NCBI GenBank assembly: GCA_944325765.1
Contig: CALVBH010000091.1
Span: forward strand, 1-39,395
Length of the DNA stretch: 39,395 bases
From: an uncultured Bacteroidales bacterium
GTDB taxonomy: Bacteria > Bacteroidota > Bacteroidia > Bacteroidales > UBA932
Direction of reading: 5' to 3'
Shown: positions 1 through 39,395 of the stretch, in pieces
How the letters are laid out: every line of letters begins with the position of its first letter
How positions within the stretch are numbered: position 1 is the stretch's first letter
Program-made: the position numbers and the translations under genes
Notes under the pieces: model-generated
The model's input: only the letters and a program-made list of their open reading frames with translations
What the model was told of the DNA's origin: nothing
The model's database searches: none

Positions 1-38
1 CAAGCTGAGGGTCGCGAGTTCGAATCTCGTTTTCCGCT
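1..38 (+). tRNA. tRNA-Gly(GCC), 3' part only
   Basis: The window opens inside a tRNA. Visible are the end of the anticodon loop (CAA), the 3' half of the anticodon stem (GCTGA), variable loop GGGTC, T stem GCGAG/CTCGT around TTCGAAT, and the 3' acceptor strand TTTCCGC with discriminator T. This matches the 3' half of bacterial tRNA-Gly(GCC), whose T arm and acceptor strand read almost identically. The anticodon itself lies outside the window, so the isoacceptor is inferred from body similarity. Confidence 0.8.
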
Positions 39-43
39 CAAGC

Positions 44-80
44 AGACCGCTGTAGCCGCAGGCTATGGCGGTCTTTCATT
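44..80 (+). terminator. Hairpin terminator after tRNA-Gly
   Basis: AGACCGC-TG-TAGCC-GCA-GGCTA-TG-GCGGTCT forms a strong stem (44-74) followed by TTCATTT. It sits directly after the tRNA-Gly, so it probably ends that transcript. The U-run is short and interrupted. Confidence 0.6.
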
Positions 81-180
81 TCAAGACAGAAAGCTTGCTT
101 TCAATGGCTTGAAATGAAAGGGCGACAAGGGCGTCAGCCCTACAACGGTCCGCTTGAAAGCGCCTCCCCGGCGAGGGGGG
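73..180. repeat. Cluster of inverted repeats in tRNA spacer
   Basis: No gene is visible here. A 13-bp perfect inverted repeat CTTTCATTTCAAG (73-85) / CTTGAAATGAAAG (108-120) encloses a smaller hairpin GAAAG/CTTTC (89-102). Next come AGGGC-GAC...GTC-A-GCCCT (118-140), CGCTTGAAAGCG (151-162) and CCTCCCC/GGGGGG (163-180). The density of back-to-back palindromes resembles intergenic repeat elements rather than a single terminator. Confidence 0.6.
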
Positions 181-206
181 TTCGAGATGTCGGAGCACAG
201 CGACGA

Positions 207-224
207 AATCTCGTTTTCCGCTCA
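207..224 (+). repeat. Second copy of the tRNA-Gly 3' end (18-bp direct repeat)
   Basis: AATCTCGTTTTCCGCTCA at 207-224 is identical to 23-40, the T-loop end to 3' end of tRNA-Gly. The rest of the tRNA body is not present at the second site; instead CGAGAT...ATCTCG (183-212) forms a short hairpin. A duplicated tRNA 3' end is what a genomic-island attachment site or a decayed tRNA copy leaves. No integrase is nearby. Confidence 0.65.
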
Positions 225-228
225 TTCA

Positions 229-264
229 AGCCGCTGCATCCGAGGGATGCGGCGGCTGTTTGTT
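229..264 (+). terminator. Hairpin terminator after the tRNA-Gly fragment
   Basis: AGCCGC-TGCATCC-GAG-GGATGCG-GCGGCT (229-256, one T-G wobble) is followed by GTTTGTTT. It is a second terminator-like hairpin behind the duplicated tRNA 3' end, echoing the layout behind the real tRNA. Confidence 0.55.
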
Positions 265-298
265 TATAATGGCTATGAACTTGCTAGACATTATAAAC
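262..298. repeat. 10-bp inverted repeat
   Basis: GTTTATAATG (262-271) and CATTATAAAC (289-298) are perfect inverted copies separated by 17 bp. It lies between the terminator and the promoter of the tRNA-Lys cluster. Function unknown; it could be a protein site or a repeat-element end. Confidence 0.4.
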
Positions 299-338
299 GC
301 TGGCTACGATTATTTTTTTGATTTTTTACAAGATTTAT

Positions 339-369
339 TTGGATTATTGATGACAAACGCATACCTTTG
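339..369 (+). promoter_or_regulatory. Promoter of the tRNA-Lys/Lys/Val cluster
   Basis: TTG at 339-341 and TACCTTTG at 362-369 match the Bacteroidota -33 TTG / -7 TAnnTTTG promoter with a 20-bp spacer. The first tRNA starts 43 bp downstream. Confidence 0.75.
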
Positions 370-411
370 CAATCCCAATTCGGAAAAGCATTTTTCCGAT
401 GAGGTTGGAAA

Positions 412-484
412 GATTCGTTAGCTCAGCTGGTAGAGCACAACACTTTTAATGTTGGGGTCTTGGGTTCGAATCCCAAACGGATCA
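412..484 (+). tRNA. tRNA-Lys(TTT)
   Basis: Complete cloverleaf: acceptor GATTCGT/ACGGATC with one T-G pair, D arm GCTC/GAGC, anticodon stem CAACA/TGTTG with loop CTTTTAA (anticodon TTT at 445-447), variable loop GGGTC, T arm TTGGG/CCCAA around TTCGAAT, discriminator A. CCA is not fully encoded (A-CA follows). First gene of a three-tRNA cluster. Confidence 0.95.
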
Positions 485-515
485 CAAAGAGGTTCGTAAG
501 ACCATTTGAAAATCT

Positions 516-588
516 GCTTCCTTAGCTCAGTTGGTAGAGCACGACACTCTTAATGTTGGGGTCCAGGGTTCGAGCCCCTGAGGGAGCA
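516..588 (+). tRNA. tRNA-Lys(CTT)
   Basis: Complete cloverleaf: acceptor GCTTCCT/AGGGAGC, D arm GCTC/GAGC, anticodon stem CGACA/TGTTG with loop CTCTTAA (anticodon CTT), T arm CAGGG/CCCTG around TTCGAGC, discriminator A. It is 31 bp behind tRNA-Lys(TTT), so both lysine isoacceptors are co-located. CCA is not encoded in full. Confidence 0.95.
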
Positions 589-621
589 CAAAAAGTTCTT
601 TAACAAATCATTACCATTATC

Positions 622-699
622 GGGAGCATAGCTCAGTTGGTTCAGAGCGTCTGCCTTACAAGCAGAGGGTCGGGGGTTCGACTCCCTCTGCTCCCACCA
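622..699 (+). tRNA. tRNA-Val(TAC)
   Basis: Complete cloverleaf: acceptor GGGAGCA/TGCTCCC, D arm GCTC/GAGC, anticodon stem TCTGC/GCAGA with loop CTTACAA (anticodon TAC at 657-659), variable loop GGGTC, T arm GGGGG/CCCTC around TTCGACT, discriminator A at 696 and an encoded CCA (697-699). It is the only one of the three with an encoded CCA. Confidence 0.95.
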
Positions 700-721
700 C
701 CCGAAAGGGCAAATCAAAACG

Positions 722-757
722 AAAAATCCTGAAGTCCGATGACTTCAGGATTTTTTG
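722..757. terminator. Bidirectional terminator between tRNA-Val and tmRNA
   Basis: AAAAATCCTGAAGTC-CGAT-GACTTCAGGATTTTTT is a perfect stem with A-run and T-run on its flanks, so it works as an intrinsic terminator on either strand. It separates the plus-strand tRNA cluster from the converging minus-strand tmRNA. Confidence 0.9.
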
Positions 758-795
758 TTTATGGCTCAGTCGGCAAATACGGAATACCGACTCTG

Positions 796-1192
796 TGGAG
801 CTGGGCGGACTCGAACCGCCGTCCAAACATAGCACCAGGCAGCTTTCTACACGCTTATTCTTTCTATGATTTTCGACCGGCATCTGCCGAAAGACAGGCT
901 AATGACGGCTTATCCTCTATGTCTTGACGGGATTTAAAGGAGTCCTCCCGCGCATCCGGTTTGGATGATACCCCATATTCCGGACATAACCGGCCTAAAG
1001 CCCGGAGGGATACCCGTCGCGATCGCAGCCTTGGCGACCGGCGATTAAGCGAGACTACTTGGTAGACTACGCAGCGAGTGCATAAGAGTTGTTGCCAACT
1101 AATTGTTCGGAAGCTGAGATTTACGGGCAAACCTCCGACGCCCGGCGTGCTTACCGTCCAATGTCTTATGCTGTCAAAACCAGAACAGCCCC
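796..1192 (-). ncRNA. ssrA: tmRNA (10Sa RNA)
   Basis: Transfer-messenger RNA that rescues stalled ribosomes and adds a degradation tag. On the minus strand the 5' end is GGGGCTG (from 1192), and it pairs with CAGCTCC before discriminator A at 796. The TTCGAGT T-loop lies between GGCGG and CCGCC. The resume region ATTAGTT precedes codons GGC AAC AAC TCT TAT GCA CTC GCT GCG TAG (1096 down to 1067), giving the tag (A)GNNSYALAA, close to the GENNYALAA-type tags of Bacteroidales. Length about 397 nt, within the normal range. The 3' CCA is not encoded. It ends at the bidirectional terminator at 722-757. Confidence 0.93.
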
Positions 1193-1271
1193 ATTGGATG
1201 TTTGCATAAATATTATACGTCCCGATACTGGAATTGTTTCAATATACGGCAAAAAAATTTCCGGCATAACC

Positions 1272-3131
1272 TCAGAAATCCATAACAAGCTGCAGTTTTA
1301 GTTCGATTTTCGGCGGTTTTCTCTCCGTTTCTGAGGGGCGGAGCCAGGGATAATCCTGAAACAGGCCTCTGAAATACAGTTTGAAACTCCGTGAAATTTT
1401 CCATCCGGAAGTCAATGCGACCCAATATCCCCTGCCGTAATATGCCGGAGAATTGAAATTCCCCGGAGCATCTCTCTCGTATGCATATATCCTGTCATCC
1501 CAGTTATCCACGAAAAACGCCCCTGTCCTGAGCCATACCGAAAGCACGTCAGTCCTGTATCCTCCCTCCGCATAAGCCAGAGAAGAAAAATCCTCGCAGT
1601 GAAGCAGATTCGCACGCACATTTAAACTCCATTTCAGAAAATTCAGTCTGAAATCAGTCCTCACGTCGATTCTGAAAGGCTGTCCATAAGAACGATACCG
1701 TTCGGAAAATCTGAAAGACAGGCTGAAGCAAGGAGATATCCTGACTGTTTCTGACAGCAGCAGCCTGACCTGAAACGAAGAAGTATCCACCCCATATTTC
1801 GGCTCGGGAGAATACGCTGCATCAATGGAAATATTGCCGTTGAAACGTTTTTCGGATGAGCCGAATCCTGTTTTTCCGGCTATATCGATCCATTTTCCGG
1901 AAGAATGCGCGGCAGCCAGAGAAACACCATGCTCGTTGCTGCAGCGGGTACCGCTGCGGACTGCCCCTGAATATGCAGGAGAGAACCCGGCAGGATAATA
2001 CCGGACCAGCAGAGCCATCCGCCAGTTCTCGCCGACGTTGCCCCTGGCTCCGGCCAGGGCAGCCGGATTAAGGGTTTTCATATCGAACGCCGCCTCGGAA
2101 AACAAATCCAGTCCTTGGAGCGAATAGCGGATATCGGCAGAGCAAACGGAGGCAGAAAAGGTTTCACGGGCAGAGGGAGTTGTATCGGCAACGGCATATC
2201 CTGTGACAGATGCCTGCCCGTGCATACCGTACCAGCCTATATTTGCACCGCACAGAATCCCGGAAAGTCCGTCTTCCTCCCCGGACATCAGTTCTCTGAG
2301 TCCGAGCCCGGAAACGAAAGCGGAAAAGCTGAACCTGCCCGCTGTCATATCGGCCGCTATTCCGCGGAAAGTCCCGTCTCCCGAATAGGAATTATACGGT
2401 GAGATGCCGTAAGGACGTTTCGAAAAGGCATCCGGAGATGAAGCTCCGCTCATAGAAAAGCCTGACCACAGGGCAAGCCCCTGCCCGAAACGCAAAGTAT
2501 AATCACCGGCGACTACGCTGAAAGGAATACGCCGGCCGCGGCAGGCTGCGAAAAACGAATATGTTTCCGGAGGGAAATGTTCTGCCTGATAAGAACTACG
2601 CAAGGCAATGCCGGCATCGAAACACTCCCCCGTCGTCAAACGGTACTTCATCGAATAAGTGCCTTGCGGCGCCAATGTATTCCCGACATTCCTCACTCCG
2701 GATTTCAGCGTAACCGAGTGTCTGACGACATCCTGCCCCGACGCCGAAGACCGTCCGGGCGGCGATGCGGAATCAAGTGTAATGAAATATCTGAGAGCCG
2801 AAACGAATCCGTATCCGAATCCGTCCAATGCGGAAAGTTCTTCCAGAGACAATATGTCTCCCGTGAGTTCCCGATAATCCAGAAGGACGGCGACCTGATA
2901 GACCGAGAGCAGGCCCGAAGAAAGGAGTCTGCTTCTGGAAGCGAAATTCAGTGGCAGCGGAGAATTCTTCAGGGCTGCATATCGCTCCACCTCGTCCTCA
3001 TCAAGTTCTTCGACACTCGAATATCCGGCAAGTCTGATTACTGCCGACATAAAATCATCTTCGGAATTTCCGGCTGCAGCAATTCCCGCAAACATCAATG
3101 CCGACACCGCCAGTGCTGTCAGTTTTTTCAT
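1272..3131 (-). CDS. Helix-hairpin-helix protein with outer-membrane barrel-like body
   Basis: 619 aa. Residues 1-20 are a Sec signal peptide (MKKLTALAVSALMFAGIAAA). Residues about 50-120 carry ComEA/T2SS-K-like helix-hairpin-helix motifs (PLPLNFASRSRLLSSGLLS, LEELSALDGFGYGFVSAL). The rest is rich in alternating aromatic/small residues and Gly/Ser turns and ends ELKLQLVMDF; a C-terminal Phe is typical of outer-membrane beta-barrels. Proteins of this layout are annotated in Bacteroidota only as helix-hairpin-helix domain proteins; the role is unknown. In an exported protein the HhH may be a protein-protein or DNA-uptake module; that is inference. It is divergent from hpt and ends 80 bp before tmRNA. 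Confidence 0.8.
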   Translation of the reverse strand: MKKLTALAVSALMFAGIAAAGNSEDDFMSAVIRLAGYSSVEELDEDEVERYAALKNSPLPLNFASRSRLLSSGLLSVYQVAVLLDYRELTGDILSLEELSALDGFGYGFVSALRYFITLDSASPPGRSSASGQDVVRHSVTLKSGVRNVGNTLAPQGTYSMKYRLTTGECFDAGIALRSSYQAEHFPPETYSFFAACRGRRIPFSVVAGDYTLRFGQGLALWSGFSMSGASSPDAFSKRPYGISPYNSYSGDGTFRGIAADMTAGRFSFSAFVSGLGLRELMSGEEDGLSGILCGANIGWYGMHGQASVTGYAVADTTPSARETFSASVCSADIRYSLQGLDLFSEAAFDMKTLNPAALAGARGNVGENWRMALLVRYYPAGFSPAYSGAVRSGTRCSNEHGVSLAAAHSSGKWIDIAGKTGFGSSEKRFNGNISIDAAYSPEPKYGVDTSSFQVRLLLSETVRISPCFSLSFRFSERYRSYGQPFRIDVRTDFRLNFLKWSLNVRANLLHCEDFSSLAYAEGGYRTDVLSVWLRTGAFFVDNWDDRIYAYERDAPGNFNSPAYYGRGYWVALTSGWKISRSFKLYFRGLFQDYPWLRPSETERKPPKIELKLQLVMDF

Positions 3132-3182
3132 AAAAAAGGTTTTGTCGGCCGAATGTAGACCGAATGTGCGGAAAAAATGTTG

Positions 3183-3200
3183 TTTCAGTCAGGACTGAAA
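3183..3200. promoter_or_regulatory. Operator-like palindrome between divergent genes
   Basis: TTTCAGTC-AG-GACTGAAA is a perfect 8-bp inverted repeat with a 2-bp centre. It lies 50 bp upstream of the helix-hairpin-helix gene (minus) and 33 bp upstream of the hpt -33 box. A T-run follows on the plus strand, but no plus-strand gene ends here, so an operator is more likely than a terminator. Confidence 0.4.
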
Positions 3201-3232
3201 TGATTTTTTTACTTTTCTTACAAAAGGAATTG

Positions 3233-3264
3233 TTGAAAAAATTCAAAACAGTTTCTTATTTTTG
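3233..3264 (+). promoter_or_regulatory. Promoter of hpt-adk
   Basis: TTG at 3233-3235 and TATTTTTG at 3257-3264 fit the -33/-7 Bacteroidota promoter with a 21-bp spacer. The site overlaps the TTG codon at 3262 that would otherwise extend the hpt reading frame, and so places the true start at ATG 3292. Confidence 0.8.
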
Positions 3265-3291
3265 CAAATCCTTTCTCAAAAACTTTTTGCT

Positions 3292-3837
3292 ATGAACCGG
3301 GTCAGACTGTATGACAAGACTTTCAGGACTTTTATACCGTACGATGATATCCAGAAAGCGATAGACAGGGTCGCTGAAAGGATAAACGCAGACTTCAAGG
3401 ATTGCACCGACATCCCCGTACTGCTGTGCGTACTCAACGGGTCCATACTGTTTACTGCAGAACTGATGAAAAGGCTGGCCTTCAACTGCGAGATAGTCTC
3501 CACGAAGCTCAGTTCGTATACAGGCACGCAAAGCACGGGCGAGGTTCGCCAGTTGATGGGACTTACGGCAGACATTACCGGGAAAAGAGTCATCATAGTG
3601 GAAGACATAGTGGATTCCGGCAACACGATAGTGGAACTGCAGAAGATACTGGCAGAGAAAGGAGCCGCCAAATCCTATATATGCACCATGCTTCTGAAGC
3701 CGGATGCCTGCCGGAAAGACTTGCACCCGGAATATGTTGGGTTGGAAATCCCGAACGATTTCATAGTGGGATTCGGACTCGATTACAACGAATTGGGACG
3801 TAATCTGAAGGACATATACATTCTCGACGAAGAATAG
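3292..3837 (+). CDS. hpt: Hypoxanthine phosphoribosyltransferase
   Basis: 181 aa. Purine salvage: transfers phosphoribose from PRPP to hypoxanthine (and guanine) to give IMP/GMP in the cytosol. The PRPP-binding motif VEDIVDSGNT is at residues 103-112, followed by the family C-terminal region DFIVGFGLDYNELGRNL. ATG 3292 (MNRVRLYDKTF) is chosen because the in-frame TTG at 3262 lies inside the -7 promoter box; the resulting length matches the family (about 175-180 aa). It heads an hpt-adk unit; adk follows after 71 bp. In many Bacteroidales hpt-adk is directly followed by obg; here an insert separates them. Confidence 0.95.
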   Translation: MNRVRLYDKTFRTFIPYDDIQKAIDRVAERINADFKDCTDIPVLLCVLNGSILFTAELMKRLAFNCEIVSTKLSSYTGTQSTGEVRQLMGLTADITGKRVIIVEDIVDSGNTIVELQKILAEKGAAKSYICTMLLKPDACRKDLHPEYVGLEIPNDFIVGFGLDYNELGRNLKDIYILDEE

Positions 3838-3908
3838 CGGACAAGACTGAGCCTGTATTCCGGTTTCGGGTTAAAAACTGTAAAAAAACAATAAAACAAC
3901 ATTGGAAA

Positions 3909-4481
3909 ATGAAATATTTTATTCTTTTCGGGCCTCCGGGAGCAGGGAAAGGCACCCAGGCTGCAGCAATGGTTGAAAAATACAATCTCCGTCATATTTC
4001 CACAGGGGAACTTCTCCGGAAGGAAATTGCGGCAGGAAGCGAACTCGGTCTGAAGGCAAAATCGCTCATCGATGCCGGAGCACTCGTCCCTGACGAAATC
4101 GTGGAGGGTATGATAGAATCAGAATTCAAGACAGTCAAAGGCGTGGAAGGGTTCCTTTTGGACGGCTTCCCGCGTACGACAGAGCAGGCTGCCGCCCTCG
4201 ACAGGATGCTGGCCAAGACATCAGAGGAAGTGACAGCCGTAGTGTCCATCATGATTCCAGACGGAATGATCAGGGAACGAATCAAGCACCGGGCATCCAT
4301 CGAAGGCCGTGCCGACGATGCCAGTGACGAGACTATTTCAAACAGGATTGCCACCTATCATGAAAAGACGGAGCCGCTTACAGGCTACTACCGCAATACC
4401 GGAAAGTACAATGAGATCGACGGCACCGGAACCATCGAAGAAGTCCGCAGCAAGATTTTCGGTCTGATGGACAGATTCTGA
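3909..4481 (+). CDS. adk: Adenylate kinase
   Basis: 190 aa. Catalyses ATP + AMP to 2 ADP. The P-loop GPPGAGKGT is at residues 8-16; the AMP site shows STGELLR, and FLLDGFPRT is the conserved DGFPR motif. The LID is short (HRASIEGRADD) with no Cys zinc ribbon, so this is the short-type enzyme; length is normal for Bacteroidota. It lies 71 bp after hpt with no clear promoter in between, so it is probably co-transcribed. A strong terminator follows at 4508. Confidence 0.96.
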   Translation: MKYFILFGPPGAGKGTQAAAMVEKYNLRHISTGELLRKEIAAGSELGLKAKSLIDAGALVPDEIVEGMIESEFKTVKGVEGFLLDGFPRTTEQAAALDRMLAKTSEEVTAVVSIMIPDGMIRERIKHRASIEGRADDASDETISNRIATYHEKTEPLTGYYRNTGKYNEIDGTGTIEEVRSKIFGLMDRF

Positions 4482-4507
4482 ACCGTCAGCGCAGCAGAGA
4501 CAAACGA

Positions 4508-4551
4508 GCCTCCCGGAGCAAGCCGCAAGGCAGCATTCCGGGAGGCATTTT
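4508..4551 (+). terminator. Terminator after adk
   Basis: GCCTCCCGGA (4508-4517) pairs perfectly with TCCGGGAGGC (4537-4546), followed by ATTTTC. It ends the hpt-adk transcript and marks the left border of the accessory insert. Confidence 0.75.
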
Positions 4552-4776
4552 CAATTGCGGAACTGCCTCTCCAGCATATCCATCTGCATCTGAGCATAAT
4601 CCGACTCCGTCCTTACCCCGAAATATCCCTCTCTTTTATTCTGTGAGAGCTTCCTCTCTGAAGCCCTCCACCTGCTCCTTGCCGTTATCACTCTCAATAT
4701 AGGTAGCAATAGAATCAAATACTCCCTTGTACTGTATTATATACCCCTGCTGCGGAACAGTGTCAGGTTCCGCCGT
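4551..4776 (-). pseudogene. Frameshifted gene remnant, C-terminal part
   Basis: On the minus strand one frame reads AEPDTVPQQGYIIQYKG... to ...VEGFREEALTE then a stop at 4638. The next frame continues immediately with KREGYFGVRTESDYAQ and ends ...LERQFRN plus stop TGA at 4551. Removing one base near 4637 would join the two into one protein-like stretch of about 74 aa. Both halves look protein-like in composition. I do not recognise the family. No start or promoter is visible; it looks like the decayed 3' end of a former accessory gene. Confidence 0.5.
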
Positions 4777-4854
4777 TCATAGACCCTCCGCCCAAAGCGG
4801 AGAGCGGCAACTCACGTCACAGCTCCACAGATTACTTATTAATGTATCTTAATG

Positions 4855-5040
4855 CTAATATACAATGGTACGATCAGAAATCGTATACGGCTCTTTCATT
4901 TCACCTTCATATACTATCTGTTTAATCCACTTCTAATTATCATCATACTCATATTCAATATAATAGACCTTATTTTCGTATCACGGATCTAAAACAACCT
5001 CTGTGTTATTATATAAATCACCGCCATTTACATAATTTTC
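4855..5040 (-). pseudogene. Gene remnant with two internal stop codons
   Basis: On the minus strand a reading frame from about 5040 gives KENYVNGGDLYNNTEVVLDP*, then YENKVYYIEYEYDDN*, then KWIKQIVYEGEMKEPYTI... up to a TAG at 4857-4855. Frame is kept across two stops and the sequence is rich in Tyr, Glu and Asp, as in a real soluble protein. The DNA is very AT-rich compared with adk and obg. Family not recognised. Together with the remnant at 4551 it shows gene decay in this insert. Between the two (4786-4802) lies only a small hairpin CTCCGC/GCGGAG. Confidence 0.5.
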
Positions 5041-5079
5041 TTTATATTAGAAATCCATTTATTAATGGTCGCAACAATT

Positions 5080-5087
5080 TATTTTTG
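5080..5087 (+). promoter_or_regulatory. -7 promoter box just before the S41 peptidase
   Basis: TATTTTTG at 5080-5087 matches TAnnTTTG. The ATG of the peptidase is at 5096, only 8 bp beyond the box, so the transcript would have almost no leader. A convincing -33 TTG is not seen at the usual distance. Confidence 0.5.
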
Positions 5088-5095
5088 TTATTGTT

Positions 5096-7330
5096 ATGAA
5101 TAGACTTGAATGTTTGATAATTGGTTTATTTATACCTCTATTGGTTTGTGCGAGTGCTAAAAATGATATCCATAAAAGAAAAATAGCTTATTTACAAGAC
5201 TTTGCTGAAATATATGGTACAGTAAGATGGTTTATGCCGTCAGATGAAGCAAGGAATATGGATTGGGACGCTTTGTGTTTATACGGAGCCGATAAAATTC
5301 TTGAGTGCAGGACAGATGAGGAATTTTACTCCACATTGGAATCTATTTATTCCGGTATTATTCCGATGTTCGAGATTGACAAGGGTGAAAAGTCTGCTCA
5401 GATGGATTCGTATTATGCAGACAGTCATGATGCGATGAACCCGGTTTACTGGCAGCATGCAGGAGTTGAATTATCGATATTCAGCAATAAATATTCCAGC
5501 AAGCGTGTGAACAGGGAGAATGATTCTTATAGCCTGAATCGCTTTGCAGCGTTGGGATATTTGCCGATAGTGCCCAAGAATGATACGCTCAGGGTGGTGT
5601 TCAGGGTGAAATCAGTTCCTGTGGATGAAAGTTACCTGTCATATTATGGAATAGTCCTGGATACCTACAATACGGCAGATCCGATAGATTACTTGACACA
5701 GCTTGCCCAAAACGAGAAGAAGGTTTTCAAGGCTGGTACGGGTTGGAAAGAAATATCGTATTCTGTTGGAATTGATACAGATTCTTATGAAAACCTTTTC
5801 TGGGGACTATATCTAATAGGAGAAGGAGAGTGCGTCATTGATTATATGAGGATAGAGGACAGTGAGGGGAACCGTATTGCTTCGGTGGATTTCGGAAATC
5901 TGTCTGCTCAGGAAAATTCGTTCCATATCTTGAATGAAATTACTCATAAATATGGAGAAGCGAGTGACGGTCTTCATGTGTCACTGAAGAACAAACTTTA
6001 TGAAGACAAGGGAATCCGGCCGTATTGCAGCATTCGGCTTTCTGGTGGGCAATATGCACATATTCCGATGCTTCTGTGGTCTGATGACAGCCATACATAC
6101 CCAATGTGCGGACATTATAGTCCTGCCTTATGGAGTGAAAAGGATATAGTCGCACTGAGACAGGACGAAACTGTTTCGGAAATAGCGGATATAATCACAG
6201 CCTGGAATGTCATAAAATACTTTTCTCCATACCTGCAGGGGCAGAATATTGACTGGAATAGCAAACTTCGTCTCGCATTTCGTAAAGCACTGGTTTCCCA
6301 GTCAGGTAAATATGAAGCCTTGAGACAACTGATGTCGGAAATCAATGATGCCCATATTTCATACATGAATTTTTCCGACAACTACCGATACTTCTTCCCT
6401 GCACGGATAAAACTTGTTAATAAGAAAGCTGTAGTGGCAGAGCCGTATGTCCCTGAGTTGCAAAAAGGTGATATTCTTCTTTCATTGAACGGAAACCGCT
6501 CAATGAATATAGTAAAATATTTTACATCCCTACGGTCTGGCTCACGGCATAGTAAAGTGCCGGAAGCGGAGGCGTATGCCTTTAATGCGCAAGACAGTGT
6601 TGCCGGTTGCCGGATAAGGCGTGCCGGTAGAAAACTCGATATGAATGTCAGGATGATTGAGGCTGAATCATATTACTATAGATTATATACGTCATATGAG
6701 AATCTGCTGAATAGAAACAAGTCCAGGTATATAAATGACAGCATTTTGTATCTCAATCCAGGCATATCCGGATTGGATGAAATAAAGACGATGCTGGAAC
6801 AGCACGCCCAGGGATCTCCTGTAATCATTGATTTAAGATTTTCATCAACGTTCCTGATAAGATATATCATGCCTCTTCTATGGAATGGTGTGGAATTTTA
6901 TGAAAAGCGGCCTGTCACATTTATTCCGGAGGTGTCCTTTTTGAATACGAATAACGAAGTTCCTGATTCAGGCAGGAAGCATCGCAAGTCCCGAAAAGAC
7001 TGTAATACCAATATCGTTTTTCTCATAAATTCATCGGTCATAAGCAATCAGGAAGAATTCCTTGATTATGTCAAATATAACGGTATGGCCTGCCTTGTAG
7101 GTGAGAATACAGCCGGGATCTGCGGCAACATCAATGTCATACCGCTTCCGAGCAATAAGATGGTCGTTTTTACCGGGGAACGCTATTACAGCGTGGCAGG
7201 TATGAGCGGGGATTACTTTAAGAAAGGTGTAGATCCTGATATTCGAGTAATTCAAACAAAGAAAAATATTTTCAATGACAAAGATTTATTTTTACAGAAA
7301 GCGATAAGTTTTTTTGTAAATAATCATTAG
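5096..7330 (+). CDS. S41-family-like peptidase, exported, accessory
   Basis: 744 aa. An N-terminal hydrophobic signal (MNRLECLIIGLFIPLLVCASA) predicts export; the VC before the cleavage site is a poor lipobox. Residues about 30-330 form an unrecognised N-terminal region. Around 455-480, KGDILLSLNGNRSMNIV resembles a PDZ-type motif. The C-terminal third is S41-like: IVFLINSSVISNQEEF corresponds to the T-A-S-x-x-E active-site motif, placing the nucleophile at Ser650, and GENTAG follows. The lysine of CtpA-type enzymes is not evident, so the catalytic type is uncertain. Codons are clearly more AT-rich than those of adk and obg on either side, and it sits alone between two housekeeping genes: signs of transfer. 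Confidence 0.75.
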   Translation: MNRLECLIIGLFIPLLVCASAKNDIHKRKIAYLQDFAEIYGTVRWFMPSDEARNMDWDALCLYGADKILECRTDEEFYSTLESIYSGIIPMFEIDKGEKSAQMDSYYADSHDAMNPVYWQHAGVELSIFSNKYSSKRVNRENDSYSLNRFAALGYLPIVPKNDTLRVVFRVKSVPVDESYLSYYGIVLDTYNTADPIDYLTQLAQNEKKVFKAGTGWKEISYSVGIDTDSYENLFWGLYLIGEGECVIDYMRIEDSEGNRIASVDFGNLSAQENSFHILNEITHKYGEASDGLHVSLKNKLYEDKGIRPYCSIRLSGGQYAHIPMLLWSDDSHTYPMCGHYSPALWSEKDIVALRQDETVSEIADIITAWNVIKYFSPYLQGQNIDWNSKLRLAFRKALVSQSGKYEALRQLMSEINDAHISYMNFSDNYRYFFPARIKLVNKKAVVAEPYVPELQKGDILLSLNGNRSMNIVKYFTSLRSGSRHSKVPEAEAYAFNAQDSVAGCRIRRAGRKLDMNVRMIEAESYYYRLYTSYENLLNRNKSRYINDSILYLNPGISGLDEIKTMLEQHAQGSPVIIDLRFSSTFLIRYIMPLLWNGVEFYEKRPVTFIPEVSFLNTNNEVPDSGRKHRKSRKDCNTNIVFLINSSVISNQEEFLDYVKYNGMACLVGENTAGICGNINVIPLPSNKMVVFTGERYYSVAGMSGDYFKKGVDPDIRVIQTKKNIFNDKDLFLQKAISFFVNNH

Positions 7331-7469
7331 TGTCCTGTAAAAAATCATAAAAGTTCTTTGACGGTTTGTCTTTTCGTTAAGCCAACTGAAGGCAGTTGAA
7401 CGTCTGGCAGGACACCGGGAACTGAACTTTTCCACCCCCCCTAAAGACAAGTTTTTAAAACTTTTGTCG
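7330..7469. repeat. Inverted repeats closing the accessory insert
   Basis: GTGTCCTG (7330-7337) and CAGGACAC (7408-7415) are perfect inverted copies 86 bp apart end to end. Inside lies CAACTG-AAGG-CAGTTG (7383-7398). Further on, GACAAGTTTT...AAACTTTTGTC (7447-7469) is another imperfect palindrome. The 86-bp unit begins at the peptidase stop codon and could be a terminator complex or a small MITE-like element; no target-site duplication is evident. Confidence 0.4.
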
Positions 7470-7555
7470 TAATTTTACTTCGTGTTGCACTTGCGCGTTG
7501 ACTCTGCCTTTTCAAATATTTCCCCAATACCGTACCGGCACATCAAAAGAATCCC

Positions 7556-7563
7556 TATCTTTG
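7556..7563 (+). promoter_or_regulatory. -7 promoter box of obg
   Basis: TATCTTTG matches TAnnTTTG, 20 bp before the obg ATG at 7584. No TTG is seen at the -33 position. The reading frame is open upstream to 7482, but the box lies inside that extension, which supports the later start. Confidence 0.65.
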
Positions 7564-7583
7564 CAGGATATGCGCTATCAGAT

Positions 7584-8585
7584 ATGGCAGATTCGAATTT
7601 CATAGACTATGTGAAGATATTCTGCGCCTCCGGGGCAGGAGGTGCGGGGTCGACGCATCTCCGGCGGGCGAAATACATTCCGAAGGGCGGGCCGGACGGA
7701 GGGGACGGCGGCCGAGGAGGGCATGTAATCCTGCGGGCGAATCCGCAGTTCTGGACACTTATCCACCTGAAATACAGGAAGCACATCAAGGCTGAACCTG
7801 GCGGGGCGGGAAGCGGGCAGTTGTGCAAGGGCAAGGACGGGGAAGACGTCTGGCTGGACGTTCCTGTCGGCACGGTAGCCAAGGATGCAGAGACGGGGGA
7901 GGTCCTTTTCGAACTGATGGAGCCGTGGGAGGAAAGAATCCTGGTCAAGGGAGGAAGAGGAGGACTAGGGAACAACAACTTCAAGTCTGCCACGAACCAG
8001 ACCCCGCGCTATGCCCAGCCCGGAGAACCGGGAACGGAAGGATGGTTCATACTGGAGCTCAAAATCCTGGCCGACGTAGGACTCGTAGGCTTTCCCAATG
8101 CCGGAAAATCCACATTGCTTTCCACAGTGTCGGCAGCCAGGCCGAAAATCGCCGACTACCCCTTCACCACACTGGAACCCAACCTCGGCATCGTGAGGTA
8201 TTTCGAGGACCAGTCTTTCGTGATGGCGGACATACCTGGAATCATCGAAGGTGCGCATCTGGGGAAAGGTATCGGACTGCGGTTCCTCAGGCATATCGAA
8301 AGGAATTCCATCCTGCTTTTCCTCGTGCCTGCGGACAGCCAGGACGTGGAAAAGGAATACGGGATTCTTCTGAACGAGCTGAAAGAGTACAATCCAGAAC
8401 TTTTGGTGAAAGGACGGATTCTGGCCATATCCAAGGCCGATATGCTCGATGAAAAGATGAAGTCCGAGATGGAAGCCCGCCTGCCGGACAATGTTCCTCA
8501 CATCTTCTTCTCGTCGATGACCGGTGAAAACATACAACAGCTCAAGGACCTGATCTGGAAAACATTACACGAAGAAAACAAATGA
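7584..8585 (+). CDS. obg: Obg GTPase (ObgE/CgtA)
   Basis: 333 aa. Essential ribosome-assembly and stress GTPase. The N-terminal Obg fold is glycine-rich ([24 protein letters not shown]). The G domain starts with GFPNAGKST at about residue 169, then [29 protein letters not shown] (G4) and SSMTGENI (G5). No long C-terminal extension, so it is a compact Obg. The start [13 protein letters not shown] matches the family. First gene of a long operon; its last 4 bases overlap the PAP2 gene (ATGA). In many Bacteroidales obg follows adk; here an insert of about 3 kb lies between. Confidence 0.96.
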
Positions 8586-9172
8586 ATCTCTTATTCTGGC
8601 AGGAAATACACGAATGGGATCAGCAGGCGACACTGCTGATAAACAGTTTCCACTGCGGCTTCACGGACGCGGTGATGGTCTTTTTCTCGAAGATTCCGGT
8701 ATGGATACCGATGTACGCGGCAGTAGCAGTATTCCTGTTTTTCCGGCTCGGATGGAAAAAGGCTCTGATAGCCATCGCATCGATAGCCCTGACATTCCTC
8801 CTGTGCGACCAGGTGGCGAATCTGTTCAAGGACGGCATTGCCAGGCTCAGACCCAGCCATGATGAATTCATGATAGCCAGCGGAGTGCGCGTCCTCGAAG
8901 GCAAGGGAGGCCTCTACGGATTCTTCTCCGGACATGCATCGAACTCTTTCGGTTTCGCCGTCAGTTCCTCCATGGCATTCCGTAACGACAAGCGTCTGAA
9001 ATACAGGGGGTACACTGCCTGGATTTTCTTCTGGGCAGTTATGGTTAGCATCAGCAGGATATTCGTCGGCAAACATTATCTTGGAGATGTCACTGTCGGC
9101 ATCATCATGGGAACACTCTTCGGACTTGCCTGCGGTTTCGCCGCCAGATGGATTATGAAGAAAATGAAATGA
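8582..9172 (+). CDS. PAP2-family membrane phosphatase (LpxF/undecaprenyl-PP phosphatase-like)
   Basis: 196 aa, about five to six membrane helices. The acid-phosphatase signature is complete: K83-x6-R90-P91, S116-G117-H118 and S158-R159-x5-H165-x3-D169. Such proteins in Bacteroidota dephosphorylate lipid A (LpxF, 4'-phosphate) or undecaprenyl pyrophosphate at the outer face of the inner membrane; sequence alone does not decide which. The gene overlaps obg by 4 bp upstream and the dehydrogenase by 4 bp downstream (ATGA at 9169-9172), so translation is likely coupled. Neighbouring wbp-like and murF genes support an envelope role. Confidence 0.9.
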
Positions 9173-10452
9173 CTACACTGCAGAACATAAGAATCGCCGT
9201 AATCGGACTCGGCTATGTCGGGCTGCCTCTCGCCAGACTGTTCTCCACAAAATATGCCGTCACAGGGTACGATATGAACCCACGGCGGGTGGAATCGCTA
9301 AGGCAGGGGCATGACTGCACTTTGGAAGTAGACGACACCAGGCTCGGAGAAGCCATAAGGGAAAACGGACTGAAATTCACCTCGGACACTGAAGACATAA
9401 AAGGCTGCAATTTCTATGTCGTGGCAGTCCCTACCCCGGTGGACATAAACCATAATCCCGACCTCTCCCCTCTCAGGGAAGCAAGCAGGACCGTTGGCTC
9501 TGTCATAGACAAGGGCGATGTCGTGGTTTACGAATCCACTGTATACCCGGGAGTGACTGAGGACGAATGCATCCCGCTGATAGAGGAAGTATCGGGACTG
9601 AAATTCAATATCGACTTTTTTGCAGGATATTCTCCCGAACGGGTAAACCCCGGAGACAGGGAGCACACTGTCGAGAATATCAGGAAAATCACCTCCGGCT
9701 CCACGCCCGAAGCGGCGGAATTCATAGATTCGGTCTACTCCGGAGTATTGGAAAACGGTACCTGCAGGGCCTCGTCCATAAAGGTGGCGGAAGCTGCGAA
9801 AGTGATAGAAAACAGCCAGAGAGACATAAACATAGCCTTCGTCAACGAGCTTTCAAAAATATTCTCGCTGATGGGCATAGACACCCTCGAAGTTCTGGAA
9901 GCGGCCGCCACGAAATGGAATTTCATAAAGATGAACCCGGGCCTCGTCGGCGGACACTGCATTTCCGTCGACCCGTATTATCTGGCCCAGTGCGCACAGA
10001 GATTAGGCTACAATCCGGAAATCATCCTTGCCGGGCGCCGGGTCAACGACAGTATGGGAGCTTACGTCGCCAACCAGACCATCAAACTGATGCTGAAAAA
10101 AGGCATTCAGATACTGAATTCCAGAATCATAATCATGGGCTTCACCTTCAAGGAGAACTGCCCGGACGTGCGCAATACCAAAATCATAGACATCTACCGC
10201 TCTCTCCTCGAATACAACGCCAATCTCACCGTTTACGACCCATGGGCGAGCCGTGAGACGGTGAAGGAGGTGTACGGGATAGACATCGTGAACGAACTTC
10301 CGGACGAAAAGTTCGATGCCGCGATTGTGGCGGTAGCCCACGGACAGTTCAGAAGACACGAAGTGGATATGGACGCGTTGCTCAAACCGGTCCACGTGAT
10401 TTATGACGTCAAGGGGATATTGCCGAGGGAAATCATCGACGGGAGGCTATAG
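9169..10452 (+). CDS. wbpA: UDP-N-acetylhexosamine 6-dehydrogenase (WbpA/WbpO-like)
   Basis: 427 aa. NAD-dependent four-electron oxidation of UDP-GlcNAc (or UDP-GalNAc) to the uronic acid. The Rossmann motif GLGYVG is at residues 13-18, and the active-site motif GGHCISVDPYYL has the catalytic Cys at 264. ENSQRDINIAFVNEL and GFTFKENCPDVRNTK are typical of the WbpA/WbpO/TviB group rather than UDP-glucose dehydrogenase. ATG 9169 overlaps the PAP2 stop and is preferred over the in-frame codon at 9148. It opens a wbpA-B-E-D-like set; an 18-bp tandem repeat separates it from wbpB. Confidence 0.9.
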   Translation: MTTLQNIRIAVIGLGYVGLPLARLFSTKYAVTGYDMNPRRVESLRQGHDCTLEVDDTRLGEAIRENGLKFTSDTEDIKGCNFYVVAVPTPVDINHNPDLSPLREASRTVGSVIDKGDVVVYESTVYPGVTEDECIPLIEEVSGLKFNIDFFAGYSPERVNPGDREHTVENIRKITSGSTPEAAEFIDSVYSGVLENGTCRASSIKVAEAAKVIENSQRDINIAFVNELSKIFSLMGIDTLEVLEAAATKWNFIKMNPGLVGGHCISVDPYYLAQCAQRLGYNPEIILAGRRVNDSMGAYVANQTIKLMLKKGIQILNSRIIIMGFTFKENCPDVRNTKIIDIYRSLLEYNANLTVYDPWASRETVKEVYGIDIVNELPDEKFDAAIVAVAHGQFRRHEVDMDALLKPVHVIYDVKGILPREIIDGRL

Positions 10453-10453
10453 G

Positions 10454-10537
10454 CATTGTCATAGACAGGGACATTGTCATAAACGGAGGTATTGTCATAG
10501 ACAGAAGTATTGTTATAGACAGGGATATTGTCAGGGA
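10454..10537 (+). repeat. 18-bp tandem repeat, about 4.7 copies
   Basis: Units start at 10454, 10472, 10490, 10508 and 10526 (partial). Copy 1 is CATTGTCATAGACAGGGA; the others differ at a few positions. The array begins 1 bp after the wbpA stop and ends 18 bp before the wbpB ATG. Because the unit is a multiple of three, changes in copy number keep the upstream frame into wbpB open. Confidence 0.9.
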
Positions 10538-10555
10538 TTATTTAAAACAGGATTT

Positions 10556-11539
10556 ATGGCAAATTTCGCGATAGTCGGAGTGGCGGGATACATTGCTCCG
10601 AGACATCTCAAGGCGATAGCCGATACATGGAACAGGGTCGTGGCCGCATACGACCGTTTCGACAGCGTGGGACGGCTCGACGCATCATTTCCGGACTGCG
10701 AGTTCTTCACCGAGCAGGAACAGTTCGAAGCCTTTCTGGACCGGGCAAAAGGTACCGGGAACCAGGCGGACTGGCTCGTCATCTGCACGCCGAACCACAC
10801 ACATATTCCATATTGCCGTTACGGGCTGAAAAACGGAATGAATGTCATCTGTGAAAAGCCGGCAGCCCTGCATCCGGCCGACATCGAGGAGATTATGAGT
10901 CTCGAAAAGGAAACCGGGCATCAGGTGTACAACATCCTGCAGCTGCGCCTCCACGACCGCATAGCCGCACTGAAAAAGAAAATCGATGAAAATCCGTGCG
11001 GCAGAAAGCATGAAATAGAACTGACATACATCACCTCGCGCGGGAAATGGTACTATGCCTCCTGGAAGGGCGACAACCACAAGAGCGGGGGCATCGCCAC
11101 GAACATCGGAGTGCATTTCTACGATATGCTGCAGTGGATTTTCGGTCCTGTACAGGAAAACATCGTGCATATTTCGGCTTTCGACAGGGTCGCAGGACGG
11201 CTCGAGCTGGAAAAGGCTTCTGTAAAATATTTCCTGAGCATAAACGCAGACTGCCTGCCGCCCAATGCCGTCCAGGGCGAAAAACGCACTTACAGAACAC
11301 TGAATATCGACGGGGAAGAATTCGAATTCAGCCAGGGCTTTACGGAACTCCACACGCGCAGCTACGAAGAGATTCTCGCAGGCCGGGGCTTCCGCATAGA
11401 GGAATCACTGAACTGCATACGCATAGTCGAAGATATAAGGACTGCCGTACCGGCCGGTCTCGAAGGCGGTGATTTCCATCCGATGGCACTCAAGCCGCTG
11501 GCCCGCCATCCGTTCGGCTGGGATGACGTAAAATACTGA
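10556..11539 (+). CDS. wbpB: Gfo/Idh/MocA-family 3-dehydrogenase (WbpB-like)
   Basis: 327 aa. By context it oxidises C3 of UDP-GlcNAcA to the 3-keto sugar, using NAD. The N-terminal nucleotide-binding fold (FAIVGVAGYIAPRHLKAIADTW) is followed by VICTPNHTH, the conserved EKPAALHP, and GGIATNIGVHFYDMLQW, which holds the typical His/Asp catalytic region. Start ATG 10556 (MANFAIVG) is preferred; the reading frame runs open upstream through the tandem repeat but that gives only low-complexity Cys/His/Arg repeats. It is followed at once by the aminotransferase. Confidence 0.88.
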   Translation: MANFAIVGVAGYIAPRHLKAIADTWNRVVAAYDRFDSVGRLDASFPDCEFFTEQEQFEAFLDRAKGTGNQADWLVICTPNHTHIPYCRYGLKNGMNVICEKPAALHPADIEEIMSLEKETGHQVYNILQLRLHDRIAALKKKIDENPCGRKHEIELTYITSRGKWYYASWKGDNHKSGGIATNIGVHFYDMLQWIFGPVQENIVHISAFDRVAGRLELEKASVKYFLSINADCLPPNAVQGEKRTYRTLNIDGEEFEFSQGFTELHTRSYEEILAGRGFRIEESLNCIRIVEDIRTAVPAGLEGGDFHPMALKPLARHPFGWDDVKY

Positions 11540-11546
11540 CTTGCCC

Positions 11547-12698
11547 ATGGACAGGAAGATGAATATGGTGGACCTGAAAGGCCAGTACGAACGGATAAAG
11601 CCCGAAATCGATGCCGGAATCCAATCGGTAATAGACAGTTCCGCCTTCATAAACGGGAAACCTGTACAGGAATTCCGCAAAAATCTGGGGACATACCTCG
11701 GCGGGACTCATGTCACCGCCTGCGGCAACGGCACCGATGCCCTGCAGATAGCCCTCATGGCACTCGGGCTGAAGCCCGGAGACGAAGTGATAGTTCCTGC
11801 CTTCACATACGTGGCCTCTGCCGAAGTCATCGCCCTTCTCGGGCTGGTTCCGGTAATGGTGGATGTAAATCCGCGCAGTTTCAATGTCGAGGCTGACGAG
11901 ATACTCAATGCCCTGACCCACAAGACCAAAGCCATAATTCCGGTGCATCTTTTCGGGCAGAGCTGCGATATGGAGCCTATCATGGACCTGGCACGCGATC
12001 ACGGGCTGTATGTCATAGAAGACAACGCGCAGTCTCTCGGAGCCGACTGCATTTTCAGGGACGGAAGCAGGAAAAAGGCCGGTACCGTCGGCACCATAGG
12101 CTGCACCTCCTTTTTCCCTTCGAAAAATCTCGGCTGTTACGGTGACGGAGGGGCCATATTCTGCAGCGATGAGGCGCTTTCCGAAAAAATCTCGATGACA
12201 GCCAATCACGGTCAGAAAATAAAGTACCATCACGCCGTCATAGGCTGCAATTCCAGATTGGATACCATCCAGGCTGCCGTACTAAATGTGAAACTGAAAC
12301 ATTTGGACGAATATTCCGGGGCCCGGCGGCGTGCCGCCCGTTATTACACGGAAAAGTTCCTGCAGGCCGATCCTGACGGCAGGTTTTTCGAGACTCCGGC
12401 AGAAATGCCCTTCAGCACGCACGTCTACCACCAGTACACCCTGAAAATCAAGGGAGGACGGCGCGACGGGCTGAAAGACCGGCTCGAAAAGCGTGGAATC
12501 CCGTCCATGATATACTACCCGCTTCCGCTTCAGGCACAGGAAGCGTTCAAGGGCATCGCCCGTGCAGCGGGTCCGCTTGTCTGCGCTCAGGAATGCGCGG
12601 ACTCGGTTTTGTCCCTGCCTATGCATACGGAGCTGACGGCCGACATTCAGGATTATATAATAGGCAATGTCCTGGAATTTTTCGGAATGTCGTCGTAG
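11547..12698 (+). CDS. wbpE: PLP-dependent sugar 3-aminotransferase (DegT/DnrJ/EryC1; WbpE-like)
   Basis: 383 aa. By context it transfers an amino group from glutamate to the 3-keto sugar. Visible motifs: CGNGTDALQIAL, the PLP-pocket region FTYVASAEVIALLG, VIEDNAQSLGA, and the Schiff-base lysine in SFFPSKNLGCYGDGGA. The end of the fold (YHQYTLKI, YYPLPLQAQEAF) is intact. Several in-frame starts exist (TTG 11541, ATG 11547, ATG 11559); family proteins start near MNMVDLKGQY, so ATG 11559 is also possible. It starts within about 10 bp of the wbpB stop. Confidence 0.9.
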   Translation: MDRKMNMVDLKGQYERIKPEIDAGIQSVIDSSAFINGKPVQEFRKNLGTYLGGTHVTACGNGTDALQIALMALGLKPGDEVIVPAFTYVASAEVIALLGLVPVMVDVNPRSFNVEADEILNALTHKTKAIIPVHLFGQSCDMEPIMDLARDHGLYVIEDNAQSLGADCIFRDGSRKKAGTVGTIGCTSFFPSKNLGCYGDGGAIFCSDEALSEKISMTANHGQKIKYHHAVIGCNSRLDTIQAAVLNVKLKHLDEYSGARRRAARYYTEKFLQADPDGRFFETPAEMPFSTHVYHQYTLKIKGGRRDGLKDRLEKRGIPSMIYYPLPLQAQEAFKGIARAAGPLVCAQECADSVLSLPMHTELTADIQDYIIGNVLEFFGMSS

Positions 12699-12708
12699 GA
12701 TGATACAT

Positions 12709-12777
12709 AGAGGCGGCGCGGCTCGCACAGACTACAACCCTCTCCGAGGGTCAACAGTGCTCGCCGTCACCGCCTCT
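12709..12777 (+). repeat. Structured repeat family 1, copy 1
   Basis: Outer stem AGAGGCGG (12709-12716)/CCGCCTCT (12770-12777), continued by GCGGC/GCCGT. Then conserved box TCGCACAGACTACAA, inner stem ACCCTC/GAGGGT (737-742 / 746-751 of the 12 kb block), and conserved box CAACAGTGCTCGC. GCAC and GTGC inside the boxes can also pair. It lies in the intergenic gap between wbpE and wbpD. See copies at 17205 and 21490. Confidence 0.8.
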
Positions 12778-12791
12778 GTGCATCGCCCTGC

Positions 12792-12821
12792 ATGTCATCC
12801 CAAGTGTAGTCGAGGGATCTG
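12792..12821 (+). repeat. Structured repeat family 3, copy 1
   Basis: ATGTCATCCC...GTCGAGGGATCTG, a short imperfect palindrome of the type scattered through intergenic DNA in many gut genomes. A second copy is at 21431-21475 (minus). In both places it follows a family-1 repeat at about 14 bp in the same orientation, so the two may form one composite unit. Confidence 0.55.
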
Positions 12822-12838
12822 TAGAATAGAAAAATATT

Positions 12839-13405
12839 ATGGAAGAAAGGAAATATTTCATACACGAATCCAGTTATGTGGATGAGGGGGCTGAAATCGG
12901 TGAGGGAACCAAAATCTGGCATTTCTGCCACGTACAGGGACATTCTGTTATCGGGAAGAATTGCTCGCTCGGACAGAACGTGAATATCGGCTGCAATGTC
13001 CGTATCGGCGACGGAGTCCGGATTCAGAACAACGTCTCGGTCTACGACGGGGTGGAACTTGAAGACAACGTATTCTGCGGCCCGTCCTGCGTCTTCACCA
13101 ACGTCCTGACACCGCGCGCCCATTTCCCCGTTCACGGACAGTATGTCAGGACACTGGTCAGGGAAGGAGCCTCCCTGGGAGCGAACTGCACGGTAGTCTG
13201 CGGCCATACCATAGGCAAAAGCGCCATGGTGGCGGCCGGAGCGGTAGTGGCTTCGGATGTGAAGGACTTTGCCCTGGTCGCCGGAGTGCCTGCCCGGCAG
13301 ATAGGCTGGGTGTGCGAATGCGGGAAGCGGCTCGATGCCGGACTTGAATGCAGCTGCGGAAGAAAGTACGCCCTCATCGACGGCTGCCTGACACGGAAAT
13401 TTTAA
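12839..13405 (+). CDS. wbpD: UDP-3-amino-sugar N-acetyltransferase, left-handed beta-helix (WbpD-like)
   Basis: 188 aa. By context it acetylates the 3-amino group to give UDP-GlcNAc(3NAc)A. Hexapeptide repeats run through residues about 15-145 (VDEGAEIGEGTKIWHFCHV, SLGQNVNIGCNVRIGDGVRIQ, SLGANCTVVCGHTIGKSAMV) with the family loop LTPRAHFPVHGQY. The C-terminus carries two CxCG knuckles (CECGKRL, CSCGRKY), probably a small zinc ribbon. Separated from wbpE by about 140 bp holding repeat families 1 and 3; nevertheless the gene order A-B-E-D is intact. Confidence 0.9.
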   Translation: MEERKYFIHESSYVDEGAEIGEGTKIWHFCHVQGHSVIGKNCSLGQNVNIGCNVRIGDGVRIQNNVSVYDGVELEDNVFCGPSCVFTNVLTPRAHFPVHGQYVRTLVREGASLGANCTVVCGHTIGKSAMVAAGAVVASDVKDFALVAGVPARQIGWVCECGKRLDAGLECSCGRKYALIDGCLTRKF

Positions 13406-13430
13406 CAGGGACGCCTCACAAATGTAATTG

Positions 13431-13500
13431 GATTCAGGAGGAATCCGAAGATTCATCGGAATCCGCAGTGACGACGGCATAAATTCATAGAGCAACGTTA
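13431..13500. repeat. Palindromic spacer between wbpD and dut
   Basis: GGATTC-AGGAG-GAATCC forms a hairpin, and GATTCATCGGAATCC repeats parts of it. The end, GTGACGACGG, resembles one side of family-3-like intergenic palindromes. No terminator T-run follows, so read-through into dut is likely. Confidence 0.35.
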
Positions 13501-13506
13501 TACGAC

Positions 13507-13941
13507 ATGAAAATACAGATACTGAACAAATCCCGTTATCCCTCGCCGGCATACGCCACCGAAATGTCTGCCGGAATGGACCTGAAAGCCGACATCAGCG
13601 AACCGGTAGTTCTCGCACCTCTCTGCAGGGCAATGATTCCCACCGGACTTTCGATAGCCCTGCCGAAAGGCACCGAAGCCCAGATAAGGCCGAGGAGCGG
13701 ACTGGCGGCAAAGCACGGAATCACTGTCCTGAATACTCCCGGGACCATCGATGCCGACTACCGTGGTGAAATAAAGGTGATTCTGGTCAATCTCTCGGAT
13801 ACCGCTTTCACAGTCAACCCGGGCGAAAGGATAGCCCAGATGGTCGTGGCCAGATATGAACACGTGGAATGGGAGGAAACGGAAAGTTTGGACGAGACGG
13901 AGCGCGGCGCAGGGGGATTCGGCAGCACCGGAGTAAAATGA
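13507..13941 (+). CDS. dut: dUTP diphosphatase (dUTPase)
   Basis: 144 aa. Hydrolyses dUTP to dUMP and PPi, keeping uracil out of DNA and feeding dTMP synthesis. All five family motifs are present: [33 protein letters not shown] with the catalytic Asp, ERIAQMVVA, and the C-terminal [11 protein letters not shown] that closes over the substrate. Normal length for the homotrimeric enzyme. It lies 10 bp ahead of murF, so the two are probably translated from one mRNA. Confidence 0.97.
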
Positions 13942-13951
13942 CATCGATATT

Positions 13952-15358
13952 ATGAACATACAGGAACTTTACAAGATTTTCAAAAGCTGCAGCGGCGTCG
14001 CCACCGACAGCAGAAAGATAAGCGGAGGAGAACTATTCTTCGCCCTCAAAGGGGAAAATTTCGACGGCAACGCCTACGCCGCGGCAGCCATCGAATCAGG
14101 TGCGGCATACGCAGTCATTGACAGCAAATCGGAAGCCGCGGCAGCCCTGCCGGCGATGGACAGAGACAAAGCGTCCCGGTTCATTCCCGTAGAGGATACC
14201 CTCCGGACCCTCCAGGAACTTGCCAGATGGCACCGCTCCACCACATTCGTGAACGGCAAACCGCTGACTGTCATAGGGCTGACCGGGACCAACGGGAAGA
14301 CCACGACCAAGGAACTGATAAAGGCAGTCCTCTCCGTACGCTATCGTGTGACAGCGACCGAGGGGAATCTGAACAACAGCATCGGAGTGCCGCTTTCCCT
14401 CCTGAAAATAGACGGAAATACCGAAATGGCCGTCATAGAAATGGGAGCAAGCCACCCGGGGGACATCAAGGAACTGGTTTCAGTCTGTCTTCCGAATTTC
14501 GGGCTCATAACCAACGTCGGGAAAGGGCATCTTCTCGGCTTCGGCAGTTTCGAAGGAGTAAAGAAAGCCAAGGGAGAACTTTACGACTATATCCAGAGAA
14601 CGGCTGACAAGGTCTTTCTGAATGCGGACGACCCGGTACTCCGCGAAATGGCGTCGGAACGTCCGGACCTGCAGACCATCCCGTACGGGCTGCACCATCA
14701 GGGAGCAGAAATACTGACCGCAGACCCTGCCCATCCTTACCTGCGCATTCTGCTGAAAGACGAGAACCTCGAAATAGACACCCGCCTCATAGGAAGCTAT
14801 AACGCCGCCAATGTCATGGCGGCAATGGCCGTAGGACAATATTTCGGGATTCCGCACACCGATGCGGCAAAAGCCATAGAAGCCTATACTCCCGTCAACA
14901 ACCGCTCTCAGTTAGTGCATACGGGCAGGAATACCCTCATCATCGACGCCTACAATGCGAATCCCACGAGTATGGCCGCCGCCCTCGAGAATTTTGCCTC
15001 GACCTCGGCAGAGCACAAGACGGTCATGCTCGGCGATATGCTCGAACTTGGCACCGAATCCATAGCGGAGCACGAGAAAGTCCTGGAACTGCTTCATCGG
15101 ATGGAGGTAGAGCATGCATATCTTGTAGGAGACGAATTCCGAAAGGCTGCGGAAAAACTCGGACTGATATCCGGAGAAGACGTGAAGCGTGACGGCAGCC
15201 GGTCCGGGACAAAAAGCGCCTCTGACGGCTGCATCATACTGTTCCCGACCTCACAGGCTCTTGCGGACTACCTTTCGGAGCATCCGCTTTCCGGCAGTAC
15301 CGTGCTCATCAAGGGGTCGAGAGGGATAAGGATGGAGAATGTAACAGTGGTTTTGTAG
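13952..15358 (+). CDS. murF: UDP-N-acetylmuramoyl-tripeptide--D-alanyl-D-alanine ligase
   Basis: 468 aa. Adds D-Ala-D-Ala to the UDP-MurNAc-tripeptide in the cytosol, the last cytoplasmic step of peptidoglycan precursor synthesis. N-terminal substrate-binding domain (VATDSRKISGGELFFALKGENFDGN); ATP-binding P-loop GLTGTNGKTTTKEL near residue 109; EMGASHPGDI and YNANPTSM are MurF family motifs; C-terminal domain LGDMLELG...GSRGIRMENV is complete. Last gene of the obg-murF operon, which converges on the NAGPA gene with 15 bp between stop codons and no clear terminator. Confidence 0.96.
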   Translation: MNIQELYKIFKSCSGVATDSRKISGGELFFALKGENFDGNAYAAAAIESGAAYAVIDSKSEAAAALPAMDRDKASRFIPVEDTLRTLQELARWHRSTTFVNGKPLTVIGLTGTNGKTTTKELIKAVLSVRYRVTATEGNLNNSIGVPLSLLKIDGNTEMAVIEMGASHPGDIKELVSVCLPNFGLITNVGKGHLLGFGSFEGVKKAKGELYDYIQRTADKVFLNADDPVLREMASERPDLQTIPYGLHHQGAEILTADPAHPYLRILLKDENLEIDTRLIGSYNAANVMAAMAVGQYFGIPHTDAAKAIEAYTPVNNRSQLVHTGRNTLIIDAYNANPTSMAAALENFASTSAEHKTVMLGDMLELGTESIAEHEKVLELLHRMEVEHAYLVGDEFRKAAEKLGLISGEDVKRDGSRSGTKSASDGCIILFPTSQALADYLSEHPLSGSTVLIKGSRGIRMENVTVVL

Positions 15359-15373
15359 CGAATCCCTCTACTG

Positions 15374-17185
15374 TCACTTGGCGACGAGAGCGACGAAGGA
15401 GAGAACCCTGCGCTCCGAGCCGTCGGACGGAGAATTCACTAAGACAGCATCGTCAGTCACGCAAAGGGCGGTGGAACCGCCTCCGTCGAGATTCAGGGCT
15501 TCTGTGCAGCCTACGCCTTTCATCAGCCGGGCCAGTTCGTCCAGTGTCACGCCCTGGCTGCCGCCCGCTCCCCTGCCGTCCACTGTCATGATGATGATTT
15601 CACCGTTGGCAGTGCGGCCTATAGCTGTGCGCGGAGGACGGACTGAAGGGCCGAAAATGTCGCTCTGAAGCAGTTCGTAATTCGACTTGTAATACCCTGA
15701 CGGCGTAGTCAGATAGTCGAAACAGAGTTTTCCGTCATACAGGATGACAGGCGCCCCGCCTATGGCCGACCAGACATCCCAGTCCTCCCTCGCGGAAGGG
15801 AAATCCTCCGTCGGGGTCAGGCGCGGGCCTCCGTCATATATCGGCAGAGGAGACGTATAGGCCATATTCTTCGTCGAATAAAGCCATCTGACAGACGCAG
15901 TCCCGTCTTCGGTCACGCCGAATGCCCCGCGGGTCACTGCATAGCTCTTGGTCCGGGTGAGAGAGGAAATCTGCGCGGCCTTCTGCACTCCCCTGTCGAG
16001 AACATAGCTGTAAGACTGGGTGCCGCCGAAATAGCCCCCGTTCACTATCGCATAGACTTCCGTATCGAAAAATCCGCTTTTCACCAGATCGTAAGGTGTG
16101 GTCAGGGCATCGGCCTTGACAGTCCGCAGTTCGATGTTGCCGGCAGAAAGGTCGGCCTTGAGATACCAGGCATTCACGTTGCGTCCGGTCACGGAGGTCG
16201 TGGTCCGGTAAAACTCTATGTTCTCCGGAAATTCAGGATAATCCACCCTGCTCCACTGCGGGGTGAACGGCCCCGGTTCCGCATCCATTCTGCCGCTTAC
16301 GGCATCGGAATATACTATGCCGGATTCGTTGCGGGCCCAGGCACGCAGAAAGTATGTCTTTCCCTGCGAAAGGCCGACGGCATTGCCGAAGGAGGCGGAG
16401 CCGGATGAGAGGGGCTCGGGATAAGTGTATACATAGTCATCGACGGTCGGATCGGAGGTTTCGGACCAGCAGATTCCGGCCTCGCATTCACGCCCGCCGT
16501 CCTCAGTCACCGTAAACGGCAGGGAAAGCATGTACCAGGATGTCTGCAGGGTCCCGGCAGTCACTTCCGGAGCGGAAAACGCCTCATAACTGCAGGTCGC
16601 GGCCTCGGAACGCTCCGTACCGCTGTAAGCCATCACGCGGTAGCCGTAGGTGCCGGTAGTTACCGTCCCGTCGGTGACCTGCTCCGTGTCCGCATCCAAG
16701 TATTTCCAGGTCTCAAAGTCACCGTCGCGGTATTTTCTCTCGACGATGTAGCCCTCCTCTCCCACACAGCAGTCGGTCCAGCTTATCAGGAGGCCGTCGG
16801 AAGTCATCCCGCAGGTGCAGTCCGCCGGTGCGGGAAGCTTTTCGAAATAGTATGAAGCCTCGGCAAACTCTCCGGGCACTCCCCCGCTGACGGTATAGAC
16901 CCTGTAGGAATAGTTCCCGTCCTCAGTCACGGTCCTGTCCTGATATACGCATACGCCTGTCGGCAATTCGGTCAGAAGCTCGTATCCGCCGCCTTCGAAG
17001 GAGCGCTCCACCGCAGTAACGTCATAACTTTCGCCCTCCGCTGTCCAAAGCAGTCTCAGAATATTCAAACCGGTGCGTTCTATCGTAAGGTCCGAAGGTA
17101 TGACAGGTTCTGTTTTCTCCTGCTTCTGCGAGCAGGCGCAGGACAATACGGCTGTCGCCGACAATATCAGGATTATTCTTTTCAT
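15374..17185 (-). CDS. Phosphodiester glycosidase (NAGPA-type) lipoprotein
   Basis: 603 aa. Lipobox VLSC puts the lipidated Cys at residue 16 (Cys18 is also possible), so it is membrane-anchored, likely outer membrane. Residues about 30-130 and 125-215 look like two fibronectin-III-like modules, with another Ig-like stretch to about 310. The C-terminal domain (about 340-603) matches the NAGPA family, named for the enzyme that removes GlcNAc from GlcNAc-1-phospho-6-mannose: NGGYFGG (about 381), RPPRTAIGRTANGEIIIMTVDGRG, and NLDGGGSTAL (about 563-572). Last gene of the glycan locus. It is separated from the gene before it by a 300-bp spacer full of structured repeats, which may lower its expression. 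Confidence 0.85.
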   Translation of the reverse strand: MKRIILILSATAVLSCACSQKQEKTEPVIPSDLTIERTGLNILRLLWTAEGESYDVTAVERSFEGGGYELLTELPTGVCVYQDRTVTEDGNYSYRVYTVSGGVPGEFAEASYYFEKLPAPADCTCGMTSDGLLISWTDCCVGEEGYIVERKYRDGDFETWKYLDADTEQVTDGTVTTGTYGYRVMAYSGTERSEAATCSYEAFSAPEVTAGTLQTSWYMLSLPFTVTEDGGRECEAGICWSETSDPTVDDYVYTYPEPLSSGSASFGNAVGLSQGKTYFLRAWARNESGIVYSDAVSGRMDAEPGPFTPQWSRVDYPEFPENIEFYRTTTSVTGRNVNAWYLKADLSAGNIELRTVKADALTTPYDLVKSGFFDTEVYAIVNGGYFGGTQSYSYVLDRGVQKAAQISSLTRTKSYAVTRGAFGVTEDGTASVRWLYSTKNMAYTSPLPIYDGGPRLTPTEDFPSAREDWDVWSAIGGAPVILYDGKLCFDYLTTPSGYYKSNYELLQSDIFGPSVRPPRTAIGRTANGEIIIMTVDGRGAGGSQGVTLDELARLMKGVGCTEALNLDGGGSTALCVTDDAVLVNSPSDGSERRVLSFVALVAK

Positions 17186-17204
17186 GTTTCAGACTTCTTT
17201 ATTT

Positions 17205-17276
17205 GAAGAATGGCAGAGTTCGCACAGATTACAATTTCCTTACGGAAATCAACAGTGCTCACCTCTGCCATTCTTC
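17205..17276 (+). repeat. Structured repeat family 1, copy 2
   Basis: Outer stem GAAGAATGGCAGAG (17205-17218)/CTCTGCCATTCTTC (17263-17276), 14 perfect pairs. Conserved boxes TTCGCACAGATTACAA and CAACAGTGCTCAC flank inner stem ATTTCC/GGAAAT. Stem sequences share nothing with copy 1 but remain complementary. It lies 20 bp upstream of the NAGPA start codon, on the strand opposite to that gene. Confidence 0.85.
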
Positions 17277-17362
17277 CAATTTACTTCACAGAAGACATCA
17301 GAGATCAACAAAGTGTTGCGAACTCCTGTTTTACATCGGCAAATCGCCGTATTGCAACTATT

Positions 17363-17486
17363 AGAGGGGGACTCAAAAGGAGGAATTTCAAGGCTTGCGA
17401 AGACGAGAAAACCGGAGTTTACTTGCCGTAAATGAGGATTTTCGAATCAAGCGTAACGAAGAAAGTGCCCTTTTGAGTTCCCCTCT
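17363..17486 (+). repeat. Structured repeat family 2, copy A
   Basis: An 18-bp outer stem (17363-17380 / 17469-17486, one G-T pair) encloses 88 nt. Inside, AAAA-CC (17408-17413) pairs with GG-A-TTTT (17436-17442), and TTTAC (17418-17422) pairs with GTAAA (17428-17432). Conserved with copy B: AAGGC, GAAG..GAG, GGAGTTTAC, CGTAAATGA, CGAATC, AAGC.AACG. The right arm touches the last base of the GHL10 stop codon. The remaining spacer 17277-17362 shows no gene. Confidence 0.8.
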
Positions 17487-19213
17487 TAAAGCCAGTCGGG
17501 AAATTTGGCGGGGGCGGCGTAGAATTTCCGGAAGACTTCCTGAACGTAATCTGTCTTCAGGCCGTCGAACCAGAACTGGGACTCGCCGCAGGTTCCGACG
17601 GAACGGTTGAACCTGAGCTGAGCCTCCAGGACATCGCGGTCCATGATTTTTCCGCCGTTGTTCAGAATCATGGCAGGATTCAGAAGATTCCTGCCGGTAT
17701 TGGCACTGACATATCCCAACGCATTGCGAATGTCGGTGTGATATGAATTCAATACATAGAACTGCACTGTAAGCAAATCCACAGCGCCGTCAGCTATCCA
17801 CTGAGGCCAGTCCTGCATCAGATTCGTCTCGCACCATGGATATTTGTTCGGAGCGGAGCAGACTATCAGGTCTGATTTCAGAGCCTTCATCTCGTCATAC
17901 ATTCTGACTGCGAAGGAATTCAATTTGCCAAGACGCCATTTTACCCAAGACGGATTATTATAGTCTGACGGTGGCGTGCCTCCGGTTTCAGAGAGGTACA
18001 TCGCCTTGGTCACATCGTCATATCCGGAATTCCGGGGCATGGCAGGGAGCCTGTCATCGCCCTGCACACCGTCCACATCAGGATATTTCGCGACTGCCTC
18101 CTTCATCAGAGACAGGATGAAGTTCTGGACGTCAGGATTGTAGGCGTTCAGATAATAGTCGGAGCCGTTATAGTTCGAATATCCGCCATCGTTTCCGATA
18201 CCTATCCAGTCGGGATGTTCGGACAATATCGGATCAGACAGGTTCACGCCTCCGATTCCGTGCATGAAACCGTACTCGAACCACAGGATAACCTTGATGC
18301 CGTGCTGATGCGCAGTCTCGATGATGTCCTTCAGGGCATCCCCGGAACCTCCCGTATACCTCGCGTACATATTCGCACTGTCATAGTCCGTGTAGGAGGA
18401 ATTCTGCAGCAGGACATCACTGTCCCAGGCGACCTTGGAATTCGCCCACGCACAGACAAACAGGCAGTTGAAATTCAGATCCGCCATCAGTTCTATGGAA
18501 CTCTGCACGTTCTCCCGCGTTATGAAAGACGTGGTGTGTGACGGAGACGGAAGATATATGCCCCGCACTGCCGTTTCCTGTTCCGAGACGGTAGCAGTCA
18601 GGGTAAAGGTCTTTTGAGTGACGCCGTCCGGAGCCGTGACCGTTAGAGTCTTCGGTGACGTCAGATCGAACGGCTCCGAAAGCGCCGGCTCAAAGGCAGT
18701 GCCGTCGTAAGTATCTACAGTAAAGGTCAATGCAGTAATATCCGCACCGTAAGGGAATTCGAAAAGGATATCCCCGCCTGAAATTTTGCCCTCCACTGCA
18801 TACTCGCTGTTGATAAAGTCATTCAAGACAATATCCGAGGACGGCAATACCGACACATTCAATGTGTATTTCCTCGCGTGGCCTTCGGCGTCCGAGAGGT
18901 AAATACCGATATTTTCTTTGGTAAGGTCTATGGAACTCCCGCTCTCCGGGCTGCCCGTGATACCTTCCGCCACCGTGTACTCTATGTGGGCGTTCCCGAG
19001 GATGGCTCCGTACGGAAAACTTATGTCCACGGTATAATCGGTGTGGTCGATACGGATGTCGAGTCCCGGATATTCGCGCAGAGAAAGGCTCTTGAGTTCC
19101 AGATCGGAGGTCACAGGAGGCTCCGGCTCCGGCGTTTCCGGGGTATCCGCTCCGCAGGCATTGAATACAAGCAGCGCGGCAGCTAAAAAAGCGGTGAGTT
19201 CCATCAGTTTCAT
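17486..19213 (-). CDS. Glycosyl-hydrolase-like GHL10 family lipoprotein
   Basis: 575 aa. Lipobox FNAC gives lipidated Cys20; CGADTPETPEPEPP follows as a flexible acidic linker. Residues about 35-215 are two DUF5018-like/Ig-like repeats (LKSLSLREYPGLDIRID, TLNVSVLPSSDI). Residues about 215-575 resemble the GHL10 (DUF187) TIM barrel: VRGIYLPSPSH, NFNCLFVCAWANSKVAW, HGIKVILWFEYG, HPDWIGIG, VDGVQGDDRLP near 378-388, WVKWRLGKLNSFAVRMYDEMK. The DD pair would be the candidate catalytic acids. Substrate unknown. It starts 11 bp after the DUF5018-like gene, so co-transcribed. Confidence 0.85.
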   Translation of the reverse strand: MKLMELTAFLAAALLVFNACGADTPETPEPEPPVTSDLELKSLSLREYPGLDIRIDHTDYTVDISFPYGAILGNAHIEYTVAEGITGSPESGSSIDLTKENIGIYLSDAEGHARKYTLNVSVLPSSDIVLNDFINSEYAVEGKISGGDILFEFPYGADITALTFTVDTYDGTAFEPALSEPFDLTSPKTLTVTAPDGVTQKTFTLTATVSEQETAVRGIYLPSPSHTTSFITRENVQSSIELMADLNFNCLFVCAWANSKVAWDSDVLLQNSSYTDYDSANMYARYTGGSGDALKDIIETAHQHGIKVILWFEYGFMHGIGGVNLSDPILSEHPDWIGIGNDGGYSNYNGSDYYLNAYNPDVQNFILSLMKEAVAKYPDVDGVQGDDRLPAMPRNSGYDDVTKAMYLSETGGTPPSDYNNPSWVKWRLGKLNSFAVRMYDEMKALKSDLIVCSAPNKYPWCETNLMQDWPQWIADGAVDLLTVQFYVLNSYHTDIRNALGYVSANTGRNLLNPAMILNNGGKIMDRDVLEAQLRFNRSVGTCGESQFWFDGLKTDYVQEVFRKFYAAPAKFPDWL

Positions 19214-19224
19214 CTTAAATCAAA

Positions 19225-20871
19225 TTATTCGAGTTCGAAGAGTGAGATACCGGTCTGAGGGACTGATACAACAATATATGTTTTCCCGTCTATTACTCTC
19301 AAATCAGAACCTCCAAGATTGTTTCCGTTTTTCATTCCTGTAATTCCTATTTCATTTGGATCTCCTATTCCTAATTTCTTGAATGTCATAGGATCCGCAC
19401 TCTCCATTGACTCTTTAAGAGTTGCATAATTCAATTCTTGTATTACCAGCGCAGCATCTTGAGCAATGTTTTCCAATTTAACGTATGAAATATATTCTTG
19501 TTCGTTGAAAGTAAAGAATTGAGGATCCAACATAGGATTGGAATATACACCACTCGTCGACAGTTCAAAAGTTGTTGTCAAAGTATTCCCGCTGGCACTC
19601 ATAATCAGATTCGGACCACCTGTTCCTGCGTACATATATTCTGTATCGCTGTATTTATAAAGACCTGCGAATGAATTTGCAGTCGGTAAAACTGGTCCCA
19701 AGTTCAATACCTCTGGAGTAGAATTTATAACACCATTAGTAATATCAAACGTATAAGCAACTCTGTTAGTGGTATTTGGCGTATAATCAACAAAGACCAA
19801 ACGGCCATCCTGCCAATTACCTTCTGCGACAAATTTATCACCGAAACGATGCGCTTCAGTCAAAACATAATCTAATACGACTGTCGGTTCAGAATTAATA
19901 TCGTGGAATGCATATACTTTCAAATGCGAATCCTTTGCATTGACAAGGTTGCAAACAAGAAGTACAGATGAACCGTTATTATCCAAAACTTCTGCATCTT
20001 CAGCTAAATGCACACCACCAGATATTACAGTGGAAGAAATCGTTTTAACAAGATTTCCATTCTGTCTATCGATGACCAGAATATTACCGTTGATATCTGT
20101 TCCGTCTGTAACTGGAATGTAAATATTATTATCATCCATTGCTACATTTCTCTGCCATCCACCTGCAGCAGGGACGCCATTACTACCATACCACCCATCA
20201 GACTCTATCGTAGATGGCTTGGCATAATGCCCCCAGACCCTCTTGACTGAGGAGATGCCGGTAGTGGTGACCTTGATGGTTTCTTCCTTGGTCACTTCGC
20301 CGCATTTCAGGGTGAAGGTAACGCCGTTCACCTTGTCGGAGAAATCCACCTCGGAGCCGGAAGCCACTTCGTCATCACCGATATAGACCTTCGTATCCTC
20401 AGGAGCTACGGTATAAACGAACTCTACTTTGGTCAGGTCTGCAGAGCCGCTGAGTTTCACTGTTCCGCCTGAAACTTCCACCTCATTCAGCGTAGCAGAT
20501 ACGAAATGAGGATTTGCTTCAGCAGTGGTGGCCGAAACGGTGTATGTCACATCCACGCCGTCCTTGGTGAATACGGCCTGAGCAGTGGCTCCGTTCGAGA
20601 AATTATGGGTCAGGGACTCGGCAGTCACGCCGGAAGGCAGGTTCACGAAATTCACTGTCAGAGCCTGAAGCTCCGCAGCATCTTCGTAAGCCAGCTCGAT
20701 GGCGATAGTTTTGGCAGCCGGGTCGACGACTACAAGATACTCACCTGACACACCGGCCACTTCCACCATGTCCTGGGTAATGGCGATGTTTACGTCAGGC
20801 TTGCTGTCATCGTTGTTACAAGCGGTGAACAGAGCGGTCACCGCGAGTAATGAAAATAAAACTTTTTTCAT
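19225..20871 (-). CDS. DUF5018-like surface lipoprotein (mosaic gene)
   Basis: 548 aa. Lipobox LFTAC gives Cys18, followed by acidic NNDDSKPD, a possible surface-export signal of Bacteroidota lipoproteins. Residues about 25-210 are two Ig-like DUF5018-type repeats. Residues about 215-548 form a beta-propeller-like domain that I tentatively relate to DUF4623 (VKRVWGHYAKP, NGNILVIDRQNGNLVKTI). In such loci these proteins usually act as glycan-binding SGBPs; that is inference. Base composition changes sharply at about 20220: the N-terminal part is GC-rich like its neighbours, the C-terminal part AT-rich. This suggests domain replacement by recombination. Confidence 0.75.
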   Translation of the reverse strand: MKKVLFSLLAVTALFTACNNDDSKPDVNIAITQDMVEVAGVSGEYLVVVDPAAKTIAIELAYEDAAELQALTVNFVNLPSGVTAESLTHNFSNGATAQAVFTKDGVDVTYTVSATTAEANPHFVSATLNEVEVSGGTVKLSGSADLTKVEFVYTVAPEDTKVYIGDDEVASGSEVDFSDKVNGVTFTLKCGEVTKEETIKVTTTGISSVKRVWGHYAKPSTIESDGWYGSNGVPAAGGWQRNVAMDDNNIYIPVTDGTDINGNILVIDRQNGNLVKTISSTVISGGVHLAEDAEVLDNNGSSVLLVCNLVNAKDSHLKVYAFHDINSEPTVVLDYVLTEAHRFGDKFVAEGNWQDGRLVFVDYTPNTTNRVAYTFDITNGVINSTPEVLNLGPVLPTANSFAGLYKYSDTEYMYAGTGGPNLIMSASGNTLTTTFELSTSGVYSNPMLDPQFFTFNEQEYISYVKLENIAQDAALVIQELNYATLKESMESADPMTFKKLGIGDPNEIGITGMKNGNNLGGSDLRVIDGKTYIVVSVPQTGISLFELE

Positions 20872-20960
20872 AGCAAAAAAATTTAAAATGGTTGTTATTG
20901 TGCTTGTATTCTACTATTATATCAGTCCGGAAGATTCAAGCCTCCGCCGGCAATGGCGCT

Positions 20961-21404
20961 TCATCGGGCATTATAGCTGAAGGTAGCCTGGTAGCGTTTT
21001 TCAGTACCGTCTGCAGCCACGACCTTGAAATAGACCGTAGCCGAGCGCAGGTCACGGATACCCGAGATGCCTTTCCCGAGATCCTTCCCGAAAGCGTCGG
21101 TCTCCACCACGGTAGCGGTAGAAGGTACGGAGAGTTCGAGACGGCAGCGCTGAAGGGATTCGTCGTTGTAGCGCTCCGGATCATCCGGGAATGTATAGCG
21201 GATAGCTCCCATAGCCTCGTTGAAAGTTCCACTCAGCACATCCACCTCAGAATACGCTGAGTAGTTTTCGGCATCGTAGTAGACGAAACATTTGAAGGAG
21301 TTTATTCCCGTCTCGTCGTCTTTCTCCGGGTAGTCGAGCTTCTGGCAGGAGACAAAGGCCGCCGCCAGCGCGACGAAGGAGAGTGTTATTTGTTTTATAT
21401 TCAT
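20961..21404 (-). CDS. Small lipoprotein, probable SGBP-type
   Basis: 147 aa. Lipobox FVSC gives Cys20, followed by QKLDYPEKDDETG, whose K-D-D part resembles a surface-export signal. The rest is one beta-rich, Ig-like domain similar in style to the DUF5018 repeats of the next gene (RCRLELSVPSTATVVETD, ATVYFKVVAADGTEKRYQATFSYNA). No enzyme motif. It lies between SusD, after a 369-bp repeat-filled gap, and the DUF5018-like gene 89 bp further on. Probably a surface glycan-binding accessory. Confidence 0.7.
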   Translation of the reverse strand: MNIKQITLSFVALAAAFVSCQKLDYPEKDDETGINSFKCFVYYDAENYSAYSEVDVLSGTFNEAMGAIRYTFPDDPERYNDESLQRCRLELSVPSTATVVETDAFGKDLGKGISGIRDLRSATVYFKVVAADGTEKRYQATFSYNAR

Positions 21405-21430
21405 AGTTTTATAATATTTTGTTCTATCAG

Positions 21431-21475
21431 CAGATCCCTCGACTTCGGGCTTTGCCTTCCGCCCGGGATGACATC
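21431..21475 (-). repeat. Structured repeat family 3, copy 2
   Basis: Read on the minus strand: GATGTCATCCCGGGC ... GTCGAGGGATCTG, the same ends as 12792-12821, with a GC-rich insert forming its own hairpin (GGGC...GCCC). A partial third copy (GATGTCATCCCGAGC) runs down from about 21575. All are in the SusD-lipoprotein gap. Confidence 0.55.
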
Positions 21476-21603
21476 AAGGGCTCTGTGGAGAGCCGATGAC
21501 AGCGAGCACTGTTGACCCCGGCAGGGGTTGTAGTCTGTGCGAGCGGCATCGGCTCGGAGCAGCTCGGGATGACATCAAGGGCTCTGTGGAGAGCCGATGA
21601 CAG
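21464..21603 (+). repeat. 39-bp perfect direct repeat in the SusD downstream gap
   Basis: The 39 bases at 21464-21502 recur exactly at 21565-21603, 101 bp later. The unit starts CGGGATGACATC and ends AGCCGATGACAG. The interval holds family-1 copy 3. A duplication by slippage or recombination between repeats explains it. Next to it, GCACTGAT-C-ATCAGTGC (21609-21625) is a perfect palindrome. Confidence 0.9.
21490..21555 (-). repeat. Structured repeat family 1, copy 3
   Basis: On the minus strand: outer stem GAGCCGATG/CATCGGCTC (21555-21547 / 21498-21490), box GCTCGCACAGACTACAA, inner stem ACCCC-TGCC-GGGGT, box CAACAGTGCTCGC. Box sequences match copies 1 and 2; both stems differ but stay paired. 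It is oriented with the operon here, whereas copy 2 is opposite to it. Confidence 0.85.
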
Positions 21604-21628
21604 TAGCGGCACTGATCATCAGTGCGGG

Positions 21629-21760
21629 GTGGCGGCGGTGCGTCAGAGTATGCAAGCTGCAAGGCGCTGAAGGTGAGGGGAAGGGAGTTTACTGTCGTAA
21701 ATGACCGACCCCGAATCCTGAAAGCAACGCAGCAGATTGTGTGCTCTGACGTGCCGCCAC
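21629..21760 (+). repeat. Structured repeat family 2, copy B
   Basis: Outer stem GTGGCGGC + CGTCAGAG (21629-21648) pairs with CTCTGACG + GCCGCCAC (21744-21760), with a small internal bulge. Inside, GGGG (21677-21680) pairs with CCCC (21709-21712) where copy A has AAAA/TTTT. TTTAC (21688-21692)/GTAAA (21697-21701) is conserved. GCTGC before AAGGC pairs with GCAGC after AAC, where copy A has TTTC/GAAG. It ends 13 bp beyond the SusD stop codon. No gene is seen in 21405-21773. Confidence 0.8.
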
Positions 21761-21773
21761 TCTGGCGTGCCGG

Positions 21774-23453
21774 CTACCAGTCGATATTCTGGCGTGCCAG
21801 AGAATTATTGCTAATCTCCGACTGCGGAATCGGAAACCTGTCGAAACGCTCGGGATACTTTCTCGCACCCATCTCGCAGGAAATCAGTTCAGGAGTGAAG
21901 GTCTCATCCCCTGTCTTCGTCCACAGCACGCCATGGTAGATTTTGCCGTCGAGCACCTCGGCGGCCCTGCCGGTACGCCTCAAATCCCAGAACCTGTGTC
22001 CTTCGAAACACAGTTCTATGCACCTTTCCTTAAGGATTACATCCAATGCCGATTCCATATCGGTAATGGGAGCCGTGTAAACGTCATCCCTGCCGAAGCG
22101 TTTCCGGCGAAGTTCCGAAACCACGTCAAAAGCATCGGAGAAGCGGTTTTCATGCGCCAGACACTCCGCATAAATCAGCATCATCTCGGCATATCTGAAT
22201 TCTATCCACGGCTGGTAAGAACCGTTCACCCAGAAATCCAGGTTCGTCTCGTCGAGAAGCTTGCGCATATAGTAGCCTGTCACGGAATTGCCGGGATTGT
22301 TCGTCACGCCGTACGGCATGTACTTCTGGTCCACTCCGCCCTCGTAGCATTCGAGAGGACGGCCTTTCCACAAAGCCCTGTTCCAGAGGACGGAAGCAGC
22401 CAGACGCGGGTCACGCTCCGATGCATTCGCATTTGTGATGAAACGGTTTTCCTCATCGCTGATATCGAACGGCTGTCCGTCGGCATAGTCGTACATATCC
22501 ACGAATTCCTGGGTAGGTCCTCCGTAGCCGGAACCGTAACCGCTGTTCGTGCAGATGTCCCCGGCCTGGGAATATCTCTGGTCGTATGTATGGGTCAGTT
22601 CTCCGGAAACATAGCCGAAGCCCCATATCACTTCCCTGTTGTCCAATGTCTTGAAGATGTCGGCATAGCTGTCGATGTAGCCGTACAGGTCATCTCTTTT
22701 CATAATCTCTTCCACGGCAGCCTTGGCCAGATCATAGCGCTCCGCATAGAGCATCGACCGGGCCATCAGCGCGTATGCCACATAGCAGTTCAGCCTGCCG
22801 GCTGCAGCGGACGGCTGAGGCAGATGTTTCGCAGCATAGTCCACGTCTTCCCAGACCCTGTCCCAGGACTGGGACACCGTAGCGCGAGCACGCGTCTTCT
22901 TCTCCGCTGTCATCTCGTCTATATCGGTGTAGAGGATGGCGCCGTAGTCATCCTTTACGGAAGCATGCGAACGCATTATCAGGAAATATGCGTATGCCCG
23001 GAAGAAAAGCGCTTCGGCCCGGAATTCCTCCACCTGAGACGCAGAGAAATTGGAGGCGTGCTCGTCGAGACCGTCCAGGAACTCGTTTATCCTGCGTATC
23101 CAGCCGTAGCAGGTGGTCCAGGCATCGAAATAGTTGTTATTCACGCTCTGCTGCCCGTCCACGGTCATTATCAGATTGCAGTCGCCGGCTCCGGCGACCA
23201 TTGCTCCGTACTTGAAGACTTCGGTCAGACCGTCCGACATACTCGAATTGCTCCCGCCGAGGGCATTGCTTCCGAACTGGCCGAAATCGGCTATCATAGG
23301 GTAGAACGAATTCAGGTAGAGTTCGGTATTGGCCTGGTTCCGGAAGCCGTAGCCGACATCGTATTTGTCGTTAGGGTCGAGATTCACGACAGAGCAGGCC
23401 GAAAGCAGTGTTATGACCGGTAAAAGTATGGCTTTGTTTCTTATCTGTTTCAT
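21774..23453 (-). CDS. SusD/RagB family glycan-binding lipoprotein
   Basis: 559 aa. Surface lipoprotein that caps the SusC channel and captures oligosaccharides. Lipobox LLSAC gives Cys20. The N-terminal SusD-like region contains the TPR-type helices (ASQVEEFRAEALFFRAYAYFLIMR is the hallmark RAEA(L)FLRA(Y)Y motif region), and the C-terminal RagB/SusD domain shows FRYAEMMLIYAECLAHENR and the ILKERCIELCFEGHRFWDLRRTG motif. Complete, normal length. It starts 13 bp after the SusC stop, the usual tight SusC-SusD pair. A large structured repeat follows its stop. Confidence 0.95.
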   Translation of the reverse strand: MKQIRNKAILLPVITLLSACSVVNLDPNDKYDVGYGFRNQANTELYLNSFYPMIADFGQFGSNALGGSNSSMSDGLTEVFKYGAMVAGAGDCNLIMTVDGQQSVNNNYFDAWTTCYGWIRRINEFLDGLDEHASNFSASQVEEFRAEALFFRAYAYFLIMRSHASVKDDYGAILYTDIDEMTAEKKTRARATVSQSWDRVWEDVDYAAKHLPQPSAAAGRLNCYVAYALMARSMLYAERYDLAKAAVEEIMKRDDLYGYIDSYADIFKTLDNREVIWGFGYVSGELTHTYDQRYSQAGDICTNSGYGSGYGGPTQEFVDMYDYADGQPFDISDEENRFITNANASERDPRLAASVLWNRALWKGRPLECYEGGVDQKYMPYGVTNNPGNSVTGYYMRKLLDETNLDFWVNGSYQPWIEFRYAEMMLIYAECLAHENRFSDAFDVVSELRRKRFGRDDVYTAPITDMESALDVILKERCIELCFEGHRFWDLRRTGRAAEVLDGKIYHGVLWTKTGDETFTPELISCEMGARKYPERFDRFPIPQSEISNNSLARQNIDW

Positions 23454-23466
23454 AATATGTCACGCA

Positions 23467-26400
23467 TCAGAATGTAAAACTCAAACCTAAGCTCATCACC
23501 CTCTGCTGAGGATAGTAACCGTTGTTTACACTCGGCGCCTCGGGGTCGATGCCCAATCTGGAGAGGGCCGATATGGTGAACAGGTTGCTCGCGCTGAAAT
23601 AAACCCTGATATTCTGCATCCGGATCTTCTCCACCGCCTTCCGAGGCAGGGTATAGCCGAACTGGAGGTTTTTCAGTCGGAGATAAGAGGCATCGCGCTT
23701 CCAGAAGTCGCTTGTGAGGACGTTGTTGTTCGAAGACTGGGTACTGAGACGCGGATATGAGGCGTTCGTGTGGTCCGGTCTCCAGCTGCCTTCCACGAGA
23801 TATTTCGGAGGATTGCTTCCCCACTTGAATGTCTGGGTATAGTAGGTACCGTCCGAAAAGCCGAGGGCGGTATAGGTGCCGCAGAGCATGATGTCGGTGT
23901 TCGCGGCTCCCTGGAAAAAGAGGGAGAGATCGAAGCCTTTCCAGTTCATATCGATGTTCAGTCCGTACATTATTTCCGGTATCTGAGAGCCGGCTATCCA
24001 GGTGCGGTCTTCCGCGGTGATGCGTCCGTCGCCGTTCAGGTCCCTGTACTTTATGTCGCCGAGCCGGACCCCGCTGTTGTACTTCGGAGCCATCGCCAGA
24101 TCTTCTTCCGTCTGGTAAAGGCCGTCGGACACATAGCCGAGGACACCGCCGAGCGGCTGGCCTATCTTGCTCTGGTAGGACGGGATATTGTCGCTGTCGT
24201 TCGTGCTCACATAGCGGTTACGGGCGAATGACATGTTGGCGGATACGCTGTAGACGAAATCCGAGACCCTGTTCGAATGCCCCAGGACTATTTCGAAACC
24301 CCTGACATCCACGACGCCGCTGTTCACGATGGAGGCATAGTTCCCTCCGATGGAAGGCGGCATCTGGCCGGACTGGCTCTGCAGGATGTCGGTAGTGACC
24401 TTGTAGAAGGCATCGCCTTCGAATGTCAGCCGTCCTTTCCAGAGAGAGAAGTCCACACCGGCGTTATAGGTAGTCGTGGTTTCCCACGTAATCCGCCTGT
24501 TAGGGATGGAGGTGGTGGAGAGACCCATCTGCGGAGTCCCGTTTATCACTACCTCGGGGGTGGTGCTGAGTCCGAGGCCCTGCACGTAGAGGAAATCGTC
24601 TATGGCATCGTTTCCGAGTATACCGTAGGATACCCTGAACTTGAGGTTGTCGAGGATGTCGCGGGTACCGTCCATAAAGCCCTCTTCGGAAATGCGCCAG
24701 CCCAGGGATACTGCCGGGAAGATACCGAGCCTGTGTCCCGGTGCGAATTTGGCTGACCAGTCACCCCTGACCGAAGCCTGTACGAGGTACTTCTGGTCGT
24801 ATGCATAGTTCGCCCTGAACAGAAGACCCTGACGCCCGGTGTCTATATGGTTTCCCGTCACTGAATTGGGCGTCACTTCCGTACTGAAGTCCAGGTCTGG
24901 AATCTCGGTGATGGCGAAATTCTGCTTGCTCGCGCTGAAAGTACGGGAATTCGTGCCTGTCTGCTCCCAGACTATGTCAGCCCCGATATCATGCCTTCCG
25001 AAAGTGTGCGCATAGTTCAGCATCACCTGGTAAGTGAAACGGGAGAACAGGGTATGGGTCTCTGTCAGTTTGTTTATACCGGATGCCGAGTGCGGGGAGT
25101 TGCCCGTGGTCATCACCAGGAAGTCGTTATCATCGTGCGAGCCGTACTGCGGCGTGACCTGAAGGCAAGGCAGGGTCATCTGCTTCTGCAGGGTATTCTG
25201 GAAGTCGTAGCTGAAAATGCCCTTGGCCGTCAGACCTTCTATACCCGGAATCCTGTATTCGAGGGTCGCTGTGGTATAGACATAGCTGGTGTTCTTGTCG
25301 TTGAAACCCGACTCGTCGCGGGCGATGAGAGGGTTGTTGTAGCCTATATAGTCCCCGTCAGGAGTTTTCGGATTGACCGTAGGGCGTGCGGATATGGCAT
25401 AGTAGACGATATTCTTGTATCCGTACTCCTTGCCGCCGTTGTCAAGGGAAGCGGTCGGATCGCTGCTTCCCGCAGATACACCCGGCTGATGGCGGTTCTC
25501 GATACGGCCCGACACGTCTAATTTCAGGGTCAGCCGGTCAGTGATGTTCACGTCGATATTGGACCTCAGATTATATCTTCTGAACCAGACGTTGCTGATG
25601 ATACCGTCCTGGTCGAGGAAACTGCCGCCGACGAAATAGCGGACCTTGTCGTTTCCTCCGGTAACACTGAGGTTGTGGTTATGGCCCACTGCCACGTCCT
25701 TGAAAATCAGGTCGAGCCAGTCGGTATTTCCGAGGACGCCCTGAGGGTCGTTTCCGTTCTTTATGTAGCCTATCTCCTTTTCGCTGTACTGCCGGGCCAC
25801 GCCGTCGAGGTCTGAAGCGAGGTTATGCCAGTAGGCGAAGGACGGCCCGTCGAGGAGCTCGAGCATGTCGGCATTCTGGGAGAAGGTCACCGCCCCGTTA
25901 TAAGTAATCGAGGCCGGACGGTTGTCTCCCCTTTTGGTAGTGACCAATATCACACCGTTCGCTCCCTTCACCCCGTAGACGGCTGCCGAAGCGGCATCCT
26001 TCAATATGGTTATGTCCGCTATTTCGCTCGGGTCCAGGTTCGCGAAGTCCCTTTCGATACCGTCCACCAGAATCAGAGGCGAAGACGAGCCGGTCGTGGC
26101 TATACCTCGGATATAGATTTCGGATTCGTTGTCACCCGGCACACCGCTGGTCTGGCGCGAAACCAGACCCGGCAGCTTTCCTCCGAGGAGGTTGGCCACG
26201 TTGTCGGTAGGAGCCTGAGAGAGCTTTTCAGAATTCACGGAAGCGATGGAACCGGTCAGAGTCCCTTTTTTCTGGACGCCGTAACCTACTACCACCACTT
26301 CGTCGAGAGCCATCGAATCCTCTTTCAGAACCACGTTTATGACGGCTCTGTTTCCCACGGTCTCGCTCACTTCTTCATAGCCGAGTACCGAGAAGACGAT

Positions 26401-26613
26401 GACTGCGGAAGGGGAAGAAACGGTGAGCTCGTACTTGCCGTCAACATCCGTGACCACTCCGTTCCGGGTTCCCTCCTCATAAACGGAGGCTCCGATCACG
26501 GTCAGTCCGGAGGGATCTGTCACCACACCTTTCACCTGGACCTGGGAGTATGACAGCACAGGAAGCAGGATTGCCAGCAGGCAAGGCAGAAGTTTTTCAG
26601 AAATTCTGTACAT
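23467..26613 (-). CDS. SusC/RagA family TonB-linked outer-membrane transporter
   Basis: 1048 aa. TonB-dependent importer for oligosaccharides. Signal peptide MYRISEKLLPCLLAILLPVLSYSQ. A carboxypeptidase-regulatory-like domain covers about 26-110 (VKGVVTDPSGLTVIGASV); then the SusC plug signature ALDEVVVVGYGVQKKGTLTGS, LPGLVSRQTSGVPGD, ILVDGIERDFANLDPSEIADITILKDAASAAVYG; the barrel ends QRVMSLGLSFTF. Complete length. Its start codon lies 17 bp inside the end of the FAD-GH92 gene, so translation is probably coupled to that gene rather than the reverse. Confidence 0.96.
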   Translation of the reverse strand: MYRISEKLLPCLLAILLPVLSYSQVQVKGVVTDPSGLTVIGASVYEEGTRNGVVTDVDGKYELTVSSPSAVIVFSVLGYEEVSETVGNRAVINVVLKEDSMALDEVVVVGYGVQKKGTLTGSIASVNSEKLSQAPTDNVANLLGGKLPGLVSRQTSGVPGDNESEIYIRGIATTGSSSPLILVDGIERDFANLDPSEIADITILKDAASAAVYGVKGANGVILVTTKRGDNRPASITYNGAVTFSQNADMLELLDGPSFAYWHNLASDLDGVARQYSEKEIGYIKNGNDPQGVLGNTDWLDLIFKDVAVGHNHNLSVTGGNDKVRYFVGGSFLDQDGIISNVWFRRYNLRSNIDVNITDRLTLKLDVSGRIENRHQPGVSAGSSDPTASLDNGGKEYGYKNIVYYAISARPTVNPKTPDGDYIGYNNPLIARDESGFNDKNTSYVYTTATLEYRIPGIEGLTAKGIFSYDFQNTLQKQMTLPCLQVTPQYGSHDDNDFLVMTTGNSPHSASGINKLTETHTLFSRFTYQVMLNYAHTFGRHDIGADIVWEQTGTNSRTFSASKQNFAITEIPDLDFSTEVTPNSVTGNHIDTGRQGLLFRANYAYDQKYLVQASVRGDWSAKFAPGHRLGIFPAVSLGWRISEEGFMDGTRDILDNLKFRVSYGILGNDAIDDFLYVQGLGLSTTPEVVINGTPQMGLSTTSIPNRRITWETTTTYNAGVDFSLWKGRLTFEGDAFYKVTTDILQSQSGQMPPSIGGNYASIVNSGVVDVRGFEIVLGHSNRVSDFVYSVSANMSFARNRYVSTNDSDNIPSYQSKIGQPLGGVLGYVSDGLYQTEEDLAMAPKYNSGVRLGDIKYRDLNGDGRITAEDRTWIAGSQIPEIMYGLNIDMNWKGFDLSLFFQGAANTDIMLCGTYTALGFSDGTYYTQTFKWGSNPPKYLVEGSWRPDHTNASYPRLSTQSSNNNVLTSDFWKRDASYLRLKNLQFGYTLPRKAVEKIRMQNIRVYFSASNLFTISALSRLGIDPEAPSVNNGYYPQQRVMSLGLSFTF

Positions 26614-29600
26614 AGTATTTATTCGGTTTATCTCCCATCTCGAAAACCAGCTCGCCGCCTTTCATGATATCGCTGTAGCTTATCCACGGCTTTTCATAAG
26701 GACGGCCGTTCAGAGTGATTTTCTGTATGTAGATATTGGTTTCAGTGTTATTCAAAGCCTTGACAGTAAATTCAGTACCTGCCGCTGTGCGGATAACTGC
26801 CTCACGGCAGAGAGGAGAGCCGAAAACGAAGTCCCCGGAAGTCGGATGCAGAGGATAGAAGCCCAATGCCGAGAAGATGTACCAGGCCGACATCTGTCCG
26901 CAATCCTCGTTCCCGATAAGTCCGTCCGGAGAGGCGGTGTAGAATTCCCGGCAGATTTTCCTGACCTTCTCCGCCGTCTTCCACGGCTCTCCGACATACG
27001 GATAAATGTAGGCGATATGATGGCTCGGCTCGTTTCCATGCGCATACTGCCCGATCATCCCGGTAATATCCGCGGAAGCACCCTCGTTCAGCTGCGAACT
27101 GGTCGTGAACAGGCTGTCGAGCCTTTCCGTAAAGGCCTCTTCCGAGCCGAACAGAGAAATCAGACCCGGAATATCATGCGGCACGAGCCAGGTATACTGC
27201 CAGGCATTCCCTTCCACATAGTCCGCGAATTCGTGAAGTGAAAACGCAGGGTCGAAAGGCTCCCTCCAGCTTCCGTCGGCAAGCCTCCCGCGCATAAAGC
27301 CTGTCTCGGAATCGAAATATTCCCTGTAAAGTCCGGCCCGCGACCTGTAATAGTCAGCCAGGCGCGTCTCCCCGAGCTTTTCAGCCAGCCGGTATACCGC
27401 ATCGTCGTCTATGCAGTATTCAAGAGCCCTCGACACGGACCAGTTCACGCTGTCGGCCGGGATGAAGCCCAATGAATCTATATATTCCATCCCCGGCACA
27501 GGCTGCCGCGAAAGCGCGGCAATGACATCGAGAGCCTCTTTCCTGTCTACGCCAGGCAATGATTTCAGGGCGGCATCGGCGATAATCGGCACCGAATGCA
27601 CTCCCACCATACAGTCGGTTTCCAGCCCGCAGAGACTCCAGACCGGAAGTCTTCCGGTCCTGTGAGCCAGGTCTATGAGGGAATTCACATATTTCCCTGC
27701 ATCGGGGTCTATGATGGAATAAAGCTGGTGGACAGCCCTGTAGGTATCCCAGGTGGAGAATATCGTCCAGTCTTCCCGAGGCGCACCAGCATCGGAGAAG
27801 AGCTGGGGAGCAAAAGCCGTATGATAAAGTGCCGTATAGAAAATGCTGTCCGTACGGCTGTCCAGTCCTTTGAAGGATATGGAGGAAAGCTCTTCCGTCC
27901 ATTTCCTTTCGGCGGTCAACAGCGCTTCGTCGAAGGAGCGGAGAGATTCCGCTTCGAGATTTTCCACGGCTGCGGCTTCTGAAGTATAGGACAGGGCCAC
28001 GCGGGCATTCACTCCGGAAACCCGGCCGAAATCCAGCGCCGCTTTTCCGCAGCCATGCTCCACGAGAGTGAAAGGCCGGTCGAATTCGGCAGCGAACCAG
28101 ACGGCAAGACTGTCAGCCCACTCGTCCGAGATACGGAAACCGGTCAGAAGACTGGAATCTGCCTGACAATAGCCTGATGACAGGCATCCGCGCCGCGACA
28201 TGATGGAAATCGGGGCTGACTCCAAGTCGAGAATCAGGCCGAATTCCTGTCCTGCCGTCACCGAGTATCTGTGAAATGCCACCCTTTCGGATGCCGTAAG
28301 CTCTACATTCACACCGATTTGAGGAAGCTCTATCCGGTAGTATCCCGGTGCAGCTTTCTCATTCTTCTTGTCGAATGTCAGTGCATATCCGTCACCGTGA
28401 CCGGTTCCTTTCCCGAATTTCGGGACACCGGTATAAGGCATGAACAGAATTTCGCCGAGGTCGGCTATCCCCGTCCCGCTCAGATGGTTCTGCGCAAAAC
28501 CTGCGACTGTCCTGTCGGAGTCATGATAGCCGGAGCACCAGTCCCAGCCGGTGGAGATGTTGTTCGGACCGGCAGCCGCCATCCCGTGAGGCACATTGGC
28601 ACCCACGAAAACGTGCCCATGCCCGCCTGAGCCGATGAGAGGATCGACTTTAAGGATACTGTTCCTCCCGATGATATTCCCGTGATAATCCACATCGAAA
28701 CTGTCGAACGGATCGAGGTATGCATCTATCGCCACCGCAGTTTCGAGCCTCGTCAGCGGCCTTCCGGCCTCGTATTTCCCAAGTCCGAGAGTCGGCCAGC
28801 GGTCAGAGAGCGACGCAACATCCTCTACACAGGCTACCCCCCCCCGTTGGATTTTCGCGATTCTCTCCAGCAAGGGTTCTGCAGTCACCTGACCGTCAGG
28901 GAAAACAAAGACATTCCCGTAATAATCGGATGCATGAAGTTCTTCCCCGAGCAGAGGATCCTGCGCCCTGAACCACATCTGGTTGGCCCATCCTTCGTTT
29001 CTCCCTTCACAGCGGAGTATACCGGTAGCGGCTATTCTCTGCAGGGCTGCAAAATGCCGGTCATCTGCAGGCAAATCGAGAAGCGGCATCAGCCTGCCGC
29101 CGCTTTCGAGGATGGCTTCCTGCACGTCTCTTACAGGAACTTCCTTCACGGACACGCCGGATTTCACTGCCAGTGCCGCGTTCGCTCCTGCAGCCTGGCC
29201 TGTCTGCATAACCACCGGCTGCAGACGGGTAGTGCCGTTAATAAGGTTGGATACGGAAACGGATTTTTCGGCCACTATCAGATCATCCGTATTTTCAGGC
29301 AGAAGCGTACCCAACGGCAGGGTATAGGACGGAATCGGATAGAAATGCAGTTCCGGCAGGGATTTCCAGTCCGGATGACGGTAATGGTGATGATCCACGG
29401 CATAGTCTCCCACGGCTATACCCGTGCGGTAATAAGGCTCAGGAAAATCGTATGGACGAGCCGCTGCGTCCACGGTAAAGAAAGCTTCCCCGCAAATCCG
29501 CCTCGATTCCCTGTAATACGGATAGAACGGAAGCCTGTCCGCAGTCGGGAATTCATCATCGGCCAGCCCTAAATTCTTCATACCGAGTTCCGTCTGGATG

Positions 29601-30532
29601 AAATACACGAATCCGAGGGTGAAGTTTTTCGCCGAATCCGTCACTGTCTGCCGCACGGCATCGGAAGCATCCACGATGTTGGCATAGAAGTCATTGCCGT
29701 CGATAGGCCAGTTAATCATATATTTCCCGCCAGGCAGGGCGCCGTATTCTATCATTTCTTCCGCAGGCCAGAGCGCCTGGTCCTTGTCGGATTCCGTATT
29801 GAGCGGGCAGACGGCGGCATTGGCATAATTCCGCGCATCATAGCCTTCCGGCCTTTCTATGGTCATATCCGCGTCCGGCCCGTAGTCCTTCAACACTGCG
29901 ACGTATGTCATATCCTGAACCACGTCATTCGCCTTCGCAGGGGCTATCGACTCTCCCGTATCCTCCGCCGAATCCATCCCGAGGCGGTATCTGACGCCGC
30001 ATTGCGAGGCAATGTCCCCGAGTTCCGTAGCATCTATGACGACTTTCGCCCTCAGGGCCATAGTCTTCCCGTCCGCTGTCGCCAATGTCAGTTTCCAGCC
30101 GCGCCGCATATGCTCTACCGCCTGCACCGAGGTGTTTTTCAGGACATCGAGTTTTCTGCAGCCTGCGGCAATATGGTCGAAGACCTCCGCCCCGATATGA
30201 GGTTCGAAACAGATGTTGCTCACCCAGCCTGTCTTCAGGCTGTCGTACCCGCCGTAGCGCAACGCCAGCGAATCGCAGAATTCGGCGAATATCCCGGATC
30301 TGATGTTGTAATTCCCGTCCACGCAGCTTACGCCTGCCGAGGTCAGCATCCCGCCGAGCCACGGAGTCTCCTCCACAAGCACGGTCCCGACGTCCATACG
30401 GGCGGACTGCACCGCAGCGCATACGCCGGAGGCGGTACCGCCGACTACGATGACATCCGTCCTGACCGGATACGAACAGGATGCTATCATCGCCAGGCAC
30501 GAGAATATGACTGCTGGATGGATCGTTTTCAT
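26597..30532 (-). CDS. FAD-dependent oxidoreductase fused to GH92 alpha-mannosidase, lipoprotein
   Basis: 1311 aa, two enzymes in one chain. Lipobox MIASC gives Cys19, so it is exported and anchored. Residues about 25-480 are an FAD_oxidored-type flavoenzyme: dinucleotide motif VIVVGGTASG (31-36 GGTASG), GGMLTSAGVSCVDGN, VVIDATELGDIA, RLQPVVMQTGQAAGANAAL. Residues about 480-620 form a linker with an SLH-like tail. Residues about 625-1311 are a full GH92 exo-alpha-mannosidase: DPLIGSGGHGHVFVGANVP, DWCSGYHDSDRTVAGFAQNHLSGTG, GNEPSHHIAYIYPY (about 1167), GNEDCGQMSAWYIFSALGFYP (about 1207). The GH92 part has no signal peptide of its own, supporting a genuine fusion. A G9 tract lies at codons 563-566. 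Confidence 0.92.
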   Translation of the reverse strand: MKTIHPAVIFSCLAMIASCSYPVRTDVIVVGGTASGVCAAVQSARMDVGTVLVEETPWLGGMLTSAGVSCVDGNYNIRSGIFAEFCDSLALRYGGYDSLKTGWVSNICFEPHIGAEVFDHIAAGCRKLDVLKNTSVQAVEHMRRGWKLTLATADGKTMALRAKVVIDATELGDIASQCGVRYRLGMDSAEDTGESIAPAKANDVVQDMTYVAVLKDYGPDADMTIERPEGYDARNYANAAVCPLNTESDKDQALWPAEEMIEYGALPGGKYMINWPIDGNDFYANIVDASDAVRQTVTDSAKNFTLGFVYFIQTELGMKNLGLADDEFPTADRLPFYPYYRESRRICGEAFFTVDAAARPYDFPEPYYRTGIAVGDYAVDHHHYRHPDWKSLPELHFYPIPSYTLPLGTLLPENTDDLIVAEKSVSVSNLINGTTRLQPVVMQTGQAAGANAALAVKSGVSVKEVPVRDVQEAILESGGRLMPLLDLPADDRHFAALQRIAATGILRCEGRNEGWANQMWFRAQDPLLGEELHASDYYGNVFVFPDGQVTAEPLLERIAKIQRGGVACVEDVASLSDRWPTLGLGKYEAGRPLTRLETAVAIDAYLDPFDSFDVDYHGNIIGRNSILKVDPLIGSGGHGHVFVGANVPHGMAAAGPNNISTGWDWCSGYHDSDRTVAGFAQNHLSGTGIADLGEILFMPYTGVPKFGKGTGHGDGYALTFDKKNEKAAPGYYRIELPQIGVNVELTASERVAFHRYSVTAGQEFGLILDLESAPISIMSRRGCLSSGYCQADSSLLTGFRISDEWADSLAVWFAAEFDRPFTLVEHGCGKAALDFGRVSGVNARVALSYTSEAAAVENLEAESLRSFDEALLTAERKWTEELSSISFKGLDSRTDSIFYTALYHTAFAPQLFSDAGAPREDWTIFSTWDTYRAVHQLYSIIDPDAGKYVNSLIDLAHRTGRLPVWSLCGLETDCMVGVHSVPIIADAALKSLPGVDRKEALDVIAALSRQPVPGMEYIDSLGFIPADSVNWSVSRALEYCIDDDAVYRLAEKLGETRLADYYRSRAGLYREYFDSETGFMRGRLADGSWREPFDPAFSLHEFADYVEGNAWQYTWLVPHDIPGLISLFGSEEAFTERLDSLFTTSSQLNEGASADITGMIGQYAHGNEPSHHIAYIYPYVGEPWKTAEKVRKICREFYTASPDGLIGNEDCGQMSAWYIFSALGFYPLHPTSGDFVFGSPLCREAVIRTAAGTEFTVKALNNTETNIYIQKITLNGRPYEKPWISYSDIMKGGELVFEMGDKPNKYYVQNF
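28837..28845 (-). repeat. G9 homopolymer tract inside the FAD-GH92 gene
   Basis: Nine C on the plus strand (nine G in the coding strand: CGG GGG GGG G) encode Arg-Gly-Gly-Val near residue 564, between the flavoenzyme and GH92 parts. It is the longest G/C run I see in the window. A one-base slip would stop translation before GH92. Confidence 0.85.
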
Positions 30533-30603
30533 TTGATATTAACGTCAGTCGGAGGAATTTATGTTGTTCAGCGGATTGGAGAAGCATGCTCCTCTGCCGC
30601 AGC

Positions 30604-31782
30604 CTATCGGCATTCCTTCAGGATACCTGCGATCTTGTAAAGGCCTCTCGGAACGTGGAAACAGCCTTTCCACTTGCCTCCTTTCAGGCTAAGAAGCATT
30701 TCGCCCCGCCTGTTCAGGTAGCCGAACCACTCGGGATGAAGAGGATCCTTGAAATGCGACCACATATAGTCGTCGAGTTTCAGGAACCATTCAAGACTTT
30801 CCCTGTTTCCGGTAAGCCGGTATCCCTTTATCATGGCTATGGCAGCCTCTATATGCACCCACCACAGTTTCTGATCCCACTCCAACTGCTGCGGAGGATA
30901 GCCTTTCCTGTCCATGAAATAGAATATCCCGCCGTATTTCCCGTCCCAGCCTCTTTTTATGACAGAGTGCGAGATTTCCACACACCTTTCTATGAGTTTC
31001 CCGTCATTCATCTTGACGCCGAGATCCATAAGGAACCAGAGGGCCTCGAGATTGTGGCCCGGATTTATGACCCTGCCCTCGAAGCAGTCCACGAGACTTC
31101 CGTCCACGGAGGAGACATTCTCTACCATACACTTGAGATCTTCCTTATAGAAAACGTCCAGGACTTCATGCAGACAATTCCTTATGGTGCTGTCGAGGAG
31201 AGCCTTGTCGGATATGATATCCTCGATTTCGAGAGCCATGTTGCATATTATCATCGGCAGCGAAAAGCCTTTCATCGGCCTGGTGCCCGGGCAGGATTTT
31301 TCCCATTTACCTTTCGGGTTTGCCTGCCTCTGAAGTATCCTGTCGAAAGTCTTTTTCGCCATTTCGGCATATTCGTCGCTGCCGGACGCCTTCGCATACT
31401 GGGCGAACGCCATGCAGGCGAAAGTATTGGAAAAGATATTGTACGGCTGTATCAGCGGCCTGCCTTCGCGGGTCAGAGAGAAATAGAAGTCGAAATTCCC
31501 GTCGTGCCCGTATTTTTTCAGGAATTCAGCCCCGCCCGCAGCACAATCGAGCCACTCCTGTTTCTTTTCCACATTATTGTACAACATGGAAAACAGCCAT
31601 ACTTCCCGGCCCTGAAGCCATACGAATTTGTCCGTATCGTACACGGAGCCGTCGCGTTCGAGACAGGAAAAATATCCTCCGCATTTCCCGTCCACGGAAT
31701 GCTCGAGCCAAAAAGGCAGGACCTGTCCGTACAGTTCAGCCTCATATCTGTCGGCCAATTTCTTAAAATCAGGCGTTTCCAT
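30604..31782 (-). CDS. N-acylglucosamine 2-epimerase (AGE/RnBP family)
   Basis: 392 aa. Interconverts GlcNAc and ManNAc in the cytosol. The (alpha/alpha)6-barrel is complete, with the conserved stretches CGGYFSCLERDG, DKFVWLQGREVW, SLTREGRPLIQPYNIFS, NPGHNLEALWFLMDLG (His), PPQQLEWDQKLWWVHIEAAIAM (His) and KWKGCFHVPRGLY (catalytic His). These closely resemble the epimerase of Bacteroides nan (sialic-acid) operons, more than cellobiose or mannose epimerases. First gene of the minus-strand glycan operon, 71 bp ahead of the FAD-GH92 gene, and divergent from the DUF4434 operon. Confidence 0.9.
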   Translation of the reverse strand: METPDFKKLADRYEAELYGQVLPFWLEHSVDGKCGGYFSCLERDGSVYDTDKFVWLQGREVWLFSMLYNNVEKKQEWLDCAAGGAEFLKKYGHDGNFDFYFSLTREGRPLIQPYNIFSNTFACMAFAQYAKASGSDEYAEMAKKTFDRILQRQANPKGKWEKSCPGTRPMKGFSLPMIICNMALEIEDIISDKALLDSTIRNCLHEVLDVFYKEDLKCMVENVSSVDGSLVDCFEGRVINPGHNLEALWFLMDLGVKMNDGKLIERCVEISHSVIKRGWDGKYGGIFYFMDRKGYPPQQLEWDQKLWWVHIEAAIAMIKGYRLTGNRESLEWFLKLDDYMWSHFKDPLHPEWFGYLNRRGEMLLSLKGGKWKGCFHVPRGLYKIAGILKECR

Positions 31783-31828
31783 GTTATCAGTATTTTAGGA
31801 GCCGATAGGCTTTCCGTTTCATAACTGT

Positions 31829-31918
31829 CGCTAATTTAATAATTATTTTTAATTGCTACATCAATTATTTTAAAAAATTTTAATTATTTTAACTTTAAAG
31901 AAAAAATTATTACTTTTA
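31829..31918. promoter_or_regulatory. Divergent AT-rich control region with three direct repeats
   Basis: The 163-bp gap between the divergent operons is strongly AT-rich. AATTATTTTAA (first copy with one extra T) occurs at 31841-31852, 31863-31873 and 31882-31892, at 22- and 19-bp steps, about two helix turns. TACTTTTA at 31911-31918 is a -7-like box (TAnnTTTG with the last base changed) 28 bp before the DUF4434 start. The repeats are a candidate operator for the ROK regulator at 34553; NagC/Mlc-type ROK proteins favour AT-rich TTATTT half-sites. Confidence 0.45.
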
Positions 31919-31945
31919 CAGAATAAGAAAGAAAGAAACAATACT

Positions 31946-33061
31946 ATGACCGACCGCAGGACATTCATCAGAACATTGGGAGCGGCAGCAGCCGCCATTG
32001 CCGCATCGCCGGTGGCGAAAGGCGCAGAAATAACGGCGGAGAGCCTTTCAGGCAAAGCTATTGCCGCGGAAAGCGGGAAGGATGGCGGTGAGGCCGGACG
32101 GAACGGACTTATTGTCCCGGCAGGGAATGCCCTTAAGATAACAGGGACTTTCCTCGACGAGATTTCGCACGACATCCCGCATCAGAACTGGGGAGAAAGG
32201 GAGTGGGATGCCGATTTCCGCTACATGCATGATATAGGTATCGACACGGTCATAGTCATCCGCTCCGGATACCGCAAATTCATCACCTATCCGTCCCCGT
32301 ATCTGCTGAAAAAGGGCTGTTACATGCCGTCGCAGGATCTGATAGACATGTTCCTGAGGCTTGCGCAGAAGTACGGCATGAAGTTCTGGTTCGGGCTGTA
32401 CGACTCCGGGAAATACTGGGATACGGGAGATATGAGCAGCGAAATCGAATGCAACAGGTTCGTGATAGACGAGGTCTGGGAGATGTACGGGCGGAAATAC
32501 GACAGTTTCGGAGGCTGGTACATAAGCACTGAAATCAGCAGGAAGACCAAGGGGGCCATCGAGGCCTTCCACGAAATGGGCCGCCAGTGCAAGGAGGTTT
32601 CGGGAGGTCTCCCGACTTTCATTTCACCGTGGATAGACGGGAAAAAGGCCGTGATGGGGACTACAAAAATGACCAACGAGCAGGCCGTGTCCGTACAGGA
32701 ACACGAGCGGGAATGGAACGAGATTTTCGACGGAATCCACGATGTGGTGGATGCTGTGGCTTTCCAGGACGGGCACATCAACTACGATGAACTGGACGCG
32801 TTCTTCTCCGTAAACAAGAAACTGGCCGACAAATACGGTATGCAGTGCTGGACGAATGCCGAGACTTTCGACCGTGATATGCCGATAAAGTTCCTGCCCA
32901 TAAAGTTCGACAAGCTGAGGCTGAAACTGGAGGCGGCGAAACGGTGCGGCTATGACAAGGCCATTACCTTCGAATTTTCGCATTTTATGAGCCCTCAGTC
33001 AGCCTATCTGCAGGCAGGCCACCTTTACGACAGATACAGGGAATATTTCGGAATGCTCTGA
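31946..33061 (+). CDS. Tat-exported DUF4434-like (TIM-barrel glycosidase-like) protein
   Basis: 371 aa. The N-terminus MTDRRTFIRTLGAAAAAIAASPVAKGAE is a twin-arginine signal (DRRTFIR, then an Ala-rich h-region), unusual among the Sec lipoproteins of this locus. Residues about 65-371 look like a TIM-barrel family I place with DUF4434: ITGTFLDEISHDIPHQNWGEREWDADFRYMHDIGIDTVIVI, KFWFGLYDSGKYW, GWYISTEI, FISPWIDG, VDAVAFQDGH, CWTNAETFDRD, ITFEFSHFMSP. Strand-end Glu residues (YISTE, NAETF) are candidate catalytic acids. Substrate unknown. It heads the plus-strand operon with MFS and ROK genes. Confidence 0.75.
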   Translation: MTDRRTFIRTLGAAAAAIAASPVAKGAEITAESLSGKAIAAESGKDGGEAGRNGLIVPAGNALKITGTFLDEISHDIPHQNWGEREWDADFRYMHDIGIDTVIVIRSGYRKFITYPSPYLLKKGCYMPSQDLIDMFLRLAQKYGMKFWFGLYDSGKYWDTGDMSSEIECNRFVIDEVWEMYGRKYDSFGGWYISTEISRKTKGAIEAFHEMGRQCKEVSGGLPTFISPWIDGKKAVMGTTKMTNEQAVSVQEHEREWNEIFDGIHDVVDAVAFQDGHINYDELDAFFSVNKKLADKYGMQCWTNAETFDRDMPIKFLPIKFDKLRLKLEAAKRCGYDKAITFEFSHFMSPQSAYLQAGHLYDRYREYFGML

Positions 33062-33094
33062 TTCCGGCAGCCACATTTTAAAGACAATGGAACG

Positions 33095-34504
33095 ATGACA
33101 AAGGCAGCAAAGACAGTCAATACCGGCTATATGATTTTCCTGTCGACGGTTTCGGCCATCGGAGGAATACTTTTCGGATATGATACGGCCGTGATTTCGG
33201 GCACCATAGGGATAGTGACGCAGCAGTTCTCCCTGGATACGATGCAGCAGGGATGGTATGTAGGTTGCGCCCTCATCGGCTCCATAGCCGGAGCCTGTGT
33301 GGCGGGGACGGTCAGCGACGGCATCGGAAGGAAGAAGGCCATGCTGGCAGCGGCCATCTTTTTCTGCATCTGTGCGATAGGGTGCGCGGAAAGTGCGGGA
33401 TTTTCCCAGCTCGTGGCATTCAGGATCATCGGGGGCATAGGTGTGGGCTTCGTGTCCATAGTCTCCCCTGTCTACATTTCCGAAATCTCGGTGCCCGAAA
33501 AGAGAGGAACCCTCGTCTCCCTGTACCAGTTGGCCGTGACCGTGGGCTTCCTGGCCGCTTACCTCGTAAACTACGGTATCCTCCACATTTCCCAGAGTTC
33601 CGCATTCGAGTCCGGTTTTCTCGACCGTATGCTGGTGGACGAGTACTGGAGAGGTATGTTGGGTTCGGGTGCCGTCCCGGCAATACTTTTCCTCGTGACG
33701 ATATTCTGCATACCGGAAAGTCCGAAATGGCTTGTCACCAAGGGGAAAGACCAGGCAGCCAGGAATGTGCTCGGACGCATCTACCCTAACGGGGACAGGC
33801 TGGACAAAGAGTATGGAATCACCCGCGCCTCCCTCGGCTCGGAAGAAAAGTCCGGCTGGAAAGAGCTGTTCCGGCCGGGGATATTGAAAGCCGTGCTGAT
33901 AGGCTCGGCCATCGCGATTTTAGGACAGTTCATGGGTGTGAACGCCGTGCTCTACTACGGCCCGGAGATATTCTCCAAAGCCGGCATTGCAGAAGGCGAC
34001 GCACTTTTCTCGCAGGTGCTCGTCGGCATCGTGAATATGGCGACTACCGTCATTGCCCTTTTCATAATCGACAAGGTAGGGCGAAAGCAGTTGGTCTACT
34101 GGGGCGTGTCCGGTATGATTCTTTCTCTGCTGATGACGGGGCTGTATTTCGCCTGCGGCGAGAGTCTCGGACTGGGGAATACTTTCCTGCTGGTCTTCTT
34201 CCTGTTCTATGTCTTCTGCTGCGCCATATCCATCAGTGCGGTCGTGTTCGTGCTCCTGTCAGAGATGTACCCGAACAGTGTCAGGGGACGCGCGATGTCC
34301 ATCGCCGGTTTCTCGCTCTGGATAGGCACCTACCTCATAGGGCAGCTGACGCCGTGGATGCTTGAGACTCTGACTCCGGCAGGCACCTTCTTCCTGTTCG
34401 CGGCGATGTGCGTACCGTATATCCTGATTATGTGGAAATGCGTGCCCGAGACCACGGGAAAATCCCTCGAAGAAATAGAGGCATACTGGAAAAATAGAAA
34501 CTGA
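33095..34504 (+). CDS. Sugar porter family MFS transporter
   Basis: 469 aa, 12 membrane helices. Proton-coupled monosaccharide import across the inner membrane. Sugar-porter signatures: GGILFGYDTAVISG in TM1, GRKKAM in loop 2-3, RIIGGIGVGFVSIVSPVYISEISVPEKRGTLVSLYQL, PESPKWLV after TM6, GRKQLV in loop 8-9, and PETTGKSLEEIE after TM12. Closest in style to XylE/GalP-type proteins of Bacteroidota. It starts 33 bp after the DUF4434-like gene. Likely imports a monosaccharide released by the periplasmic enzymes; which one cannot be read from sequence. Confidence 0.94.
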   Translation: MTKAAKTVNTGYMIFLSTVSAIGGILFGYDTAVISGTIGIVTQQFSLDTMQQGWYVGCALIGSIAGACVAGTVSDGIGRKKAMLAAAIFFCICAIGCAESAGFSQLVAFRIIGGIGVGFVSIVSPVYISEISVPEKRGTLVSLYQLAVTVGFLAAYLVNYGILHISQSSAFESGFLDRMLVDEYWRGMLGSGAVPAILFLVTIFCIPESPKWLVTKGKDQAARNVLGRIYPNGDRLDKEYGITRASLGSEEKSGWKELFRPGILKAVLIGSAIAILGQFMGVNAVLYYGPEIFSKAGIAEGDALFSQVLVGIVNMATTVIALFIIDKVGRKQLVYWGVSGMILSLLMTGLYFACGESLGLGNTFLLVFFLFYVFCCAISISAVVFVLLSEMYPNSVRGRAMSIAGFSLWIGTYLIGQLTPWMLETLTPAGTFFLFAAMCVPYILIMWKCVPETTGKSLEEIEAYWKNRN

Positions 34505-34515
34505 CAACTGCATTT

Positions 34516-34542
34516 TTGCCGGATACCGGCACAATATCTTTA
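34516..34542 (+). promoter_or_regulatory. Palindrome and promoter-like box before the ROK gene
   Basis: GCCGG-ATA-CCGGC (34519-34531) is a perfect 5-bp inverted repeat, followed by TATCTTTA (34535-34542), a near match to TAnnTTTG. The ROK ATG is 10 bp further. Could be an autoregulated promoter or a weak intercistronic hairpin. Confidence 0.35.
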
Positions 34543-34552
34543 CCGACTCATT

Positions 34553-35761
34553 ATGGCAGACACCTTTCTGAATCTGAACAACTACGACGGAAAAAACGTC
34601 GCGCTTAAGAAACAAATCCTTGGACTGTGCATCACAGGCGGGGACTACAGCATAGCTGACCTGAGCAAGGAGCTGAACACGAGTATTCCCACCATCACGA
34701 AATTGGTCACGGAACTGATAGACGAGCATTTCCTGTGCGACAAGGGGAAAAGCGGGACTTCCGGAGGCAGGCGGCCGAGTCTGTACGGGCTGGATTCTTC
34801 GGCAGGGTATTTTGCGGGTACGGACGTATGCCGGGACCATCTGAGCATTGCCATAACGGATTTCAAGGGGGAACTTGTCTGCTTCGAAGAGGAAATCCCG
34901 TTCATATTCGAGGCTACGGACCGGTCCCTGGATGCAATGTGCGGCATAGTGACGGATACCATAGAGAAAGCATCCATCAACAGGGAGAACATAAGAGCTT
35001 ACGGATTCAATCTCACGGGCCGGGTAAACAGGTTTTCAGGATACAGTTTCTCCTTTTTCCTCGGCGAAGACAAGCCGATATCCGACATTCTGGAACAGAA
35101 ACTTGGCGCCACGGTATTTATCGAGAACGATTCCCGCGCGATGGCATACGGAGAGTATATCGGAGGCGTGGCTAAAAACGAAAAGGACATGCTGTTCATA
35201 AATGCTTCATGGGGACTCGGGATGGGAATGATAATCGACGGCAAGCTGCACTACGGGAAGTCCGGCTTTTCGGGTGAATTCGGACACTTTCCCCTGCTGA
35301 ACAACAACCAGATCTGCCAGTGCGGAAAGACAGGATGCCTGGAAACGGGAGCTTCAGGTTCCGCCCTGTACCGTATCTTTATGGAAAAACTCCGCAGCGG
35401 GCGCAATTCGATTCTGTCGGCCAAGTTCGAAAAAGGAGAAGATATCAGCCTCGACGACATTCTGGAAGCCATCACGGAAGAAGATATGCTGGCCATAGAA
35501 TGCACCGAGGAAATAGGCACTGTCCTGGGACGGGCAATCGCCGGACTTATCAACATTTTCAATCCCGAGCTCGTCGTCATCGGCGGCAAACTGACAGTAG
35601 CCAAGGATTATCTGATGCTGCCGCTGAAAAGCGCCATAAACAAGCATTCGCTCAACATAGTGAACAAGGACACGGCTATCAGGTTCTCCCAACTGGGGAA
35701 CCGCGCAGGCGCCCTGGGTGCCTGCCTGCTCTCCCGCAGCAAACTGCTGGGGTTGGTGTGA
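34553..35761 (+). CDS. ROK family transcriptional regulator (NagC/Mlc-like)
   Basis: 402 aa. N-terminal winged helix-turn-helix about residues 18-75 (KKQILGLCITGGDYSIADLSKELNTSIPTITKLVTELIDE). ROK domain about 85-400: the ATP-phosphate loop is degenerate (FAGTDVCRDHLSIAITD rather than DxGGT), IENDSRAMAYGE retains the sugar-binding Asp region, GEFGHFPL carries the GExGH motif, and CQCGKTGCLE is the zinc site. HTH plus weak ATP loop argue for a sugar-sensing repressor rather than a kinase. It lies 48 bp after the MFS gene and is the only regulator in the locus, so it probably controls both divergent operons. Confidence 0.9.
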   Translation: MADTFLNLNNYDGKNVALKKQILGLCITGGDYSIADLSKELNTSIPTITKLVTELIDEHFLCDKGKSGTSGGRRPSLYGLDSSAGYFAGTDVCRDHLSIAITDFKGELVCFEEEIPFIFEATDRSLDAMCGIVTDTIEKASINRENIRAYGFNLTGRVNRFSGYSFSFFLGEDKPISDILEQKLGATVFIENDSRAMAYGEYIGGVAKNEKDMLFINASWGLGMGMIIDGKLHYGKSGFSGEFGHFPLLNNNQICQCGKTGCLETGASGSALYRIFMEKLRSGRNSILSAKFEKGEDISLDDILEAITEEDMLAIECTEEIGTVLGRAIAGLINIFNPELVVIGGKLTVAKDYLMLPLKSAINKHSLNIVNKDTAIRFSQLGNRAGALGACLLSRSKLLGLV

Positions 35762-35841
35762 TTTTGCGACAGGAATGAGCCGAAAATGCTCCGCAGGGAC
35801 AAGGCTTAACGCCTTACATCCAAGTCCGCCGGTAAAAAATC

Positions 35842-35872
35842 TTGACAGCGCAGATGAAAATCAGTATCTTTG
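35842..35872 (+). promoter_or_regulatory. Promoter of the AAA/PDDEXK gene
   Basis: TTG at 35842-35844 and TATCTTTG at 35865-35872, 20-bp spacer: an exact Bacteroidota promoter. Because the -7 box covers the in-frame TTG at 35870, translation cannot start there; ATG 35900 is favoured. Confidence 0.8.
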
Positions 35873-35899
35873 ATGTCGGATAAATGCAAAGACCGGAAT

Positions 35900-37450
35900 A
35901 TGCTGTACCCTATCGGAATCCAGAATTTTGAAAGCCTCCGCGAAGGCGGCTATGTTTACATAGACAAGACAGACAAGCTATATGCTCTTGTTTCTACGGG
36001 GAAATATTATTTCCTGAGTCGTCCGAGGCGGTTCGGGAAAAGCCTGATTGTCTCTACATTGGAGGCTTATCTGCAGGGAAAGAAAGATCTTTTCAAAGGG
36101 CTGGCCATAGAGAAACTCGAGAATGACTGGACGGAATATCCTGTCCTGCTCATCGATTTGAGCGGCGTGACATACGATACAAAGGAAGTACTCCCGGAAG
36201 TACTGAGCCGGAAATTGTCCGAATGGGAGACACTATATGGAATTCCAGGCTCGACGGACGTTATCGGTCTGCGCTTCCAGGCTGTAATAAAAGCCGCATA
36301 CGAAAAAACCGGCAGACCGGTCGCTATCCTCATAGACGAGTACGACAAGCCCCTTATCGACAACCTCGACAATCCCGAACTCCAGGAATATTACAGAAAG
36401 ACCCTGCAGGGATTCTACAGCGTACTGAAGTCTATGGACGGCTGCATAAAGTTCGGGTTCCTGACCGGTGTCACCAAAATCGGAAAACTCAGCGTATTCA
36501 GCGGGCTGAACAACCTCAGGGACATTTCAATGCTTCCTCAGTACGCCGACATCTGCGGCATCAGCGGAAAGGACCTCCACAGTTATTTCCCGGGAAGCGT
36601 CAGGGAACTGGCTGCCGCCAACGGACTTTCAGAGGAACAGTGCTATGAAAAATTGGCCGAAATGTACGACGGATACCATTTCTGCGAGGACTCAGAAGGT
36701 ATGTACAATCCGTTCAGCCTGCTGAACACCTTCGCCTCCGACAAATTCAGGGAATACTGGTTCGAGACCGGCACGCCGTCGTTCCTTGTCAAGGTAATGC
36801 AGAGAACCGGATACGACATCTCAACTCTTTCTGACCAGGAGGTGGACTCCTCCCTGCTCAGTACCGTCAACACTGTATTCGAGAATCCTGTTCCCCTGCT
36901 TTACCAAAGCGGTTATCTGACTGTCAGAGGTTACGACGAGGAGTTCGGCCTGTACAGATTGGGATTCCCGAACAGGGAAGTCAAGACCGGTTTCCTGAAC
37001 TTCATATTCCAGTATTACCTGCCGGGCGAGCAGACTTCCGGCATCACTCTCATTACAAAAATAGCAAGGGCTCTGCGCTCCGGCAAGCCGGAGGAAATGA
37101 TGTCACTCCTTGAAAGCCTTTTCGCCCGCACGAACTACCAGATACAGGGCGATGCCGAAAAAGACTTCCAATATGCCATGTACATCATCTTCGAGCTCCT
37201 CGGAGAATACGTGCAGACCGAGAAACAGACCAGCAACGGACGCATAGACATCCTCATCCAGACGAAGGACTACATCTACATCATGGAAATCAAGACTGAC
37301 TCCTCCGCCGACGAAGCCCTGAGGCAAATCGAGGAGAAAGGCTACGCCAGACCGTTCGCTGCCGACGCCCGGAAACTCTTCAGAATCGGCGTCAGCTTCT
37401 CCAAAGAAAACCGCCGCATCGAAGACTGGAAAACAAATTGCGGAAAATAG
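35900..37450 (+). CDS. AAA-ATPase-like / PDDEXK_9 nuclease-like protein
   Basis: 516 aa. N-terminal AAA-ATPase_like domain: MLYPIGIQNFESLREGGYVYIDKT, Walker A RPRRFGKS at residues 41-48, Walker B ILIDEYDKP at about 145. C-terminal PDDEXK_9 nuclease-like domain: NGRIDILIQ with Asp450, and MEIKTD with Glu463 and Lys465, then ALRQIEEKGYARPF. Many paralogues occur in Bacteroidota and the role is unproven; defence or mobile-element links have been suggested. ATG 35900 is chosen over 35873 because the promoter box ends at 35872, leaving no room for a leader. Single-gene unit with its own promoter, converging on glnS. Confidence 0.92.
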   Translation: MLYPIGIQNFESLREGGYVYIDKTDKLYALVSTGKYYFLSRPRRFGKSLIVSTLEAYLQGKKDLFKGLAIEKLENDWTEYPVLLIDLSGVTYDTKEVLPEVLSRKLSEWETLYGIPGSTDVIGLRFQAVIKAAYEKTGRPVAILIDEYDKPLIDNLDNPELQEYYRKTLQGFYSVLKSMDGCIKFGFLTGVTKIGKLSVFSGLNNLRDISMLPQYADICGISGKDLHSYFPGSVRELAAANGLSEEQCYEKLAEMYDGYHFCEDSEGMYNPFSLLNTFASDKFREYWFETGTPSFLVKVMQRTGYDISTLSDQEVDSSLLSTVNTVFENPVPLLYQSGYLTVRGYDEEFGLYRLGFPNREVKTGFLNFIFQYYLPGEQTSGITLITKIARALRSGKPEEMMSLLESLFARTNYQIQGDAEKDFQYAMYIIFELLGEYVQTEKQTSNGRIDILIQTKDYIYIMEIKTDSSADEALRQIEEKGYARPFAADARKLFRIGVSFSKENRRIEDWKTNCGK

Positions 37451-37499
37451 GCCGCAAAACACAAACTTATTTTCCGCAAAACTTCTACAATCCGCCAAG

Positions 37500-39170
37500 T
37501 CAGAACTTGAATGAATCCTTCAGCGATGTAGTCTTGTTGAAAACGAAATGCTCAGGCGTCGAGTCCGGATCCTTGAAGAAATATCCCGTCCTCTCGAACT
37601 GCACGGCGATACCGGAATTGTCCTCCAAAAGGGCCGGTTCCGCATAACCTTTCGTTACCGTCAGGGAATCGGGATTCAGATAATTCTTGTAGTCTTCGCC
37701 CTCAGGAATGGAACCCATCTGGGCCTCGGTAAAGAGCTTGTCGTAAATACGGAGTTCGACCTCTTTCGCAAATTCCGCCGACACCCAGTGGATGGTTCCC
37801 TTCACGGAACGCCACTCCCCAGCCCCCGGCTTCGAGGTCGGGTCGTATGTACAGCGGATTTCAGTGATATTTCCGGCCTCATCCTTAATCACTTCCTCGC
37901 ACTTCACGATATAGGAATATTTCAGGCGCACCTCCCCGCCCGGTTTCAGACGGAAATATTTCTTAGGAGGCTCCTCCATAAAGTCGGTCTTCTCTATCAG
38001 GATTTCACCTGTAAACGGCACTTTCCTGGCAGGACCCTCGGGTGCCGCCGGATTCAGAGGAGCGTCGAACCACTCCACCTTTCCCGGCTCCCAGTTCGTG
38101 ATGACGAGACGGACCGGATCCTGCACTGTCATATAACGGTTCGACCTCTCGTTCAGATCCTGGCGCACGCACCATTCCATAAGCTGAAGGTCTATCAGCT
38201 GCTCCCTCTTGGCCACACCGACCTTCTCCGCGAACATCCTGATGGATTCAGGAGTATAGCCTCTCCTCCTGATACCGCAGATGGTCGGCATCCGCGGGTC
38301 ATCCCAGCCGCTAACATAATGATTCTTCACCAATTCGAGAAGCTTTCTCTTGCTCATCACAGTATAGGTCAGATTCAGTCTGGCGAATTCATACTGGTGC
38401 GAAGGAAAGATTCCCAACTTCTCTATGAACCAGTCATAAAGCGGTCTGTGCACGTCGAACTCGAGGGTACAGATTGAGTGGGTGATATGTTCTATGCTGT
38501 CGCACTGGCCGTGGGCGAAATCATACATTGGATATATGCACCATTTGTCGCCCGTTCTGTGATGATGAGCATGTATGATCCTGTACATCAGAGGGTCACG
38601 GAACAGCATGTTCGGATGTGCCATATCTATCTTCGCCCTGAGGACTTTCTCCCCGTCCGCATATTTTCCGGCCTTCATCTCCCGGAAGAGCCTCAGGTTC
38701 TCCTCCACGGAGCGGTTTCTCCACGGGCTCTCGGTTCCAGGAGTCTGCACGGTGCCGCGGGTAGCCCGTATCTCCTCCTGAGTCTGGTCATCCACGTATG
38801 CAAGCCCCTTTTTTATCAGGTCTTCTGCCCAGTCGTACAACTGGTCGAAATAGTCTGAAGCGTATCTCTCGTTTTCCCACTCGAAACCGAGCCACCTTAT
38901 ATCATCCTTTATGGAATCGACATACTCGGTATCTTCTTTCACCGGATTCGTATCATCGAAACGCAGATTCGTCTTTCCGCCGTATTTCCTGGCCAGTCCG
39001 AAGTTCAGGCAGATGCTTTTCGCGTGGCCTATGTGCAGATAACCGTTGGGCTCCGGCGGGAAACGTGTCATTATGCTGTCGCATTTCCCGGATGCCAGAT
39101 CAGATTCGATGATTTCTTCCAGAAAGTTGAGGCTCCGCGTCTCCGAAGCCGCCTTGTTCGTTTCTTCCAT
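37500..39170 (-). CDS. glnS: Glutaminyl-tRNA synthetase
   Basis: 556 aa. Charges tRNA-Gln with glutamine in the cytosol. Class I signature HIGH at residues 46-49 (NGYLHIGHAKS); KMSKS variant VMSKR at about 271-275; RFDDTNPVKE and CTLEFDVHRPLYDW are GlnRS rather than GltX motifs. The C-terminal anticodon-binding beta barrels are complete (GEVRLKYSYIVKCEEV, TVTKGYAEPALL, FVFNKTTSLKDSFKF). Normal length. Converges on the AAA/PDDEXK gene with about 50 bp between stops and no obvious terminator; divergent from yicC. Confidence 0.97.
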   Translation of the reverse strand: MEETNKAASETRSLNFLEEIIESDLASGKCDSIMTRFPPEPNGYLHIGHAKSICLNFGLARKYGGKTNLRFDDTNPVKEDTEYVDSIKDDIRWLGFEWENERYASDYFDQLYDWAEDLIKKGLAYVDDQTQEEIRATRGTVQTPGTESPWRNRSVEENLRLFREMKAGKYADGEKVLRAKIDMAHPNMLFRDPLMYRIIHAHHHRTGDKWCIYPMYDFAHGQCDSIEHITHSICTLEFDVHRPLYDWFIEKLGIFPSHQYEFARLNLTYTVMSKRKLLELVKNHYVSGWDDPRMPTICGIRRRGYTPESIRMFAEKVGVAKREQLIDLQLMEWCVRQDLNERSNRYMTVQDPVRLVITNWEPGKVEWFDAPLNPAAPEGPARKVPFTGEILIEKTDFMEEPPKKYFRLKPGGEVRLKYSYIVKCEEVIKDEAGNITEIRCTYDPTSKPGAGEWRSVKGTIHWVSAEFAKEVELRIYDKLFTEAQMGSIPEGEDYKNYLNPDSLTVTKGYAEPALLEDNSGIAVQFERTGYFFKDPDSTPEHFVFNKTTSLKDSFKF

Positions 39171-39215
39171 AAACAGTCAAACTCAAATAATCCGCGAAGA
39201 TAACGATAAATTTGC

Positions 39216-39223
39216 TATTTTTG
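39216..39223 (+). promoter_or_regulatory. -7 promoter box of yicC
   Basis: TATTTTTG matches TAnnTTTG and lies 22 bp before the yicC ATG at 39246. No -33 TTG is evident at the expected spacing. Confidence 0.6.
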
Positions 39224-39245
39224 CGCCGATAAAAGAAAAAAAGGT

Positions 39246-39308
39246 ATGATACAGTCCATGACAGGCTACGGCAAGGCCGAAACTATACTCGGTAGTTTGA
39301 CAGAATAA
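39246..39308 (+). pseudogene. yicC: yicC, N-terminal fragment only, interrupted
   Basis: ATG 39246 begins MIQSMTGYGKAETILG, the diagnostic N-terminus of the YicC family (conserved RNase-associated protein of about 290 aa). After about codon 16 the sequence departs from the family (SLTE) and a stop TAA comes at 39308. The family normally continues with a conserved VEIKSLN-type segment, which is absent. The change coincides with a switch to very AT-rich DNA. The gene is most likely disrupted by an inserted element, with the remainder beyond the window. An assembly join is the alternative. Confidence 0.75.
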
Positions 39309-39395
39309 ATTTTGATTTTTTTGATAGAAAGGCCCACGAGGCCTTTTTTTTGTCAAATTTTGTTTTTATCTTTGTATTTAGATAGTGTTAGACAT
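39292..39395 (+). mobile_element. Probable left end of an inserted element (IS-like)
   Basis: From about 39292 (GTAGTTTGACAG...) the DNA no longer fits yicC. Features typical of an IS left end follow: a hairpin AAAGGCC-CACGA-GGCCTTT plus T-run (39328-39351) that would block read-through from yicC, then a -7 box TATCTTTG at 39367-39374 pointing into the element. No transposase codons are inside the window and the inverted-repeat partner is not visible, so the family cannot be named. Confidence 0.5.

Follow-up and report, generated by a model that had tools for sequence, protein, structure and literature searches.

A dispersed palindromic element of a Cryptobacteroides sub-clade with a near-invariant apex and locus-specific stems, possibly shaped by DNA copying

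In a 39,395-nt stretch of DNA from an uncultured Bacteroidales bacterium (contig CALVBH010000091.1 of assembly GCA_944325765.1; hereafter, the window), three copies of an intergenic element share two boxes, with stems that vary from copy to copy and yet pair. This raised the question of whether the stems reflect selection on a structure, as a sequence-only reading had concluded, or another process. That reading had placed all three copies, and defined both boxes, correctly. The features are as follows:

12707–12780, plus strand: copy 1, whole match to the covariance model
12709–12722, plus strand: 5′ outer arm of copy 1, AGAGGCGGCGCGGC
12723–12737, plus strand: box 1 of copy 1, TCGCACAGACTACAA
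12738–12750, plus strand: inner hairpin of copy 1, CCCTC-TCC-GAGGG
12752–12764, plus strand: box 2 of copy 1, CAACAGTGCTCGC
12765–12778, plus strand: 3′ outer arm of copy 1
12794–12821, plus strand: separate second repeat, 3′ of copy 1, GTCATCCCRAGNGNAGTCGAGGGATCTG
17204–17278, plus strand: copy 2, whole model match
17205–17218 with 17263–17276, plus strand: outer stem of copy 2, 14 bp
17220–17262, plus strand: box 1, inner hairpin (ATTTCC/GGAAAT) and box 2 of copy 2
21486–21558, minus strand: copy 3, whole model match
21502–21542, minus strand: box 1, inner hairpin (ACCCC/GGGGT) and box 2 of copy 3

Copy 1 follows a DegT aminotransferase open reading frame (11541–12698; Pfam), whose stop codon is located 26 nt upstream of the GCAC core. 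Copy 2 is antisense to both of its neighbours, each on the minus strand and named by Pfam, and lies between the start of a NAGPA-domain gene (15374–17185) and the stop of a GHL10-domain gene (17486–19213). The core of copy 3 starts 233 nt past the stop of a SusD gene (21774–23453, minus strand); part of the right flank of this copy recurs on its left side.

These three copies are part of a larger family than first noted. A covariance-model search of this draft genome listed 20 matches at E ≤ 1, comprising 17 strong copies (E of 6.8e-9 or better), a degenerate one (E 0.003), a true copy met again on its reverse strand and a chance-like match. The exact boxes occurred eight times in the genome, versus zero for a reversed-pattern control. 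Among 276 first-look candidates, 150 were scored by the model. A set of 52 copies was obtained from 62 matches by removing six reverse-strand matches, three partial L130 cores and the degenerate L014:2013-2087, which has no recognisable core; this set is smaller than the total, more core-like BLAST matches in the carrier genomes and in G373 being left uncounted. The conserved unit is a nearly invariant apex of about 44 nt, GC-TC-GCAC-WGRNNTACAA-(inner hairpin)-TCAACA-GTGC-TC-GC, outside which the information content is mostly below 0.6 bit (maximum 0.81). The inner loops are short (UNNC or UNC). Moreover, a GTCATYYCGAG motif (at most one mismatch) was observed within 130 nt 3′ of the core in 22 of the 52 copies.

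RNA folding reproduced the fold first proposed, with an outer stem, a TC/TC loop, a GCAC/GTGC stem, an asymmetric loop and an inner stem. Folding energies, expressed as z values against shuffled sequences, were −5.8 for copy 1, −6.8 for copy 2 and −1.6 for copy 3, which, together with its flanks, was unremarkable by folding energy alone. The TC/TC internal loop was seen in the fold, but some copies have it completely paired (GAGCAC/GTGCTC, GGGCAC/GTGCCC), and GCAC/GTGC is able to change in concert, as in GAAC/GTTC at L046:2151. Covariation among the eight exact-box copies was borne out by a significance test: 95.8% of the cells were paired, versus 36–52% in slid controls, and both sides had changed in 13 of the 21 pairs, a value reached in 0 of 500 shuffles, which ignore relatedness. 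A contrary measure was the number of further pair types in the same copies (16 observed versus a shuffled mean of 18.5).

The outer stem comprised 19 arm families in the 52 copies, yet still paired (787 Watson-Crick, 12 G-U, 24 A-C and 31 other pairs). A score of at least 10 was reached in 83% of cases with a copy's own arms versus 8% with swapped arms. At L058, two copies have a common apex and GCAG/CTGC; beyond these, their arms differ and are complementary within each copy. The claim that the stems vary and still pair was upheld, but the outer stems and flanks of copies 1 and 3 are not unrelated. These two copies look like one sub-family, with GAGGCGG / GAGCCGATG arms and a similar right flank, and copies of the GAGGCGG sub-family have clearly spread along with their arms and flanks. 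In a control of 39 terminator-like hairpins (369 Watson-Crick, 17 G-U, 13 A-C and 14 other pairs), wobble counts proved to be low-powered, and the wobble count was dropped as proof against an RNA because it was too weak by this control.

Twenty-nine of the 52 copies are located in sense no more than 60 nt past a stop codon, although for two of the 29 genes (L019 and L046:4612) the opposite strand also has a long, competing frame; the mirror image was found for 4 of the 52. Discordant cases numbered 26 to 1 (sign p = 4e-7, related copies being counted separately). Orientation had been described as mixed, which does not hold for the family overall, although copy 2 of the window is an exception. 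A position in sense behind stop codons would suit a structured RNA in 3′ untranslated regions (an mRNA stabiliser or a protein-binding or processing site), selected as RNA, with the copies forming a post-transcriptional regulon. The strength of the covariation and the short inner loops are also consistent with such an RNA, as is the constancy of the core: in five pairs of copies (three of one locus type and two tandem), 0 of 183 aligned core positions differed versus 18 of 220 in the arms, while coding DNA near the paired copies differed at 14–15 positions per 100 in two of three such pairs. This invariance could reflect function or homogenisation. However, the 20 upstream genes scanned are unrelated (rho, DPP IV, phosphomannose isomerase, Mrp-like, ROK, glycerate kinase, phoH, ilvC, gltD-like, RF-1, ppk, asd, SusD and others), and the idea of a regulon was rejected because they have nothing in common. 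In truB of G000 and G430, moreover, the element lies in frame and antisense within a linker, with the frame open throughout and the TruB domains recognised by Pfam. G-U pairs were not more numerous than A-C pairs (12 versus 24; a weak test), and one and the same locus shows loss and decay in related species, as described below. In agreement with the earlier statement that no named family has these boxes, the window and ten loci gave no Rfam match for the element at the gathering score, at which only tRNAs and a tmRNA were found; at E ≤ 5, only MIR3627 appeared (14.1 bits; cut-off 64). Taken together, these data make selection as a 3′ RNA an unlikely explanation of the family.

By exact pattern, 12 of 400 Cryptobacteroides genomes carried the family, with zero matches throughout for the reversed control; one match was dropped as chance (G226/L052, in which the inner stem is absent). 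In a scan of about 85,000 species, exact-pattern matches were confined to the same 12 carriers, one of which, G430, had 12. When genomes were ranked with a carrier's TruB as the query, 11 of the 12 carriers, own genome included, were within the 16 best of 369 matches; the family is therefore clade-limited and patchy. Viral contigs gave 0 exact-pattern matches, and copy 1 had no blastn match among plasmids. Neither box 13-mer was met in the literature text searched, and the papers found there that combine Cryptobacteroides with palindrom- terms concerned gut metagenomes and viromes.

Orthologous sites were observed in absent, full and decayed states. Same-strand core-like sequence (up to 4 substitutions) was absent within 400 nt in 16 of 16 relatives at ilvC, in 13 of 13 other loci at the gltD-like gene and in 15 of 15 at the symporter gene. 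The prfA site is full in two G397 contigs, reduced to the arms in G283, partial in G373, G396 and G228, and a remnant in G277; 10 others have no element there. In truB, G225 has four tandem cores and G150 a half-deleted copy; this gene was given up as a source of insertion boundaries, its linker being too variable.

At two of the three loci tested, an inverted copy of host coding sequence was found above background. At prfA, the 5′ arm consists of the end of the gene itself, of which the 3′ arm is an inverted copy, CTATTCTGC, over 9 nt (G397.C41 and G283); at the gltD-like gene the same arrangement, TCATAAATTCC, spans 11 nt. Element-free orthologues scored at most 7 (prfA) and 8 (gltD-like) anywhere in 150 nt. 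In the full prfA copy of G397.C23 the match is 6 nt because the arm has diverged, and the partial copy of G228 scored 9 through an imperfect 15-mer of the self-complementary gene end. The third locus, ilvC, was rejected as a host-copied arm, its 5 nt lying within the values of its 14 tested element-free relatives (4–7). Since the 3′ arm is inverted host coding sequence at prfA and the gltD-like gene, covariation in this family does not have to be a sign of selection on RNA. Compensatory stems had been taken to mean selection on a structure, a conclusion that the stems by themselves do not support: besides these two loci, the arms of paired copies change while the core is constant, the arms of the cysS pair changed without compensation, and several copies decay.

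Unrelated, perfect arms located after genes would also be expected if the core inserted into pre-existing palindromes, such as terminator hairpins, so that the outer stems were targets rather than products. However, 0 of the 52 copies had at least 6 T in the 9 nt after the outer stem, which also led us to reject the element as an intrinsic terminator. No copy coincides with any of the nine terminator-like sites at window positions 12400–21800, and inverted gene-end copies scored no higher than 8 in element-free prfA, gltD-like and ilvC orthologues. Insertion into palindromes is already disfavoured, and we regard it as very improbable.

Our preferred reading, held with middling confidence, is that the family is a non-autonomous DNA repeat resembling REPs and belonging to one sub-clade of Cryptobacteroides, with stems built and repaired by template switching. 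The earlier judgement that a mobile or protein-bound element was likelier than a cis leader was right. In the proposed mechanism, the apex, when single-stranded, would fold to a bulged hairpin recognised by a candidate trans-acting protein, and copies would settle mainly right behind stop codons, with their 5′ side facing the gene end. During DNA synthesis, the apex hairpin may fold back so that the 3′ arm is copied from the 5′ flank, which at some loci is the host gene end; later template switches would turn mismatched arms back into perfect complements. The outer stem would then not, or not only, be selected as RNA. More tentatively, and with a rather low probability, the core could land behind stop codons and there act as primer for fold-back synthesis along the host strand; every new insertion would then bear an inverted copy of the host gene end specific to its locus, which would amount to an inverted, not a direct, target duplication; to our knowledge, host-copied arms made at insertion would be an insertion mode unlike that of any described element. 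Against this reading, inverted host copying is seen at two loci, and many arms are alike (G-rich 5′ arm), so that ordinary descent, with paired changes, accounts for part of how the stems vary.

Whether the element is instead of REP/REPIN type and moved by a RAYT (Y1, HUH) transposase of the host clade was assessed with PF01797, the only transposase family searched, which revealed no mobilising enzyme and no stand-out linked partner. The REP-like size, position and bulged hairpin would fit such a system, as would the RAYT-like Y1 genes present in 5 of the 12 carriers, and one divergent copy (L169:2030-2105) adjoins the gene of G277. Apart from that copy, no RAYT gene was found flanked by the element. 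A Y1 gene was not found in 7 of the 12 carriers, G430 included (drafts 83–94% complete), but was present in 11 of 20 genomes that gave no pattern match. Arrays of other hairpins flank four of the five inspected Y1 genes (G277, G228, G396 and G373); the fifth, from the genome of the window, sits at the edge of its contig, and the 450 nt downstream of it hold neither an array nor a copy. Moreover, the apex is the conserved part of the element, and a GTAG tag is not enriched at its foot. Mobilisation by a RAYT is, in our view, quite unlikely. Transposition between strains was not seen.

Under the preferred reading, the dozens of copies and the element-free sites make up a natural family whose covariation is, at least in part, of DNA-copying origin. 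It makes DNA copying directly testable as an alternative source of covariation and calls for caution in comparative RNA searches.

Among known systems, Rickettsia palindromic elements insert in frame into protein-coding genes, as the present palindrome does in truB; unlike them, the Cryptobacteroides element is mostly intergenic and limited to one genus, and the likeness drawn here is one of habit. These elements are named in the consulted part of PMC3733652, which describes REPs of the GTAG and CGTC super-families as small palindromic repeats, many downstream of genes and some intragenic, forming dimers and clusters and unevenly distributed among species; the CGTC type seems to have no dedicated transposase. 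The Cryptobacteroides element is likewise a small, multi-copy, mostly extragenic palindrome. REP stems, however, measure 5–13 bp (GTAG) or 8–9 bp (CGTC) with a tag at one end (PMC3733652, same part), whereas here conservation lies in the apex and its asymmetric loop, with stems that vary by locus. At the outer-stem foot, on either strand, the 52 copies had GTAG once, CGTC five times, TGTC three times and CCTC never, with about 2.4 of each expected; CGTC is slightly above chance, and no REP tag marks the family. As for TnpA-REP/RAYT hairpins, a bulged imperfect palindrome in single-stranded DNA is a plausible recognition object (PMC8266576, in part), but the GTAG motif is absent here and, as noted, most carriers gave no Y1 gene.

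Repetitive hairpin-forming elements of sponge mitochondria are also small, dispersed and intergenic (PMC2800124, in part), but they belong to organelles. A further comparison is with template-switch hairpins. According to the sections of PMC8794818 consulted, template switching both makes and corrects perfect hairpins; when it is intrastrand, the 5′ base serves as the template. Perfect stems arise there by reverse-complement copying of the opposite arm, the loop being retained. Of the asymmetry given in the same source (G-C above C-G, T-A above A-T), the G-C excess is present in our stems (366 versus 154 pairs) and the T-A excess is absent (108 versus 159). Those published cases concern RNA genes (PMC8794818), whereas here the stems recur at many loci around one dispersed core.

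All three copies of the hairpin element that the sequence-only reading had reported in the window were found at exactly the positions it gave:

12709-12777, plus strand: element copy 1
17205-17276, plus strand: element copy 2
21490-21555, minus strand: element copy 3

The fold proposed for them was reproduced in each (z = -5.8, -6.8, and -1.6, respectively). The exact boxes occurred eight times in the genome containing the window ("own genome"), with no match to a reversed-pattern control. In these eight copies the structure, scored over both stems (inner and outer), GCAC/GTGC, the TC/TC loop, and the asymmetric loop, paired in 95.8% of 168 cells, and both sides had changed in 13 of the 21 pairs. 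The observed level was not reached in any of 500 shuffles, which take no account of relatedness among the copies, and pairing was 36-52% when the partner was slid. The number of further pair types was not raised among the eight copies (16 versus a shuffled mean of 18.5). A covariance-model search of the own genome (draft of 2.27 Mb, 88% complete; 150 of 276 first-look candidates scored) returned 17 strong copies among the 20 listed at E ≤ 1.

Information content was computed from one copy per arm family (19 families, from greedy grouping of 5′ arms). GCAC, TCAAC, and GTGC each carried nearly 2 bits, TCGC located 3′ of GTGC 1.0-1.7 bits, and GC and TC preceding GCAC about 1.2 and 0.7 bits, respectively. 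Since information was high at the apex and mostly below 0.6 bit in the arms, the apex was taken as the conserved unit, approximately GC-TC-GCAC-WGRNNTACAA-hairpin-TCAACA-GTGC-TC-GC. Pairing was described on 52 copies from the examined loci, the family total being larger. The first five positions of the inner stem, in 51 copies, gave 254 Watson-Crick pairs and one G-U. Outer stems, with a median aligned length of 17 (range 6-26), comprised 787 Watson-Crick, 12 G-U, 24 A-C, and 31 other cells. An arm pairing score of at least 10 was obtained with the own 3′ arm in 83% of copies versus 8% with swapped arms, and the own 3′ arm was strictly the best partner in 25 of the 52. The TC/TC loop was paired in several copies via its left side (GAGCAC/GTGCTC), and at one locus (L130) via its right side (TTCGCAC/GTGCGAA). 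The copies at L024 and L046:2151-2225 have each turned into a long, nearly perfect palindrome surrounding the apex, the latter with GCAC/GTGC altered to GAAC/GTTC.

Beyond the own genome, a covariance-model search under strict filters (120 genomes, own included) found one copy, in G068, and none in the other relatives. A looser exact pattern, which overlooks diverged copies such as the core-like BLAST matches in G373, matched 13 of 400 genus genomes, with no control match in any. The G226 match was dropped as a chance match because it has no inner stem, leaving 12 carriers, own genome included. A scan of about 85,000 species gave 29 stretches, all from Bacteroidales or Candidatus Cryptobacteroides; one, from horse faeces (L052), was the G226 match taken as chance, and the remaining 28, judged by contig and position, fell in the same 11 non-own carriers. 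Eleven of the 12 carriers were within the 16 best TruB matches of 369 genomes (query: TruB of carrier G430), G068 being the only one outside. Viral contigs gave no exact-pattern match and plasmids no match to the element, which also corresponds to no Rfam family.

Relative to open frames of at least 150 codons, 29 of the 52 copies were in sense orientation within 60 nt downstream of a stop codon. The mirror arrangement was observed for four, one of which (window copy 1) apparently arises from a spurious frame. The discordant counts, 26 to 1, gave p = 4e-7, an optimistic value because the opposite strand carries a competing long frame at two of the 29 (L019 and L046:4612) and some copies are mutually related. 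Window copy 2, flanked by two minus-strand genes and antisense to both, does not follow this arrangement. In function, the 20 scanned upstream genes were unrelated to one another. In two genomes, G000 and G430, the element lies antisense and in frame within truB (assigned by its TruB domains), whose reading frame continues through it; G225 has four tandem head-to-tail cores kept in frame (L130 1323-1577), G150 only a remnant, which includes the right arm, and G397 a diverged copy. This site is a linker, variable in length and sequence among the 27 loci that were readable out of 30.

Orthologous sites were found with and without the element. At ilvC, G430 is filled, and no same-strand core-like sequence was present within 400 nt in 16 of 16 relatives; one weak opposite-strand match with four substitutions was seen in G150. 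The distance from the ilvC anchor to the next-gene landmark was 11-94 nt in the 14 relatives where it was found versus 193 nt in G430. A symporter locus was also filled in G430 and empty in 15 of 15 others; there, the stop codon adjoins the next ATG in G000, other repeats occur in G225 and G150, and the G150 locus is possibly a deletion remnant. A gltD-like gene was filled in G150 and empty at 13 of 13 other loci. At prfA (both names are read from Pfam domains), complete copies were present in G397.C41 and G397.C23, two contigs of one draft, one of which may be misbinned. G283 retained both arms and had lost the core, G373, G396, and G228 had partial copies, the G277 locus was read as holding a remnant, and ten others had no element. 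The own-genome paralogue of the operon with window copy 1 lacks the element. The cysS-xthA spacer (named by Pfam, xthA being the likely one within its family) held a copy in G277 and G397 and none in G029.

Some arms could be derived from the host gene. The prfA 5′ arm, GCAGAATAGCGC, opens with the gene's final codons; GCAGAATA is older than the element, since it occurs in the element-free G430, G150, and G394, and the 3′ arm is GCGCTATTCTGC. The G150 gltD-like arm, GGAATTTATGATGGTACAGCGG, includes the last 11 nt of the gene, and TTATGATGG is also found in the element-free G228 orthologue but is missing from the G000 one. Over the following 150 nt, inverted copies of the gene end scored at best 9 at filled prfA and 11 at the gltD-like gene, versus at most 7 and 8 at element-free loci; G397.C23, whose 3′ arm has diverged, scored 6, and the partial G228 prfA copy 9, via an imperfect 15-mer. 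At ilvC the score was only 5, a value inside the range seen in its relatives (4-7). At L058, two copies separated by 489 bp share the apex and four base pairs; further out, their arms differ yet pair.

In five pairs of copies, three at one locus type (cysS, prfA, and susD) and two tandem, the core showed 0 differences in 183 positions and the 22-nt arms 18 in 220, and the cysS pair had two uncompensated arm changes. Thus, there is no tight constraint on the arms at single loci, in contrast to the core, which is held or homogenised. The cysS-xthA spacers (L035, L051) of G277 and G397 differed at 4 of 98 positions in the 3′ flank and 15 of 100 in upstream coding DNA. In the segment downstream of the element at prfA (L257, L259, L260; query 1160-1901), G373 and G396 were 97-99% identical to G397.C23, versus 83% in upstream prfA; an exchange boundary therefore lies at or near the element.

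The sequence-only reading had explained the stems by selection on structure. The host-derivable perfect arms, the loop bases pairing on either side, and the decay at fixed sites favour template-switch copying of DNA over selection on an RNA helix; some copies may nevertheless have an RNA role. In the passages of PMC8794818 describing the template-switch mechanism, the 5′ side is the template in the intrastrand case, as for the prfA and gltD-like arms here. The same passages predict more G-C than C-G and more T-A than A-T pairs; the first excess was present (366 versus 154), but the second was not (108 versus 159). We infer that the core disperses, because it occurs at unrelated loci for which orthologous sites lacking it exist. 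No evident partner emerged among RAYT-like Y1 transposase genes, since they occurred in 5 of 12 carriers versus 11 of 20 genomes that the pattern did not match and, of five inspected, four were flanked by other hairpin arrays and that of the own genome lay at a contig edge. Cryptobacteroides RAYT-like Y1 frames of 281-307 aa (L169, L170, L172, L173) were flanked by long tandem hairpin arrays, each of the four genomes having its own hairpin sequence.

A second repeat, (T)GTCATCCCGAGCGNAGTCGAGGGATCTG, lies in the right flank of window copy 1 (12794-12821) and within 130 nt after 22 of the 52 copies; it resembles CGTC/TGTC-tagged REPs, and this stretch has eight matching places in G095, from another family of the order. 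In the element itself, REP foot tags were not enriched (GTAG in 1, CGTC in 5, and TGTC in 3 of 52 copies; about 2.4 expected for each), which places it outside the GTAG and CGTC families. It is like the REP repeats, as portrayed in parts of PMC3733652 and PMC8266576, in size, location, and palindromic nature, and we class it as a new, REP-like variant.
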